Positions 1-64,000 of a stretch of DNA of 64,000 bases are shown here, in pieces. The stretch is from positions 5,456,001 to 5,520,000 of the forward strand of contig NZ_CP070225.1 in the NCBI RefSeq assembly GCF_021631985.1, read 5' to 3'. The position numbers and the translations under genes were made by a program. The DNA is from Sandaracinus amylolyticus (GTDB taxonomy: Bacteria; Myxococcota_A; Polyangia; Polyangiales; Sandaracinaceae). The notes under the pieces are model-generated. The model searched no databases and was not told the origin of the DNA. It saw only the letters and a program-made list of their open reading frames with translations. Each line of letters starts with the position of its first letter. Positions within the stretch are counted from its first letter, which is position 1.

Positions 1-29
1 GTGCGACCGCAGCCCGTTGAAAGTCGCAC
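1..29. other. Small inverted repeat before the first gene
   Basis: The arms gtgcgac (1-7) and gtcgcac (23-29) are perfect reverse complements around a 15-nt loop. The hairpin could end the transcript of a gene left of the window or act in the 5' region of the lipoprotein gene that follows. No T-run is present, so its role is uncertain. Confidence 0.35.
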
Positions 30-53
30 TTACGACTCCTAGCATCCGTGTCC

Positions 54-1271
54 ATGACGAGGATGCGCGCTTGGGCGGGGGCGCTGGCCCTCTTCTTCGT
101 GGGATGCGGTGGTGACGACGACGCGAGCGCGCCCGTCGACGCCGGCGCGGTGGACGCGGGGCAGAGCCCAGTCGACGGCGGGCCGCGCGAGCGGACCGAC
201 GCGGGCGCGACGGCAGTCGGGTGCGCCTCGTCGACGCGCCTCGAGGTGCCCGACGAGCCCGAGGCGCGCGGGCCGTGGCCCGTCGGCGTGCGCACCGTGA
301 CGGTGGGCCGCCTCACCGCCGACGTGTGGTACCCGGCGCAGCTGGGCAGCGAGGCCGGCGTCGCGCCCGCGACCTACGACATCCGCGACTGGCTCCCCGA
401 GAGCCAGCGCGGCGACGCGGTGATCCCCGACGCCGACAACCTGCTGCAGACCTGCGACTGCCATCGCGATCTGCCCGTCGACGCCGACCACGGGCCCTAC
501 CCCGCGATCGTCTTCGTGCACGGCACCGCGGCGTTCCGCACCCAGTCGCTCTCGTTCCTCACGCACTGGGCGAGCCGCGGCTTCGTCGTGATCGCGACCG
601 ATCATCCCGGCCTCTACCTCGGCGATCTGCTCGCGCTCGTGTGCCGCGATCCGCGCATGGGACCGCGCATGCTCGAAGAGGACGTCGACGCGATGCTCGA
701 TGCGCTGCGCGCGACGAGCGGCGATCTCGCGTGGCTCGCGGAGCGCGTCGATCCCGCGCGCATCGGCCTCGCGGGCCACAGCGCCGGCGGCATCGTCACG
801 AGCCTGAGCGATCGCGCCGGCGTGCGCGTCGTGATCGGCCTCTCGTCGAACGGCGCGGCACGCGAAGATCCCGGGCTCGAGGGATCGCTCTTCGTCGCGG
901 CGACCGACGACGCGGTCGTGCCGTACGCGTCGACCGTCAGCGCGTACGAGGGCTCGCCCGATCCCAAGTGGCTCGTCGGCATCGAGGGCAGCGGGCATCT
1001 CGCGCCGAGCGACCTCTGCGATCTCGAGAACGCCGATGGGCAGAACATGCTCGAGGTCGCGCAGGAGCACGGCGTGTGCGGCGCGCAATTCGCAGGGATG
1101 CTCTTCGACTGCCAGGAGGGCCACATCGATCCCGAGGCCGCGCGCGTGGTCGGTCGCGCGATCACGACCGCAGTGCTCGAGCAGATCCTGTGGTGCACCG
1201 ATCGCAGCGCGGCGATCGCCGCGATCCCCGAGCGCCTCGAGCACGTGGAGGAGCTGCGCAGCGCGCCGTGA
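54..1271 (+). CDS. Secreted lipoprotein, alpha/beta hydrolase
   Basis: This 405-residue protein has a lipoprotein signal ending in FFVGC, then an Asp/Ala/Gly-rich linker and an alpha/beta-hydrolase fold. The nucleophile elbow GHSAGG places the serine near residue 243. DDAVVPY near 285 and GSGHLAP (His about 315) fit the acid and histidine of the triad, and FVHGTAAF before them is the usual oxyanion His-Gly strand. The layout resembles bacterial chlorophyllase/PAF-acetylhydrolase-like esterases. The substrate is unknown and the enzyme probably sits on the outer envelope. The ATG at 54 was preferred to a GTG at 48 because it keeps a compact signal peptide. Confidence 0.85.
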   Translation: MTRMRAWAGALALFFVGCGGDDDASAPVDAGAVDAGQSPVDGGPRERTDAGATAVGCASSTRLEVPDEPEARGPWPVGVRTVTVGRLTADVWYPAQLGSEAGVAPATYDIRDWLPESQRGDAVIPDADNLLQTCDCHRDLPVDADHGPYPAIVFVHGTAAFRTQSLSFLTHWASRGFVVIATDHPGLYLGDLLALVCRDPRMGPRMLEEDVDAMLDALRATSGDLAWLAERVDPARIGLAGHSAGGIVTSLSDRAGVRVVIGLSSNGAAREDPGLEGSLFVAATDDAVVPYASTVSAYEGSPDPKWLVGIEGSGHLAPSDLCDLENADGQNMLEVAQEHGVCGAQFAGMLFDCQEGHIDPEAARVVGRAITTAVLEQILWCTDRSAAIAAIPERLEHVEELRSAP

Positions 1272-1311
1272 CGGGTTGGAAACCCAGCGCGGTTCGTGCG
1301 ACCACCGAAGG

Positions 1312-2763
1312 ATGTCGGTGGCCCGATACGGGATCCTCGTCGCGAGCGTGCTCCTGATCGCGGGGTGCACCGCGTCCGGCAGCGACGTCACACCCGAGGC
1401 CGACGCGGGCTTCCCGATCATCGACGAGGGCGGATGCCCACCCGTCCTCTGCACCGGGTTCGGCTACGTGTGCCGCGAGGGGCGCGTGCACGAGAGAGTC
1501 CCGGTGCCGGCCGCGTGCGACGCGCCGCCGACCGAGTGTCCCGACGGGATCGTCGCGTACGTGTGCACGCTCGGATGCGTCGAGGGCAGCACCGATCCCG
1601 GCGACCCGTTCGCGCTCTGCGCCGAGAGCACGCTCCCGCGCGTCGGCACGCCCTGCGCGAGCGACGACGACTGCACGCCGAGCGCGCCCCACATGGAGCT
1701 CCGCTGCGACACCGCCCTCGGCACGTGCACGCAGCAGCAGCCCGAGGTCTGCAATCGCACCGACGACGACCGCGACACGCTCGTCGACGAAGGGTGCACC
1801 TGCGAGGCGCGCGTCGTGGCGACGATCGAGGAGCCCGTGTCCCCGGTCGAGTCCACGATGACCCACGATCGCATCGCGCTGCTCGCCATGTCGGGCGATC
1901 GCAGCACCGCTCGCGTCCACGTGATCGACCGCGACGGGAACACGGTCTACGAGGTCGACGACATCCCGTTCGCGGCGCGCGTCCAGCGGGTCGGCGACGA
2001 GCTCGTCGTGCTCCAGCACGATCCCAGCACCGGACGAACGAGCCTGCTGCGGCTGCGCGAGGACGGCGCGCACCAGACCGTCGTGCTGGACCGGACGCCG
2101 ATCGGTGGTTCCCCGTTCGTGCTCGGCGACGAGCGAGGCTGGACCCTGCTCCTGCACGTGAACGGGCGCATCGGCCTCACCCGGCACTCCCTCAGGGGAG
2201 AGCGCACGGCGGTCCGCGTCGCGACCGAGATGAGGACGCTCCTGCTCGCCAGCAGCGACGGTGCAGGAGGTGTCGTCGCGTACGCCGACGAGAACGAGCT
2301 CCCGCAGATCGCATGGCTCGACGATCGCCTCGCGCTCCATCCGATCGCGAGCGGCGGGCTGAGCGCCGGTACGCTCGACGCGGCGTACCGCGAAGGCGAG
2401 CACGTGGTGCTCGCGACCGACCCCCGCGCAACACCGCGCATCTTCCGCATCGGAACGACGGGCACGCTCGTCGAGGAGCGGACGATCGTTCCACCGCGCC
2501 GTCCCGTCGAGCTCACGCGGCTCGCGCTCGAGCCTGCGACCGGAGCGACCGCGATCGCGTTCACGACCGGCGGCGAGCTCACCGTCGCGCGCTACGACGA
2601 AGCGGGCGAGCCCGTCGACGTCCCGGTGCTGACGGACGCCCAGCCGTACCTGGCACAAGCGTTCGGCTACGTCGGCGGAGCGCTGCGGCTCGTCACCGCG
2701 GAGCAGGACGGAAGCGGCATCGCGAGGTGGAGGGTGATCGATCCATGCGTGCCCCTGCCCTGA
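1312..2763 (+). CDS. Cys-rich lipoprotein, paralog A
   Basis: This 483-residue protein starts with a lipoprotein signal (lipobox LLIAGC). A Cys-rich N-terminal third follows, ending in a motif CNRTDDDRDTLVDEGC that resembles the MopE-type metal-binding consensus but lacks the internal DC. The rest is a beta-rich, probably propeller-like domain with repeated strand-turn segments. It is a paralog of the next gene: same order of Cys module, degenerate MopE motif and C-terminal domain ending in DPC. Function is unknown; a surface location is likely. The start ATG was chosen for the signal peptide, since the reading frame is open much further upstream. Confidence 0.75.
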   Translation: MSVARYGILVASVLLIAGCTASGSDVTPEADAGFPIIDEGGCPPVLCTGFGYVCREGRVHERVPVPAACDAPPTECPDGIVAYVCTLGCVEGSTDPGDPFALCAESTLPRVGTPCASDDDCTPSAPHMELRCDTALGTCTQQQPEVCNRTDDDRDTLVDEGCTCEARVVATIEEPVSPVESTMTHDRIALLAMSGDRSTARVHVIDRDGNTVYEVDDIPFAARVQRVGDELVVLQHDPSTGRTSLLRLREDGAHQTVVLDRTPIGGSPFVLGDERGWTLLLHVNGRIGLTRHSLRGERTAVRVATEMRTLLLASSDGAGGVVAYADENELPQIAWLDDRLALHPIASGGLSAGTLDAAYREGEHVVLATDPRATPRIFRIGTTGTLVEERTIVPPRRPVELTRLALEPATGATAIAFTTGGELTVARYDEAGEPVDVPVLTDAQPYLAQAFGYVGGALRLVTAEQDGSGIARWRVIDPCVPLP

Positions 2764-4163
2764 TCGCGACGGCCGCGATCCTCGCGATCGGCTGCGGGCC
2801 CGGAAGCAGCGCGATCGAAGGCGACGCCGGGCCGCCCGGCGCGTGCACGTTCGAGTGTTTCCCCGGCGGGTTCCGCTGCCGCGGAGGCGTGATCGTCGAA
2901 GTGCCGCGGGTCACCGTCCCCTGCGACACGACGTCGGTCTGCCCCGACGGCGAGCCCGTGCACACGTGCGAGCGCGGGTGCGTCGAGGACGCGATGTCGT
3001 CGTCGAGCGACGACCTCTGCAACGAGACGCGCCCGAAGAACGAGGGCGACCCCTGCGAGATCGACGCCGACTGCGAGCCGAGCGCGACCTCGACGCCGCT
3101 CGCATGCGACCCGCTGCTCCGAGTCTGCGTCCCGCCGCGCGCCGAGGCGTGCAACGGCTTCGACGACGACTTCGACGACACGATCGACGAGTCCTGCGAG
3201 TGCTCGCCGCGCGTGGTCGCGTCGCTCGAGATGTCGAGCGCGGACTTCCCGCTCGACGCCGCGTTCGGACCCGATCGCATCGCGCTCGTCCGCTTCGTTC
3301 CCGCGGCCGCGGCCGCGCGCTCCGGCTCGCTGCACCTGCTCGACGCATCCGGCGCGCCGGTCGCGGAGATCGACGAGCTCGCGCACGTCTCGTCGATCAC
3401 GCGCGACGACGGCGAGTTCCGGCTGCTCCTTCACGCGGCGCTCGGTCGCTCGACCGTGCTCCGCCTCCACGACGACGGCACCGAGGAGCGCGTCGCCCTC
3501 GATCGCACGGCGCCGGGCAGCCCTGCGTTCGTCTACGGCGACGACGCCGGTTGGACGATGCTCTCGATGGTCAACGGCCGCCTCGCGATGACGCGCCACG
3601 CGCCCACCGGCGCGCGCACCGCGATGCGGCTCACGACCGAGCCCGGAAACGTGCTCTTCGTCGCGCCGCACGCAGGCGCGCACGTGTTCGGGCTCGATGC
3701 GCGGATCATGGAGGCGAGCGCGACGCTCGAGCTCACCGAGCGCGCCTCGGTGCCCGCGTTCCCCTTCCGCGCCGACGCCCTGCCGCTCGCAGACGGCCGC
3801 ACGCGGCTGCTCCTCGAAGAGACCGTCGCGCTCGCGCACCTCGTCACGCTGCACCCCGACGGATCGCTCGAGGAGCACGGCACCATGCGCCTCGGCTCCA
3901 ACGAGGAGCCGAAGCGCGCCGCGATCGATCCCGCGACCGAGCGCCTCGCCGTCGCGTGGCGCGACGCGAGCAGCGTGCACGTCGAGCTCTTCGATGCGCG
4001 GAGCATCACGCCGACGCACCAGGTCGTGCTGCGCGCGCAGCCGTTCACGACCTACGCGATCGGCCACGTCGGCACCGGCTTCCGCGTCGTCGTCGGCCAC
4101 CAGGACGACCCCGCGAGCCCGGCGTGGACGATCTTCGACCCCTGCCCGTCGCCCGCCGAGTGA
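2745..4163 (+). CDS. Cys-rich lipoprotein, paralog B
   Basis: This 472-residue paralog of the preceding gene has a signal peptide with lipobox LAIGC, a Cys-rich segment and the degenerate motif CNGFDDDFDDTIDESC near residue 140. A long beta-rich domain ending in FDPC follows. The ATG overlaps the end of the upstream gene by 19 bases, so the two are translationally linked. Its stop TGA abuts the stop of the convergent OsmC gene in the palindrome TGATCA (4161-4166). Function is not known; the pair probably arose by tandem duplication. Confidence 0.75.
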   Translation: MRAPALIATAAILAIGCGPGSSAIEGDAGPPGACTFECFPGGFRCRGGVIVEVPRVTVPCDTTSVCPDGEPVHTCERGCVEDAMSSSSDDLCNETRPKNEGDPCEIDADCEPSATSTPLACDPLLRVCVPPRAEACNGFDDDFDDTIDESCECSPRVVASLEMSSADFPLDAAFGPDRIALVRFVPAAAAARSGSLHLLDASGAPVAEIDELAHVSSITRDDGEFRLLLHAALGRSTVLRLHDDGTEERVALDRTAPGSPAFVYGDDAGWTMLSMVNGRLAMTRHAPTGARTAMRLTTEPGNVLFVAPHAGAHVFGLDARIMEASATLELTERASVPAFPFRADALPLADGRTRLLLEETVALAHLVTLHPDGSLEEHGTMRLGSNEEPKRAAIDPATERLAVAWRDASSVHVELFDARSITPTHQVVLRAQPFTTYAIGHVGTGFRVVVGHQDDPASPAWTIFDPCPSPAE

Positions 4164-4613
4164 TCACCCCGGCTCGACGACGACCTCGGTCGTCACCGAG
4201 CTCGCGATGAAGCAGCCGTCGTGCGCCTGACGATGCAGCGAGGCCAGCGTCGCCGCGTCCGGTGTTGCTCCACCGAACGTGATGCGCGGCCGCAGCACCA
4301 CGCGGGTCACACGCATCTTCTCTCCGGGCCGCCGCTCGAGCGTCCCGCGCGCGTCGTCGTCGTACCGGTCGACCACGATGCCCTTGCGCGCGCACAGCGC
4401 GAGGAACGTCAGCATGTGACAGCTCGCGAGCGCCGCGACGAGGAGCTCCTCGGGGTTCGGCAGCGCGGCATCCCCGAGATACTCGGGCGCCGCGCTCATC
4501 TCGTGGGAGACACCGCCTCCGTACTCGACGCGATGGGACCGCGAGTACTGCCGATACGAGTGCTCCCGATCCCCGCGTCTCCATTCGATCTTCGCGACGT
4601 GCTCGCTCGCCAT
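4164..4613 (-). CDS. OsmC family peroxiredoxin-like protein
   Basis: This 149-residue protein has the OsmC/Ohr fold signature: EELLVAALASCHMLTFL carries the first catalytic cysteine and HDGCFIASS the second. Family members reduce organic hydroperoxides with a Cys pair in the cytoplasm. Upstream in-frame codons could add 12 residues, but MASEHVAKIEWRRG matches the usual OsmC N-terminus, so the ATG at 4613 was chosen. It is transcribed toward the lipoprotein pair and is probably a single-gene unit. Confidence 0.9.
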   Translation of the reverse strand: MASEHVAKIEWRRGDREHSYRQYSRSHRVEYGGGVSHEMSAAPEYLGDAALPNPEELLVAALASCHMLTFLALCARKGIVVDRYDDDARGTLERRPGEKMRVTRVVLRPRITFGGATPDAATLASLHRQAHDGCFIASSVTTEVVVEPG

Positions 4614-4745
4614 GTCGCGATGCGTGCGAGGCGATGAATGCGTTTGCAAGTGGCTTGCCCTGTGGGGTGATCGAGACCACAGTCGCTCCGCCGCGCGACG
4701 ACCCCTTCATTTCTCTCGAAATCGTCCGCGCCGCGAGGTCAGGAA

Positions 4746-5966
4746 ATGTCGACCGCGGAACACGAACCGCGCGCGTCGCAGTCATCGACGCTGGGGACGG
4801 CTCCGGCGCTGCGCCCGCCGCCGCCGCTGGCGAAGCGCCTGATGCTCTTGTTCACGGTGCTCACCCTCGCCGGGCTGGGTGTCGCGCTCTCGCAGCGGCT
4901 CGGTCAGGCATCGGAAGAGCAGGCGCAGTTCGCCACCGCGCGCGAGGAAGCAGCCGCCGCCGCGGGCCGTGCGCCCGAGGTGGAGGTGGTCCGTCCGACC
5001 ACCGCCGCGTTCGCGCCGCTCGTCGTGCTTCAGGGGACCCTCGAGCCAGTGCAGGCCGCGGACCTCGGGTTCGAGGTCGCAGGCCGAGTGTCGCGTGTGG
5101 ACGTCGCGCTCGGCGAGCACGTGCGCGCAGGTCAGCCGCTGGTGTCGCTCGATCGCGCCAGCCTGGGCGCGCAGAGCGCGCAGAGCGAGGCCGCCATCGC
5201 CGTCGCTCAGGCGAACGTCGACATGCTGCGCGACCGCGTGACCCTCCTGGAAGGTCTCGTGCGCAGCGGTGCGTCGCCCGAGCGCGAGCTCACGACCGCG
5301 CGCCAGCAGCTCGCGGTCGCCGAGGCCCAGCTCGGTCAGGCGATGGCGAGCCGCCGTCAGCTCGCGACCCAGTCCGCGGATCACGTGCTGCGCGCGCCCT
5401 TCGAGGGCGTCGTGACGCGCGTGCCGAACGGCGTCGGCGCCGTCGCCGGCCCGGGCATGACGCTGGTGCGCGTCGAGGATCTCTCGTCGCTGCGCCTGCG
5501 CACCACGGTGAGCCAGTCGGAGCTCGAGGCGCTCGAGGTCGGCGCGACCGCGTCGATCGAGGGCCACGAGGGCGTGAGTGGGACGATCCGCAGCGCGGTG
5601 CGCTCGCTCGATCCGCAGACGCGCCGCGCGCCGGTCGAGGTGCTCGTGCCCAACGAGGGCACGCACCTCGTCGCGAACGCGCTCGTGCGTGCGCGCGTGG
5701 TCGTCGGCACCCCGCGCCCCGCGCTTCGTCTCCCCGCCACCACGCGCCGCCCCAACGGATCGATCCTCGTGATCGACGCCGAGGGACGCGTCGTCGCCCG
5801 CAACGTGTCGGCGCAGTCGGACGTCGACGGGTCGTGGCTCGTCACCGACGGGCTCGGCACCGAGGACCGCGTCGTGCTGCGTCCCGCGACCGCGCGCGAA
5901 GGCCAGATCATCGTGCCCGTCGAGTCGCAGACCGCGCCGGCCGATCCGCCGCGCGCCGAGCTGTGA
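4746..5966 (+). CDS. RND efflux periplasmic adaptor (HlyD/MFP family)
   Basis: This 406-residue membrane fusion protein has one N-terminal membrane anchor (about residues 31-48). It is followed by the first half of a lipoyl-like domain (LGFEVAGRVSRVDVALGEHV), an alpha-helical hairpin (about 125-190), the second lipoyl half (LRAPFEGVVTRVPNGVG) and beta-barrel segments. It would bridge the RND pump encoded 56 bp downstream to an outer-membrane channel. No TolC-like gene lies in this window. A purine-rich GAGGTCAGGA just before the ATG is a good ribosome-binding site. Confidence 0.92.
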   Translation: MSTAEHEPRASQSSTLGTAPALRPPPPLAKRLMLLFTVLTLAGLGVALSQRLGQASEEQAQFATAREEAAAAAGRAPEVEVVRPTTAAFAPLVVLQGTLEPVQAADLGFEVAGRVSRVDVALGEHVRAGQPLVSLDRASLGAQSAQSEAAIAVAQANVDMLRDRVTLLEGLVRSGASPERELTTARQQLAVAEAQLGQAMASRRQLATQSADHVLRAPFEGVVTRVPNGVGAVAGPGMTLVRVEDLSSLRLRTTVSQSELEALEVGATASIEGHEGVSGTIRSAVRSLDPQTRRAPVEVLVPNEGTHLVANALVRARVVVGTPRPALRLPATTRRPNGSILVIDAEGRVVARNVSAQSDVDGSWLVTDGLGTEDRVVLRPATAREGQIIVPVESQTAPADPPRAEL

Positions 5967-6022
5967 TCGACGCGCCCGCAGAAAACTGAGTCGGGCTCAA
6001 TTTCCAGCCCTCGAGGTTCGAG

Positions 6023-9000
6023 ATGACGTTGTCGGACGTCGCGATCAAGCGTCCCGTGTTCACCTCGATGATCTCGCTCGGGATCATCGTGCTCGGGGTC
6101 CTCGGGTACTCGCGCCTCGGCGTGAACCTGTTCCCCGACGTCGAGTTCCCCGCGGTGACGGTCACGACCGTCTACCCCGGCGCGAGCCCGGCCGAGATGG
6201 AGACGCAGGTCACCGAGAAGATCGAGGACGCGATCGTCTCGCTGCCCGGCATCGATCGCATCCAGAGCTGGTCGCGCGACTCGGTCTCGAACGTCGTCAT
6301 CTTCTTCGAGCTCGACGTCGATCCGGTCGAGGCCGCGACCCAGGTGCGCGAGCGCGTCGCGCAGATCCGCGCGCAGCTGCCGCGCGAGGTCGAGGACCCG
6401 ACCGTCGTGCGCCTCGACATCAGCGCGGCGCCGATCATGACGTACACGCTGTCGGGCGACGCGGATCTCAACGCGCTTCGCGACTTCGCCGAGGACGACA
6501 TCCGTCCCTACCTCGAGCAGGTCGACGGTGTCGCGAGCGTCAGCGTCAACGGCGGCCGCGAGCGCCAGATCAACGTCGAGCTCGACGTCGATCGCCTGAT
6601 CGCGCTCGGCATGACGCCGCTCTCGGTGGTCGAGCAGATCCAGCGCGAGAACCTGAGCGTCCCCGCGGGCGGCTTCGACGAGGGTGATCGCCGCATCGCG
6701 GTGCGCACGCTCGGCGAGCTCGTCAGCGTCGACGAGCTGCGCCAGCTCCCGGTGGGCACCGGCGCGGACGGCTCGCTCGTGCGCCTCGGCGACATCGGCA
6801 CCATCGAGGACGGCTTCGCCGATCAGACGACGATCGTGCGCAGCAACGGCCGTCCCGCGGTCGTGTTCGCGATCATGAAGGCGTCGGGCTCGAACACGGT
6901 CGAGATCAGCGAGGGCGTGCGCGCGCGCATCGCGGAGCTCGCGATGCCGCCCGGCGTCAGCGCGACGCTGGTGATGGATCAGGCGGAGTTCGTGCTCGAG
7001 AACGCGCACGAGGTGCAGATCGCGCTCTGGTTCGGCGGCGCGATGGCGATCCTGATCATCCTCGTGTTCCTGATGGACCTGCGCAGCACGTTCATCAGCG
7101 CGCTCGCCCTGCCCACCAGCGTGCTCGGCGCGTTCTTCTTCATGTACCTGATGGGCTTCACGCTCAACATGATGACCCTCCTGGGTCTCTCGCTCGCGAT
7201 CGGTCTGCTCATCGACGACTCGATCGTGGTCCGCGAGAACATCATGAAGCACCTCGAGCGCGGCGAGGACCCCGAGGTCGCCGCGAGCAAGGGCACGCGC
7301 GAGATCACGCTCGCCGTGCTCGCGACCACCGCGACGCTCTGCGCGGTGTTCGTCCCGGTCGCGTTCACCGGCGGCATGGTCGGTCAGTTCTTCCGAGAGT
7401 TCGGCCTGACGATCGCGGCCGCGACGGTCCTCAGCGCGTGGGTCGCGTTCACGCTCGACCCGATGCTCTCGGCGCGCCTCGCCAAGAAGATCGAAGGCGG
7501 CGCGCACGCCGGTCACGACGACGGCGCGTTCGGCTTCATCAAGCGCCCGCTGCGCGGCTTCTACGAGACGCTCGACTCGCTCTACGCGTCGCTGCTCGTG
7601 TGGCTGCTCGCGAAGAAGTGGCGCATGGCCGTCGCGCTCTTCCTCGCGTTCGCGTGCTTCGTGGGCTCGCAGATGCTCGTGCCGCTCATGGGCAGCGAGT
7701 TCACGTCGGCGGAGGATCGCGGTCAGTTCAACGTCGACATCGAGCTGCCCGCGGGAACGCGCCTCGAGGAGAGCGCGCGTCTGTCCGCGCTCGCCGAGAA
7801 CGAGCTCGCGCAGGACCCGCTCTTCACGAACATCTACGTCCGCGCGGGCGTGAACGGCGCCCCGAACATGGTCACCTGGACCGTGATCTGCCCGCCGAAG
7901 AACGAACGCGACGTGACGCAGGTCGAGCTCGAGCACCGCACGCGCGCCGCGATCGTGCGGCACATCCCCGAGGCCGAGATCGCGATCTCGCCGCCCGGCA
8001 TCGTCGAGGGTGGTCGCGACTACGGCATGGAGCTGCACGTGGTCGGCGACGACTTCGCGTCGATCGCGGAGACCGCGGACTTCTTCTACGACACGCTGCG
8101 CGGCATCCCGGGCACGCGCGACGTCGATCGCCAGTACTCGCCGGGCAGCCCGCAGCTCGAGGTGCACGTCGATCGCGATCGCGCGTCGCAGCTGCACATC
8201 CCGCTCGCGCTGATCGCGCGCACCGCGCGTGCGTCGATCGAGGGCGAGGTCGCGGGCCAGTACCGCGACGGCGACGACGAGGTCGACATCCGCGTGCGGC
8301 TGCGCCCCGAGGATCGCGCGCACGCGGGGCTGATCGCGAACCTGCGCATCGCGTCGCCGGGTGGCTTCGTGCCGCTCTCGGATCTCGCGACCGTCGGTCG
8401 CGGCGAGGGCCCCGCGGAGATCCAGCGCAGCAACCGACGCCGCGCCATCGTCGTGACCGCGTCGGCCGAGGGCCGTCCGATCGGCGACGTGCTCGCCGAG
8501 TTCCAGCAGCGCATCGCCGATCACCCGATGCCCGCCGGCGTGAGCTGGGAGCTCGAGGGTCAGGCGAAGATGATGAACGAGTCGAACTCGAACATGGCGA
8601 TCGCGCTGCTGCTCGGGATCGTCTTCATCTACCTGGTGCTCGCGTCGCAGTTCGAGTCGCTGATGCACCCGGTCACGATCATGATGGCGCTGCCGCTCGC
8701 GTTCGTCGGCGCGTTCGTGGCGCTCTTCCTCGCGCACTCCTCGATGTCGATGGGCGCGACGATCGGCTTCATCCTCTTGATGGGCCTCGTCACGAAGAAC
8801 GGCATCTTGTTGATCGATCACGCGGTCACGAAGGTGCGCGAGGAAGGGTGGACGCCGCACCAGGCGATCCTCGACGCCGGCCCTTCGCGCATGCGCCCGA
8901 TCCTCATGACGAGCGCCGCGATGGTGCTCGGCATGCTCCCGACCGCGCTGAACAACGGCCCCGGCAGCGAGTTCCGCGCGCCGATGGCGATCGGCATCAT

Positions 9001-9208
9001 CGGCGGCGTCATCAGCTCGACGCTGCTCACGCTGCTCGTGGTGCCGGTCTTCTATCTGATGATGGAAGGCATGCGCGAGCGCGCGGCGGACTTCTGGGTG
9101 CGCTGGGTGCTCGGTCGTCCGCGCGCGCCCGGCGGTGCGCGCAAGGCGGTGAGCATCGCGCGCGAGCCCGAGCGCACCGAGCCGATGATCGACGCCGCCG
9201 AGGAGTGA
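6023..9208 (+). CDS. RND efflux transporter permease (AcrB/HAE1-like)
   Basis: At 1061 residues this is the normal size for an RND pump. It starts with the typical SDVAIKRPVFTSMISLGI first transmembrane segment, has two large periplasmic loops and two blocks of transmembrane helices (about 335-545 and 855-1030). The helix-4 proton-relay pair is present in GLLIDDSIVVREN (Asp near 398-399). With the adaptor upstream it forms the inner-membrane and periplasmic parts of a tripartite exporter. The substrate cannot be read from sequence. GAGGTTCGAG precedes the ATG. Confidence 0.95.
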   Translation: MTLSDVAIKRPVFTSMISLGIIVLGVLGYSRLGVNLFPDVEFPAVTVTTVYPGASPAEMETQVTEKIEDAIVSLPGIDRIQSWSRDSVSNVVIFFELDVDPVEAATQVRERVAQIRAQLPREVEDPTVVRLDISAAPIMTYTLSGDADLNALRDFAEDDIRPYLEQVDGVASVSVNGGRERQINVELDVDRLIALGMTPLSVVEQIQRENLSVPAGGFDEGDRRIAVRTLGELVSVDELRQLPVGTGADGSLVRLGDIGTIEDGFADQTTIVRSNGRPAVVFAIMKASGSNTVEISEGVRARIAELAMPPGVSATLVMDQAEFVLENAHEVQIALWFGGAMAILIILVFLMDLRSTFISALALPTSVLGAFFFMYLMGFTLNMMTLLGLSLAIGLLIDDSIVVRENIMKHLERGEDPEVAASKGTREITLAVLATTATLCAVFVPVAFTGGMVGQFFREFGLTIAAATVLSAWVAFTLDPMLSARLAKKIEGGAHAGHDDGAFGFIKRPLRGFYETLDSLYASLLVWLLAKKWRMAVALFLAFACFVGSQMLVPLMGSEFTSAEDRGQFNVDIELPAGTRLEESARLSALAENELAQDPLFTNIYVRAGVNGAPNMVTWTVICPPKNERDVTQVELEHRTRAAIVRHIPEAEIAISPPGIVEGGRDYGMELHVVGDDFASIAETADFFYDTLRGIPGTRDVDRQYSPGSPQLEVHVDRDRASQLHIPLALIARTARASIEGEVAGQYRDGDDEVDIRVRLRPEDRAHAGLIANLRIASPGGFVPLSDLATVGRGEGPAEIQRSNRRRAIVVTASAEGRPIGDVLAEFQQRIADHPMPAGVSWELEGQAKMMNESNSNMAIALLLGIVFIYLVLASQFESLMHPVTIMMALPLAFVGAFVALFLAHSSMSMGATIGFILLMGLVTKNGILLIDHAVTKVREEGWTPHQAILDAGPSRMRPILMTSAAMVLGMLPTALNNGPGSEFRAPMAIGIIGGVISSTLLTLLVVPVFYLMMEGMRERAADFWVRWVLGRPRAPGGARKAVSIAREPERTEPMIDAAEE

Positions 9209-9240
9209 TCGAGCGCGCGTGCGGCGCGGGTGGGCTCGAA

Positions 9241-9246
9241 TACACT
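9241..9246 (+). promoter_or_regulatory. -10-like hexamer TACACT before rlmM
   Basis: TACACT ends 8 nt before the ATG of the methyltransferase gene, leaving no room for a Shine-Dalgarno site if transcription starts at the normal distance. It is one of nine similar cases in this window. No clear -35 element is visible. Confidence 0.4.
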
Positions 9247-9254
9247 CGCGCCGC

Positions 9255-10433
9255 ATGTCGAAGCCCCGGAGCCGTCGCGATCGCGGCAAGGAGCGAGATC
9301 GCCCGCGAGCGAGGCCCGAGGGCCCGCGTCGCCCGGACGCGCGTCCGCCGCGGCCCGACGCGCGGAAGCCGCCGGACGACCGCGCACAGTCGATCGTCCG
9401 CGTGCCGGTCGAGCGCGGGAAGCCGCTCGACGGCGAGTGGCTGTGGACCACGCGTCCGGGCTCGGAGCAGGACCTCGTCGACGAGCTGAACATCGCGCTC
9501 GGTCGTGATCGCGCGCGCAGCGTCGGCCCCGCGCTGGTGCGCTCGAAGGGCGCGCCCACCGCGAAGGAGGGCGGCGTCGAGGTCACGTTCGCGCGTCAGG
9601 GCTTCCGCATCGCGGGCGAGGCGAGCGGCGAGCGTGATGCGATCGTGAGCTCGATCGCGGAGCGCGTGCGCCCGCTGATCGCCGGCACGTACGCGGTCTC
9701 GGCGTGGGTGCCCGACACCGATGCGCTCAACCCGCTTGCGCCCGAGGCCGACGCGATCGAGGCCGCGCTCGCGACGACGCTCGACGCGCAGGCGCCGGGC
9801 CGCGTCGCGATGACCGCATTGCCGCACGCGGGCGCGACGCTGGCGCAGGTCGCCCTGGTCGCGCGTGACCACGCGATCTTCGGCGCGAACGGAACCGAGC
9901 ATTTGCTCAGTTTCTCGCCGGGCGGTCGCGCGCGCATGCGCGTCGGTGGCGAGCGTCCCTCGCGCGCGGCGCGCAAGGTCGAGGAAGCGCTCGCGTGGCT
10001 CGGCGTGTCCCCGGGGCCCGGCGAGGTCTGCGTCGATCTCGGCGCCGCGCCCGGCGGCTGGACCTGGGTCCTGCTCGAGAAGCGCGCGAAGGTGATCGCG
10101 GTCGATCCCGCCGAGCTGCGCCCCGACATCGCGCGCCATCGCAACGTCGTCCATCACAAGGCGAGCGCGTTCCAGTTCGCGCCCGAGGAGCCCGTCGACT
10201 GGCTCTTCTGCGACATGGCGTGGCGCCCGCTCGAGGTCGCGCAGCTCCTCGCGAAGTGGGGCCGGCGGCGCTGGGCGCGCATCCTCGTCGCGAACCTCAA
10301 GCTACCGATGAAGACGAAGGCGAAGACCGTCGAGGATCTCAAGCAGGTCGTCGCGGGCGGCGGATGGACGCGCATCCGCACGCGCCAGCTCTATCACGAC
10401 CGCGACGAGATCACGCTGACGGCGCACCTCTGA
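9255..10433 (+). CDS. rlmM: 23S rRNA 2'-O-ribose methyltransferase RlmM
   Basis: The 392-residue product methylates the 2'-OH of a cytidine in 23S rRNA (C2498 in E. coli) using SAM. Residues 1-45 are a basic, Arg/Pro-rich extension that may bind RNA. The middle is THUMP-like, and the C-terminal Rossmann domain has VDLGAAPGGWTW (SAM motif I), CDMAWRP (catalytic Asp), NLKLPMK and RQLYHDRDEIT, which closely follow E. coli RlmM. The only oddity is the long basic N-terminus. The start is supported by the -10-like hexamer 8 nt upstream. Confidence 0.93.
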   Translation: MSKPRSRRDRGKERDRPRARPEGPRRPDARPPRPDARKPPDDRAQSIVRVPVERGKPLDGEWLWTTRPGSEQDLVDELNIALGRDRARSVGPALVRSKGAPTAKEGGVEVTFARQGFRIAGEASGERDAIVSSIAERVRPLIAGTYAVSAWVPDTDALNPLAPEADAIEAALATTLDAQAPGRVAMTALPHAGATLAQVALVARDHAIFGANGTEHLLSFSPGGRARMRVGGERPSRAARKVEEALAWLGVSPGPGEVCVDLGAAPGGWTWVLLEKRAKVIAVDPAELRPDIARHRNVVHHKASAFQFAPEEPVDWLFCDMAWRPLEVAQLLAKWGRRRWARILVANLKLPMKTKAKTVEDLKQVVAGGGWTRIRTRQLYHDRDEITLTAHL

Positions 10434-10453
10434 GCGCGTGCTACATCGCGCGC

Positions 10454-10873
10454 ATGTCGACGAGACCATCGCTCCTGCTGCTCTCCTTGGTCGCTCTCTC
10501 CATCACGTCGTGCGGTGCGCGACAGCGGCGCGTCGGGCCCGACCCGGTGCCGCGCGGCGAGTGGTGCGAGACCGTCGGTCGCACCTTCTGCAACTGGATG
10601 ATCGACAGCTGCTCGAGCGGTGAAGCGCTCTGGACCGACGGTGAGTACAGCTGCGAGGAGCGCTACGCGCAGCGCTGTGTCGGCAGCGGCAATCGCTTCC
10701 GCCCGAGCGGCCACAGCTACGACGAGCTCGCGCGCTGCGTCGACCTCTTCGAGCAGACGAACTGCCTCGAGCTCGGCATGACCCACGTGCGCGCCGACGG
10801 CGCCGGCAGCTTCGATCTCTCGCGCCTGCCGCCCGAGCTCGTGTCGAGCTGCGAGCTCGGCGCGGGACGCTGA
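10454..10873 (+). CDS. Small Cys-containing lipoprotein
   Basis: This 139-residue protein has a lipoprotein signal with lipobox SITSC, then a compact domain with several cysteines (including WCETVGRTFCNW and a Cys pair around SCEERYAQRC) that probably form disulfides outside the cytoplasm. I do not recognise the family. It lies 20 bp after rlmM with its own -10-like TACATC at 10442-10447, six nt before the ATG. Confidence 0.7.
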   Translation: MSTRPSLLLLSLVALSITSCGARQRRVGPDPVPRGEWCETVGRTFCNWMIDSCSSGEALWTDGEYSCEERYAQRCVGSGNRFRPSGHSYDELARCVDLFEQTNCLELGMTHVRADGAGSFDLSRLPPELVSSCELGAGR

Positions 10874-10919
10874 GCGTCGCGCGATCGCCGCCCTTTCTGC
10901 GATACAGTCGCGCTTCGGG

Positions 10920-11549
10920 ATGGCTTCCCTCCGCTCGCGCTTCCGAGCCGCGCTCCGCACCGTCGCGGTCGAGCGCGGCATCGGGTTCTCGCTGTACCAG
11001 CGCCTCGTCTCGAACAACGACGGCCGTGACAACGCGGAGTACCTCCGCCGTCACGGCGGCCTGCACTCGATGGGGCGCGACGTGATGATCGTGCCGGGGA
11101 CGACCATCACCGATCCCGCGTACACGCGCATCGGCAACAACGTCGTGCTCAGCAAGTGCGCGCTGATCGGGCACGACGGATCGATCGGCGTGCTCTCGCG
11201 CGCGTACAACCGGAAGCTCGATCGCGTCGGCAAGATCGACATCCGCGACAACGTGTTCATCGGCTTCGGCGCGATCGTGATGCCGGGCATCACCATCGGG
11301 CCCGACGCGATCGTGGCCGCGGGCGCCGTGGTGACGCGCAACGTGGAGCCAGGGACGATCGTCGCCGGTGTGCCCGCGCGCGACGTCGGCCGCGTCGCCG
11401 AGCTCGTCGACAAGCTCGAGCGCGAGTCGCGCGATCTGCCGTGGTGGGATCTGCTCGCGCGGCGCGAGGGCGACATCGATCCCGCCCTCGAGCCCGAGCT
11501 GGTGCGTCGCCGCGTGGCCGCGTTCTACGGCCGCGGCGACGCCGAGTGA
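10920..11549 (+). CDS. Hexapeptide-repeat acyltransferase
   Basis: The 209-residue protein carries left-handed beta-helix hexapeptide repeats (DNVFIGFGAIVMPGITIG, DAIVAAGAVVTRNV) ending in the GTIVAGVPAR motif typical of CatB/WbbJ-type acetyltransferases. These modify sugars, polysaccharides or small molecules with an acyl-CoA donor. An insertion with GHDGSIGVLSRAYNRKL lies between coils, and a C-terminal helical tail follows. A -10-like TACAGT ends 11 nt before the ATG. Its stop shares the palindrome TGATCGATCA (11547-11556) with the convergent lysozyme-fusion gene. The acceptor substrate is unknown. Confidence 0.85.
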   Translation: MASLRSRFRAALRTVAVERGIGFSLYQRLVSNNDGRDNAEYLRRHGGLHSMGRDVMIVPGTTITDPAYTRIGNNVVLSKCALIGHDGSIGVLSRAYNRKLDRVGKIDIRDNVFIGFGAIVMPGITIGPDAIVAAGAVVTRNVEPGTIVAGVPARDVGRVAELVDKLERESRDLPWWDLLARREGDIDPALEPELVRRRVAAFYGRGDAE

Positions 11550-11553
11550 TCGA

Positions 11554-13554
11554 TCACCAGCGCGCCTTCTTCCCGCGGATGTCGTAGTGGACGAAGGTCT
11601 TGTAGAGACCGAGCCCACCCTGCTTCATCCGCCCTGCCGCGATGAGCTCTTCGATCTTCGCGTGCACTTCCTTGGGCGTCATGCCCTTGACCTTGATGTC
11701 CGCCGCGATGCCGCAGAGGTGCTGGCTCTTCTTCGCGCCGCCGACCTTCTTGTTGTGCTCGGGGCTGCGATAGCCGGAGGTGATCGTGATCGGCGCGCCG
11801 ACCTCGGCGCGCAGCACCTCGAGCTGCGCCATCAGGAGCTGCACGTTGCCGCGCAGCGGGCGCGGGACGTCGACTCCGTCCTTCGAGCGGAATTCGCGTA
11901 GCGCGAAGTGCTCGGTGGACGCGTCGTCCGCCTCGCGCACCGGGCAGAAGTCGGGCGCGGTGACCGACTGCTGGTGCACGAGCGCCTCCTCGTCGACCTC
12001 TCCTTCGTCGTTCTCGTGCTCTCCGTCGTCGGTGTCGAACCCGCGGAGCCACTCGCTCTGTCCGGTCGAGAGCAGCCCGGTCGTGAACATCGTCACTTCG
12101 GCCTCGCGACGGCGCACCAGGCCGGGAAGCTTCTTGCCGCCCCCGTTGACCCACTTGCGCATTTCGACGGGCACAGCGTCGTAGTCGCCCTCGTTCAGCT
12201 TCTTGAGCAGCGTCGATTTGCCGAAATTCCCCTGACCGACGTTGTAGACGAAGCTCACCAGCGCATCGAACTGGTGCTGCGCGAGCTCGGTCTTCACGAG
12301 ATCGTTGACCACACTGGCCGCCTCGTTCGCGTGCGACGCGAGCAGCTCGGTCGCGCGCGCCTCGTCGATCCCACGGGCGTACGGAGCCTCGCTCGCATCC
12401 CCGTTGCACGGGCCGCGGTGCACCAGAGTCCCGTATCCGATCGTGCAGTGTCCCGCGGGATCGTCGTAGAGCTTCGAGCGGAACCCCTCGAACGACTTGA
12501 TGAGATCGACTGCCTTGCTCGACATCGCCCAGCTCTTCGAGCGCGGCTTCACGTCCATGCCCGCCGCGAGCGGGACGAGCGCATAGGAGAGCGCCGACAC
12601 GCTCTGCGTGAACGAGAGCCCGTCCGTCTGGATCGTGACCTGCGTGTCGCCTGCGAGGACCGGCGCGCTGTCGCGCACGAACTCACGGCTCGGGAAGTCG
12701 ACGAGCTTCTCGACGATCAGGCCCGCGACCGGGCTCGGCAGCACGCGATTCACCGCCTCGCGGACCACGGTGTTCATGGTCTCGATCGTCTTCCGATACG
12801 CGCCCGAGACCGCCTCGCCGAACGGCTGTCCACGCTTCCACGCGTCGAAGAAGAAGTACGTCGTGGGCTCGGGGAGGTAGTTGTTGCGCACCGTCCCTGC
12901 CGACGCCTTCGCGCCGATGTCGATCCACGCCGCGTTCAGCGACGCACCGACGCAATTCATCATGTACACACTGCGCAGTCGGATCGGATTGCCACCGTTC
13001 GCGCCGCGGATCGCGCGGATGTCGTGCGCGGTGACGCTCACTCCTCCGTGCACCGCGATCGACTCGTGACTGCCGTGGGTGAGCACCAGCAGATCGATGA
13101 CCTTGTTCGCCTTCGTGAAGTGCACGAGCGTGTCGCGCAGCGACGCGTAGAGCGCAGTGCCGTTCCGCAGCACCGTCACGTCGCCGTAGAGCTCGCCCTT
13201 GGTGCGCGCGTATCCGTTGATCAGCAGCTCGGCGGACTCGAGGATGTCGTCCGAGAGGCGCTTGATCCCCTGTCGGATCGCGCTCGCGAGCGCGCTCTTC
13301 GTGCTCGACGGAATCAGCGACGAGCCGGGGAGCAGATCGATCCACGCACCGACGTCGAGATCGATCCCGCCGTTCTCGATCAGCACGACGAGCGCGCGAT
13401 CACCCACCGACTGGGCGCGCGTGTACGAGCCCCAGCCGCCCGGCGCGAACGGGCTCTCGCCGAAGGGCGCCGAGATCCCGTCGCGCGAGCTCTTCGTCCG
13501 CAGTCGATCCAGCTCCGAGAGCTGGCGATTCAGAAGCAGATATCGATTCTCCAT
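11554..13554 (-). CDS. Caspase-like / GH24 lysozyme / M15 peptidase fusion
   Basis: This 666-residue protein combines three hydrolase-like modules. Residues 1-290 include VIDLLVLTHG (His160) and SVYMMNC (Cys201), each after a hydrophobic strand, as in clan CD (caspase-like) peptidases. Residues 345-490 are a T4-type lysozyme with Glu356, Asp365 and Thr371 at the exact spacing of T4 Glu11/Asp20/Thr26. Residues 545-666 are an M15 D,D-peptidase-like domain with His612, Asp619 and His656 as zinc ligands. There is no signal peptide or membrane segment, so release would need another route. It is the last gene of an eight-gene operon. The lysozyme and M15 calls are firm; the caspase-like call is tentative. 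Confidence 0.85.
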   Translation of the reverse strand: MENRYLLLNRQLSELDRLRTKSSRDGISAPFGESPFAPGGWGSYTRAQSVGDRALVVLIENGGIDLDVGAWIDLLPGSSLIPSSTKSALASAIRQGIKRLSDDILESAELLINGYARTKGELYGDVTVLRNGTALYASLRDTLVHFTKANKVIDLLVLTHGSHESIAVHGGVSVTAHDIRAIRGANGGNPIRLRSVYMMNCVGASLNAAWIDIGAKASAGTVRNNYLPEPTTYFFFDAWKRGQPFGEAVSGAYRKTIETMNTVVREAVNRVLPSPVAGLIVEKLVDFPSREFVRDSAPVLAGDTQVTIQTDGLSFTQSVSALSYALVPLAAGMDVKPRSKSWAMSSKAVDLIKSFEGFRSKLYDDPAGHCTIGYGTLVHRGPCNGDASEAPYARGIDEARATELLASHANEAASVVNDLVKTELAQHQFDALVSFVYNVGQGNFGKSTLLKKLNEGDYDAVPVEMRKWVNGGGKKLPGLVRRREAEVTMFTTGLLSTGQSEWLRGFDTDDGEHENDEGEVDEEALVHQQSVTAPDFCPVREADDASTEHFALREFRSKDGVDVPRPLRGNVQLLMAQLEVLRAEVGAPITITSGYRSPEHNKKVGGAKKSQHLCGIAADIKVKGMTPKEVHAKIEELIAAGRMKQGGLGLYKTFVHYDIRGKKARW

Positions 13555-13577
13555 GGCGCGTGCCTCGTCGTTGGGCG

Positions 13578-14438
13578 TCAGCGGTCCTGTCGGTCGAAGG
13601 AGTCGAATCGGTCGAGCGGCGCGACGTCGATGACGCCCCCGCTCTCGCGCGGCGCGCGCGCGGTCCGGAGCGTCGGTGTCGAGCTCTGGCGATCGAAGGC
13701 GTCGAATCGCTTCGCGAGCTCCACCGAGCCGAGGTCGTACGCCATCGCGTAGCGCATGTTCTCGGCGATCCGATCGAAGATCGCGTGCTCGCTCGATGCC
13801 GGCGCCGGCGGCGGAGGGGGATCGTGGCGTGGCGCGGGCGGCGTCGCGGCGGGCGCCGGTGCGCGCGGAGGGCTCGCCTCGGCCTGCGGCTCCTTGCCGC
13901 CGAGGATCGACTGGATGTCCGCGAGCAGCTCGTTGTCGCGCACCAGCGACTCGATCTGCCGCCGCGTGAACGCGCTCGCCGACGAGCTCGATGCGCTCTC
14001 GACGGGCGCGGGCTTCGCGACGGGCGCGGGCGGCGCTTCCACGGGCGCGGGCTCGCACGCGCACGGTCGCTCGGGCTTCGACGCGCTCCGCACGACCTCC
14101 TCCGCCGCGCGCGGGCCGAGGTCGTACTCGACGAACTCCTCCGCGGCCGCGTGGCCGGCCGAGAGCTGGTACTCCTGCCACTCGTCGCCCGGCGCGTGCT
14201 CGAGCCCGAGGTCGTACTCGATGAACGGGCGCTCGCTCGCCGACGCGCCGAGCTCGTACTCGATCCACGGCGCGTCCTCTCTGCGACCCGCGACCGCGAC
14301 CGGCGCTCCGTCGTCGAACGAGCGCGACCACGCGAGACGCTCCGCGCTCGCGCGCGGGCCCACGCCGAGCCGCGGCGGATGCCCTCCGTACGCCGACGAG
14401 AGCAGCTTCCTGTACTCGGCGAGAGCGTCGCGTCTCAT
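13578..14438 (-). CDS. Repeat-motif linker protein, unassigned
   Basis: I do not recognise this 286-residue protein. It is mostly low complexity but carries ordered short motifs. WIEYELG, FIEYDLG, WQEYQLS and FVEYDLG are spaced 14-15 residues apart (about 58-108), with a related AYDLG at 233-237. Two near-identical tags, FDAFDRQ (245-251) and FDSFDRQ (278-284), lie at the C-terminus. A predicted helix TRRQIESLVRDNELLADIQ sits between Pro/Ala-rich linkers. This suggests a scaffold or adaptor binding several copies of a partner. The ATG overlaps the upstream stop by four bases (ATGA), and the gene is followed 23 bp later by the lysozyme fusion. Confidence 0.65.
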   Translation of the reverse strand: MRRDALAEYRKLLSSAYGGHPPRLGVGPRASAERLAWSRSFDDGAPVAVAGRREDAPWIEYELGASASERPFIEYDLGLEHAPGDEWQEYQLSAGHAAAEEFVEYDLGPRAAEEVVRSASKPERPCACEPAPVEAPPAPVAKPAPVESASSSSASAFTRRQIESLVRDNELLADIQSILGGKEPQAEASPPRAPAPAATPPAPRHDPPPPPAPASSEHAIFDRIAENMRYAMAYDLGSVELAKRFDAFDRQSSTPTLRTARAPRESGGVIDVAPLDRFDSFDRQDR

Positions 14439-15184
14439 CGTGACCTCACGGCTCCTTCGCGGACCTGCATGCGGACGATGCAATACGGATCGAGCGTCAG
14501 GATCAGCTCGTTGTCGGGCCTCACCTCGACGTCGTCGCCCAGCTCGATCGTGAGCCGACGCGCGTCGTGCGCGCGCACCTCGCCGAGCTTCGCGTTGAAC
14601 ACCGCGACCGGCACGTGCGACGCGCTGATCGCGAGATTCTGACCCTCGATCCGAAGCACGCGCCGCCCGTCCGCGTCACGCTCGAGCGAGGCCTGGCTCA
14701 CGCGCGGCGGCGTGCTCCCCCGGCGCGCGCGCTGGATCAGGTTCGCGAGGTTCTTGTAGTCGAGGCCGCCTTCTCCGACCTTCTGCAGGTCGACGTCGCG
14801 CTTCTCGATCTGCTCGAGATCCTCGACCGACGTCACGCCGAGCCGGCGCAGCTTCTTCTTGGTCGCGGGATCGATCGGCACTGCGTCGATCTCCACGTCG
14901 CCCTTCTTCGGCGGTCCCTTGCTCGTCGCGCGCACCTGTTGATCGGTGATCGACGCGAGCTGGATCGAGAGCTTCGACGCGCCCGCTTGTCCGGGCTGCG
15001 CAGTGCGGAACTCGACCGCATCTCCGTCGTACGTCGGGAAGATCTGCAGCTCGAGCGCGACGTCCTTCACGGTGTACGTGAGCGGCTTGTTGATCGATTT
15101 GACGGCGAGTGTCTCGCGCGTCTTGTCGAGCTCGACGACCAGCGAGTCCACGAACGACTCGAGCTTCCACGCTTCATTCGCCAC
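14435..15184 (-). CDS. Unassigned protein with HhH-like and IPT-like parts
   Basis: This 249-residue protein starts at a GTG that overlaps the preceding gene by 11 bases. Residues 5-85 form a short helix and a beta-rich segment (SFVDSLVVELDKTRE then YTVKDVALELQIFP), a layout that recalls small domains found beside proteases in bacterial conflict systems (weak resemblance). Residues 104-154 (PATKKKLRRLGVTSVEDLEQ) look like a helix-hairpin-helix module. Residues 176-242 look like an IPT/TIG-type Ig-like domain (LRIEGQNLA). No enzyme motif is visible. In this operon it is most likely a binding or assembly component. Confidence 0.6.
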   Translation of the reverse strand: MANEAWKLESFVDSLVVELDKTRETLAVKSINKPLTYTVKDVALELQIFPTYDGDAVEFRTAQPGQAGASKLSIQLASITDQQVRATSKGPPKKGDVEIDAVPIDPATKKKLRRLGVTSVEDLEQIEKRDVDLQKVGEGGLDYKNLANLIQRARRGSTPPRVSQASLERDADGRRVLRIEGQNLAISASHVPVAVFNAKLGEVRAHDARRLTIELGDDVEVRPDNELILTLDPYCIVRMQVREGAVRSR

Positions 15185-15470
15185 GGCCGCTCTCCTCGCG
15201 GGTGACGACGGCGCGGAATCGCAGCACGTGCAGCACGGGCGCGACCGTCACGTCCACGCCGTAGATCGGCGGCGCGCACCCGAGCGACACGCGGCCGTCG
15301 TCGCCGACGATCACGTCGAGCTCGATCGGCGTCTCGACCTCGAGCGACTCGATCGACATCCGCACGCCCGCGTCGCGCGACACGATCTCGCCCGTGAGAT
15401 CGGTGTACGCGAGCAGGTTCTCGCGGAACGGCGCGAACGCCTCGTCGATGTCGCGCTCGCGATCAGCCAC
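15174..15470 (-). CDS. Small beta-rich protein, unassigned
   Basis: This 98-residue product begins with a short helix (IDEAFAPFRENLLAY) followed by beta strands (VRMSIESLEVETPIELDV and VDVTVAPVLHVLRFRAVV). The layout parallels the N-terminal part of the next protein, so the two may be distantly related. The GTG overlaps the upstream stop by eight bases (GTGGCTGA), and its own stop lies inside the next gene. The family is not recognised; the tight overlaps on both sides support its being real. Confidence 0.6.
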   Translation of the reverse strand: MADRERDIDEAFAPFRENLLAYTDLTGEIVSRDAGVRMSIESLEVETPIELDVIVGDDGRVSLGCAPPIYGVDVTVAPVLHVLRFRAVVTREESGRGE

Positions 15471-16497
15471 GCTCGGCTCCGCTCGGGACGAGGCTCGCGC
15501 GGGCGCGCGAGACGATGTCGTGTCCGTCGATCGCCGCGCTCGCAGGATCGGTGCTGGCGCGGCACGTGAGCAGATGGATGGCGATCGGCACCGGGAGCTC
15601 GACCGTGCGCTCGGTGCCGGCGACGTCACGCGACGTCACGCGGTGGAGCTCGAGCTCGGGGTGGATCCAGAGCGCGCCCGTCACGCCACGCCGCGCGTGC
15701 ATCGTCGCGCGCACGATTGCGAAGAGGTCGAAGCGCGCGAGCACGCCCGGGTCGGAGAGCACCGCGAGCCCCTCGGGCGAGAGCGGCGCGCGATCGAACA
15801 GGCTCGTCAGCAGCTCGTTCGTCGCGCCGAGCCCGAGCACCATGCCGCTGCGCATCCGCCCGGCGATGCGATGCGTGCTCGCGTCGGGATCGCTCGGCTC
15901 GAGCAGCGCGCGCGTCTCGAGCCGCTGATGTCCGGTCGCGCGCGCGTCGGCGCGCAGCTCGTAGCGACACGCGACGTCGAGCTCCCAGCGGAACGCACGC
16001 GCGTCGGGCGCGACGTCGCCTTCCCACACGCGGTGCCAGTACGCGCGGAAGCGGCGCGCGTCGTCGAGCACGACGCGCTGGCCCGAGGGCTCGAACCGCA
16101 CGATCGAAGGCACCGCCTCGCCGAGCCCACGCGAGCGCAAGACACTCCGAGGCAGGAGCGACCTCGCGCTCATCACGTCACTCCATTCGTCGGTGCGTGA
16201 CCCCGGCAGCGCATGGACTCGCACCGGTCGCGACCACGCGGGCCCGTTTCGCGCGGAGTCTCGATAGGTGACGAGCTGCACCACGCGCGCGCCGCGCCCG
16301 ATCCGCTCCGCCGGGATGCGAATCCGGAACACCGACGCGAACGGCCCGCCGTCGTGCCGCGCGAGCGGAGAGACGTAGTCGACCGTCTCCTCCGCGTCTC
16401 CGATGCGATATTCGTAGAACGCATTGGTCCCGATGTCGGCGACGAGCTCGACCCACCCTGGCGCCACGTCGCCCGGCTCCAGATGTGCGAGCGCCAT
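15463..16497 (-). CDS. Unassigned 344-residue operon protein
   Basis: I do not recognise this protein. It has no signal peptide or transmembrane segment and is a mix of beta-rich segments, with long Arg-containing regions such as ARVVQLVTYRDSARNGPAWS and a C-terminal part ending in strand-like LELHRVTSRDVAG. No catalytic motif was found. The ATG is 15 bp after the preceding stop and its end overlaps the next start. Its placement suggests a structural or binding role in the same complex or pathway. Confidence 0.6.
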   Translation of the reverse strand: MALAHLEPGDVAPGWVELVADIGTNAFYEYRIGDAEETVDYVSPLARHDGGPFASVFRIRIPAERIGRGARVVQLVTYRDSARNGPAWSRPVRVHALPGSRTDEWSDVMSARSLLPRSVLRSRGLGEAVPSIVRFEPSGQRVVLDDARRFRAYWHRVWEGDVAPDARAFRWELDVACRYELRADARATGHQRLETRALLEPSDPDASTHRIAGRMRSGMVLGLGATNELLTSLFDRAPLSPEGLAVLSDPGVLARFDLFAIVRATMHARRGVTGALWIHPELELHRVTSRDVAGTERTVELPVPIAIHLLTCRASTDPASAAIDGHDIVSRARASLVPSGAERG

Positions 16498-16512
16498 CTC
16501 CGTCGCTCTCGC

Positions 16513-17496
16513 TCAGGGCTTCGCGGGGCCGCCGCCCTGTCCGCCCGGGGCGGGAGGCTTGAGCGCCGCGACGCCGCCGTCGGCGTACATGTTCGCGAAG
16601 TTGTCGAGCTTGAAGTAATCGGTCTTGAACGCGATCTTCACCTTGCCCATCAACTTCGCCGACAGATCATCCGTCGCCGTCTTCTCCGACGTGTTGATCT
16701 GGATGTTCGTGTTCTGGACTCCCACGTTCGCGTCGAAGCCGAGGAAGCTGTACGACGCGTTCGCAGTGACGGTGTTGATGTTCTGATCGTTGTGCGTCTT
16801 CTTGCTGTTCCGGTTCGCGGTGATCTTGAACTCGACGCCCGCCTCGATCTCGCCCTTCTCGACGACGAGGCGCGTCACACCCATCAAGAGCACCTCACGG
16901 AGCGCGGCGCGATGCTCTTTGGCCATCGCGATCTTCGCGTCCATGATCCTCGCCTTCACCTCGTTGTCCTCGAGGTCGACCTTCTCGCCCTGCGGGTTCG
17001 TCAGCGAGAGCTTTCCGCCCGGCTCCATCTGCAGGTTGAACTGATTGCCCTTCGTCTCGGCGAGATAGGCGAACGCCTCGTCGTCGCCGACCTTCTTCAC
17101 GAAGTCGGCGGTGCTCTTCGTCGCCTCGCGCATCAGACGGATGAAGTCGTCCGTCTGGCTCTTCATCACGCGCAGGTTCGCGTCGAACACCGCCTTGAGC
17201 AGATCGGCGACGAACTTCGGGAAATCGACGCTGTCGACGAGCTCGTTGAACGCCGCGGTGCTGCCCTGGAATCCGGGGTCGTAACCACCGAATCCCATCT
17301 CCGCGCCAGGGCCCTTGTCGGCGAACGCGACCGAGAGGCCCTGTTCACGCGCGAGCTTGTCGGCGTTCTGTTGGACGACGTGGAGGTAGATATCGCGCTG
17401 CTCGTCGACCGACATCGCGGCGAACGACGTGCTCCTCGCGAGCTGCGCGCGCGCCATCTGACGCGCGCGTTGTTGGATCTCCTGCGGAATGTCCAT
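16513..17496 (-). CDS. Unassigned 327-residue protein, helical then beta-rich
   Basis: The N-terminal half is helical (QEIQQRARQMARAQLARS, FVADLLKAVFDANLRVMKSQ). The C-terminal half is beta-rich, with VLLMGVTRLVVEKGEIEAGV, a stretch rich in Asn/Lys/Thr, and a closing VKIAFKTDYFKLDNFANMY. I recall similar C-terminal patterns in uncharacterised bacterial proteins but cannot name a family with confidence. The tail is Pro/Gly-rich. The ATG at 17496 with a purine-rich GGTGAGAACCGAG upstream was preferred to the GTG at 17508. It lies 36 bp after the 646-residue gene. Confidence 0.65.
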   Translation of the reverse strand: MDIPQEIQQRARQMARAQLARSTSFAAMSVDEQRDIYLHVVQQNADKLAREQGLSVAFADKGPGAEMGFGGYDPGFQGSTAAFNELVDSVDFPKFVADLLKAVFDANLRVMKSQTDDFIRLMREATKSTADFVKKVGDDEAFAYLAETKGNQFNLQMEPGGKLSLTNPQGEKVDLEDNEVKARIMDAKIAMAKEHRAALREVLLMGVTRLVVEKGEIEAGVEFKITANRNSKKTHNDQNINTVTANASYSFLGFDANVGVQNTNIQINTSEKTATDDLSAKLMGKVKIAFKTDYFKLDNFANMYADGGVAALKPPAPGGQGGGPAKP

Positions 17497-17532
17497 CTCG
17501 GTTCTCACCGTCGTTGAGGTCCGGAGGAGCGA

Positions 17533-19473
17533 TCAGAAGTTCCAGCCGTCGGGCGCGCGCGGAGCGGGCGCGGCACTGGGCTGCTGGGGCATGCCGGGGA
17601 TCGCGCCGGGCATTCCGGGGAACGCCGGCATTCCCGGGATTCCGCCGATGCCGGGGAACATCCCCGCGGGAGGGGCGTCGCGCGGCATCTCCTCGGGCGC
17701 GAGCTGACTCTCCGCGACGATGTAGCCCTCCGCGGCAGACACGAGATCCATGAACGACTGCTCGTCGGTGAACGCCCCCTTGGCGATCGTCGACAGGATC
17801 TGATGTCCGATGCGCCCCTTGTTGCGCAGCGGGCTCAGGTCGTGCGCGCCACGAATGCGCTCGATCACCTTGAGGAACGAGCGCGATCCCGGGCCTGCGA
17901 ACTGGCTCGTGATGTCCTCGCTGCTCAGCAGGCGGCGGATCACGAAATCCATCTCTCGATACATCACCGGCGCCGCGACCTTCGTCATGCCGACGCAGTG
18001 CGCGGAGAGGTTGTACTGGAGGTCCTCGATCGCCTGGAGCACGCGCTGCTTCGACACGAGGCCGGTCGCGTTCGGGCTCTCCTCGACCTTCGAGATGTAG
18101 CGCGCGACCTCGGTCATCAGCACCGCCCAGAGCCGCGCGAACTCGCGATTGACGCGCATGCCGTCGGTGACCTGCGCATTCCCGACGCCGAAGAGCTGGC
18201 GATAGAACATCTCGCGCTCGGCGCGCGGGACCCGCCGCGCGATGCGCCCCGTCTTGAGATCGCGGAACTGCCCGTCGAGCACGTAGAGCGCGAGATCCTC
18301 GGCGAGATCCTGACGGCGGATCTGGAGCTGGAGATCCATCGAGGTCTGTGCGGCGAGGCGGTCGATCACCTCGAACACGCCGAGCTCGTCGCCCCACACC
18401 ATCACGAAGAACAGCTGCGCCGCCGCTTCGACGCTGGTGCGATCGAACTCGAGCGAGGTCGAGTCCTCCTGGTAGTAGTCGACCGAGTAGTCGTCGTTGA
18501 CGAGCGGTCGCTCGATCTGCGTCGTCGCGACGATCGGCGATCGATTCCGCAGCGCGTCGAGGACGATCGTGTGGACGTACGCGCGGTTATCGAGCGTCTC
18601 GGGCGGCAGCTGACGAAGGAGCTGCAGGATCGCGCTGCGGTCGGGGTCCGCGATCGGCTCGTCGCTGATGTTCTTCTCGACGTGCGAGAGCGCGCGCTCG
18701 GCCGCGTCGCTGAACACGTGCCGGCCCACCAGGCGCTCGAACGCCGCATCGAGCGAGTCGCGCGCGAGCGACACCGGCGTCTCGCGGAGGCTCGTGAGGA
18801 TTCGATTGCGGTCGCCCGATCCGATGTGGAGCTGGGTCTCGATCCGATGCAGATCGAGCGCGCGCTCGACGACGTAGTCGTAGACCGGCTTCCAGCCATC
18901 GCCCGAGCGGCGCGTGAGGAAGCTGAGCACGCCGTCCGCGCTGCGGACGTTCTTCGCGTACCAGGCGTAGGCGAAGAGGTACTCGAGCACTTCGGGGATC
19001 GAGAGGATCTGCCGAGCGGTGTAGTCGAGACTGGTCGACGCGTGCTCGATTCCCTGCTGGACCTGGACGAAGTCCGACGTGTGATCGAGCCGATCGAGGA
19101 GCAGCCCGATCGAGAGCGCGTGTCCGTTGCTCGGCGGCGGCAGCTCCTTGCCGTTCTTCACGAAGAACCGGCCGGGCCGCGACGGCTCCTTCGAGTCGGG
19201 CTCCCAGAGGTCGCTCTCGACGATGCGCTCGAGCAGGTGCCTGTCGCGGGCGCGCTCGCGCTCGGTCTCGGGATCGGTGTCGGGCGCTCGCGCGACGGTC
19301 ATCGTCGCCGCCTCGTGCCCGGCGATCTCGGCGAATCCCTGCTTCAGGCGGTCCTGCAGCGCCTTCAGCGCCCGCGCGGCGTGGGGGTGCGGCGGAGCCG
19401 AAGTGCCGCGCTGGGCGAGCACCGGGCGACCGAGTCTCATGACGGGCGTGAGTTGAGGAAAGAGGGTGGTCAT
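17533..19473 (-). CDS. Large helical protein with Gly/Pro/Met-rich tail
   Basis: This 646-residue protein is not recognised. It is predominantly helical and acidic/basic mixed, without signal peptide or membrane segments, and has no obvious nucleotide-binding or hydrolase motif. The last 45 residues form a collagen-like, Met-containing tail (FPGIGGIPGMPAFPGMPG and similar), probably flexible and possibly a multivalent binding region. It is the second gene of the operon, 46 bp after the subtilisin-like protease, and could be its substrate or partner (inference only). Confidence 0.65.
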   Translation of the reverse strand: MTTLFPQLTPVMRLGRPVLAQRGTSAPPHPHAARALKALQDRLKQGFAEIAGHEAATMTVARAPDTDPETERERARDRHLLERIVESDLWEPDSKEPSRPGRFFVKNGKELPPPSNGHALSIGLLLDRLDHTSDFVQVQQGIEHASTSLDYTARQILSIPEVLEYLFAYAWYAKNVRSADGVLSFLTRRSGDGWKPVYDYVVERALDLHRIETQLHIGSGDRNRILTSLRETPVSLARDSLDAAFERLVGRHVFSDAAERALSHVEKNISDEPIADPDRSAILQLLRQLPPETLDNRAYVHTIVLDALRNRSPIVATTQIERPLVNDDYSVDYYQEDSTSLEFDRTSVEAAAQLFFVMVWGDELGVFEVIDRLAAQTSMDLQLQIRRQDLAEDLALYVLDGQFRDLKTGRIARRVPRAEREMFYRQLFGVGNAQVTDGMRVNREFARLWAVLMTEVARYISKVEESPNATGLVSKQRVLQAIEDLQYNLSAHCVGMTKVAAPVMYREMDFVIRRLLSSEDITSQFAGPGSRSFLKVIERIRGAHDLSPLRNKGRIGHQILSTIAKGAFTDEQSFMDLVSAAEGYIVAESQLAPEEMPRDAPPAGMFPGIGGIPGMPAFPGMPGAIPGMPQQPSAAPAPRAPDGWNF

Positions 19474-19519
19474 CGATCCCGGTTCCTTGTTCGAGAGATC
19501 CGCTCGGCTCGGCTGGCGC

Positions 19520-20872
19520 TCAGGGCAGAGAGAACGTCGAGGGCGTCCGCGCTGCGCGCGCGCTCCGCCCGCCGCGCAGTCGATGCACGAGCAATCGACA
19601 CGCATCGACGAGGTTCAGGCACCCGTATCCGGTGCGCTCGGTGCGGAGCCGCGTGTCGGGTCGATCACACGTCTCCGCGAGGATTTCCTTCACGTCGCGA
19701 TCCGACAGACGCGCTCCGCGATCACGCGCGATCGACTTGAGGAGCGCGACCGCGCCCGCCACGAACGGCGACGCCTGCGACGTCCCCGTGGCGTGCGCAT
19801 AGCGACCCTGCGCGTATGCGCTGAGCACGTCCGTGCCCGGCGCGAGCATCCACACCGGCGCGCCGAACGACGTGAACGACGCGACCTTTCCGCTCCGATC
19901 GGTCGCGCCCACGGCGATCACGCCGGGGAGCGACCCCGGATAATACTTCTCGTCCGTGCCGTCGTTCCCACTCGCTGCGACGACGGTGACGCCTTTCGCG
20001 ATCGCATATCGGATCACCTCTTCGTGAGGCAGTCCGCCGCCGGAGCGCTTGATTCCCGCGCTCACGTTGATCACGTCGGCGCCGTGGTCGACTGCCCACT
20101 TGATTCCCGCGTTGATGTTGTCGGGAATCCCCGCGCCCACGACGCGATCACCGTCCTTCAGCGCGGCGAGCACCCGGACCGCGAGCAGGCTGCAATTCGG
20201 CGCGACGCCGATCGGCATCTGGCGCCCGGCGCCGACCGCGATGCCCGCGACGTGCGATCCGTGGCCCACCTCGTCCTCGGGCGCGGGATCCGCGTCGACG
20301 AAATCACCGATGAACGCGCGCGTGTCGAGCCCGCGCAGATCGACGAAGTCCGCGCCCGCGACGATGCGCTCCCGCAGCTCCGGGTGCGCGAGCGACACAC
20401 CGGTGTCGAGCACCGCGACACGCACGTCGGGGTTGCCGCGGCCGAACAGATGCGCTTGCCGCGTGTGGATCAAATCGCGCGAATTGTCGGTCAGCACCGA
20501 CGCCTCGGTCGCGCGTGATGGGGTCGGCAGCGCGGACTCTCCGACGTCGATCGCGCGCACGTACTCGAAGTCCGTGATCAGCCGCGCACGCTCGGCGAGC
20601 CCGGCGGGAATCCCGCGCTCGACACGAAGGATGATCCGATAGAGGCGGTCGAGCCCCGCGGCGATCTCCTCGCGCGACCACTCGCGCTCACCGCCGGCGG
20701 GTGCGTGCTCCTGGGTCACCCAGAACGGCACGCCGAACGAGCTCGCCAGTCGGTCGAATTCGGCGTGGAACGCCGTCGCGACCGCGCTCTTGTCTTCGAT
20801 GAAGTCTTTCCAGAACGGGAAAGAACGAAAGCGCACGCGCTCTCGTGTCTTCACGATGAGATGCGGCCTCAC
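19520..20872 (-). CDS. Subtilisin-like (S8) serine protease, no signal peptide
   Basis: The 450-residue protein has the complete S8 triad: Asp156 in VAVLDTGVS, His204 in GHGSHVAGIA and Ser365 in GTSQASPF, with the oxyanion Asn in AASGND. Residues 1-135 form an N-terminal region lacking a secretion signal, so it may act in the cytoplasm or be exported by another path. It is the first gene of a minus-strand run of eight genes ending with the lysozyme fusion and starts with GTG. Proteolytic activity is expected; the target is unknown, though proteins of the same operon are obvious candidates. Confidence 0.92.
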   Translation of the reverse strand: MRPHLIVKTRERVRFRSFPFWKDFIEDKSAVATAFHAEFDRLASSFGVPFWVTQEHAPAGGEREWSREEIAAGLDRLYRIILRVERGIPAGLAERARLITDFEYVRAIDVGESALPTPSRATEASVLTDNSRDLIHTRQAHLFGRGNPDVRVAVLDTGVSLAHPELRERIVAGADFVDLRGLDTRAFIGDFVDADPAPEDEVGHGSHVAGIAVGAGRQMPIGVAPNCSLLAVRVLAALKDGDRVVGAGIPDNINAGIKWAVDHGADVINVSAGIKRSGGGLPHEEVIRYAIAKGVTVVAASGNDGTDEKYYPGSLPGVIAVGATDRSGKVASFTSFGAPVWMLAPGTDVLSAYAQGRYAHATGTSQASPFVAGAVALLKSIARDRGARLSDRDVKEILAETCDRPDTRLRTERTGYGCLNLVDACRLLVHRLRGGRSARAARTPSTFSLP

Positions 20873-21052
20873 GACAGCCCCCTTTGCCGTGTGCGCCGGA
20901 TGTTAGGAATTCGCGAGCGCGCTTGTAAATCGAGCGCGCGTGTTCAGTCGCGGAATCGGGAGTTTTCGTGCACCGCAAACGGAGCGCAGCGCGAGAGACT
21001 GGAATGTTCGTATTCGCAGTCCAGAAGCGCGTCACTCCGTGGGGACTGACAC
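20873..21052. other. Spacer before the protease operon
   Basis: This 180-bp gap lies between the S8 protease start and the stop of pnkp, both read leftward. It is locally less GC-rich (for example around aattcgcgagcgcgcttgta) and must hold the promoter of the eight-gene operon. I saw no clear terminator hairpin or conserved operator. Confidence 0.4.
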
Positions 21053-23611
21053 TCAGAGCCGAGGGTCGACCGGCTCGCTCTCGAGCGCGAGCAGCGCGAG
21101 CACGCACTCGTGCACTCGGCGCAGCGGCTCGCGCCGCACGAAGCGCTCGAGCGCCTCGATCCCCAGCGCGAGCTCCTTGTGCGCCAAGCCCCGCTTCCGA
21201 CCGAGCCCGCGCTGGCGCAGCCGATCGATCTGCAGCGGATACTCCGGCCCGTAGATGATCCGCAGGTACTCGGGCCCGCGGCACTTGATCGCAGGCTGCA
21301 GCCAGCCCTTCGGGCCGCGCACCAGATAGTCGAGCGGCTTGACCACCATGCCCTCGCCGCCCGCGCTCGTCAGCGACTCCCACCACTGCGTCGCTTCCGC
21401 GCACGAGCGCTCGTCGGCGAGCTCGACCACACGATGGCGCGTCGCGACGAAGAGCGGATCACCGGTCTCGGCGAGCCTCGCGAGCGTCCCCATGTGCCAG
21501 AGGTGATCGCGATCGACGTGCACCCGGCCCTCGCTCGCGAGCAGATGGAACGGCGCGAGCCGCAGATCGTCGATCGACGCGACGGGCCAGCAATAGCGCC
21601 GGTACGAGGCGACGTACTTCTCGAGGTGCCCACGCCGCGACGTCGTCCGCTCCGCGAGCGCGCCGAGTTGTCCCTGGGCTGCAGCGTCGAGCCCCCGCGC
21701 CATCGCGCGCTCGAGCATCGCGTCCGCATCGGCGAGCGACGCGCGGCCCACCGAGCCCACCAGCGCGTACTGCTCGCGCAGGAGCTGCTGCGCCTTCGCC
21801 GACCACGGCATCAGCTCCGCGTCGAGCACGATCCAGTCGCTCGCGAGCTCGTCCCACACCCCGCTCGTCGCGAGCGCCGCATCGACACGATCGATCAGCG
21901 CCGCCTCGAGCGCGCGATCGCTCCCGAAGAAGCGCCGCCCCGTCCGGGTGAGGCACACCCCGCGCTCGTCGCCGCTCACGCCGAAGCGCGCCCGCGCCGC
22001 ACGCGCGTCGCGCGCCAGCACGAGCACGATGCGCGAGCCCATGTGCTTCTCTTCGCAGATCGCGCGCGCGACCCCGTTCTCGCGGTAGTAAGCGAGCGCT
22101 TCCTCGGGGTGCTCGAGCAGCGCCTCGCGCGACGACGTCGCCGAGGGCGACATCGTCGGCGGCAGGTGCACGAGCCAGCGCGGATCCGCGGCGAAGCGGC
22201 TCACCACCTCGAGCGCCGCACGCGCATGCGCCTCGGGCACGATCACCGTCGCGGCGAGCCGCGTGTCGACCCGCAGGCGCGACAGGAAGTCCGACACGTC
22301 GAGCAGATCGTCCGCTTCGTGCTGTGCGCTGCGCGACTCGCTCGCCTTCACCAGCGGCTTGATCGACTCGGCGTACGCGCGCTGCGCGGGCACCGACACC
22401 AGCTCGCGCTCCGGCCACCGCAGCGCGGTCAGCGCGCCGCCGAACACGCACCCGGTGTCGATGCAGATCGTCTGGTTCACCCACTCCGCGCTCGGCACCG
22501 GCGTGTGCCCGTACACCACCGTCGCGCGACCGCGGTACTCCGCCGCCCAGTCGGCGCGCACCGGCAGCCCGTACACATCGATCTCACCGGTCGTCTCGCC
22601 ATAGAGCGCGAACTCGCGCACCCGCCCCGACGCGCGACCTTGATAGGCCTCCTTCATCCCGGCGTGCGCGACCACCAGCTTCCCGCCGTCGAGCACGAGG
22701 TGCGACACCAGATCGTCGACGAACGTCGCGATGCGATCACGCAGCTCGGGCTCGCGGACCTCGAGCTGCTGCATCGTCTCGGCGAGCCCGTGCGTGAGCT
22801 TCACGTCCTTGCCGCGCAGCTTGCGCAGGAGGCGCGCCTCGTGGTTGCCGGGCACGCAGAGCGCGACGCCGGCCTCGACCATGCGCATCGCGATCTCGAT
22901 GCACCCCGGCGAGTCGGGCCCGCGATCGACGAGGTCCCCGAGGAACACCGCCTTGCGCCCCTGCGGATGCACGAACGCCGCGCGCTCGTCGCGCTGCCAT
23001 CCGAGCGTCGCGAGCAGTCCCTCGAGCTCCTCGCGGCACCCGTGCACGTCGCCGATCACGTCGAAGGGCCCGCGCTCGTCGCGCCGATCGCTCCACAGCG
23101 GCTGTCGCACCACGATCGCGTCGTCGATCGCCGCGCCCTCGAGCACGTGCACCTGACGCACGCCCTCGCGCTGCAGCGAGCGCAGCGAGCTCCGCAGATC
23201 GCGCACCTGCCGGCGGATCGCGCCCTCGGGCAGCCGCCTGTCGGTGCGCACCGCGTTGCGCTCGAGACAGACCTCCTGCGGCACGTCGAGCACGATCGCG
23301 ATCGGCAGCACGTCCCTCGAGCGCGCCAGCGCGATCAGATCGCGGCGCGCCTCGGGCTGCACGTTCGTCGCGTCGATCACGACGATGCGCCCGCGCGCGA
23401 GGCGCTTGTCCGCGATGTAGCGGAGCGCGTCGAACGCGTCGGGCGTCGCGCTCTGATCGTTCTCGTCGTCGGCGATCCACGCGCGGAAACGATCCGACGA
23501 GAGCACCTCGCTCTCGAGGAAGTGACGGCGTGCGAACGTGCTCTTGCCCGAGCTCGACGCGCCCACGAGGAGCACCAGAGACAGCTCGGGGATCTCGATG
23601 CGACGCGTCAC
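21053..23611 (-). CDS. pnkp: Polynucleotide kinase-phosphatase-ligase, RNA repair (Pnkp)
   Basis: This 852-residue enzyme heals and seals cut RNA. The kinase domain has the P-loop GASSSGKST (Lys23). The central metallophosphatase has GDVHGC, GDLVDRGPDS and GNHE, and the C-terminal ligase has EEKHMGSR with the nucleotidyl-acceptor Lys near 522 and KPLDYLVRGPKG as a late motif. The size matches the Clostridium Pnkp type. The GTG start overlaps the hen1 stop (GTGA), so the two are co-translated. Pnkp and Hen1 form the known complex that repairs ribotoxin-cleaved RNA, with Hen1 methylating the 3' end before sealing. Confidence 0.97.
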   Translation of the reverse strand: MTRRIEIPELSLVLLVGASSSGKSTFARRHFLESEVLSSDRFRAWIADDENDQSATPDAFDALRYIADKRLARGRIVVIDATNVQPEARRDLIALARSRDVLPIAIVLDVPQEVCLERNAVRTDRRLPEGAIRRQVRDLRSSLRSLQREGVRQVHVLEGAAIDDAIVVRQPLWSDRRDERGPFDVIGDVHGCREELEGLLATLGWQRDERAAFVHPQGRKAVFLGDLVDRGPDSPGCIEIAMRMVEAGVALCVPGNHEARLLRKLRGKDVKLTHGLAETMQQLEVREPELRDRIATFVDDLVSHLVLDGGKLVVAHAGMKEAYQGRASGRVREFALYGETTGEIDVYGLPVRADWAAEYRGRATVVYGHTPVPSAEWVNQTICIDTGCVFGGALTALRWPERELVSVPAQRAYAESIKPLVKASESRSAQHEADDLLDVSDFLSRLRVDTRLAATVIVPEAHARAALEVVSRFAADPRWLVHLPPTMSPSATSSREALLEHPEEALAYYRENGVARAICEEKHMGSRIVLVLARDARAARARFGVSGDERGVCLTRTGRRFFGSDRALEAALIDRVDAALATSGVWDELASDWIVLDAELMPWSAKAQQLLREQYALVGSVGRASLADADAMLERAMARGLDAAAQGQLGALAERTTSRRGHLEKYVASYRRYCWPVASIDDLRLAPFHLLASEGRVHVDRDHLWHMGTLARLAETGDPLFVATRHRVVELADERSCAEATQWWESLTSAGGEGMVVKPLDYLVRGPKGWLQPAIKCRGPEYLRIIYGPEYPLQIDRLRQRGLGRKRGLAHKELALGIEALERFVRREPLRRVHECVLALLALESEPVDPRL

Positions 23612-24990
23612 GCTGCACCGTCCTTCCGCGTGAAGATCGCGGCCTGGGTCGGCGCGCCGTGCTCCGGATGCTCGTCGCCGATCGGCGCGAAGCGCACGTC
23701 GTAGCCGCGTCGCTCCGCGACCCCGCGCGCCCAGCCTTCCAGCTCGGCGCGCGTCCACTCGAAGCGGTGATCGGAGTGGCGGAACGCGCCGTGCGCGAGG
23801 CTCGGGAAGAGCGCGTTGTGCTCGCGATTCGGCGTCGTCACCACCACGAGCCCGGGCCGCGCCGCGACGAAGAGCGCGCGCTCGAACGCGTCGAGCCGCT
23901 CCGGCTCGAGGTGCTCGATCACCTCGATGCACGTGGCCGCGTCGAGCCCGACGAGCCGCGCGTCGCGATACACCAGCGAGCCCGTCACGAGCTCCACGCG
24001 GCGCCGCGCGTGCTCCGGCAGCTTCGCCACCCGCTCGCCCGCGATCTCCAGCGCGCGCGCGTTCACGTCGACGCCGAGCACGCGCTCGAAGCGCTCCTTC
24101 GCGAGCTCCGCGACGAGCTTGCCCTCGCCGCACCCGAGGTCCGCGACCGTGCGCGCACCCGCCTCGCGCAGCGTCTCGCGCACGAACGCCCGACGCCGCG
24201 CATCGAGCGAGAGCGGCCGCTCGAGCGCGTCCTCGCCCGCCGCCGCGCGCGCCTCGCTCTCCTCGTCGAGCAGCGGCTCGAGCCGCTCGAGCGCCGCGCG
24301 CACCAGCGAGCGCTGATGGCGCAGATAACGACGCGTCACCAGCTCGCGCTCGGGATGCGCCTCGAGCCATCCCTCGCCGTGCCGCAGCAGCTTCTCGATC
24401 TCCGCAGCGTCGACCCAGTAGTGCTTGTCGTCGTCGAGCACCGGCAGCAGCACGTAGAGGTGCGCGAGCAGCGACGCGACCGTCTGCGTGCCCCGCAGCG
24501 CGAGGCGCAGCGCGCGCCCCTCGCCCCACTCGGGGTGCATCTCGTCGAGCGCGATGCGCTCGATCTCCACGTGCCACCCGAGCGGCTCGAAGAGGCGCCG
24601 CGCCAACGACTCGCCACCGCGCGCCGCGATCACCGAGACCGTCGCCTCGAGCGCGATCGCCTGCTCCGCGAGCTGCGGCCGCTCCTTGCTGCGCCCGCCG
24701 AGCGCCGTCCCGAACGCGCGCGAGATCGCGACCGACACGAACGACGACGCGACGTAGGGCCGATCGCTCACGTACGCCGCGAGCGGCTCGCCCTCGCGAT
24801 CACGCACCAGCCCGATCGGGTCGATGTCGAGCAAGAGCGCTGCGGTGCAGCGTGACTCGCTCGCGTCGGGATAGAGCACGTGCGCGACCCCGAACGAGAG
24901 ATCGACCGAGGTCACGCGCTCCGGATGTTTGTGCAGCAGGTACCCGAGGTCGGTCGCCGGAACGTGCGTCGTGGTGATCGTGACGAGCAT
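23608..24990 (-). CDS. hen1: 3'-terminal RNA ribose 2'-O-methyltransferase Hen1
   Basis: The 460-residue protein has the bacterial Hen1 N-terminal domain (MLVTITTTHVPATDLGYLLH, the usual start) and a C-terminal SAM methyltransferase with VADLGCGEGKLVAEL, EVIEHLEPERLDAFE and TPNREHN, the last two supplying the metal-binding Glu/His residues of the family. It methylates the 2'-OH at the broken 3' end so that repaired RNA resists re-cleavage. It is the first gene of the hen1-pnkp pair and is divergent from a small lipoprotein gene across a 62-bp spacer. Confidence 0.96.
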   Translation of the reverse strand: MLVTITTTHVPATDLGYLLHKHPERVTSVDLSFGVAHVLYPDASESRCTAALLLDIDPIGLVRDREGEPLAAYVSDRPYVASSFVSVAISRAFGTALGGRSKERPQLAEQAIALEATVSVIAARGGESLARRLFEPLGWHVEIERIALDEMHPEWGEGRALRLALRGTQTVASLLAHLYVLLPVLDDDKHYWVDAAEIEKLLRHGEGWLEAHPERELVTRRYLRHQRSLVRAALERLEPLLDEESEARAAAGEDALERPLSLDARRRAFVRETLREAGARTVADLGCGEGKLVAELAKERFERVLGVDVNARALEIAGERVAKLPEHARRRVELVTGSLVYRDARLVGLDAATCIEVIEHLEPERLDAFERALFVAARPGLVVVTTPNREHNALFPSLAHGAFRHSDHRFEWTRAELEGWARGVAERRGYDVRFAPIGDEHPEHGAPTQAAIFTRKDGAA

Positions 24991-25052
24991 GAGGCCGGCG
25001 AGCGTCGCACGGGCCCACCCCGCGGCGCGAGGGCGCGCTATACCTCCCCTCG

Positions 25053-25559
25053 TTGCGCGCCCTCGCTCCGATGCTGTGTGTCCTCGCGCTCTCCGCGTGC
25101 GACGACCTCTCGCGCTTCCGCACCGACGGCAACAGCCTCTATCGCGGCGACGTCGTGGGCGACGAGGGCGAGTCGTTCCTGCGGCGCGGCTTCGCGCCGG
25201 GCACGTCGCTCGAGCTCGAGTTCGACCCCACCACGCCCGACGTTCCGCAGCCCGGCACGATCACCTCGAGCCCCGATCCCACGAGCGGTGAGCGCGTGTT
25301 CGACGCGACGCCGCTGCGCTCGATCGCGCCGCTGCAGCACGACCTGCTCTCCGAGTACGACTTCCCGGGCGGCGGCCGCGTGCGCAACTACCTCTACGTC
25401 GTGCGCCCCGAGTCCGGCCCGCTCGCGGGGCGCGACGCGATGGCGTTCGTCTCGCTGCTCGACGACGGCGGCGTCGAGGTGCGCATCATCGCGGGCGCAG
25501 GCGACGAAGCGAGCGGCGATCACTTCGGGCTCTTCCGGATGAGGCGAGTCGATCGATGA
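25053..25559 (+). CDS. Putative lipoprotein upstream of tsaD
   Basis: This 168-residue protein has a short lipoprotein signal (LALSAC) and a small beta-rich domain containing PGGGRVRNYLYVVRPE. I do not recognise it. A TTG start at 25053 gives a full-length signal peptide and fits the -10-like TATACC 8 nt upstream; the ATG at 25071 would leave a very short one. The end overlaps the tsaD ATG by four bases (ATGA). Confidence 0.6.
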   Translation: MRALAPMLCVLALSACDDLSRFRTDGNSLYRGDVVGDEGESFLRRGFAPGTSLELEFDPTTPDVPQPGTITSSPDPTSGERVFDATPLRSIAPLQHDLLSEYDFPGGGRVRNYLYVVRPESGPLAGRDAMAFVSLLDDGGVEVRIIAGAGDEASGDHFGLFRMRRVDR

Positions 25560-26596
25560 GAGTTCTCGGCATCGAGTCGTCGTGCGACGAGACCGCGGCG
25601 GCGATCGTGGAGGACGGCGGTCGCGTGATCGCCGACGTGGTCGCGAGCCAGGTCGCGGTGCACGCGCCCTACGGCGGCGTGGTGCCGGAGCTGGCGTCGC
25701 GCGCGCACCTCGCGAACGTCGCGCCGGTGATCGCGAAGGCGCTCGAGGCAGTCCCCGGTGGGCTCGACGCGATCGACGGCATCGCGGTCACGCGCGGGCC
25801 CGGACTGCTCGGCGCGCTGCTCGTCGGCATGAGCGCGGGCAAGGCGATGGCGTGGTCGCGCGGGCTGCCGCTCGTCTACGTCGATCACCTCGTCGCGCAC
25901 TTGCTCGCGGTGTACCTGCAGCGCGGCGAGACGACGATCGAGACGCCCGAGATGCCCTTCGTCGCGCTGCTCGCGAGCGGCGGGCACACCGCGATCTACG
26001 AGGTGCGCGCCCACGACGACGTCGAGCTGATCGGACAGACGCGCGACGACGCGGCGGGCGAGGCGTTCGACAAGGCCGCGAAGCTGCTCGGGCTCGGCTA
26101 TCCCGGCGGGCCGATGATCGATCGGCTCGCGAAGCTGGGCGATCGATCGAAGGTCGAGCTGCCGCTGCCGATGCCGAGCACCAAGCGCCTCGACTTCTCG
26201 TTCTCGGGGCTCAAGACCGCGATCGCGCGGCACGTGGAGAAGCACGGCGCGCCGAAGGACGAGCGCGACCTCGCCGACGTGTGCGCGGCGTTCCAGCACG
26301 CGGTGGTCGAGGTGCTCGCGCGCAAGAGCGTCGCGGCGTGCAAGCAGCGCGGCATCCCCCGGCTCGTGCTGGCGGGCGGTGTCGCGGCGAACGCGGGGCT
26401 GCGGGCGCGCACGACCGAGCTCGCGACCAGCGTCGGCGTGAAGGTGTTCGTGCCGCCGATCGCGAGCTGCACCGACAACGCGGCGATGATCGCGTACGCG
26501 GGATGGCTGCGGCTGGCGCGCGGCGAGCGCGACGCGCTCGACATGACGGCGTACTCGAAGAGCCCGGACCTGCGGCGCGGGAAGATCCTGGTCTAG
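25556..26596 (+). CDS. tsaD: tRNA threonylcarbamoyladenosine synthase subunit TsaD
   Basis: This 346-residue protein transfers the threonylcarbamoyl group to A37 of ANN-decoding tRNAs, with TsaB and TsaE. It opens with LGIESSCDETAAAIVED, has the metal-binding HANLAP-type region as ELASRAHLANVAPV, the strand YVDHLVAHLLAVY and the nucleotide-binding GGHTAIYEV and LAGGVAANAGLR. Length and motifs are standard (formerly Gcp). The ATG overlaps the upstream lipoprotein stop, so the two are coupled, although their functions appear unrelated. Confidence 0.97.
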   Translation: MRVLGIESSCDETAAAIVEDGGRVIADVVASQVAVHAPYGGVVPELASRAHLANVAPVIAKALEAVPGGLDAIDGIAVTRGPGLLGALLVGMSAGKAMAWSRGLPLVYVDHLVAHLLAVYLQRGETTIETPEMPFVALLASGGHTAIYEVRAHDDVELIGQTRDDAAGEAFDKAAKLLGLGYPGGPMIDRLAKLGDRSKVELPLPMPSTKRLDFSFSGLKTAIARHVEKHGAPKDERDLADVCAAFQHAVVEVLARKSVAACKQRGIPRLVLAGGVAANAGLRARTTELATSVGVKVFVPPIASCTDNAAMIAYAGWLRLARGERDALDMTAYSKSPDLRRGKILV

Positions 26597-26693
26597 ACGG
26601 GGTCGGGGGCGGGGGCGGGGGCGCGCTCGGGAGCGGGAGCTGGGCGGGGGCGAGGGGCCGCTCGGTGACCGGGCGGGGGCGCGCCGGCTGCGC
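26597..26693. other. G-tract region after tsaD
   Basis: This non-coding stretch is dominated by G-runs on the plus strand (ggggtcgggggcggggg and further GGGGG tracts), enough for intramolecular G-quadruplex formation in DNA or in the tsaD 3' RNA. No gene is supported here. Together with the following repeat it fills the 363-bp gap between tsaD and the lysine-tailed protein gene. Confidence 0.5.
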
Positions 26694-26824
26694 GGACGCA
26701 TGCGATGGCTCGCGAGGAGGCATGCGATGGGTCGCGAGGACGCATGCGATGGGTCCCGAGGACGCATGCGATGGGTCCCGAGGACGCATGCGATGGGTCC
26801 TGAGGACGCATCGGTTGGGGTGGA
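26694..26824. repeat. 22-bp tandem repeat, five units plus a partial
   Basis: Five contiguous units of 22 bp (26694-26803) follow the pattern ggaCGCATGCGatgggtcccga, with one to three substitutions between units. A degraded sixth unit (ggacgcatcggttgggg) follows. Each intact unit but the second carries the 8-bp palindrome CGCATGCG, so the sites recur about every two helical turns on the same face of DNA. No spacers separate the units, so it is not a CRISPR. Confidence 0.85.
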
Positions 26825-26860
26825 TCCACCCCAATTCGAAAACGAGGCAAAAACCGCGGT

Positions 26861-26886
26861 GAAACGCGTGATTCTCGGCGCGTTTC
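26861..26886. promoter_or_regulatory. Inverted repeat upstream of the lysine-tailed gene
   Basis: The arms gaaacgcg (26861-26868) and cgcgtttc (26879-26886) are perfect reverse complements across a 10-nt loop. They lie in a comparatively AT-rich patch 73 bp before the next ATG. An operator or the 5' end of the transcript are both possible. Confidence 0.4.
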
Positions 26887-26959
26887 GAGATGCGTGCGCG
26901 AGCGATGGGCTCGACATGGAGGCCCGCGTCGCGAATGTTCGCGCGAAAGGAGGTCCGAG

Positions 26960-27436
26960 ATGGCCACCAAACGGAAGAAGACGACCAAGAAGAGCGCGAA
27001 GAAGAAGGCGACGAAGAAGACAACGACCAAGCGCGTTGTGAACCCGCTCTCGACCGACCAGCGTCGCAGCCTGCTGAAGCCGCCGGCGGGCTACGAAGCG
27101 CTCGTGAGCGACACGATCGACGCATGGAGCGACAACCGCTCGGTGCTGAAGCTCGCGAACCGCAGCCCGGCGCAGCTCGCATCGATGCTGCGGAAGGCGA
27201 AGAAAGCCGCCGAGAAGCAGCGAGCGTTCGAGGAGAAGGTGGAGGATCAGCTCCGCGCGCTGATGGACGCGCGGCTCGCCGCCGAGCACGAGGTGTGGAG
27301 CACGACCCTCGCGCTCTACGGCGTGGCGAAGGCGCAGATGCGCACCGCACCGGAGCTCGCGGGCGCGTTCGAGCACCTGAGCGAGGCGTTCGCGCGCGAG
27401 GCGAGGAAGCCGAGCGAGCCGACGCCGAGCGAGTGA
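26960..27436 (+). CDS. Lys-rich-tailed, histone-H1-like small protein
   Basis: The first 25 residues of this 158-residue protein are almost only Lys, Thr, Ala and Arg (KRKKTTKKSAKKKATKKTTTK), resembling histone H1 or AlgP-type tails and likely to contact DNA or RNA electrostatically. The remainder is a helical, charged domain (SMLRKAKKAAEKQRAFEEKVEDQ) that could be a coiled coil. The start is decided by a strong Shine-Dalgarno site (AAAGGAGGTCC) six to eight bases before the ATG, unusual in this window. Function is unknown; a nucleoid-associated role is plausible. Confidence 0.75.
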   Translation: MATKRKKTTKKSAKKKATKKTTTKRVVNPLSTDQRRSLLKPPAGYEALVSDTIDAWSDNRSVLKLANRSPAQLASMLRKAKKAAEKQRAFEEKVEDQLRALMDARLAAEHEVWSTTLALYGVAKAQMRTAPELAGAFEHLSEAFAREARKPSEPTPSE

Positions 27437-27477
27437 CGCGCACGACGGGGCGCGTGTCGTGCGCGCCCTCGTCGCGA

Positions 27478-27651
27478 TCAGGTGCGCGTGAGCGCGATGC
27501 CGAGGTCGCGCTCCGCGCACGCGCGCGCCATGGGCCGCAGGCTCGCCATCACGACGCGCATCTCGGGGAGCAGCACCTCGCCGACGTGGGGATCGTCGAG
27601 CGCGGGGGCGGTCGCGGCGGGGTCGAGATCGTAGGCGTCGGGGCGCGCGCC
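27478..27651 (-). pseudogene. Coding-like tail after the superoxide reductase stop
   Basis: Immediately after the TGA of the superoxide reductase gene the same frame stays open for 57 codons, to a TGA at 27478-27480. It contains GEVLLPEMRVVMASLRPM and no start codon before that Met. It may be the remnant of a longer reading frame, or a chance opening in GC-rich DNA, which is common here. Confidence 0.25.
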
Positions 27652-28128
27652 TCAGCTCACCTGGATCGCGCGGCGGGTCATCCACACGCCGTGCTGGTTG
27701 CAGCGGGCGCGCGCGACGAGCTGCGAGGGCTCGCGGAGCACGAGGGGGACGCGGAGGATCGGGTACGCGACGTCGGGCGAGAGATCGGCGACCCACACGA
27801 TGCGATCGTCGAGGCGCACCTCGATCCACTCGATGCGGTGATCGACGCTCATCTCGTGGGGGCGCACGCCGGCCTGCACGACGAGGTCGAAGGGACGCCC
27901 GGCGCGCACGCGCTCGGGCAGCGTGAGCACCGGCGCATGGGTGCGCTCGTCCTCGGTGAGCGCGGAGGCATCGGCGACCTGGGCCCCGGTGGGCGTGCCC
28001 TCGGCCGACCACTCGGCGCGCGCCGGTGGGCACGCGGCAGTGCCGCGGCGTTGCGCGAGCGCCGCGGAAGGGAGCGCCAACGTCGCGGCGCCGACGATCG
28101 AGCCTCGCAGGAAACGACGTCGCTCCAT
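27652..28128 (-). CDS. Tat-exported superoxide reductase (neelaredoxin-like)
   Basis: The 158-residue protein has a twin-arginine signal (MERRRFLRGS then a hydrophobic stretch to SAALA) and a 1Fe superoxide reductase domain. All five iron ligands can be placed: His64 (RTHAPV), His91 (RPHEM), His97 (DHRIEWIE), Cys143 and His146 (RCNQHGVW). Such enzymes reduce superoxide to peroxide without making oxygen; the signal implies periplasmic action with the metal inserted before export. The gene is probably monocistronic. Confidence 0.85.
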   Translation of the reverse strand: MERRRFLRGSIVGAATLALPSAALAQRRGTAACPPARAEWSAEGTPTGAQVADASALTEDERTHAPVLTLPERVRAGRPFDLVVQAGVRPHEMSVDHRIEWIEVRLDDRIVWVADLSPDVAYPILRVPLVLREPSQLVARARCNQHGVWMTRRAIQVS

Positions 28129-28288
28129 GATGCGCGAGTGTAGACGACCGAGACCGAGACCGAGTGCGAGCCCCTCGACGCCGAGCTCCGAGATCCGGCG
28201 CCGCACCGCACTCGACACCGCTCGTTCGGCGCGATGCCCGAAGGGCGAGCCGATCGATTCGGCCGCGATGCCGAAGGCGAGCCGGTCC

Positions 28289-28335
28289 GCGGGTGACGAC
28301 GCGAGCACGCGACGCGTGCTCGCGTCGTCACCCGC
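28289..28335. repeat. Perfect 23-bp inverted repeat
   Basis: The arms 28289-28311 and 28313-28335 are exact reverse complements around a single central A, beginning gcgggtgacgacgcgagc. As RNA this would form a stem of about 20 bp with a tiny loop. It is far longer than an ordinary terminator and is not followed by a T-run. Confidence 0.85.
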
Positions 28336-28366
28336 TCTTCCCAGCCAAGAAACCGACCGCGGCCTT

Positions 28367-28412
28367 CCCTCCCCGCGTGGCCGACGCCTTACCAGCCGGG
28401 GCGCGGGGAGGG
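28367..28412. repeat. Perfect 11-bp inverted repeat
   Basis: The arms ccctccccgcg (28367-28377) and cgcggggaggg (28402-28412) pair perfectly across a 24-nt loop. It is the second of three hairpins in this spacer. Confidence 0.6.
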
Positions 28413-28465
28413 GTCTCGCGCGCACTTCCGCAGGAGCCGACCAGTCTCCGTGAGAGCCCCGAATG

Positions 28466-28501
28466 CTCGAGGGCGGTCGCGCGTAGCGCACCGCCCTCGA
28501 G
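28466..28501 (-). terminator. Hairpin after the trypsin-like gene
   Basis: The arms ctcgagggcggt (28466-28477) and accgccctcgag (28490-28501) pair perfectly over 12 bp with a 12-nt loop. It lies 80 bp past the stop of the leftward trypsin-like gene and is the most plausible terminator, though it has no T-run. Confidence 0.5.
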
Positions 28502-28581
28502 ACTCCACCTATCCAGTCACCTCACGAGCCGCAGGACGCCGCTCCGAGGACTGTCGGAGCACGAGACCCCTCACCGAAGCC

Positions 28582-30414
28582 TCACCGCGCGCGGCGTCGT
28601 CCGATCGCCAGCACGAGCCCGAGCGCCATCACGACGAGCCACGCTCCAGACGACCGCGACCCGACCGACACCGTGCATCCGCCGGCGTTCGATCCCACCG
28701 CCGTGCACACCGACGCCGCGCCGTCCGCCGTCCGGCGGCACTCGAAGCCGACGCCGCACACGTTGTCCGCGTCGCACGGCTCGGTGCACACGCCGCCGCC
28801 GCCGAGCCGCGCGCACAGGCCGCTCGAGCACTCCGCGTTGGTGCCGCACTCCTCGCCGACGAGGCCGCCCATCGGCGCGCACACGTTCACGCCGCCCGCC
28901 GCCGCGCAGCCGAAGCCCGCGGGGCACGCCACGCCGCCGTCGCACACCACGGTGCACCACTGGCGATCGCCGAGGATCGCGCAGATGCCGCCGGGGCAGT
29001 CCGAGTTGTCGAGGCAGTTGCTGCCGACGCCGCCGCCTCGGTCGCGCATGCACTCGTTGTCGCGGCACACGAAGCCGTCGGGGCAGCTGCCGCCCTCGCC
29101 GCACGGCGCGGTGCACTCGAGCACGCCGCCGCGCTCGCCGCACGAGCCGCTGCGGCAGTCGGAGTCCTGACCGCACGGCTCGCCGAGGCCGTGGCCGAGC
29201 CCGCCGACGATCTCCTGATCGACGCATCCGCCGCACGCGTCGCCGAGCGGCACGCAGATCTCACCCGCGAGGCAGCGCCCCGCATCGAGTCGGCACGGCG
29301 CGAGGCAGCGCTGCATTCCGTCGCCGGGATCGGCGCAGAAGAGCGACGCGCAGTCGGTGTCCGCCGCGCACGACGCGCCGATCGGCGCGCCGCCCGGAGC
29401 GCCCGGCACGCAGTGGCCCGCGCAGCCCGTCGAGCCGCAGAAGGAGCCGGGCGGGCAGCCCACGTCGGGGCGCATCGGATCGCACTCCTGGGTGCAGATC
29501 TGACCGGCCTGCGTCGTCGCGCAGAGGCCGCCGATGCAGGTCGCGCTGTCGGTGCACGCGCTGCCGAAGGGCATGCAGCCCTCGTCCGCCTCGCCGTCGC
29601 AGTCGTTGTCCGCGCCGTCGCAGATCTCGCCGCCCTCGTCGGGGAAGCACGCGTCGCCGACCATCTCGAGCACGCCCTCGACCCACTCCATGTGGCGGTA
29701 GAGCTCGTTGTACGCGCCGGGCGCGGTGCCGCACTGCGGCTCGGTGCGGCCGTCGGGGCTGAAGATGAAGCTCGCGACGCCGTAGACGAGCCCGTCGGGG
29801 CCGATCACCGGACCGCCCGAGTCGCCCTGGCAGACCGCTGGCTCGACGAAGATGAGGCCCTGCTGGAGGCCGGTGACCGCGGCGCTCGTGCGGTACTTCG
29901 TGCCGGTCTGGCCCGAGGGCGTCTGGCCGTAGCCGATCGCCGTGATCTGCTGGCCGTTGAGCGCGCTCGCCGGGCCCATCGCGATCTCCATCGGGGTCTC
30001 GCGCGCGGGCGTCGCGAGCTCGACGAGCGCGAGGTCCATGGCGCGGCCGTCACCGATGTTGCTGGTGCTGCCGGGGATCAGATAGATGGCGCGCGCGCGG
30101 TACTGCGCGGTGATCGAGCGCTGCGAGCTGCCGACGTAGAAGCTGATCGCCGAGGCCGACGCCTGGGTGTTGCCGTCGGCGCGCATCACGCAGTGACGCG
30201 CGGTGAGCATGACGCGCGGCGTGATGAGCGACGCGGTGCACATGCCGCCGCTCTGGTTGTAGAGGAGCATCACCGAGGGGAAGCCGGTCTCCGCGGTCCC
30301 GTCGACGATCTCCTCGGTGATCACCTCGGCCTCGGGCGCGATCGGCGCGCACGCACCGAGCAGCGCCGCCGCGGCGAGCATCGCGACCAGCCCCTTCGAC
30401 GTCGTCATCCCCAT
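28582..30414 (-). CDS. Trypsin-like (S1) lipoprotein with MYXO-CTERM-like tail, copy 2
   Basis: The 610-residue protein has a lipoprotein signal (AALLGAC) and an S1 peptidase domain (about 35-265) with His in LTARHC, Asp in AMDLALVE and Ser in CQGDSGGPV. The mature N-terminus IVDGTAE suggests zymogen cleavage. A MopE-type motif CDGADNDCDGEADEGC follows, then a long Cys-rich array of EGF-like CxxGxxC modules. The C-terminus is Gly-Cys, a membrane helix and IGRRRAR, the layout of MYXO-CTERM sorting tails, so the protein may be cell-surface anchored. It is a paralog of the next gene upstream, 64 bp away. The ATG at 30414 was taken; 30408 is possible. Confidence 0.9.
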   Translation of the reverse strand: MGMTTSKGLVAMLAAAALLGACAPIAPEAEVITEEIVDGTAETGFPSVMLLYNQSGGMCTASLITPRVMLTARHCVMRADGNTQASASAISFYVGSSQRSITAQYRARAIYLIPGSTSNIGDGRAMDLALVELATPARETPMEIAMGPASALNGQQITAIGYGQTPSGQTGTKYRTSAAVTGLQQGLIFVEPAVCQGDSGGPVIGPDGLVYGVASFIFSPDGRTEPQCGTAPGAYNELYRHMEWVEGVLEMVGDACFPDEGGEICDGADNDCDGEADEGCMPFGSACTDSATCIGGLCATTQAGQICTQECDPMRPDVGCPPGSFCGSTGCAGHCVPGAPGGAPIGASCAADTDCASLFCADPGDGMQRCLAPCRLDAGRCLAGEICVPLGDACGGCVDQEIVGGLGHGLGEPCGQDSDCRSGSCGERGGVLECTAPCGEGGSCPDGFVCRDNECMRDRGGGVGSNCLDNSDCPGGICAILGDRQWCTVVCDGGVACPAGFGCAAAGGVNVCAPMGGLVGEECGTNAECSSGLCARLGGGGVCTEPCDADNVCGVGFECRRTADGAASVCTAVGSNAGGCTVSVGSRSSGAWLVVMALGLVLAIGRRRAR

Positions 30415-30478
30415 CACGCCCTCACTTCGCGGCGCTCAGTCCGCGAATCAGCAAGCAGAGCCCCTAAGCGAAAAATCA

Positions 30479-32302
30479 TCACCCGCGACGACGGCGCCGC
30501 GCGATCACGATCGAGCCGATCGCCACGAGCACGAGCATCGTCGTGGCGCCGGGACGGCGCGCGCCGCTGCCGACCGCGCAGCCACCGCCGCTCGTCTCGG
30601 CACGCGGCGCGATGCACGCGGCGCTCATCCCGTCGGCGCCGCGGCGGCACTCGAAGCCCGGGCCGCACGGCGCGTCGACGCCGCACTCGCGGGTGCACAC
30701 GCCGTCGTCGCCGCAGACCCCGGAGAAGCAGTCGGTCCCGGCGACGCACGCGTCGCCGACGAGCCCGACCTCGGGCGCACAGACCATCACGCCGCCGGCC
30801 GCGACGCACGCGAAGCCGTCGGGGCACTGTTCCTCGCTGCCGCAGATGCTGGTGCACCACGCGCGATCGCCCTGCACCGCGCAGAACGTGCCGCTGCCGC
30901 AGTCGGCGTTGTTGACGCAGGTCTCGCCGATGCCGCCGAGCGTGCCGCGCACACACATCGCGTCGCGGCAGTGATAGCCGCCCGGGCATCCGGTCTCGCC
31001 GTCGCACGCGCGGCTGCAGTAGCGCGCGTCGCCGTCCTCGATGCAGCTGCCCGACGCGCAGTCCGCGGCGTCGCCGCACGGCTCGCCGAGGCCGGCGCGG
31101 AGGCCGCCGACGAGATCCGCGTCGACGCACGCGCCGCACGCGCCGGGGCCGGCCACGCACGCCTCGCCCGCGAGGCACATGCCGGCGTCGCCCTGGCAGG
31201 GCGTGAGGCAGCGGCGGATGCCGTCGCCGGGATCGGTGCAGAAGAACGACGCGCACTGGTCGTCGCGCTCGCACGGGCGATCGTTCGCGAGCGACGCGTC
31301 ACCGGTGCGCGGGACGCAGTAGCCGCCGCACGAGGTCGCGGCGTCGCGCGCGCAGTAGAAGCCCTCGCCGCAGCCGAAGTCGGGGCGACGCGCGTCGCAG
31401 GCCTCGGTGCAGATGCGGCCCGCGATCGTGTCGCGGCAGGTGTTGCCGACGCAGATGTCGTCGCTCGCGCAGTTGCCGCCGATCGGCGTGCAGCCCTCGT
31501 CGACGGCGCCGTTGCAGTCGTTGTCGCGGCCGTCGCAGACCTCGGCGCCGTCGTTGACGCAGCCGCCGCCCTCCTCGATCGCCATGTCGATGAGATCGAG
31601 GAAGTTGTAGATCGCGTTGTAGCCGCCCTGGCCGCTGCCGCAGCTGCCGTTGCCGAAGGACACGACCGCGGCGACCTCGCGATCCTCGGTGACCATCGGG
31701 CCGCCGGAGTCGCCCTGGCAGATGAGCGAGCCGACGTAGATCACGTCGTCGGCGACGTAGGTGACGTCGCCGGTCGCCGTGTACTTGGTGCCCGAGCTGC
31801 CCGAGGGGATCTGCCCGAAGCCGATCGCGGTCACGGTCTGGCCGCGGAGATCGTCGGGCGGCGTGCGACGCACCGGGATCGGCTCGACGTCCGTCACGCC
31901 GCTGACGAGGACGAGCACCGCGACGTCCTGGCCGACGAGGCCGCTGAGGCGACCGTCGTCGCGATACGAGCCGGGCGTCGTGTAGACCGACTGGACGCGC
32001 AGCGTGCGGCCGCTGCCGGCGCGGTCGCCGATGCCGGCGACCATCGCGCTCGCGCTCGAGGGACCGGAGGCGCCGGCCTCCTGCACGCAGTGCTTCGCGG
32101 TGAGCACGACGCGCGGCTCGATCAGCGTGCCGGTGCAGAGGCCGCCGCTGTCGCGGCTGTAGACCCACACGACCGCAGGGTCGCCGCCGAGCGTGCCGTT
32201 GACGATCGCCTCCTCGGCGACGTCGGGAGAGGGATTCGCACAGGCCGCGAGGGCGAGCGCGAGGAGGAATGGGGCGGCGAGGAAGAAGGGTCGTCGGATC
32301 AT
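30479..32302 (-). CDS. Trypsin-like (S1) lipoprotein with MYXO-CTERM-like tail, copy 1
   Basis: The 607-residue protein has the same architecture as its downstream paralog. It has a lipoprotein signal (LALAAC), an S1 domain with VLTAKHC, QDVAVLVL and CQGDSGGPM, the metal-type motif CDGRDNDCNGAVDEGC and a Cys-rich module array. A terminal Gly-Gly-Cys, membrane helix (TMLVLVAIGSIVIA) and RRRRRG end the protein. It is the first gene of the tandem pair. The conserved triad implies an active extracellular or surface endopeptidase, perhaps used in predation or matrix processing (inference). The ATG at 32302 was chosen because it starts the signal peptide. Confidence 0.9.
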   Translation of the reverse strand: MIRRPFFLAAPFLLALALAACANPSPDVAEEAIVNGTLGGDPAVVWVYSRDSGGLCTGTLIEPRVVLTAKHCVQEAGASGPSSASAMVAGIGDRAGSGRTLRVQSVYTTPGSYRDDGRLSGLVGQDVAVLVLVSGVTDVEPIPVRRTPPDDLRGQTVTAIGFGQIPSGSSGTKYTATGDVTYVADDVIYVGSLICQGDSGGPMVTEDREVAAVVSFGNGSCGSGQGGYNAIYNFLDLIDMAIEEGGGCVNDGAEVCDGRDNDCNGAVDEGCTPIGGNCASDDICVGNTCRDTIAGRICTEACDARRPDFGCGEGFYCARDAATSCGGYCVPRTGDASLANDRPCERDDQCASFFCTDPGDGIRRCLTPCQGDAGMCLAGEACVAGPGACGACVDADLVGGLRAGLGEPCGDAADCASGSCIEDGDARYCSRACDGETGCPGGYHCRDAMCVRGTLGGIGETCVNNADCGSGTFCAVQGDRAWCTSICGSEEQCPDGFACVAAGGVMVCAPEVGLVGDACVAGTDCFSGVCGDDGVCTRECGVDAPCGPGFECRRGADGMSAACIAPRAETSGGGCAVGSGARRPGATTMLVLVAIGSIVIARRRRRG

Positions 32303-32649
32303 CGTAGGGCCCTCGAGCGGCGCGCCCCCTGTGCAAGCGACAGGCCCGGACATGGGCGACCGGTTCTGCGCAAGTTCCGGCCAGTCGCGCCAATGAGTGT
32401 CAGGGCGCGAACGCGCGTGTTCATAGGGTCGTCAATCGGCTTACTCGGACGTGAGACGCCTCACGTTCCGTGTAGGCGCGGCGGAGACGCGAGCCGATCG
32501 ACGCCACGCTGCGCCGATGCTCTCACCGCCATCGATCTCGCGGCGCTCGGAGAAGATCGGCTCGGCCGCCGGTCTCCACCGTACGCGCGCTTCGCGCGCT
32601 CCCGTCCGGGACGTGCAGGACGAGCACTCCGGCAGACTCAGGCAAGGGC
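32303..32649. other. 347-bp spacer with promoter region and interspersed repeat
   Basis: This gap separates the kinase gene (stop at 32650) from the trypsin pair (start at 32302), both read leftward. It must hold the promoter of the trypsin genes and contains copy A of the interspersed repeat at 32556-32634. No gene is supported, although small open frames exist. Confidence 0.55.
32556..32634. repeat. Interspersed repeat, copy A
   Basis: This 79-bp segment starts atcggctcggccgccggt and ends acgagcactccggca. It matches 44854-44931 at roughly nine in ten positions with one gap, in the same plus orientation. The core gcgcgcttcgcgcgctcccg can form a short hairpin. Here it lies just past the stop of a minus-strand gene; the other copy lies just past a plus-strand gene. 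Confidence 0.75.
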
Positions 32650-35715
<3,066 letters not shown>

Positions 35716-35854
35716 ACCGGAACCCGTACATCGTGATCACGTGTGTTGATCGATTCCCCTGCACCCACGGTACAGACGGAGTCGGACGGGGTCGCGAGTT
35801 GCTCCACGTCGACACGCGACGCACGGGGACGTGCCGCGCTACGCTGCGCGCGCG

Positions 35855-36661
35855 ATGAAGGCCGCCGCCGCGACTCCGCGCTCGTTCCGCGCCGCGGGCA
35901 CGACCGAAGCGCTGCGTGCCGCGGCGCTCGGAGCGAACCTCTGGGCGATCGCGCTGCTGCTGCCGGTGCTGCACGGCGGCGCGCGCGCGATCGACGCGGT
36001 GATCGTGCTGGTGCCGCTGCTGCCGCTCGCGATCGGCACGCGCGCGCTGGGGTCGCCCGTGCCGCGTTTGTCGCCGGTCACGCAGCGTGGGCTCGCGATC
36101 GCGACGTTGCTCTTCGCGTTCCCGATCACGCTCGCGAGCGCGATCGCGTCGCGTGCCGACCTCGCGGATCGCGATGCGTGGGGGCCGCTCGGGCTCTTGG
36201 TCGCGTCGATCTCGCTGCTCGCGTTCGGGGCGGTGAGCGCCGAGGCGTGCGGGCGACCGGTGGTGCTGCGGACCTCGAGCGCGCAGGGGCTCGCGACGGT
36301 GCAGCCTGCGAGCGAGCCGCCGCTGCGGCGCTGGCTGCGGCGCGCGATCGTCGGCGGAGTGACGGCGGGCGCGCTGCTCGCGGCGGTGGTCGCGCCCGCG
36401 ATCGGCGCGCGCGCGACGCTGGTGCGCACCTGGGGCGACTCGGCGGACGAGGCGACGGTGCTCGCGTCGATCGTGGGCGCCGCGGCGGGCTCGATCGGGC
36501 TCGCGGCGTTCGTCGGGCCGCGGCTGCGCGCGCCGCGCGCGGGCGAGCTCCCGTCGGCGTCGCGTCGTGCGCTGCGGGTCAGCATCGCGATGTTGCTCGC
36601 GGCCGCGGCGCTGGTGGCGTTCTTCCTCCTGCGCGCGTGGGAGAGGTCGGTGACGACGTGA
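35855..36661 (+). CDS. Multi-pass membrane protein, unknown function
   Basis: The 268-residue protein has about six hydrophobic segments (for example LWAIALLLPVLHGG, GLAIATLLFAFPITLASAI, IVGGVTAGALLAAVVAPAI and MLLAAAALVAFFLLRAW) separated by short Arg-containing loops. No transporter signature is visible. A -10-like TACGCT ends nine nt before the ATG, supporting this start over an in-frame GTG 24 bases earlier. It lies 43 bp upstream of the HD-GYP hybrid and may be co-transcribed. Confidence 0.75.
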   Translation: MKAAAATPRSFRAAGTTEALRAAALGANLWAIALLLPVLHGGARAIDAVIVLVPLLPLAIGTRALGSPVPRLSPVTQRGLAIATLLFAFPITLASAIASRADLADRDAWGPLGLLVASISLLAFGAVSAEACGRPVVLRTSSAQGLATVQPASEPPLRRWLRRAIVGGVTAGALLAAVVAPAIGARATLVRTWGDSADEATVLASIVGAAAGSIGLAAFVGPRLRAPRAGELPSASRRALRVSIAMLLAAAALVAFFLLRAWERSVTT

Positions 36662-36704
36662 GCGGCGATCGCGACCACGGAACCCGCTATCATCGGCGGC
36701 GCAC

Positions 36705-38735
36705 GTGACGACCTCCGCGAGCAAGGGAAGCCCCGGCGGCGTACGCATCCTCGACCGGCTGCGCGACGACGGACGCATCACCGCGCCGCAGTACGAGAGC
36801 TTCTACCACCAGGCCAAGCGCACCGGAGAGCGCATCGAGGAGTCGATCCTCGAGTCCGGCGCGATGAGCGAGGCCGACCTGCTCAAGTTCGTCGCGTCGC
36901 TCTACAAGACGCGCTTCGTCTCGACCGAGCGGCTCTCGAAGGCGGAGATCGATCGCGCGACGCTCGACCTCGTCCCGCGACGGCTCGCGGAGCGGCTGCA
37001 GTGCGTGCCGATCCTCTACGACCGCCGCGCGCAGGTGCTCTCGGTCGTGACCTACGAGCTCGAGGAGGACGTCGGCAAGCAGCTCGCGGTCGCGACCGGC
37101 GCGCGCGAGGTGCGCGTGTTCGCCGCGCGACCGGCGACGGTGCGCGCGGCGCTGCGTCGCTTCTACGGCGGCGATCCCCACGCGTTCGCGCAGGTGCAGG
37201 GCGCGCCCGCGAGCTACGCGCTCGGGCTCGACGCGTTCGAGCGCGGCAGCGGCGGTGGGCCCTCGATCTCGCTCGATCCCACGCCGCGCGGCGGGATCTC
37301 GCTCGATCTCGAGCTCGACGATCGCACGCCCGCGATCGGCTTCGCGCCCGCGCCGCCAGCACCCGCCCGTCCCGCCGCGCCGGCCCGCGCAGCACCGCCG
37401 ACGCCGCCCGAGCTGAAGATCGAGATGCCACGCTTCGAGGTCGCGCCCGACTGGGCCGCGTACCTCGAGACCGTGAACGTGCTGGTGACGGTGCTCGACG
37501 GATCGCGCGCCGAGCTGCGCGGTCACTCGTCGCAGGTCGCGCGCCTCTGCGGGCAGCTCGCGGATCGTCTCTCCATCAGCGGCGCCGACCGCCACGCGAT
37601 CGTGCTCGCCGGGTACCTGCACGACGTGGGCAAGGCGAGCAGCTATCACCTCACCGCGCTCAACGTCTCGCGCTTCGACGGGCATCGCCTGCAGGCGCAG
37701 CGCAGCCACCTCAGCCCGCTGCGCATGTTCGAGTCGGCGCGCCTGCCGCCTGCGACGATCGACGCGCTCACGCACCTCTACGAGCGCTACGACGGACAGG
37801 GCTTCCCCGATCGCCAGGCGGGCAACGCCATCCCGATCGGCGCGCGCATCGTGTCGCTGGTCGAGACCTACTGCGATCTCACGGTGAACCCGAAGAACCC
37901 GTATCGCCGGACGCTCTCGCCGCGCGAGGCGCTCGACGTGCTGCGGCAGCTCGGATCGCAGCTCTTCGATCCCGGGCTCGTCGGCGCGCTGCGGCAGGTC
38001 GTGGTGGGCGACGAGACGAGCGGAAAGAACGGCGCGCGCACGCGCGTGCTGATCGTCGATCCCGAGCGCGAGGAGACCACGATGCTCGAGCTGCGCCTCG
38101 CCGAGGCGGGCCACGGCGTCGTGGTGGTGCGCGATCGCGCCGAGGCGACCGCGGCGATCACGAAGGAGCGCTTCCAGCTGATCGTGTCGGAGCTCGAGCT
38201 CGGCGGCGAGGACGGCTTCGCGCTCCTCGGCGCCCTGCGTGCGGAGCCGAGCGCGGCGGAGATCCCGTTCGTGTTCCTCACGCGCAAGGCGGATCGCGAG
38301 TCGGTCGCGCGCGGGTTCGAGCTCGGCGCGGCGGACTTCCTGGTGAAGCCCGCGTCGGCAGAGCTGGTGGTCGCCAAGACCGCGCAGCTGATCGAGGCAG
38401 GCGTGCGCCGTCGCGGCGGAGGGCTCGCGGGGAACCTGCGCGACATCTCGCTGCCCGACGTGATCCAGGCGCTCGGGAACGGACGCAAGACCGGGCTCCT
38501 GCACGTCTCGGCGGGCGGCACGATGGGCGAGATCCACTTCCTCGAGGGCGCGATCGCCGACGCGCGCTTCGGACAGAGCGCGCGGCAGGAGGCGATCTAC
38601 GCGATGCTCGCGCTCAAAGAGGGCGAGTTCTCGCTCGACCCCGCATTCAAGCCCACGGCTCGCGTGATCAACGAGAGCACGGAGGCGCTCCTGCTCGAGG
38701 GGATGCGCCGCATGGACGAGGCCGGGATCGGCTGA
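36705..38735 (+). CDS. MshEN / HD-GYP / receiver / DUF4388 signalling hybrid
   Basis: The 676-residue protein has an N-terminal type II secretion E/MshEN-like domain (about 14-160) and a Pro/Ala linker. An HD-GYP domain follows (about 255-430), with HD at 306-307 and RYDGQGFPD, then a receiver domain (about 447-565) and a C-terminal DUF4388/PATAN-type domain (about 570-676). HD-GYP enzymes degrade cyclic di-GMP and some MshEN domains bind it. Two modules look degenerate: the His pair before the Glu of the GYP motif reads Leu-Tyr, and the receiver phospho-acceptor Asp is Glu (LIVSELEL). It may be a scaffold rather than an enzyme. The start is GTG with TATCAT 11 nt upstream. Confidence 0.85.
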   Translation: MTTSASKGSPGGVRILDRLRDDGRITAPQYESFYHQAKRTGERIEESILESGAMSEADLLKFVASLYKTRFVSTERLSKAEIDRATLDLVPRRLAERLQCVPILYDRRAQVLSVVTYELEEDVGKQLAVATGAREVRVFAARPATVRAALRRFYGGDPHAFAQVQGAPASYALGLDAFERGSGGGPSISLDPTPRGGISLDLELDDRTPAIGFAPAPPAPARPAAPARAAPPTPPELKIEMPRFEVAPDWAAYLETVNVLVTVLDGSRAELRGHSSQVARLCGQLADRLSISGADRHAIVLAGYLHDVGKASSYHLTALNVSRFDGHRLQAQRSHLSPLRMFESARLPPATIDALTHLYERYDGQGFPDRQAGNAIPIGARIVSLVETYCDLTVNPKNPYRRTLSPREALDVLRQLGSQLFDPGLVGALRQVVVGDETSGKNGARTRVLIVDPEREETTMLELRLAEAGHGVVVVRDRAEATAAITKERFQLIVSELELGGEDGFALLGALRAEPSAAEIPFVFLTRKADRESVARGFELGAADFLVKPASAELVVAKTAQLIEAGVRRRGGGLAGNLRDISLPDVIQALGNGRKTGLLHVSAGGTMGEIHFLEGAIADARFGQSARQEAIYAMLALKEGEFSLDPAFKPTARVINESTEALLLEGMRRMDEAGIG

Positions 38736-38776
38736 ACGTCGTTGCACCCGTGGAGATCCGCACCTATACCGCGGCC

Positions 38777-39301
38777 GTGCCAGCCCCCGGTCGGGCCATC
38801 TCCGCCCTGCTCCGCTGCGTCGTGCTCACGGCGCTGGTCACCGCGTGCGGCGGACCCACATTGCAGAGCGGCGTGTTCCGCGACGCAGAAGCTCACTATC
38901 GGATCGGCGATCTCGGACCGGGCTGGTCACGGCTCTCGGTCGCGGGGCAGAACGATCTCGCGTGGCACAACGAGTCGCTCGGCGCGATCGTGCAGCTGAA
39001 CGCGACCTGTGATCCCTCGCGCGACGTGCCGCTCACCGCGCTCACGAACCACCTGCTGATCGGGTTCCGCGAGCGCGAGATCGTCGAGCAGGAGTTCGTG
39101 TCGATGGACGCGCGCGAGGCGCTGCGCACCCACGCGGTCGCGACGCTCGACGGAGTCCCGCGCGAGCTGCTCTTCGTGGTCCTCAAGAAGGACGACTGCG
39201 TCTACGACTTCGCGCTGATCACGCCGCCGGGCACGCCGTTCAGCGGCGCGCAGCCCGCGTTCGAGCACTTCGTCTCGGGGTTCACGACGGAGGTGCAGTG
39301 A
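38777..39301 (+). CDS. Lipoprotein, first gene of an envelope-transport operon
   Basis: The 174-residue protein has a lipoprotein signal (VLTALVTAC) and a single alpha/beta domain containing YRIGDLGPGWSRL and ELLFVVLKKDDCVYDF. I do not recognise the family. The GTG at 38777 gives a compact signal and lies six nt after a -10-like TATACC; an earlier in-frame GTG at 38750 would lengthen the N-terminus. The stop overlaps the MlaE start (GTGA). Its place suggests a periplasmic or outer-membrane-attached partner of the transporter. Confidence 0.7.
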   Translation: MPAPGRAISALLRCVVLTALVTACGGPTLQSGVFRDAEAHYRIGDLGPGWSRLSVAGQNDLAWHNESLGAIVQLNATCDPSRDVPLTALTNHLLIGFREREIVEQEFVSMDAREALRTHAVATLDGVPRELLFVVLKKDDCVYDFALITPPGTPFSGAQPAFEHFVSGFTTEVQ

Positions 39302-40119
39302 GCGCGCAGCCGCAGCCCGCGGAGAAGTCGCTCGCGGTCCGCGCGATCGAGGCGCAGGGCGCGCGACTGATCCGCGCGATGAACCACGTGGGCGGCATCA
39401 CCCAGATGACGCTGCGCGCGTTCCGCTCGCTGTTCACGACGCGCTTCGAGGCGCGCTCGTTCCTCTACCAGCTCGAGCAGATGGGCGTGAAGTCGTTCGG
39501 CATCGCCGCGGCGACCGCGATCTTCGTCGGCATCGTCATGGCGATCCAGTTCGCGTTCTCGCTCGAGCGCTTCGGCGCGCGCGACAGCGTCGGACGCATC
39601 GTCGGTCTCTCCGAGGCGCGCGAGCTCGCGCCCTCGCTCACCGCGCTCGTCGTGGGCAGCCGCATCGGCGCGGGCATCGCGGCCGAGCTCGGGTCGATGG
39701 CGGTCACCGAGCAGATCGACGCGATCCGCGCGCTCGGCGCCGACCCGGTCAAGAAGCTCGTGGTGCCGCGCATGCTCGCGGGCATCCTGATGATGCCGAT
39801 GCTCACCGTGTTCGCGCTGGTGCTGGGCATCGGCAGCGCGGCGCTGGTGTGCAACCTGACGTTCGGGATCGCGATCCCGTTCTTCGTGACCACCGCGCTC
39901 GACTCGATCTGGGTCGAGGACTTCCTGTCCGGCATCGGCAAGACGCCGTTCTTCGGGTTCCTGATCGCGGTGCTCGGCTGTCATTTCGGGATGACCACGC
40001 GCGGCGGCACCGAGGGCGTCGGGCGCAGCACGACGACGTCGGTCGTCGTGGTCGCGATCAGCATCCTCGTCGCGGACGCGGTCCTCACCCAGATCTTCAT
40101 GTCGTTCATGTCGCGATGA
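39298..40119 (+). CDS. MlaE family ABC permease
   Basis: The 273-residue membrane protein carries the MlaE core: MAIQFAFSLERFGA, ELAPSLTALVVGSRIGAGIAAELGSM with TEQIDAIRALGADP, and five to six transmembrane helices. MlaE proteins are permeases for phospholipid or sterol-like lipid trafficking between the membranes, normally with MlaF (ATPase) and MlaD (MCE protein). Neither MlaF nor MlaD is adjacent; a LolD-type ATPase ends the operon instead. Both ends overlap neighbours by four bases. The start is GTG. Confidence 0.92.
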   Translation: MSAQPQPAEKSLAVRAIEAQGARLIRAMNHVGGITQMTLRAFRSLFTTRFEARSFLYQLEQMGVKSFGIAAATAIFVGIVMAIQFAFSLERFGARDSVGRIVGLSEARELAPSLTALVVGSRIGAGIAAELGSMAVTEQIDAIRALGADPVKKLVVPRMLAGILMMPMLTVFALVLGIGSAALVCNLTFGIAIPFFVTTALDSIWVEDFLSGIGKTPFFGFLIAVLGCHFGMTTRGGTEGVGRSTTTSVVVVAISILVADAVLTQIFMSFMSR

Positions 40120-40436
40120 TGCGCCTGCGCGTGCTCGCGGCTGCGCTGGTCGTGCTCGCGCTGATGATCGCGGGAGTGGTGCTCGATGCGGCGCGGCGGC
40201 GCGGCGACGGGGCGCACGCGCGTGCGATGCGCGTCGAGCTCGCGAGGACGATCGGGCTGCCCGATCTCGCGCTCTCGAGCGGCGCGCGATGGCTGCGTCA
40301 TCCCTCGCAGGTCGAGCCCGCGGCGGCGCTCTCCGACGCGCCGGGCGCGCTCGACGTCGATCCCGCGGGCGCGTGGATCGCGCCGCCGCGCGCGGTGCTG
40401 GGCGCGGGCGCGACCGGCAGGATCGAGCGGCGATGA
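40116..40436 (+). CDS. Small single-pass membrane protein
   Basis: The 106-residue protein has one N-terminal hydrophobic helix (VLAAALVVLALMIAGVVL) and a short periplasmic tail containing TIGLPDLALSSGARWLRHP. The family is not recognised. It overlaps the MlaE stop (ATGA at 40116) and the FtsX-like start (ATGA at 40433), so it is translated in register with the transporter and is probably an accessory subunit. Confidence 0.7.
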   Translation: MMRLRVLAAALVVLALMIAGVVLDAARRRGDGAHARAMRVELARTIGLPDLALSSGARWLRHPSQVEPAAALSDAPGALDVDPAGAWIAPPRAVLGAGATGRIERR

Positions 40437-41602
40437 AGCGCCAGCTCGCGCTCCTCGATCACGCGCTCGGCGCGCTGCGCCGGCGCGCCGGGCGGAACGC
40501 GGCGATCGCGATCGGTCTCGCCGCCGTGGTCGCGCTCTTCGGCTCGACGTCGTTCCTCGCCGAGGCGCTGCGGGCCGAGTACCGCGCGCTCGCCGACGGA
40601 CTTCCCGATCTCACGGTGCAGCGTCTCGTCGCGGGGCGTCCCGCGCTGATCGCGGAGCGCGAGGCCGCGACGATCGAGGCGCTCGATCTGCCCGGCGTGC
40701 GCAGCGTGCGACCGCGGGTGTGGGGCTACCTCTTCGTCGCGCCGATCGAGGGCAACGTCGTGGTGATCGGAAGGGGCGCCCACGACGACGCGGAAATCGT
40801 CGCGGGACGCTGGCCCGAGCGCGACGACGAGATCGTGGTGGGCTCGGGCATCGCGCGACTGCTCGGTGCGCGCGCCGGCGATCAGATCGCGCTCACCGCG
40901 AGCGAGGGCGCGACGCCGGTCGTGCTGACGATCTCGGGCGTGCTCGACGCCCGCACCGCGGCGCTCGGCAGCGATCTCGTGATCGCGACCGACGCCCGCG
41001 CGCGCTCGCTCCTCGGGGTGCCCGAGGGCATGGCGACCGATCTCGCGCTCGATCTCGCGCGCGACGAAGAGGCCGCGGTCGTCACCGCCGAGATCGCGCA
41101 GGCGGTGAGCGGCGCGCGGGTGATCGATCGACAGCTGCTCGAGCGCACCTACGAGCTCACCTTCGACGCGCGCGCCGGGCTCGTCGGCGCGATGCTGGTG
41201 CCGGCGCTGCTCGCGCTACTCCTGCTCGCGTGGGATCGCCTCACCGGGCTCGGCGAAGCGGAGCGCCGCGAGATCGGTGTGCTCAAGGCAACTGGTTGGA
41301 GCACCAACGATGTGCTCACGGCACGGATGTGGGAGTCGGGGCTGGTCGCGCTGGTGGGCTCGGTCGCGGGCGTGGCGATCGGCTACGTGCACGCGTTCTG
41401 GCTCGGCGCGCCGGGGATCGCGGACGCGCTCTTCGGGTGGAGCGTGCTGCACGCGGAGCTCGCGCTCGCTCCCGCGGTCGATCTCGCGCAGGTGCTCGCG
41501 ATCGTGAGCGCGGTGGTCGTGCCCTTCGTCGCGGTGAGCGTGGTGCCGGCGTGGCGCGCGGCGATGCTCGATCCCGATCGCCTGCTGCGAGGTGGGCCGT
41601 GA
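40433..41602 (+). CDS. FtsX-like (MacB/LolC type) ABC permease
   Basis: The 389-residue protein starts with a membrane helix (AAIAIGLAAVVALFGSTSFL), has a periplasmic domain of about 200 residues, then three helices (about 255-370) with the FtsX-type stretch REIGVLKATGWSTNDVL between them. FtsX/LolC permeases use ATP hydrolysis to move lipoproteins or drive periplasmic work rather than classic transport. The LolD-like ATPase two genes downstream is its expected partner. Both junctions are four-base overlaps. Confidence 0.88.
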   Translation: MKRQLALLDHALGALRRRAGRNAAIAIGLAAVVALFGSTSFLAEALRAEYRALADGLPDLTVQRLVAGRPALIAEREAATIEALDLPGVRSVRPRVWGYLFVAPIEGNVVVIGRGAHDDAEIVAGRWPERDDEIVVGSGIARLLGARAGDQIALTASEGATPVVLTISGVLDARTAALGSDLVIATDARARSLLGVPEGMATDLALDLARDEEAAVVTAEIAQAVSGARVIDRQLLERTYELTFDARAGLVGAMLVPALLALLLLAWDRLTGLGEAERREIGVLKATGWSTNDVLTARMWESGLVALVGSVAGVAIGYVHAFWLGAPGIADALFGWSVLHAELALAPAVDLAQVLAIVSAVVVPFVAVSVVPAWRAAMLDPDRLLRGGP

Positions 41603-42219
41603 GCCGGAGGTACGTCGGTGAGGGCGCGCTCGAGACGATCGACGTGCTCGGCGGAAAGCCGCTCGTCGTGCTCCTCGGGGTGCTGCCCGCGGCGTGCATC
41701 GCGCTCGGCGCGGTCTTGGCCACGCGTCCCGGCATGACCGCGGTGCTCGCACCGCTCGCGGTGGGCACGCTCGTTCCGCTCTGGCTCGGATGGCGCAGCG
41801 GGTTCTGGCGCGCGCTGGGCTCGGTGCTGCGCCGTGAGCCGCGACCGACGTTCCGCGTGGAGCTCGACGACCTGACCGTGCAGAGCTCGGGGCGACACGG
41901 CGCGATGCTCGTCTTCGACTGGTTCGAGATCGAGCGCTACTCGCCCAGCGATCTCGGCCTCGTGCTGTGGCTGCGCACCCCGAAGGACGGCGCGAACTGC
42001 GTGCTGCTCCCCCGGCGCTTCTTCCCGGCGGAGGACTGGGATCCCCTGGTCGCGCTGGTGCGCGAGAAGCTGCCGAGTTCCGCGAAGGCGCACGACGCGA
42101 GCGTCGCGGCGCGCACCCAGAGCACGCGAGGGCGCACCCTGCGCACGGTGGTCCTGTGGTGCGTCCTCCTCGTGGTCTGCTACGCGGTCTACCAGGTCCT
42201 CACGGAGCCCGGCCGATGA
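41599..42219 (+). CDS. Membrane protein with YcxB-like domain
   Basis: The 206-residue protein has two N-terminal helices (VVLLGVLPAACIALGAVLA and AVLAPLAVGTLVPLWLGW), a cytoplasmic PH-like region resembling YcxB (FRVELDDLTVQSSG, VFDWFEIERYSPSDLGLVLWL and LLPRRFF) and a C-terminal helix. YcxB-type domains have no firmly known role. GTG start overlapping the FtsX-like stop; the stop overlaps the ATPase start. Confidence 0.65.
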   Translation: MSRRYVGEGALETIDVLGGKPLVVLLGVLPAACIALGAVLATRPGMTAVLAPLAVGTLVPLWLGWRSGFWRALGSVLRREPRPTFRVELDDLTVQSSGRHGAMLVFDWFEIERYSPSDLGLVLWLRTPKDGANCVLLPRRFFPAEDWDPLVALVREKLPSSAKAHDASVAARTQSTRGRTLRTVVLWCVLLVVCYAVYQVLTEPGR

Positions 42220-42905
42220 GCGCGCTGCTCGAGACGGTCGAGGTCACCAAGCGCTACCTCGACGGGGAGCGACGCCACCTCGCGGTCGATCGTGTCTCGA
42301 TCGCGATCGACGCCGGCTCGCTGATCGCGCTGCGCGGCCCGAGCGGCTCGGGGAAGACCACGCTGCTCGGCCTGCTCGGCGGGATGATCGCGCCGACCAG
42401 CGGCGACGTGCGCGTCGACGGCGCGTCGATCGTGCACCTGCGCGATCGCCACCGCACCGAGCTGCGCCGCACCAAGATCGGGTTCGTGTTCCAGGAGCTC
42501 GCGCTCGTCCCCGACATGACGCTCGACGAGAACGTGCTCCTGCCGCTCGTCCCGACCGGGGGCGCGACGCGCGACGAGCGCGCGCGCGCGACCTCGCTGC
42601 TCGAGCGCTTCGGCCTCGCGAGCAAGGCCGAGGCGCGCGCGAGCAAGCTCTCGGGCGGCGAGCGCCAGCGCGGCGCCATCGTGCGCGCGCTGGTGCGCGA
42701 TCCGCGCGTGCTCCTGCTCGACGAGCCCACCGCACACCTCGACGCCGCGAACGCGACCGAGGTCGTCGCGCTGCTCGCGTCCCTGCGCGACGAAGGACGC
42801 GCGATCGTCTGCGCGACCCACGACCCGCGCCTCGCCGACGATCCTCGGGTGAATCGCGCGATCGCGATGGCCGACGGCCGCTTGGTGACCTCGCCGAACG
42901 GCTGA
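42216..42905 (+). CDS. LolD/MacB-type ABC transporter ATPase
   Basis: The 229-residue protein has Walker A GPSGSGKTT, Q-loop FVFQELALVPDM, signature LSGGERQRGAIVRAL, Walker B VLLLDEPT and the switch His in CATHDPRL. The short size and sequence fit the LolD/MacB class that pairs with FtsX-type permeases. It is the last gene of the operon and probably powers the FtsX-like permease; whether it also serves the MlaE permease is the open question. Confidence 0.93.
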   Translation: MSALLETVEVTKRYLDGERRHLAVDRVSIAIDAGSLIALRGPSGSGKTTLLGLLGGMIAPTSGDVRVDGASIVHLRDRHRTELRRTKIGFVFQELALVPDMTLDENVLLPLVPTGGATRDERARATSLLERFGLASKAEARASKLSGGERQRGAIVRALVRDPRVLLLDEPTAHLDAANATEVVALLASLRDEGRAIVCATHDPRLADDPRVNRAIAMADGRLVTSPNG

Positions 42906-42964
42906 TGGGGCGAACGTGACGGATGCGGCGGGGGCCGCCCAATCCTTCCCTGGAGCCCCGCCGT

Positions 42965-44848
42965 ATGCTCACTGGCCACCGCGCGCGCGCCGCCCTCGCC
43001 GGCGTGCTCCTCGCCGCGTGCTCGAACGATCCGGTCGCGCCCACGATCGATGCGTCGACCGGCGATGCGGGCGATCCCAACGCGGTCGTCGCGATCCGCG
43101 TGGAGCCCGAGCGGCTCGAGCTCCTCTCGCGCGACGGTGAGCCCGCGAGCGGCACGCTGCGCGCGATCGCGATCGAGGCCGACGGCGACGAGCATCCCGC
43201 CGAGGGCATCACCTGGATCCTCGGCATGCCCTCGCTCGCGACGATCACGCCCGAGGGCGTCGCGTCGATCGACGGATCGCGCGGCGGTGAGAGCGCGGTG
43301 CTCGCGCGCCTCGATCGCGGCGTGACCACGATCATCGGCGAGGGCCGCCTCGTCGCGCGCATCGAGCTTCGCTCGACCGGCGATCTCACCGACGACGAGG
43401 TCGCGCGCTTCGACGCCGAGCCGATCGTCGATGCCGCCGCCGCGCCGCGCATCCTCTATCCGGTCGAGGGCGCGGTGATGCCGCGCAACCTGCGCGCGCC
43501 GGTGGTGCAGTGGCAGCCGCAGAACGGCGAGGGCGATCTCTATCGCGTCCGCGCGCGCAGCACCCACGTCGAGCTCGTCACGTTCGTGCGCACCAGCGAC
43601 ACGTTCGATCATTCTTGGACGATCGCTCAAGAACGCTGGCGCACGCTGGTCGACGCCGAGCCCGACGCGCCGATCACGTTCGAGATCGATCGCTGGCAGG
43701 CGGCGCACGAGCGCGTGGTGCGCGGCGCCGCGCCGGTGACGATGCAGGTCGCGCGCGGCGGCGTGCTCGGCGAGGTCTATTACTGGGCGCTCGAGCGCGG
43801 GCGCATCCTCGCGATCGATCCCCAGACCGCCACGCCGCGCGACGTCGTGCCGAGCCCGCCGCGCGCCGCGGGCGAGACCCAGCGCTGCATGGCCTGTCAT
43901 ACCGTGTCGCGCGACGGGCGCTGGCTCTTCGGACGCCGCTTCGGCGACGACGCGAGCTGGGTCGTCGATCTCGCCGAGGACACGACGACCGATCCCCCGC
44001 CGATGCGCTACGAGCCGCGCCCCGGCATCGACACCGCGTCGTTCGATCCCACCGGCGAGCGCCTCCTCGCGGCGTGGGACGGACGTCTCTTCGTCGTCGA
44101 CGCGCGCACCGGCCTCGAGGTCGCGAGCAGCGGCCTGCCCACAACTCTCGCGTCGATGCCGACCTGGTCGCCCTCGGGCGATCTCGCGGCCTGGATCGTC
44201 GCCGACGCGAGCGAGAGCGACGCGCCCTCGACCCTGCACGTCGCGACGCGCGACGACGCGGACACCCACACGTTCGCGGCGTCGCGCGCGCTGCACGCCG
44301 GCGCGGATCTCTCGAGCGCGCCCGAGGGCGGCTCGCGCGACGCGCTCCCGAGCTGGACCCCCGACGATCGCTTCCTCGTCTTCCAGCACGGCGCCCAGGC
44401 GTTCACCTCGGGCGCGCCCGGCGCGCGCGCCGCGCTCTATCTGGCGCGCGTCGAGGACGGCCACACCCAGCGCCTCGATGCCGCGAGCGGCGGCACCGAC
44501 GCGTTCTGGCCGACCGTCTCGCCCTACGTCACCGACGAGGCCGAGGATCGCCGCTTCTACTGGGTCGCGTTCCACTCGCGCCGCGACTACGGCAACGCGC
44601 GCGCCGGCACCTGGGGCCGTCGCATCCGCCAGCTCTGGATCACCGCGGTCGACGCCGACCCCGAGGACGGAGTCGACGCCTCGCATCCGCCGGTGTGGCT
44701 GCCCGGACAAGAGCGCGACTACGACAACGTCGCTGCCTATTGGGCGCCGGAGTCGTGCCGGGGAGGAGGCCAGTCGTGCGCGGATGGATCGGAGTGCTGC
44801 TCCGGCGAGTGCACCGACGAAGGCGTCTGTACCGCACCGCCGATCTGA
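42965..44848 (+). CDS. PD40-propeller lipoprotein with a CxxCH motif
   Basis: The 627-residue protein has a lipoprotein signal (GVLLAAC), an Ig-like N-terminal part (residues 40-130) and a TolB/WD40-like propeller built of PD40 strands (FDPTGERLLAAWDGRLFVVD, WSPSGDLAAWIV). Near residue 307 the sequence CMACH fits a c-type heme-binding site, as seen in decahaem-like and cytochrome-linked PD40 proteins. The C-terminus is a small Cys-rich tag (CADGSECCSGECTDEGVC). Surface location is likely; a redox role is possible but unproven, and other explanations of a single CxxCH remain. Confidence 0.75.
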   Translation: MLTGHRARAALAGVLLAACSNDPVAPTIDASTGDAGDPNAVVAIRVEPERLELLSRDGEPASGTLRAIAIEADGDEHPAEGITWILGMPSLATITPEGVASIDGSRGGESAVLARLDRGVTTIIGEGRLVARIELRSTGDLTDDEVARFDAEPIVDAAAAPRILYPVEGAVMPRNLRAPVVQWQPQNGEGDLYRVRARSTHVELVTFVRTSDTFDHSWTIAQERWRTLVDAEPDAPITFEIDRWQAAHERVVRGAAPVTMQVARGGVLGEVYYWALERGRILAIDPQTATPRDVVPSPPRAAGETQRCMACHTVSRDGRWLFGRRFGDDASWVVDLAEDTTTDPPPMRYEPRPGIDTASFDPTGERLLAAWDGRLFVVDARTGLEVASSGLPTTLASMPTWSPSGDLAAWIVADASESDAPSTLHVATRDDADTHTFAASRALHAGADLSSAPEGGSRDALPSWTPDDRFLVFQHGAQAFTSGAPGARAALYLARVEDGHTQRLDAASGGTDAFWPTVSPYVTDEAEDRRFYWVAFHSRRDYGNARAGTWGRRIRQLWITAVDADPEDGVDASHPPVWLPGQERDYDNVAAYWAPESCRGGGQSCADGSECCSGECTDEGVCTAPPI

Positions 44849-44853
44849 TTCGA

Positions 44854-44931
44854 ATCGGCTCGCCCGCCGGTCCTCCCGTCCGCGCGCTCCGCGCGCTCCC
44901 GTCCGGGACCTGCGGGACGAGCACTCCGGCA
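44854..44931. repeat. Interspersed repeat, copy B
   Basis: This 78-bp segment between two plus-strand genes matches copy A at 32556-32634 almost throughout: shared start atcggctcg, shared core gcgcgctcccgtccggga and shared end acgagcactccggca. A weaker match to its first 20 or so bases occurs at 48172-48191 upstream of the outer-membrane-like gene. Confidence 0.75.
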
Positions 44932-44955
44932 AGGACTCGACTCACGGGGGCTCTG

Positions 44956-45858
44956 ATGACTCGCACGCTGACTCTCACGCTCGCCATCGCGCTGCTCGGC
45001 GCGTGCACCGGCCGCACCGAGGGCGACGACGCCGACTCCGGGGCACCGATCGACTCGGGCACCGACGCCGGCACGCTCGTCGTCGACTCCGGGACCGATG
45101 GTGGCGACACCGACACCCCCGACGCCGGCGACTGCGAGCTCGACTGCGTCGCGCTCCCGCCCGAGTGCCACTACGAAGGTCGCGACTGTGCGACGGAGTC
45201 GTGCGGCGAGATCGTCTGTCCGAATCCCAATCGGATGTGCGGCAGTCTCTTCCACGGCCGCTGCGCGAGCGACGAGTACTGCGACTTCTACATCGAGGGC
45301 GCGTGCGGCGCGCTCGACGAGGTCGGCCTCTGCCGCGATCGCCCCACCGAGTGCGACGAGGAGCCCGAGCAGCGCGTCTGCGCGTGCAACGGCACGACCT
45401 ACGACAACCCGTGCGAGGCCCACCGCGCCGGCTTCGAGATCGTGATGGAAGGGGAGTGCCCGCCGCCCAACGTCTGCAACGGCGACGACGCGTGGGGCGA
45501 GGGCGAGGGCTGCACCACCGAGCTCGGCTGGAAGTGGGACGGCAACCGCTGCGCGCCGGTCGTGGGCTGCACCTGCACCGGCACCTTCTGCCCGAGCCTC
45601 TTCGCGAGCCGCGATGCCTGCCGCGCCGGCTCCGAGACCTGCATCGCGCACCGCTGCCAGGCCCAGGACGCCGTGGCGGTCACGACCGGGTGCGCCGAGC
45701 CCGCGAGCATCGGGTGGCGTTGGGACGGCACGACGTGCGTCGAGCTCGTCGGGTGCAGCTGCGACGGCACCTCGTGCTGGCGCGTCGAGGGCACCGACGA
45801 AGCGGGCTGCCAGTCCGAGTACGTCGTCGACTGCGAGCCGATCCCCGCGCCCCGTTGA
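44956..45858 (+). CDS. Kazal-domain lipoprotein
   Basis: The 300-residue protein has a lipoprotein signal (ALLGAC), a Ser/Thr/Asp/Gly spacer and a Cys-rich body. A Kazal-type inhibitor module is visible as CACNGTTYDNPCEAHRAG ending in EGEC (about 140-165). Two homologous modules follow, GWKWDGNRCAPVVGCTC and GWRWDGTTCVELVGCSC. Kazal domains inhibit serine proteases; the target might be the organism's own secreted proteases or those of prey or competitors (inference). It follows repeat copy B and precedes the Ca-repeat protein by eight bp. Confidence 0.8.
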   Translation: MTRTLTLTLAIALLGACTGRTEGDDADSGAPIDSGTDAGTLVVDSGTDGGDTDTPDAGDCELDCVALPPECHYEGRDCATESCGEIVCPNPNRMCGSLFHGRCASDEYCDFYIEGACGALDEVGLCRDRPTECDEEPEQRVCACNGTTYDNPCEAHRAGFEIVMEGECPPPNVCNGDDAWGEGEGCTTELGWKWDGNRCAPVVGCTCTGTFCPSLFASRDACRAGSETCIAHRCQAQDAVAVTTGCAEPASIGWRWDGTTCVELVGCSCDGTSCWRVEGTDEAGCQSEYVVDCEPIPAPR

Positions 45859-45866
45859 GCCTCGCC

Positions 45867-47993
<2,127 letters not shown>

Positions 47994-48204
47994 GGCCGGA
48001 GGCGGTTCTGCCGTCTCCGTGGTCGAGGCTGGGGTGGCCCTCGGCAGGTTGAATTTCCGGCGGATGGAGGGCGACCGTCCCACGACGGCGTAGGCGCCCC
48101 GGGTCCGTGTCGGGTCCCGCGCGCGTCCTGCCGCTCGCTCGACCGTGCCCGATCCTTCCAGTCTCATTGGCATCGGCTCGCCTGCCGTCCTACCCTGGCG
48201 CACC
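47994..48204. other. Spacer before the outer-membrane-protein/sigma operon
   Basis: This 211-bp gap contains no supported gene. It should hold the promoter of the four-gene operon that follows, and includes a partial match to the interspersed repeat around 48172-48191. Confidence 0.4.
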
Positions 48205-49218
48205 GTGCGTTCCCCGCTCGCCGGCGCCGTCGCCGGGCTCGCCCTGCTCGCGCTCGCGCCGATCCTCGTGCTCGCCCAGCAGCACGACGCGCCGGTCGCG
48301 ACGCTGCGGGTCGAGCGGTCGGACGACGCGAGCGCGTGCCTCGACGAGGAGTCGCTGCGCGAGCTCGTCGCGGCGCGCCTCGGGCGCGATCCCTTCGTCG
48401 ACGAGGCGCAGCTCTCGATCACGGTGCGCATCGAGCGAGCACGCCGGGGCTACGTGGCGCGCGTGGACACCGCGAGCGAAGGGGGCGAGCCCGGACGCCG
48501 CGAGCTCGCGTCGGAGCGCGACGACTGCCGCGATCTCGGCGACGCGCTCGCGCTCGCCCTCAGCCTCACCGTCGACCCGACGAGCCTGCTGCGCCCCCCG
48601 CCGCGCCCCGGGCCGATCGCCGACGCCGGCGCGGAGCCCGACGCCGCGATCGCCGATGCCGGGGTGGACGCCGCGCCCGCCGAGCTGCCCGTCGACGCAG
48701 GCGTGGTCGTCGACGACGCCGCGCCCCCCGACGACTCCGAGGGCCCGGCGCTGCTCCTCACCGCGACGCTCCTCGCGTCCTACGGGATCGCCCCCGGCGT
48801 GTCGGCGGGCCTGGTGCTCGGCGCGGGCGTCCACCTCGACGCGTTCTCAGTCGCGCTCGAGCTCCGCGGCGAGCTCCCGACCGTCGAGTCGTCGGTGCGG
48901 GGCGCGCCCTACGTCGCGTCGGTCGTGCCGTGCGGGCACCTCGACATCGTCGGGCTCTGCGGGGTGATCTCGGCGGGCGCGTTCTGGGGCGAGGGCGTGG
49001 ACGTGCCGGCGGCGCGCTCCGGCGTCTCGGCCTACGTCGCCCTCGGGGCGCGCGCGGTGGTCGCGGTGCCGCTCGACGAGACGCTCGCCCTGCGGCTGCA
49101 CGGCGAGCTCACGGTGCCGCTGGTCGGCGCCACGCTGCAGCTCGGCGGCGAGCGCGCGTGGGAGACTCCCGCCGTCGGGCTGGCCCTCGGGGTCGGCGTG
49201 GGTGCGAGGCTACGGTGA
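48205..49218 (+). CDS. Outer-membrane-like beta-barrel protein
   Basis: The 337-residue protein has a signal peptide (LALLALAPILVLAQQ), a globular N-terminal region of about 110 residues, an Asp/Ala/Pro-rich linker (about 130-175) and a C-terminal domain of about 150 residues made of alternating strands (ASYGIAPGVSAGLVLGAGV, AYVALGARAVVAVPLDE) typical of small barrels. The GTG start overlaps nothing upstream; its stop overlaps the sigma factor start by four bases. It could be an envelope sensor or the target of that sigma factor. Confidence 0.7.
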   Translation: MRSPLAGAVAGLALLALAPILVLAQQHDAPVATLRVERSDDASACLDEESLRELVAARLGRDPFVDEAQLSITVRIERARRGYVARVDTASEGGEPGRRELASERDDCRDLGDALALALSLTVDPTSLLRPPPRPGPIADAGAEPDAAIADAGVDAAPAELPVDAGVVVDDAAPPDDSEGPALLLTATLLASYGIAPGVSAGLVLGAGVHLDAFSVALELRGELPTVESSVRGAPYVASVVPCGHLDIVGLCGVISAGAFWGEGVDVPAARSGVSAYVALGARAVVAVPLDETLALRLHGELTVPLVGATLQLGGERAWETPAVGLALGVGVGARLR

Positions 49219-49757
49219 CGGATCCCGGTCCTTCCCACCAATCCCTGAGTGAAGTGGATTTCCGGGCGGTGTTTCGCGCCGAGCTGGGCTGGGTGTGCAA
49301 CACGCTGCGGCGACTGGGCGTGCGGGAGGCGGACGTGGAGGATGCAGCGCACGACGTCTTCGTGACCTTCCATCGGCGACTGGCCGACTACGACCCGGCG
49401 CGCCCGGTGCGCGCCTGGCTGGGCGGCATCGCGTACCGCGTCGCCTCGGACCACCGGCGGCGGGCCCACGTGCGCCGGGAGATCGCCGACGACACGATCG
49501 AGGTGGTGGACCCCCAGGGCGGCGCGGACGACGCGCTCGCCGAGAAGCAGACCCGCGCGCTCGTGCTGAGCGCGCTCCAGGAAGTGCAGGAGGAGCGACG
49601 CCCGGTGCTGGTGCTCCACGACATCGACGGCATCGCCATGCCCGCCATCGCGGAGTCGCTCTCCATCCCGCTCAACACCGCCTACTCGCGGCTCCGGCTG
49701 GCGAGGGCGGACTTCCGACGCGCGGTCGAGCGACTGCGCGCGCAGGAGCCCGCGTGA
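49215..49757 (+). CDS. ECF-type RNA polymerase sigma factor
   Basis: The 180-residue protein has sigma region 2 (ADVEDAAHDVFVTFHRRL and RPVRAWLGGIAYRVASDHRR) and region 4 (IDGIAMPAIAESLSIPLNTAYSRLRLARADF), the two-domain layout of extracytoplasmic-function sigma factors. GTG starts and four-base overlaps on both sides tie it to the outer-membrane-like protein and the membrane protein after it, which is the usual place for an anti-sigma factor. Confidence 0.93.
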   Translation: MTDPGPSHQSLSEVDFRAVFRAELGWVCNTLRRLGVREADVEDAAHDVFVTFHRRLADYDPARPVRAWLGGIAYRVASDHRRRAHVRREIADDTIEVVDPQGGADDALAEKQTRALVLSALQEVQEERRPVLVLHDIDGIAMPAIAESLSIPLNTAYSRLRLARADFRRAVERLRAQEPA

Positions 49758-50548
49758 CCGGCCCCGAGGACTTCGGCGACGAGCCGCTCGACCCCGAGAT
49801 GGATCGGCTCTTCGAGGCCGAGCGGGCGCGCCCGGAGCGGGCCGGCGAGGGCCCGGAGGCCGATCGCCTCTACGCGCGCATCATCGCGGCGGTGGGGCCG
49901 GTGCCGGGCGGCGGCGCTCCTCCGGCTCCGACGAGCGGCGGCGGTGGCGGTGGTGCGGCGGGTGGCGGGACGGCGCTGGCGCACCCGGCGCTGGTCGGCG
50001 GCATCGCGCTGGTGATCGGCATGGCGGCGGGCGCGGTGCTCCACGCGACGCTGACGCCGCCCGAGGTGCGGGTGGTGGTGCGCGAGGTGGTGGTCGACGC
50101 GGGACCGGCGGTCGCGCCGGCGCCCGAGCCCGAGGCCGAGCCGGTGGTCGCGATCGCCGACGAGCCGACCCCCGAGATCGCGCCGGAGGTCCGACCCGAG
50201 ATCCCCGAGCGCACCGCCGCGCGCCGACCCGACGCCGGTGCGCCGACCACGCTCGCCCGCGAGTCCGCGCTGCTGGCGCGCGCCCAGTCCGCGCTCGGCC
50301 GGGGCGCGCCCGAGCTCGCGATCTCCGCGCTGCGCGAGCACGAGACGCGTCACCCCGAGGGCCAGCTCCGCGAGGAGCGCGAGGCGCTCTGGATCTCCGC
50401 CCTGGTCGCCGCGGGCGATCACGACGCCGCGCGCGAGCGCGCCGCGCGCTTCCGCCGGCGCTTCCCCGGCTCGCCGCTGCAGGCCGCGATCGACGCGACC
50501 TTGCGTGAGAGCCCCCCTGGCACGCCGCGAGGCACCAGCACACCCTAG
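49754..50548 (+). CDS. Membrane-anchored partner of the sigma factor (putative)
   Basis: The 264-residue protein has a cytoplasmic N-terminal region of about 70 residues, one membrane helix (LVGGIALVIGMAAGAVLHA) and a periplasmic part with Pro/Glu/Val-rich sequence followed by a TPR-like helical end (ALGRGAPELAISALREHE). No zinc-binding anti-sigma motif is present. By position it may act as an anti-sigma factor or a periplasmic sensor. It starts with GTG and overlaps the sigma factor stop. Confidence 0.65.
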   Translation: MTGPEDFGDEPLDPEMDRLFEAERARPERAGEGPEADRLYARIIAAVGPVPGGGAPPAPTSGGGGGGAAGGGTALAHPALVGGIALVIGMAAGAVLHATLTPPEVRVVVREVVVDAGPAVAPAPEPEAEPVVAIADEPTPEIAPEVRPEIPERTAARRPDAGAPTTLARESALLARAQSALGRGAPELAISALREHETRHPEGQLREEREALWISALVAAGDHDAARERAARFRRRFPGSPLQAAIDATLRESPPGTPRGTSTP

Positions 50549-50559
50549 CTTCCGCGCGG

Positions 50560-51972
50560 ATGCTGCACGCCGCCCTCCACCGACGCCCCTCCACGACTGC
50601 GCTCGTCGCAGCGCTGGTGACGCTCGCGTGCGCGGCGTGCGATCGGCTGCCCATCGACGCCGGTGATCGCGCCGACGGCGGCGCGCTGCCGCCCGACGAC
50701 ACCAAGCCGCTCTTCGTCCGCGAGATCGCGCTCGGCACCGACTTCTCGTGCGCGGTCCTGCACGACGGAGACCTCGCGTGCTGGGGCTCCGACACCCACG
50801 GCCAGCTGGGCATCGACATCGCGGTGTGGCTCGGCGAGCGCTGCGACGGGCTCTACTGCGCGACCGCGCCGGTGATGCTCGAGAACGTCGCGTTCGTCGA
50901 CGAGGTCGACGCCGGCGACGCGTTCGCGTGCGCGCGCAGCACGCTCGGCGTGGTGACGTGCTGGGGCAGCCATCGCTTCGGCGAGCGCGGCGACGGGACC
51001 CCGAGCGACTTCGAGCGCCACTCGTTCCCGAGCCGCGTGATCGAGAACGCGCTCGACATCGCGGTCGGGCGCCATCACGCGTGCGTGCTCGGCGCCGATC
51101 ACCGGGTGCGCTGCTGGGGCCTGGGCGAGCACGGGCAGCTGGGGCGCGCCGCGCCCGACCGCTGTGCGATCCCCACCGGGATGAACGAGGAGCTCGGCGT
51201 GGACGAGCGCGCAGCCGACGTGGCGTGCGCGTCGTTGCCCGCGCTGGTCGAGGGGCTGGACGACGCGCCGGTCGAGCACATCGTTGCCGGCGACTACCAC
51301 ACCTGCGCGATCAGCGGCGGGAACGTGTGGTGCTGGGGCCGCGACGACCTCGGACAGCTCGGCGACGGAGTGCCCGGGGCGTCGCGCGCGACGCCGGGCG
51401 TGGTGATGGCGGACGACGGGCCGCTGGGCGCGATCCGCGACCTCGCGCTGGGCGGCGCGACGTCGATCGCGCTGCAGGCCTCGGGCACCGCGGCGCGGTG
51501 GGGCGATGCGACGAGCGGCGTGCTCGGCATCCCGCCCGCCGAGGCCGAGCCCTGCGACGACGGCGCGGCGTGGTGCGCGCCGACGCCGCGCGTCGACGTC
51601 TCGGACCTGACCCGCATCGCGGTCGGCGGCGGCTTCGGCTGTGGCCTCGACGTCGGGGGCCAGGCGTCGTGCTGGGGCCTGGCGCGCGACGGGCGCCTCG
51701 GGACGAGCGTCGAGCCGAGCTCGACGTGCCGCGGCGCCGGCGGCGAGGACGCACCGTGCGCGCTCGAGCCGCAGGACGTGGAGGGGCTCCGCGCGGGGCT
51801 GCGCTCGGTGGCGCTCGGTGACGGGCACGCGTGCGCGCTGGGCTACGCGCGCGACGAGGACGGCGACACCGCGTCGGTCTACTGCTGGGGCCGGAACGAC
51901 TTCGGACAGCTCGGGCTCGGCCACGCCGGCGGCACCGAGATGGTGCCGGTCGCCATCCGCAACACGCGGTGA
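50560..51972 (+). CDS. RCC1-repeat lipoprotein
   Basis: The 470-residue protein has a lipoprotein signal (TLACAAC) and seven RCC1-type repeats marked by WG sequences (CWGSDTHGQLG, CWGLGEHGQLG, CWGRDDLGQLG, CWGRNDFGQLG and three weaker ones). These suggest a complete seven-bladed propeller outside the cytoplasm. Secreted RCC1 propellers are frequent in myxobacteria and serve as binding platforms; the ligand is unknown. It lies 11 bp after the putative sigma partner and may be the last gene of that operon. Confidence 0.85.
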   Translation: MLHAALHRRPSTTALVAALVTLACAACDRLPIDAGDRADGGALPPDDTKPLFVREIALGTDFSCAVLHDGDLACWGSDTHGQLGIDIAVWLGERCDGLYCATAPVMLENVAFVDEVDAGDAFACARSTLGVVTCWGSHRFGERGDGTPSDFERHSFPSRVIENALDIAVGRHHACVLGADHRVRCWGLGEHGQLGRAAPDRCAIPTGMNEELGVDERAADVACASLPALVEGLDDAPVEHIVAGDYHTCAISGGNVWCWGRDDLGQLGDGVPGASRATPGVVMADDGPLGAIRDLALGGATSIALQASGTAARWGDATSGVLGIPPAEAEPCDDGAAWCAPTPRVDVSDLTRIAVGGGFGCGLDVGGQASCWGLARDGRLGTSVEPSSTCRGAGGEDAPCALEPQDVEGLRAGLRSVALGDGHACALGYARDEDGDTASVYCWGRNDFGQLGLGHAGGTEMVPVAIRNTR

Positions 51973-52023
51973 TCGCGCTCGGGCTCGACGGAGCTCGGCG
52001 GCTGAGGTACGACTGCGCTTCCC

Positions 52024-52458
52024 GTGCAACCCGGTTGCAACAACGACACGGTCGCGCCTGTCCGAGAGCGCGGTCCCCGCTCGGCGCTCGATCGCATCGG
52101 CATCGGCGTCTCGCTCGCGTGCGCGGTGCACTGCGTCCTCGCGGCGCTGCTCGCGGCGGCGCCCGCGTTCGCGGCGACGGCGGCTCCCGGCCTCGGCGAG
52201 GGCCTGGAGTGGCTCGAGACGGCGCTGCTGTGGATCGCGCTGGGCGTCGGCGCGTTCGCGCTGGTCCCGGCGTACCTGCGCGAGCACCGCAGCGCGTGGC
52301 CGCTCGTGCTCTTCGTGGTCGGCCTGGGGCTCGTGGCGATGGTGCGGGCGGTCGAGAGCCACTCGCTGGAGCTCGCCGGCACGGTGAGCGGCGTGGCGCT
52401 GATCGCGAGCGCGCACTTCGTGAACCTCCGCGCGAGCCACCGCGGCCACGAGCACTGA
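52024..52458 (+). CDS. MerC domain membrane protein
   Basis: The 144-residue protein has four hydrophobic segments and the MerC signature CAVHCVLAALL near residue 36. MerC proteins move mercuric ion or serve uncharacterised metal roles in the inner membrane. No merR, merA or merP lies nearby, so resistance cannot be inferred. The GTG start precedes an N-terminus with one further Cys (QPGCNN); a later start is possible. The C-terminus is His-rich (SHRGHEH). Confidence 0.8.
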   Translation: MQPGCNNDTVAPVRERGPRSALDRIGIGVSLACAVHCVLAALLAAAPAFAATAAPGLGEGLEWLETALLWIALGVGAFALVPAYLREHRSAWPLVLFVVGLGLVAMVRAVESHSLELAGTVSGVALIASAHFVNLRASHRGHEH

Positions 52459-52647
52459 GCCGGGGCGGGGTCCGGGTCGGGCCCCGGACCCGGACGAGAT
52501 CCGAGACCGAGCCGGATCGGAGCCCGTCCCCGACCGGAACCGAGAGCGAACCGGACCCCGACCGGGGCGGGATCGGGACCCGACCCGGCCCCCGCCCCGG
52601 ACCCCGTAAATCGACTCGGCGCCGTTCGGCCTCTACGCTGTGACGCC
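52459..52647. other. Hairpin-dense GC-rich spacer
   Basis: This 189-bp region consists of repeated gaccgga/ccgggtc-like words. The clearest hairpin is gtccgggtc (52470-52478) with gacccggac (52487-52495), 11 nt after the merC stop and a likely terminator. A -10-like TACGCT at 52634-52639 precedes the next ATG by eight nt. No gene is seen. Confidence 0.5.
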
Positions 52648-53868
52648 ATGTCCGCCGAGGACGCCGTTCGTTCGCCCTCCCTCAAGGTCCACCACCTCGC
52701 GGTGAAGGTCCGCGACCTCGCGCGGGCCGAGTCCTTCTACGCGGGCGCGCTCGGACTGCCGATCATCCGCCGCCAGGACGCGGAGGACGGCACGCCGCGC
52801 TCGATCTGGCTCTCGCTGCACGACGGTGCGTTCCTCGCCGTCGAGCGCGCCGAGGAGCCCGAGTCGCAGCGCCTCGACGGCTCGCCCGGCTGGCACTGCG
52901 TCGCGCTGGGGATCGACGCGAGCGAGCGCGAGACCTGGCGCACGCGCCTGACCTCGCGGGGCCATCCGGTGGTGCGCGAGACCGCGTACACGCTCTACGT
53001 GCGCGACCCCGAGGGCGCGATCGTCGCGCTCAGCCACTACCCGCACGCGATCGCGGAGGCCGTCGTCGCGCGCGGCTCGCAGCCTCCGCCCGCGCCCGGC
53101 GGGCCCACGAGCGCGTCGGCGGTCGAGGTCGGTCCCGATCGCGCGCTCGAGGGAGGCGCCCCTTCGGGCGTCACCTCGCGGCTCGCGGCGCTGGTCACCC
53201 TCTCGCTCGCGCTGCTCGCGCTCGTCGGCAGCGCGGTGCCGGTGAGCGCCCAGCGCGCGCCGGCGGACGTGCTCGTCGTCGGCTCGTCGTCGGTGTTCGG
53301 CCCGTTCGGACGGCTCGTCGAGGAGCAGCTCGAAGAAGCGGGCCTGCGGGTGCGCCGTCACTCGCGCCGCTCGACCGGCTTCGCGCGCCCCGACTTCTTC
53401 GACTGGCAGCGCGAGATCGGTCGAGTGCGCGGGCTCGGCGAGGCGCGCGCGGTCGTGGTGATGATGGGCGGCAACGACACGATGGCGCTGCGCCTCCGCC
53501 CCGACGAGTCACGCGATCGCGGTCCCGCGTCGTGGGTCGCGTGGCGCGACGAGGCGCGGTGGCGCGAGCTCTACACGTCGCGGGTGCGCGCGTTCGTCGA
53601 CACGATCTGCGACGCGGGCGTGGCGCGCGCGATCGTCGTGCTGCCCGCCGACGGCGATCGCGAGGGCTGGGCCGATCGCATCGCGCGGGTGCAGGAGGCG
53701 CAGGCCGCGGGCGTGCGGGGGACGCGCTGCGGCGTGGTGCTCGATCCGCGCAGCGACGCGCCGGTGCGCGAGGGTGACACCATCGACGGCGTGCACCTCT
53801 CGACGCGCGGAGCGCGTCAGGTGCTCACGCGCATCGGCCCCGCGCTGCTCGCCGCGATCGAGAGCTGA
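52648..53868 (+). CDS. VOC domain fused to SGNH hydrolase
   Basis: The 406-residue protein joins two unrelated modules. Residues 12-132 are a glyoxalase/VOC fold (KVHHLAVKVRDLARAESFY, PGWHCVALGID, LYVRDPEGAIVAL). Residues 175-200 are a hydrophobic segment ending in SAQ, like a signal peptide or membrane anchor. Residues 205-400 are an SGNH hydrolase with DVLVVGSSSVFG, MMGGNDT and DGVHLSTRG (blocks I, III and V). Codon by codon, no ATG, GTG or TTG occurs in frame between 53002 and 53235, so the second module has no start of its own. The fusion would place the VOC part inside and the hydrolase outside the inner membrane. Confidence 0.82.
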   Translation: MSAEDAVRSPSLKVHHLAVKVRDLARAESFYAGALGLPIIRRQDAEDGTPRSIWLSLHDGAFLAVERAEEPESQRLDGSPGWHCVALGIDASERETWRTRLTSRGHPVVRETAYTLYVRDPEGAIVALSHYPHAIAEAVVARGSQPPPAPGGPTSASAVEVGPDRALEGGAPSGVTSRLAALVTLSLALLALVGSAVPVSAQRAPADVLVVGSSSVFGPFGRLVEEQLEEAGLRVRRHSRRSTGFARPDFFDWQREIGRVRGLGEARAVVVMMGGNDTMALRLRPDESRDRGPASWVAWRDEARWRELYTSRVRAFVDTICDAGVARAIVVLPADGDREGWADRIARVQEAQAAGVRGTRCGVVLDPRSDAPVREGDTIDGVHLSTRGARQVLTRIGPALLAAIES

Positions 53869-53887
53869 TCACACGCCGTCGGGCGTC

Positions 53888-54685
53888 TCAGAACACCGCC
53901 TCGACGTACCGGTACGGGTAGCTCGGCTCGCGATACCCGCCTCGCTTCTGGCGCTTGGGGAGCTTGATCTTCTCCCGCGGCGGCGACTCGTACGGCACGG
54001 TCGTCAGGATGTGGTGGATCACGTTGAGCCGAGCGCGGCGCTTGTCGTCGCTGGGCACCACGTACCAGGGCGCGTGCGCCGAGTCGGTGGCCGCGAACAT
54101 GTCGTCACGCGCGCGCGAGTAGTCGAACCAGCGGCTGTACGACTCGAGATCCATCGGCGAGAGCTTCCAGATCTTGCGCGGATCATCGATGCGATCCTGC
54201 AGCCGCCGGGTCTGCTCCTCCTCGCTGACCTCGAGCCAGAGCTTGATGAGGACGACACCCGACTCGACGATGGCCTTCTCGACCGACGGAACGATGCGCA
54301 GGAAGCGCTCGACGTCGTCCATCTTCGTGAAGCCCATCACGCGCTCCACGCCGGCGCGGTTGTACCAGCTGCGATCGAAGATCACGATCTCGCCGGCCGC
54401 CGGCAGGTGCGGGATGTAGCGCTGGATGTACATCTGGCTGCGCTCGCGCGAGGTGGGTGAGGGCAGCGCGATCACGCGGAACACGCGCGGGCTCACGCGC
54501 TCGGTGATCGCCTTGATGCAGCCGCCCTTGCCGGCGCCGTCGCGGCCCTCGAACACGATGCAGACCTTGAGCCCCTCGCGCACGACCCATTGCTGGAGCG
54601 CGACCAGCTCCCCGTGGAGATTCTTCAGCTCCTTCTCGAAGTCCTTGCGCTTCAGCTTGTCCGTCGCCTGGCCGTCCTTGCTCAT
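53888..54685 (-). CDS. ppk2: Polyphosphate kinase 2 (PPK2)
   Basis: The 265-residue protein has the PPK2 features: Walker A FEGRDGAGKGG, lid region SPTSRERSQMYIQRYI, Walker B region IVIFDRSWYNRAGVERVMGF and DDPRKIWKLSPMD. These enzymes phosphorylate nucleotides from inorganic polyphosphate. Length matches single-domain (class I-like) enzymes; the substrate nucleotide cannot be told. It is divergent from nothing nearby and ends 19 bp from the convergent VOC-SGNH gene. Confidence 0.93.
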   Translation of the reverse strand: MSKDGQATDKLKRKDFEKELKNLHGELVALQQWVVREGLKVCIVFEGRDGAGKGGCIKAITERVSPRVFRVIALPSPTSRERSQMYIQRYIPHLPAAGEIVIFDRSWYNRAGVERVMGFTKMDDVERFLRIVPSVEKAIVESGVVLIKLWLEVSEEEQTRRLQDRIDDPRKIWKLSPMDLESYSRWFDYSRARDDMFAATDSAHAPWYVVPSDDKRRARLNVIHHILTTVPYESPPREKIKLPKRQKRGGYREPSYPYRYVEAVF

Positions 54686-54840
54686 GAGGGCACCGCTTCT
54701 CCTGTTCGTCGTCGACGGATGAGACCCCGGGGGAGCTCGACGCCTCCGTGATCTTTGCCCCGCACGATCGGATCGCGAGAGCGGCGAGCCATCGCCGCAC
54801 GAGCGGCCCCTCGTGGCGACCTCCTCGGGTGGCGAACGGA

Positions 54841-56970
54841 TCACGCGTCGGGCACGAGCGTCGCGCCGTCCCAGCGGTACCAGGTGCGCGCGCCGCCGAG
54901 CCGGCGCACCCGCAGCGGCCAGAAGCCGGGCACGTCGCCCTCGCCTTGCGTCATCGGCCCGCCGATGTGCTCGCGGCGCGTCTCGGGCAGCTCCTGCCCG
55001 CTGCGCAGCTCGATCGTCCACGCCGGCGCCTGCGCGCCGATCGGATGGACCCACCACCGCATGCGTCCATCGCCGCGCCCGGTGCGCGTGCCGATCACGA
55101 GCAGCGTGCGCCCGCCCTCGGGCGCGGTCCGCGTGACGAAGAGATCCTCGACGACCTCGGCGCCCGCGCGCGGCACCTCGTAGAGCTCGGAGACCGCGCA
55201 CGTCGCGTCGCTGCGCGCGATCCGCACCCGCGACGGCTCGACGAGCACCATCGCATCGCTCGAGCCCGCGCCCTCCTCGTCGAGGCGCGCCCACGCGACC
55301 ACCACACCCTCGCCGCCCACGTCGGCGATGCGCGGCACGCAGTGCTCCCATGCCCGCAGGAGCCCCGAGCCGACCCATCCTTCGACGCCCTCGGCCGCGA
55401 CCACCCGCGTCCAGGTGCCGCGCCCGCCGGCCTCGGAGCGCATCGCGCCGACGTCGCCGTAGAGCCCGACCACCAGCGTCTCGTCGGGCAGCGTCGCGCG
55501 CAGCGCGCGCTCGGGGCCCGCGCCTTCGCGCAGGTTCGAGCGCGTCGTGGTGCGGAGCAGCGCCGGCTCGAGCGCGGCCGCGAGCTGCGTCGCGTCGGGC
55601 GATCCGTCGACGCTCTCGCCGCCGAACGCCGCGCGCAGCGCGGGCACGTGCGCCTCGCACGACGCGATCGACAGCGCCGCCCACGACTCTCCTCGCGGCG
55701 CGATGCGCACGCAGCCGCGTAGCTCCGCGGAGAGATCGCGCGCGCCCAGCGCGAGCGCCGCGAGCGACGACGGCGACGACACGAAGCGCGGCGTCCCGCT
55801 GGGCACGACGGCCTGCGCGGGAGGCGGCTGCGGTGCGCCCGGCGGCGCGATCGCCGGCGCGATCGTCGCGGTCGGTGCCGGCATCGCGGGCGCGACCGCC
55901 GCCTCGGGCGCGCCGCCCGACATCGTCATCGTCGACACCCCCGCGACGACGAGGATCGTCGAGAGCATCCCGAGCACCGCGAAGAAGCCGCGCCGTCCGG
56001 TGCGCTTCGTCGGCTCGGGTGCGATCCCCGCCGCGCCGCCCATCGATCCGAGCGACACCGCGGGCATCGTCGGCGCGCTCGCCGCCTCCGCCGCGGTCAC
56101 CGCGTCCACGTCGGCGCCCTGCGCGGCGCGCGTCAGCGCCTGACGCATCGTGCGCGCGTCGGGGAAGCGGAACGAGGGATCGCGCGCCATCGCGCGGTGC
56201 ACGAGCTCGGGCACTCCGCGCGGCAGATCGGGGCGCAGCGTCGCGACGCGCTCGGGATCGTCGGTGACGATCGCCGCGATCACCGCGGTCGCGCTCGGTC
56301 CGTCGAACGGCAGTCGACCGGTGAGCGCTTGGTAGAGGATCACGCCCATCGCGTAGAGGTCGCTGCGCGCGTCGACGCTCTTCGCGCTGCGCACCTGCTC
56401 GGGGCTCATGTAGTGCGGCGTCCCGAGCGTCTGCATCGAGTGCGTGATCGTCGCGCCCGCGGCCTCGCTCGATCGTGCGATCCCGAAGTCGAGCACCTTC
56501 GGGATCACCCCGTCGGCGTCACGCGCGAGGAACAGGTTCGCGGGCTTCAGATCGCGATGCACGAGGCCCGCGTCGTGGATCGCCGCGAGCCCTCCGAGCG
56601 CGCCCGCGATCCACTCGGTGATCTCCGCGAGCGTGGGCGCCGGCGTGCGCTCGAGGCGCTGCGCGAGGCTCTCGCCCTCGAGGCACTCCATGACCAGGAA
56701 GGGCCGCCCGTGCTCCTCGCCGAAGTCGATCACGTCGACGACGTTTCGGTGCTGCACCGACGCCAGGCTGCGCGCCTCGCGCAGGAAGCGCTGCAGCGTC
56801 TCGGGCGGCGGCGCGTCGCCGAGCACCATCTTCACCGCGACCGCGCGCCCGAGCGTGAGGTGCGTCGCGCGCCACACCGCGCCCATCCCGCCCTTGCCGA
56901 TCGGGCTCTCGAGCCGGTACTTCCCGGCGATCACGCTCCCCGCACCGAGCACGCGCGGCGACCCTATCAC
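54841..56970 (-). CDS. Transmembrane Ser/Thr protein kinase with SH3-like sensor region
   Basis: The 709-residue protein has an N-terminal Hanks-type kinase (about 16-280) with IGKGGMG, Lys47, HRDLKPAN and DFGIAR. A membrane helix (GFFAVLGMLSTILVVAG) lies near 330, then a Pro/Ala-rich stretch and an extracytoplasmic part with an SH3b-like piece (NLREGAGPERALRATLP, GVEGWVGSGLL). This is a sensor kinase topology. The GTG start was taken because VIGSPRVLGAG leads directly into the kinase fold. The divergent lipoprotein gene starts 74 bp away. Confidence 0.92.
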   Translation of the reverse strand: MIGSPRVLGAGSVIAGKYRLESPIGKGGMGAVWRATHLTLGRAVAVKMVLGDAPPPETLQRFLREARSLASVQHRNVVDVIDFGEEHGRPFLVMECLEGESLAQRLERTPAPTLAEITEWIAGALGGLAAIHDAGLVHRDLKPANLFLARDADGVIPKVLDFGIARSSEAAGATITHSMQTLGTPHYMSPEQVRSAKSVDARSDLYAMGVILYQALTGRLPFDGPSATAVIAAIVTDDPERVATLRPDLPRGVPELVHRAMARDPSFRFPDARTMRQALTRAAQGADVDAVTAAEAASAPTMPAVSLGSMGGAAGIAPEPTKRTGRRGFFAVLGMLSTILVVAGVSTMTMSGGAPEAAVAPAMPAPTATIAPAIAPPGAPQPPPAQAVVPSGTPRFVSSPSSLAALALGARDLSAELRGCVRIAPRGESWAALSIASCEAHVPALRAAFGGESVDGSPDATQLAAALEPALLRTTTRSNLREGAGPERALRATLPDETLVVGLYGDVGAMRSEAGGRGTWTRVVAAEGVEGWVGSGLLRAWEHCVPRIADVGGEGVVVAWARLDEEGAGSSDAMVLVEPSRVRIARSDATCAVSELYEVPRAGAEVVEDLFVTRTAPEGGRTLLVIGTRTGRGDGRMRWWVHPIGAQAPAWTIELRSGQELPETRREHIGGPMTQGEGDVPGFWPLRVRRLGGARTWYRWDGATLVPDA

Positions 56971-57044
56971 GCGCCCCCTCCGAGCGGTGCCCCCGAGCTC
57001 GGCGCGTCGATGTGAAGAACGCCGCCGCGCCTACGCAACGGACC

Positions 57045-57923
57045 ATGCGGCTCGCGTGCGCGGTGCTCGTCCTCGTGGCCGGCTGCGGAGGGTCCCTCGA
57101 TCGGGTGCGGCACCTCGAGCCGATGCGTCGCGCCGACTCGTGCGCGCGGATCACCGACGTGCCGTGGACCGCGCTCGATCGAGCCGCGGGCTCGGACCGT
57201 ACGCGCATCGACGCGATGCCCGACGACGTGCGTCGTGTCGCCGAGGCCGCACGCCTCGACGACGCGATGCTCGGCGATCGAATCGTCCTCGTGGAGCACC
57301 TGCTCGTGCTCCACGCCGATCTCGGCGGCGCGATTGCCGAGGTCGACTGTCTCTCCGATCAGCTCGAGGACCTGCAGGCCGAGCTCGCCGATCGCGAGGC
57401 CGCGTTCTCGCTCACGGTCACGCTCGTGTCGATCGCGGTCGGCGCGCTCACCGCGACCGCGTCGGGCGTCATCGATCTCGCGACCCACGACGACCTCGTC
57501 TCGGCGGTCGTGCAGATCATCGGGGGCGCGGCCGCGACCGCGCTCGGCGTGATCGCGTTCTTCCCGCCGAACGAGACGCTCACGCTCGAGCACGACCGCA
57601 ACGTGCTCCGCGTGGTGCGCGACGCGCGCGACGCCGACGACGTGACGCGCGCGCCCTTCGTCATGCGCATGCTGGTGGCGCCGCGCGTCGACGGACCGAG
57701 CCCGCGCGAGACGCTCGAGCGCCGATGGTCCGACACGTTCGCGCTCGTCGACGACGACATGCCCGCGCTGATCTTCGGGAACGGCGGGCGCTACGACCGC
57801 GACGCGCTCCGCACCCGCGAGGTCGTGCTCGAGCAGCTCGAGGCCGAGCTCCAGCTGCTGCGCCAGGACTACGAGCTGCTCTCGCGTTACCTGTTCGAGC
57901 GATCGCGCGACGCGCCGCCTTGA
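57045..57923 (+). CDS. Lipoprotein with two hydrophobic segments
   Basis: The 292-residue protein has a lipoprotein signal (VLVLVAGC), a helical region (DCLSDQLEDLQAELADREAA) and two hydrophobic stretches (FSLTVTLVSIAVGALTATASGVI and VVQIIGGAAATALGVIAFF) that could form a membrane hairpin. A C-terminal helical region follows, with VLEQLEAELQLLRQDYEL as a likely coiled coil. The family is not recognised. The ATG at 57045 was chosen over a GTG 33 bases earlier since it starts the signal peptide. Confidence 0.7.
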   Translation: MRLACAVLVLVAGCGGSLDRVRHLEPMRRADSCARITDVPWTALDRAAGSDRTRIDAMPDDVRRVAEAARLDDAMLGDRIVLVEHLLVLHADLGGAIAEVDCLSDQLEDLQAELADREAAFSLTVTLVSIAVGALTATASGVIDLATHDDLVSAVVQIIGGAAATALGVIAFFPPNETLTLEHDRNVLRVVRDARDADDVTRAPFVMRMLVAPRVDGPSPRETLERRWSDTFALVDDDMPALIFGNGGRYDRDALRTREVVLEQLEAELQLLRQDYELLSRYLFERSRDAPP

Positions 57924-57958
57924 CTCTCCATCAGGAGGAGACTCCAGGCTCGCGCGTG

Positions 57959-58894
57959 GTGACGAGGAAGCTCACGATCGGAGCGCTGTCGCGGCGCACC
58001 GGAGTCCCGGTGAAGACGCTGCGGTTCTACTCGGACGAGGGGCTCCTGCCTCCCGCCGGTCGGACCCGGAGCGGCTACCGCCTCTACGACGAGGCGCACG
58101 TCGTCCGGATCGATCTCATCCGCACGCTGCGCGATGCCGGCGTCGGCCTCGAGACGATCGCGCGCGTGCTCGATCGCGACCTGACGATCGAGGAGGCGCT
58201 CCGCGTCCGCCTCCAAACGATCGAGGCGCACGTCACGTCGCTCACGCGCGTCGCGGGCGCGATCCGCGCGGCGCTGCGGTCGCGAGCCTCCTCGGACGCA
58301 CCGGACATCCGTGACGAAGACCTGAGGAGGTTGTCGATGGTGACGAAGCTGTCGTTCGAGGAGAGGAAGCGGGCGATCGAGCGCTTCTACACGAAGGTGA
58401 TGGAGGGCGCGCCGGTGCCGTCCGATTGGATCGAGCAGATGGTCGCGACGAGCACGCCCGAGCTCCCCGACGATCCGAGCGCCGGGCAGCTCGATGCGTG
58501 GATCGAGCTCGCGTCGATGCTCGACGACGACGAGTTCGTCGCGGCGATGCGCGTGAACGCCGAGAGCTTCTGGGCTCGTGACGTCGACGTCGCGGCGCTC
58601 CGTGCGATCCAGTCGGAGCTCGTGCGCGCGGCGTCCGAGGCACGTGCGCGCGGCGTCGACCCGCGCTCCGACGAAGCGCGCGCGCTGGTCCGGAGCTACC
58701 TCGGGAGGACCGCCGCAGCGTCGGGCGACGTCGACGGCGCGACGATGCTCGCGCGGCTGCGCGCTCAGTACGATCGCCGCGCCGAGCGCTACTGGGAGCT
58801 GGTCGCGATCATGGGCGGCATGCAGCCCTCCGAGCGCTTCGCCGACCAGCAGTGGCTCGGTGAAGCGACCCGTCAGGTCCTGCTCGAGAGCTGA
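57959..58894 (+). CDS. MerR family regulator with TipA-like effector domain
   Basis: The 311-residue protein has a MerR winged helix (KLTIGALSRRTGVPVKTLRFYSDEGLLPPAGRT, then GYRLYDEAHV) and a dimer helix. A long C-terminal helical domain (LSFEERKRAIERFY to the end) resembles TipAS-type ligand-binding domains. Such regulators respond to small molecules. The start is uncertain: GTG codons at 57956 and 57959 lie about 18 nt past an AGGAGGAG site, and a TTG at 57920 is also in frame. The target genes are unknown, perhaps its own neighbours. Confidence 0.85.
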   Translation: MTRKLTIGALSRRTGVPVKTLRFYSDEGLLPPAGRTRSGYRLYDEAHVVRIDLIRTLRDAGVGLETIARVLDRDLTIEEALRVRLQTIEAHVTSLTRVAGAIRAALRSRASSDAPDIRDEDLRRLSMVTKLSFEERKRAIERFYTKVMEGAPVPSDWIEQMVATSTPELPDDPSAGQLDAWIELASMLDDDEFVAAMRVNAESFWARDVDVAALRAIQSELVRAASEARARGVDPRSDEARALVRSYLGRTAAASGDVDGATMLARLRAQYDRRAERYWELVAIMGGMQPSERFADQQWLGEATRQVLLES

Positions 58895-58899
58895 CCTCG

Positions 58900-59397
58900 T
58901 CAGCGCACGCGGGTGAGGCGCTGCTCGCTGGTGGACCAGTCGGTCGTCTGCACCAGCGTGACGCGATCTCCGTCGCGCGCTCCGACCTGCCGCATCGGGA
59001 CCCCGAAGAGCGCGAGGTGGTACGTGGCGCGGCGTCCGTCCTGGTCCACCTCGCCCTCGAAGGGCCCGCTCTCGCGCGCGACGAAGAAGGGCGCCATCCG
59101 ATGGTGCACCCGCATCGTGAAGGTGCGCCCGTCGTCGCGCAGCGTGATCACCTCGTGCCCCACGAGCGACGGCATCCCGAGCTGCGTGATGCGCGTCGTG
59201 TGCAGCACCTCGCGCTCGGAGGTCACCTCGACCGTCGTCTCGATGCGCGCGGGGATCGAGACCGTCGCCCGGACCCGCGCGCGATCGAGCGCAGAGAGCG
59301 ACGCCGCCGCGAAGCGTGTGGGATCGGTGATCGCGAACGTCACGTCGCCGCGCCAAGCCCCGGCGCACGCGCGGTAGTACGAGAGCGCCGGCGTCAT
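58900..59397 (-). CDS. Hypothetical protein, beta-rich
   Basis: The 165-residue protein is rich in strands (VRATVSIPARIETTVEVTS, ITLRDDGRTFTMRVHHRMAPFF) suggesting a lipocalin-like beta barrel. No signal peptide is obvious. It is convergent with the MerR regulator gene, 5 bp away. The family is not recognised with confidence. Confidence 0.65.
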   Translation of the reverse strand: MTPALSYYRACAGAWRGDVTFAITDPTRFAAASLSALDRARVRATVSIPARIETTVEVTSEREVLHTTRITQLGMPSLVGHEVITLRDDGRTFTMRVHHRMAPFFVARESGPFEGEVDQDGRRATYHLALFGVPMRQVGARDGDRVTLVQTTDWSTSEQRLTRVR

Positions 59398-59441
59398 GCG
59401 CCGCGGAAGCTGGTGTCACATCGACGCGTTGGCGAGGGCTC

Positions 59442-60503
59442 ATGGACCGCGATCGTTTCGCCAGGCATCTCGAGACCGCGCTCACCCGCGCGCGCGACTT
59501 CGCGCGCACGATGGTCGTCGAGGATCTGCCCGACCCGATCCGCGTGCGCCTCTTCCTCGAGGTCCACGGCGTGATGGAGCGCGAGGATGACTGGATCACG
59601 TTCGCGCAGGACGTCGGCCGCGCGCCCCGCGAGCTCGCGATCGACGAGGCGATCCACGAGCTCTGGCGCGATGGCCGCGTCCCGCAGTGGATCGACGTCG
59701 CAGCGGCGTCCGATCGCGACGGGACCACGATCGTCGCGGCGCTCGCGTGCCCCCGCTTCGTCGCCGACGAAGCCCGCCTCTACCACACGTGGGGCGACAT
59801 CCCGCCGTTCCACGTCACGAGCCCGCCCCTTCCGCCGCGGCACGTCGGCGGCGAGCGGTTCAGCGTCCACCGCCACAGCGAGTGCGTGATCGACGCCGAC
59901 GTCGAGCACCTCGCGCGTGTCGCCGATCGCGTCGTGTTCCTCACGCTCCACGCCGAGACCGCACGCTCCCGCACGCTCCCGCGTCTGCCGACGCTCCCGC
60001 GCGTTCGCCACATCGAAGCGCGAGGCATCGAAGTCCTCTCGTCGATCGCCTCGCTGGGGCGACACCGCTCGCTCGCGTTCCTCGACCTTCACGTCGGCGG
60101 CGATGCTGCGCTCGACACACGCGCGCTGCCGACGACGCTCGAGACGCTGTCGATCGAGACCCGACACGCGCTGCGCATCGACGGCCCACTCCCGCAGCTC
60201 CAGCGCGTGCAGCTCCACGCGGCGCGTCTCGACGGGGAGCTCGTCCTGCCGCGCGAGCTCGAGTCGCTCTCGCTCCACGTCCGCGACATCGACGCGCTCG
60301 ACGAGATCCTCTCGCGCGTCGAGCGCCTCGACTCGCTCGATCTCGGCGGCACGCCGGTGCCCGACGCGCTCGCGCGCGAGCTCGCGATGCGCTTCCGCCC
60401 GCGCTACTTCGCGCTGGGCGACACGCACGTCACGGCCGACACGCTCATCGCGCTCGCGAAGGAGCTCCCCGGGATGCACCTCGTCCCGAAGCGGCTGCGC
60501 TGA
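59442..60503 (+). CDS. Hypothetical protein with leucine-rich C-terminal half
   Basis: The 353-residue protein has an N-terminal helical region (DRFARHLETALTRARDFART) of the kind found in predicted predatory-bacterial repeat proteins, and a C-terminal half with degenerate leucine-rich repeats (HRSLAFLDLHVGG, LPTTLETLSIETRH, PRELESLSLHVRD). No enzyme motif is visible. It is divergent from the beta-rich hypothetical (59397) across 44 bp and ends at a terminator shared with gltA. Confidence 0.65.
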   Translation: MDRDRFARHLETALTRARDFARTMVVEDLPDPIRVRLFLEVHGVMEREDDWITFAQDVGRAPRELAIDEAIHELWRDGRVPQWIDVAAASDRDGTTIVAALACPRFVADEARLYHTWGDIPPFHVTSPPLPPRHVGGERFSVHRHSECVIDADVEHLARVADRVVFLTLHAETARSRTLPRLPTLPRVRHIEARGIEVLSSIASLGRHRSLAFLDLHVGGDAALDTRALPTTLETLSIETRHALRIDGPLPQLQRVQLHAARLDGELVLPRELESLSLHVRDIDALDEILSRVERLDSLDLGGTPVPDALARELAMRFRPRYFALGDTHVTADTLIALAKELPGMHLVPKRLR

Positions 60504-60508
60504 AACGA

Positions 60509-60542
60509 CGAAGGCCGCCGCGATTGCTCGCAGCGGCCTTCG
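60509..60542. terminator. Bidirectional terminator between convergent genes
   Basis: The arms cgaaggccgc (60509-60518) and gcggccttcg (60533-60542) pair perfectly over 10 bp around a 14-nt loop. It lies between the stop of the LRR-like gene (60503) and the stop of the leftward citrate synthase gene (60563), so it can serve both. Confidence 0.75.
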
Positions 60543-60562
60543 GCACGTCGGTCGACGCGGGC

Positions 60563-61849
60563 TCAGCGCTTGTCGATCGCCACGAAGTCGCGCTGGTCGT
60601 GGCCCAGGTACACCTGGCGCGGGCGCGCGATCTTCTGCTCGCTGTCGAGCAGCATCTCTTCCCACTGCGCGAGCCAGCCCGGCGTGCGGCCGATCGCGAA
60701 GAGCACCGGGTACATGTCCATCGGCAGGCCCATCGCCTGGTAGATGAGGCCCGAGTAGAAGTCGACGTTCGGGTAGAGCTTGCGCTTGACGAAGTACTCG
60801 TCCGAGAGCGCGATGCGCTCGAGCTCGACCGCGATGTCGATCAGCGGGTTCTTGCCGATCGCGTCGAACACCTCGTCCGCGAGGCGCTTGATGACCTTCG
60901 CGCGCGGATCGTAGTTCTTGTAGACGCGGTGGCCGAAGCCCATCAGGCGGCCCTCGCCCTTCTTCACGCTCTCGATGAACTCGGGGACCTTCCCCTTGCT
61001 CCCGATCTTGTGGAGCATGTGGATGACCTCCTCGTTCGCGCCGCCGTGCAGCGGGCCGTAGAGCGCCGCGCAGGCCGCCGCGAGGGCCGAGTAGGGATCC
61101 ACCTTCGAGCTGCCCACGCCGCGCATCGCGGTCGACGAGCAGTTCTGCTCGTGATCCGCGTGCAGGGTGAAGAGCACGTCGAGCGCCTTCTCCACCGCGG
61201 GGTTCGGCTTGTACTTCGGCTCGGTCATCTTGAACATCATGTTCAAGAAGTTCCCGGCGTAGCTGAGGTCGTTGTCCGGGTAGACGACCGGGAGCCCGCG
61301 ACGGTGGCGGTACGCGTAGGCCGCGAGCGTCGGGATCTTCGCGATCATCCGGACCATCTGGAGGCGGCGGTTCTCCCCGTCCTCGATCTTCTTGGCCTCG
61401 GGGTAGAACGTGCTCAGCGCGCTGACGGTGCTGATCAGCATGCCCATCGGGTGCGCGTCGTAGCGGAACCCGTCCATGAGCTCGCGGATGTTCTCGTGCA
61501 CCATCGTGTGCATCACGATCTCGTGCGCGAAGGTGTCGAGCGCCTTCTTCTGCGGGAGCTCGCCGTTCATCAGGAGGTACACGACCTCGAGGAACGACGC
61601 GTCCTCCGCGAGCTGCTCGATCGGGTACCCGCGGTAGCGAAGGATGCCCGCGTCGCCGTCGATGAACGTGATCTTCGACGAGCAGCTCGCGGTGTTCGTG
61701 AACGCCGGGTCGTAGGACATCATCCCGAAGTCGTTCGCGTCCGTCTTGATCTGGCGCAGGTCCATCGCCCGGATCGTCCCGTTGCTGATCGGGACTTCGT
61801 AGGTCTTGCCGGTCCGGTTGTCGGTGATGGTCAGCGTGTCCTTCGCCAT
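60563..61849 (-). CDS. gltA: Citrate synthase
   Basis: The 428-residue type II (hexameric-type) citrate synthase condenses acetyl-CoA and oxaloacetate in the first step of the TCA cycle. Active-site regions are present: LHADHEQNCSSTAMR (His), GPLHGGANE (His), GFGHRVYKNYDPRA (His, Arg) and the catalytic Asp in PNVDFYSG. Length matches the E. coli enzyme (427). A GAGGAG ribosome-binding site precedes the ATG at 61849. It is divergent from the transhydrogenase across 184 bp. Confidence 0.98.
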   Translation of the reverse strand: MAKDTLTITDNRTGKTYEVPISNGTIRAMDLRQIKTDANDFGMMSYDPAFTNTASCSSKITFIDGDAGILRYRGYPIEQLAEDASFLEVVYLLMNGELPQKKALDTFAHEIVMHTMVHENIRELMDGFRYDAHPMGMLISTVSALSTFYPEAKKIEDGENRRLQMVRMIAKIPTLAAYAYRHRRGLPVVYPDNDLSYAGNFLNMMFKMTEPKYKPNPAVEKALDVLFTLHADHEQNCSSTAMRGVGSSKVDPYSALAAACAALYGPLHGGANEEVIHMLHKIGSKGKVPEFIESVKKGEGRLMGFGHRVYKNYDPRAKVIKRLADEVFDAIGKNPLIDIAVELERIALSDEYFVKRKLYPNVDFYSGLIYQAMGLPMDMYPVLFAIGRTPGWLAQWEEMLLDSEQKIARPRQVYLGHDQRDFVAIDKR

Positions 61850-62020
61850 GTCTGCTCCTCGGCCCCCACCTGCGACGCGCACTGGGTTGGCCCGCGACGG
61901 GCGCTCCCACGGGGGAGCGCGACCTTGCGCCACGGGCGCGCCGATTCTGGAGAGCCATCGCGGACCTGTCCAGCGGGTTCCTGTCGTTTCGCGCCGGGAA
62001 CGGACGCGCACGCGCCCGTG

Positions 62021-62026
62021 TAGAAT
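62021..62026 (+). promoter_or_regulatory. -10-like TAGAAT before sthA
   Basis: TAGAAT, one mismatch from the TATAAT consensus, ends seven nt before the GTG start of the transhydrogenase gene. If used, the transcript would begin at or near the start codon, which fits a leaderless mRNA. No good -35 hexamer is present at the usual distance. Confidence 0.5.
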
Positions 62027-62033
62027 CGTGGGC

Positions 62034-63434
62034 GTGGAAGCTCCTCACGACCTCGTCGTCCTGGGGTCTGGTCCAGCGGGTGAGAAGGGAGCGGTACAGG
62101 CCGCGTACTTCGGTCATCGCGTCGTCGTGGTCGAGAAGGCGCCCGAGCCGGGGGGCGCGGCGGTCCACACCGGGACGCTCCCCAGCAAGACGCTTCGCGA
62201 GACCGCGCTCTATCTCTCGGGGTTCCGCGCGCGCGACCTCTACGGCGTCTCGGTCCGGCTCGACGATCCCCACGCCGCCGTGCCGCGGCTGATCGCGCGC
62301 AAGGACGCGATCGCCCGCCAAGAATCGGAGCGCATCCGCCACAACCTCGCGCGCCACGGCGTCGAGCTGGTCCGCGGAGAAGCGCGCTTCGTCGCGCCCC
62401 ACACCGTCGAGGTGCGCACGCCCGAGGGCCCGCGGCGGATCGACGGCCGGTTCTTCCTGATCGCGACCGGCTCGTCCCCGCGGAACCCGCCGGACGTGCC
62501 GATCCACGAGCCCGACGTCTACGACAGCGACGAGATCCTCGCGCTGAGCCACCTGCCGAAGTCGATGGTCGTGCTCGGCGCGGGCGTGATCGGGTGCGAG
62601 TACGCGTGCATGTTCGCCGCGCTCGGCGTGCAGGTCGTGCTGGTCGAGGCGCGCACCCAGTTCCTGCCCTTCCTCGACCACGAGGTCGGGCGGCGGCTCG
62701 AGAGCGCGATGCAGCACCTCGGCATCGAGATCCGCAAAGGACACCGGTGGGGCCGGATCCATCGCGCGGCGAACGGGCGGATCCTCTGTGACCTCGCCGA
62801 TGGCTCGGTCCTCGAGAGCGAGACCCTGCTCTTCGCCGCAGGTCGCGTGGGGAGCACGGCAGGGCTCGGGCTCGAGCACGTCGGGCTCACCGCCGACGAT
62901 CGCGGCGCGCTGAAGGTCGATCGCCACTACCGCACCGCCATGCCGCACGTCTACGCGGCGGGCGACGTGATCGGGTTCCCGGCGCTCGCGTCGACGTCGA
63001 TGGAGCAGGCGCGGGTCGCCGTCTGTCACGCGTTCGGGATCGACTACAAGCAGTCGATCGGGCCCATGCTGCCCTACGGCATCTACACGATCCCCGAGGT
63101 CAGCTGCGTCGGCGAGACCGAGGAGACCTGCCGGGAGCAGGGGATCGACTACGTGGTCGGCCGCGCGCTGTACCGCGAGAACGCGCGCGGACTGATCACC
63201 GGGGACCTCGAGGGCATGACCAAGCTGGTCGTGCACACCAAGACGCGGCGGCTGGTCGGGACCCACGTGATCGGCGAGCGCGCCTCCGAGCTGGTGCACA
63301 TCGGGCAGGCCGTGATGCACCTCGGCGGGACGATCGACACGTTCATCGAGATGGTCTTCAACTACCCGACGCTCTCCGAGTCGTTCAAGTACGCGGCCTA
63401 CAGCGCGCTCGGCGAGCTCGCGAAGCGACGCTGA
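62034..63434 (+). CDS. sthA: Soluble pyridine nucleotide transhydrogenase
   Basis: The 466-residue flavoprotein moves reducing equivalents between NADPH and NADH. It has the FAD dinucleotide fold LVVLGSGPAGEKGAVQAA, a THxGT-type segment VHTGTLPSKTLRE in place of the redox disulfide of lipoamide dehydrogenase, the second Rossmann fold VVLGAGVIGCEYACMFAALG, and VYAAGDVIGFPALAS. Length and the missing disulfide match SthA. The start is GTG, seven nt after TAGAAT. It is divergent from citrate synthase, both central metabolism. Confidence 0.95.
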   Translation: MEAPHDLVVLGSGPAGEKGAVQAAYFGHRVVVVEKAPEPGGAAVHTGTLPSKTLRETALYLSGFRARDLYGVSVRLDDPHAAVPRLIARKDAIARQESERIRHNLARHGVELVRGEARFVAPHTVEVRTPEGPRRIDGRFFLIATGSSPRNPPDVPIHEPDVYDSDEILALSHLPKSMVVLGAGVIGCEYACMFAALGVQVVLVEARTQFLPFLDHEVGRRLESAMQHLGIEIRKGHRWGRIHRAANGRILCDLADGSVLESETLLFAAGRVGSTAGLGLEHVGLTADDRGALKVDRHYRTAMPHVYAAGDVIGFPALASTSMEQARVAVCHAFGIDYKQSIGPMLPYGIYTIPEVSCVGETEETCREQGIDYVVGRALYRENARGLITGDLEGMTKLVVHTKTRRLVGTHVIGERASELVHIGQAVMHLGGTIDTFIEMVFNYPTLSESFKYAAYSALGELAKRR

Positions 63435-63444
63435 GCGCGAGCGA

Positions 63445-63957
63445 CTAACACTCCGCCGCGATCAGCCGCACCCCGAGCCGGTCGAGCACCGCGCCCACCG
63501 TCCACCCCGCCGGCGCCGATGCCCGGGCACCGGCGAGCGCGGCGTCGAGATCGAGCGACCAACCCGCGTGCTTCGCCTTCCGGGAGCAGAAGTCCCGGAG
63601 CTCCACCGCCCAGAGCCGGTCCGACTCGGCCGCCGTCACCAGCGCGCTCCACTCGGCCGCGTCGAAGACCACGGCGCCCGACTCGCGCTCACTCCGGACC
63701 ACCTCGGGCGACGTCGCGACCGAGACGATCCCGTCGTGACCCGGCACCTCGAGGCGCAGCGTGGCGGGCAGCGGGAGCGACGCGAGCAGGTGGGCAGGAA
63801 GGCTCCGCACCTCCGTCTCCCACACGCGATCCTCGCCCAGCCGCGGGCGCTCGATCCGGAGCAGCTTGGCGGCCCGGCGCGACCGACGGACCCGCGTCGG
63901 CTTCTGCAACTCTGCGGAATCGTGCTGGATCTCGAGCTTGCGTGCGGTGCTGGACAT
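63445..63957 (-). CDS. Hypothetical protein
   Basis: The 170-residue protein has a basic N-terminus (RVRRSRRAAKLLRIERP) and a helix-rich rest (EWSALVTAAESDRLWAVELRDF). There is no signal peptide or known motif. It is read toward sthA and ends 11 bp from its stop. It is not recognised. Confidence 0.6.
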   Translation of the reverse strand: MSSTARKLEIQHDSAELQKPTRVRRSRRAAKLLRIERPRLGEDRVWETEVRSLPAHLLASLPLPATLRLEVPGHDGIVSVATSPEVVRSERESGAVVFDAAEWSALVTAAESDRLWAVELRDFCSRKAKHAGWSLDLDAALAGARASAPAGWTVGAVLDRLGVRLIAAEC

Positions 63958-64000
63958 GGGGCTCGCCGTCTCCCGACACCCCCGATGACGCCCCGTCGAC

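Follow-up and report, generated by a model that had tools for sequence, protein, structure and literature searches.

The window analysed here is a stretch of 64,000 nucleotides from the genome of Sandaracinus amylolyticus, which comprises 10.96 Mb in two contigs and carries four MlaE and three MCE genes. An earlier note on this DNA had described six open reading frames joined by five four-base overlaps; all six were found where they had been placed, on the forward strand, and each overlap (GTGA or ATGA) was seen in the sequence (Table 1). The coding status of the six genes is supported by their third-position GC of 0.91-0.98. Four-base overlaps are common in the window, being found in 9 of 38 same-strand neighbour pairs (rough gene calls), and therefore mark a tight operon without being remarkable in themselves. 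An alternative start for LIPO is GTG 38750. It was also rightly noted that the operon lacks an MCE gene: none lies in the window, the three MCE genes of the genome (PF02470) being all outside, and neither MlaF nor the MCE protein MlaD was found encoded beside MlaE in the window.

Table 1. Genes and gene overlaps of the operon, with positions in the window and proposed modules
Feature	Description	Position	Strand	Evidence or sequence
LIPO	lipoprotein, PsbP/Mog1-like fold; proposed module 1, with MlaE	38777..39301	+	lipobox-like N terminus (by eye)
MlaE	MlaE-type permease; proposed module 1	39298..40119	+	PF02405 and TIGR00056 over cut-offs
SMP	small protein; proposed module 2, with FTSX	40116..40436	+	one N-terminal hydrophobic stretch (by eye)
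FTSX	MacB/LolC-like type VII permease; proposed module 2	40433..41602	+	MacB_PCD and FtsX domains over cut-offs
'YcxB-like' gene	not a conserved part	41599..42219	+	only in the window genome among 56
LOLD	LolD-type ATPase; proposed module 2, candidate FTSX partner	42216..42905	+	ABC_tran E 2.6e-34
Overlap LIPO/MlaE		39298-39301	+	GTGA
Overlap MlaE/SMP		40116-40119	+	ATGA
Overlap SMP/FTSX		40433-40436	+	ATGA
Overlap FTSX/'YcxB-like'		41599-41602	+	GTGA
Overlap 'YcxB-like'/LOLD		42216-42219	+	ATGA

The fifth gene stands apart. Its designation as YcxB-like found no backing in Pfam, where no match was obtained with E up to 10 (HMMER filters drop most weak matches), and in 55 relatives it has three weak partial matches alone (E 0.003-0.006). 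The neighbourhood check in relatives thus yields no conserved six-gene unit. At this site, 583 window bases are without counterpart in the collinear sister genome G001, which shows an 11-codon open stretch with a GTGA overlap at each end. In G002, which belongs to the same genus as the window genome, FTSX and LOLD overlap directly. The gene may have been gained in the window genome or lost from G001, and would constitute a lineage-specific passenger.

The lipoprotein and MlaE half

Mla systems move phospholipid between membranes. The window MlaE matches PF02405 with an E value of 1.9e-68 and TIGR00056 with 221.1 bits (cut-off 212.2), and the six solved structures that it matched, led by 7ch8 (E 3e-33), are without exception permeases of the MlaE/YrbE type. 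The window genome contains further Mla loci, namely locus A (MlaF-like, MlaE, MlaE, MlaF, MlaD; names partly by eye), locus B (MlaF and MlaE, without MlaD), and locus C (an MCE gene, next to which a protein appears RND-like by eye). Locus D (G000:C1:4.3107-4.3127 Mb), 1.18 Mb from the window operon, encodes MlaF_D and MlaD_D, a 378-residue MCE protein, without any MlaE. As the window has MlaE without MlaF and MlaD, and locus D the reverse, the two loci are complementary, and the genome search for other mlaF and mlaD genes that had been proposed thus led to a pair of the same lineage, MlaF_D-MlaD_D, at 4.311 Mb. Other MlaF-type ATPases are encoded in the window genome, including a solitary one at 1.78 Mb, and could serve MlaE.

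The distribution of these genes was compared in 56 related genomes, including the window genome. Window-type MlaE, counted at a score of at least 200 bits, is present in 51, MlaD_D in 52, and MlaF_D in 51 of them, and the three are jointly absent from G006, G018, G026, and G046. Genome completeness is 99% for G018 and 100% for G026. MlaE and MlaD_D are discordant solely in G003, which is without MlaE and whose contig ends beside FTSX; G033 is without MlaF_D at the threshold, with a partial match at a contig end. The resulting p values (1.4e-5 for MlaE with MlaD_D, 6.7e-5 for MlaE with MlaF_D) are overstated, because the genomes are related, which inflates both the p values and the correlations given below. 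The lack of an adjacent MlaF or MlaD could suggest that the window MlaE is a non-functional remnant of a split operon, but its near-perfect co-occurrence with MlaD_D, its family score above the cut-off, and its identity to the homologues of G001 (90%) and G002 (84%) make this scarcely credible.

Gene order was examined in 50 loci of the order, where a LIPO match lies beside MlaE in 45, and an MlaF_D-type gene adjoins MlaE in six, accompanied by MlaD_D in five of these. Twenty outgroup loci from elsewhere in the phylum, taken from 39 class- and phylum-level matches, have a LIPO profile match upstream of MlaE in all cases, an MlaF_D-type gene directly downstream in 19, and an MlaD_D match in 10. 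In the MlaE tree, built on 67 non-paralogue rows (that of the window genome, 47 of the 50 order loci, and 19 of the 20 outgroup loci) and without L323, a single clade with support 100/98 gathers 42 of the 43 split-type rows; G016, in which MlaF is adjacent, is inside this clade, and G157 is outside. Sequences with in-frame stops were dropped from the alignments (FTSX L121, L122, and L124; MLAE L087, L102, and L106; LOLD L074). The simplest history would be that of an ancestral LIPO-MlaE-MlaF-MlaD operon, split once within the order. The result that the earlier note had named as refuting its reading was observed: relatives carry MlaE next to mlaF and often mlaD. The term 'hybrid lipid-transport operon' suits the lipoprotein and MlaE half, but not the FtsX half, which is tied to a NosL-linked system.

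The predicted LIPO model (pLDDT 91.5) has PsbP 2xb3 as its best Foldseek match (E 1.1e-7) and resembles LpqN/PsbP/DcrB-type lipoproteins, among them LpqN 6e5d (E 3.4e-5), whose title refers to cell envelope biogenesis. Identity is 9-18% among the matches listed, and a common fold does not show function.

LIPO and MlaE from the window, together with MlaF_D and MlaD_D from locus D, would form a Mla-type phospholipid transporter (system 1), in which MlaF_D would drive MlaE, MlaD_D would carry lipid across the periplasm, and LIPO may act as an accessory envelope lipoprotein. Judging from the Mla family, MlaE, MlaF_D, and MlaD_D would jointly move phospholipid between membranes. A remote MlaF_D for the window MlaE would be a parallel to MceG, the unlinked ATPase of Mce systems. 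A minimal MlaEFD system with an elongated MlaD is described in Veillonella parvula (PMC10665443). The present system shares with it a long MCE protein in addition to MlaE and MlaF, the three of which stand together in the putative ancestral unit of the phylum, whereas the window MlaE lies 1.18 Mb from MlaF and MlaD and travels with a PsbP-like lipoprotein.

The FtsX half and its association with NosL

MacB and LolCDE act by mechanotransmission. Like the type VII ABC systems LolCDE, MacB, FtsEX, and YtrF, the second half of the operon offers an FtsX-type permease and a LolD-type ATPase. FTSX contains a MacB_PCD domain, at 41.5 bits against a cut-off of 27, and an FtsX domain, at 36.9 bits against one of 25.5, and the best solved match of its profile is LolC 7arh (E 4.1e-11). 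Unlike MacB, it has no fused ATPase. It also departs from LolCDE in its score against TIGR02212 (46.4 bits versus a cut-off of 362.45), as does LOLD, whose best NCBIfam model is LolD (TIGR02211, 194.8 bits versus 307.75), and, unlike LolCDE and type VII ABC systems, the window system has NosL and MemP as partners. Lol lipoprotein export by FTSX and LOLD was, therefore, rejected, due to scores far under the cut-offs and to these other partners. For SMP, no Pfam match was obtained, even with E up to 10, under HMMER filters that drop most weak matches.

In a scan of named genomes for FTSX, in which the best 80 of 508 relatives were used, 63 loci have no MlaE within 6 kb; the vicinity of FTSX contains SMP in 59 of these, LOLD in 58, MemP in 54, and NosL in 47, and their titles include Geobacter, Desulfuromonas, Nitrospirae, Gammaproteobacteria, Holophagaceae, and Verrucomicrobia. 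Among the 56 related genomes, FTSX (E below 1e-70) is present in 20, all of which also carry MemP and NosL. MemP is found additionally in G028, and NosL in G016, G023, G028, and G046; three genomes have NosL without the FTSX module. The corresponding p values (3e-14 for FTSX with MemP, 1e-11 for FTSX with NosL) are again overstated by relatedness. G002 and G025 have LIPO-MLAE-SMP-FTSX-LOLD-MemP-NosL as one uninterrupted run of genes, and G014 has SMP-FTSX-LOLD-MemP-NosL. In the window genome, MemP and NosL adjoin each other at 10.421 Mb, at a distance of 4.9 Mb from the operon.

MemP is a polytopic membrane protein, in which cysteines C90, C170, C171, and C255 are invariant in 62 sequences. 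Searching Pfam and NCBIfam gave nothing convincing for it (single matches at E 0.9 and E 0.091, and none in a further search), and three of the 62 members have weak family matches, the best at E 0.0014. Its predicted model (pLDDT 94.9) has no Foldseek match at E <= 0.001; parts of the model reach Z values of up to 12.7 with VIA-align, with a designed bundle on top, such values being called common for helical proteins by the tool itself. NosL, a member of a Cu(I)-chaperone family, keeps the C..CGM motif in 8 aligned sequences.

SMP, FTSX, and LOLD from the window, with MemP and NosL from 10.421 Mb, would constitute a NosL-linked type VII ABC system (system 2). LOLD would drive FTSX by mechanotransmission, and the most likely role of the system, judging solely by NosL and the MemP cysteines, would be the handling of Cu(I) or another thiophilic metal in the envelope. 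NosY, the permease of the Nos system, is of a type other than FtsX. PMC7558416 describes NosDFYL as an ABC transporter with NosL for copper-site assembly of N2O reductase. The present system resembles it in having ABC genes tied to NosL (in all 20 FTSX genomes), and differs by its FtsX-type permease and by the absence of NosZ from the window genome (TIGR04246, E <= 1e-20). Maturation of N2O reductase is not supported as a role, as the occurrence of NosZ, besides this absence, does not follow that of the module (6 of 20 genomes with FTSX versus 17 of 36 without).

NosL-SMP-FtsX-LolD-MemP is a widespread conserved gene set, found in several phyla and uncharacterised; no description of this module or of the MlaE arrangement was found in the titles and abstract beginnings of CC-licensed papers. 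Resolving the MlaE puzzle thus uncovered a conserved NosL-FtsX-LolD system, which is a candidate for a new way of handling metals in the envelope. PMC5328954 reports ABC permeases and ATPases downstream of the copper enzyme thiocyanate dehydrogenase in Thioalkalivibrio, with copper acquisition as the role that its authors suggest. The FTSX matches include a locus from Thioalkalivibrio (L301), which might possibly hold the same genes.

ATPase assignment and linkage of the two permeases

Two options had been put forward for the operon: one ATPase serving two permeases, or MlaE working with a distant ATPase. The results favour the latter, with MlaF_D (accompanied by MlaD_D) at 4.311 Mb as the likely partner, while LOLD tracks FTSX rather than MlaE, both in presence/absence and in evolutionary distance. 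In the 56 related genomes, with LOLD counted at a score of at least 195 bits, the p value is 1e-10 for FTSX with LOLD, 0.62 for MlaE with LOLD, and 1.0 for MlaE with FTSX, with the same overstatement. Four genomes of family f5 are under the LOLD threshold, and there a weaker LolD-type gene adjoins MemP; in G004, G008, G021, and G054, LOLD is apart from FTSX yet adjoins MemP.

The distance test covered 11 genomes, MemP being missing for G001 and G007, and all its correlations are inflated by kinship. Two blocks appear, LIPO/MLAE/MLAF (r 0.73-0.83) and SMP/FTSX/LOLD/MEMP (r 0.76-0.89). The partial correlation is 0.86 for FTSX-LOLD given MLAE, 0.05 for MLAE-LOLD given FTSX, and 0.76 for MLAE-MLAF given FTSX. 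Nevertheless, FTSX-MLAF distances also correlate (r 0.74; partial 0.62 given MLAE), which speaks against a clean division. Taken with the neighbourhoods in relatives, the co-occurrence suggests FTSX as the most likely partner of LOLD, and the distant MlaF as that of MlaE.

It is, on the sequence comparisons made here, very probable that components of two distinct ABC systems are combined in the operon, and that the rest of each system is supplied by a remote locus. The comparisons show which genes belong to which module, how the genes were ordered ancestrally, and that they co-occur and co-vary in distance, while physical pairing, substrates, and direction are inferred. With pieces of two transporters in the operon and the rest elsewhere, the apparent shared motor would most likely result from gene reshuffling. 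A hybrid lipid transporter in which LOLD powers both MlaE and FTSX would agree with LOLD being the sole ATPase of the operon and with the translational coupling of MlaE, SMP, and FTSX in several families. It is, however, highly improbable and was rejected on presence/absence profiles and distances: LOLD does not follow MlaE, it is missing from the vicinity of the joined MlaE and FTSX in 11 of 17 named loci (among the best 80 of 508 relatives), and MlaE retains its own MlaF_D in the genomes. The Mla part is known in kind, and the solution to the puzzle of the operon is fairly ordinary. Even in a fully overlapping operon, a permease and the ATPase encoded next to it need not be partners, and neighbourhood-based annotation would assign the wrong motor to MlaE, whereas candidate partners can now be named for both permeases.

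Two independent systems leave the tight linkage between MlaE and FTSX unexplained. Among the best 80 of 508 relatives, the two genes are joined in 17 named loci, of which 16 are titled Sandaracinus, Polyangiaceae, Labilithrix, or Myxococcales, and one Deltaproteobacteria; all 17 contain LIPO and SMP, whereas LOLD is nearby in six, MemP in five, and NosL in five, some contigs being short. In 9 of 13 loci, from families f1, f4, and f12, MLAE shares 1 or 4 bases with SMP. The linkage between MlaE and FTSX is therefore tighter than that between FTSX and LOLD: the two permease genes remain joined, while those of the ATPases change place. This lasting linkage may reflect history or a functional link.

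The latter would be the case if two ABC transporters with their own ATPases took part in one envelope process, hence the retention of their permease genes in one operon. The 17 joined loci and the joining of MlaE and FTSX in 13 of the 18 order genomes carrying both are consistent with such coupled systems, which nevertheless appear unlikely, since MlaE is present without FTSX in 33 genomes, the two blocks differ in their distances, and common descent from one joining could explain the linkage. A more specific version is likewise unlikely: LIPO-MlaE-SMP-FtsX would be kept in Polyangia as a co-translated unit with its ATPases in trans, because NosL-linked metal and Mla lipid transporters share an envelope process, with the widespread uncharacterised NosL-SMP-FtsX-LolD-MemP system beneath. 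In G032, G037, G045, and G052, FTSX is far from MlaE, which also argues against coupling.

Genes of the window operon and upstream of it

A gene encoding an MshEN-HD-response regulator-DUF4388 protein has matches of at least 300 bits close to MlaE in half of the order loci (25 of 50), frequently on the opposite strand, and is a possible regulator. At the site of the operon's fifth gene ('YcxB-like'), the sister genome G001 has an open stretch of 11 codons with a GTGA overlap at each end, possibly the remnant of an in-frame loss of this gene. An in-frame TGA lies inside the FTSX matches of three genomes of family f5 (L121 of G037, L122 of G052, and L124 of G032) and may stem from an error in sequencing or from gene decay.

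Coordinates of the features discussed (G000:C1, contig of the genome that holds the window)
Feature	Window or locus	Genome	Strand	Position
MshEN-HD-response regulator-DUF4388 gene	window, 36705-38735			upstream of operon
Fifth operon gene	window, 41599-42219
Solitary MlaF-type ATPase	L167, 6146-6934	G000:C1, about 1.782 Mb
NosL and MemP, adjoining	L210, 6988-8520	G000:C1:10421035-10422516	-

Other arrangements of MlaF and MlaE

The solitary MlaF-type ATPase shares 54% identity with MlaF_D, the ATPase of distant locus D, and no MlaE or MlaD is found among the called genes around it. Inside the split clade, in which MlaE is parted from MlaF, genome G016 (L078) carries MlaE followed directly by MlaF_D, with MlaD_D (the MCE protein) on a different contig; this adjacency may reflect either a re-joining or a second history.

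MemP and NosL

MemP, the NosL neighbour in G000, is an unnamed polytopic protein of ~340 residues with invariant cysteines; its predicted structure is confident, and Foldseek against the PDB returned no match at E <= 0.001. In five genomes (G008:C408, G014:C1097, G016:C161, G025:C277, G043:C409), NosL lies at most about 8 kb from a divergent NosZ-like gene scoring under the TIGR04246 cut-off; a further NosL is present in each, G016 being the exception.
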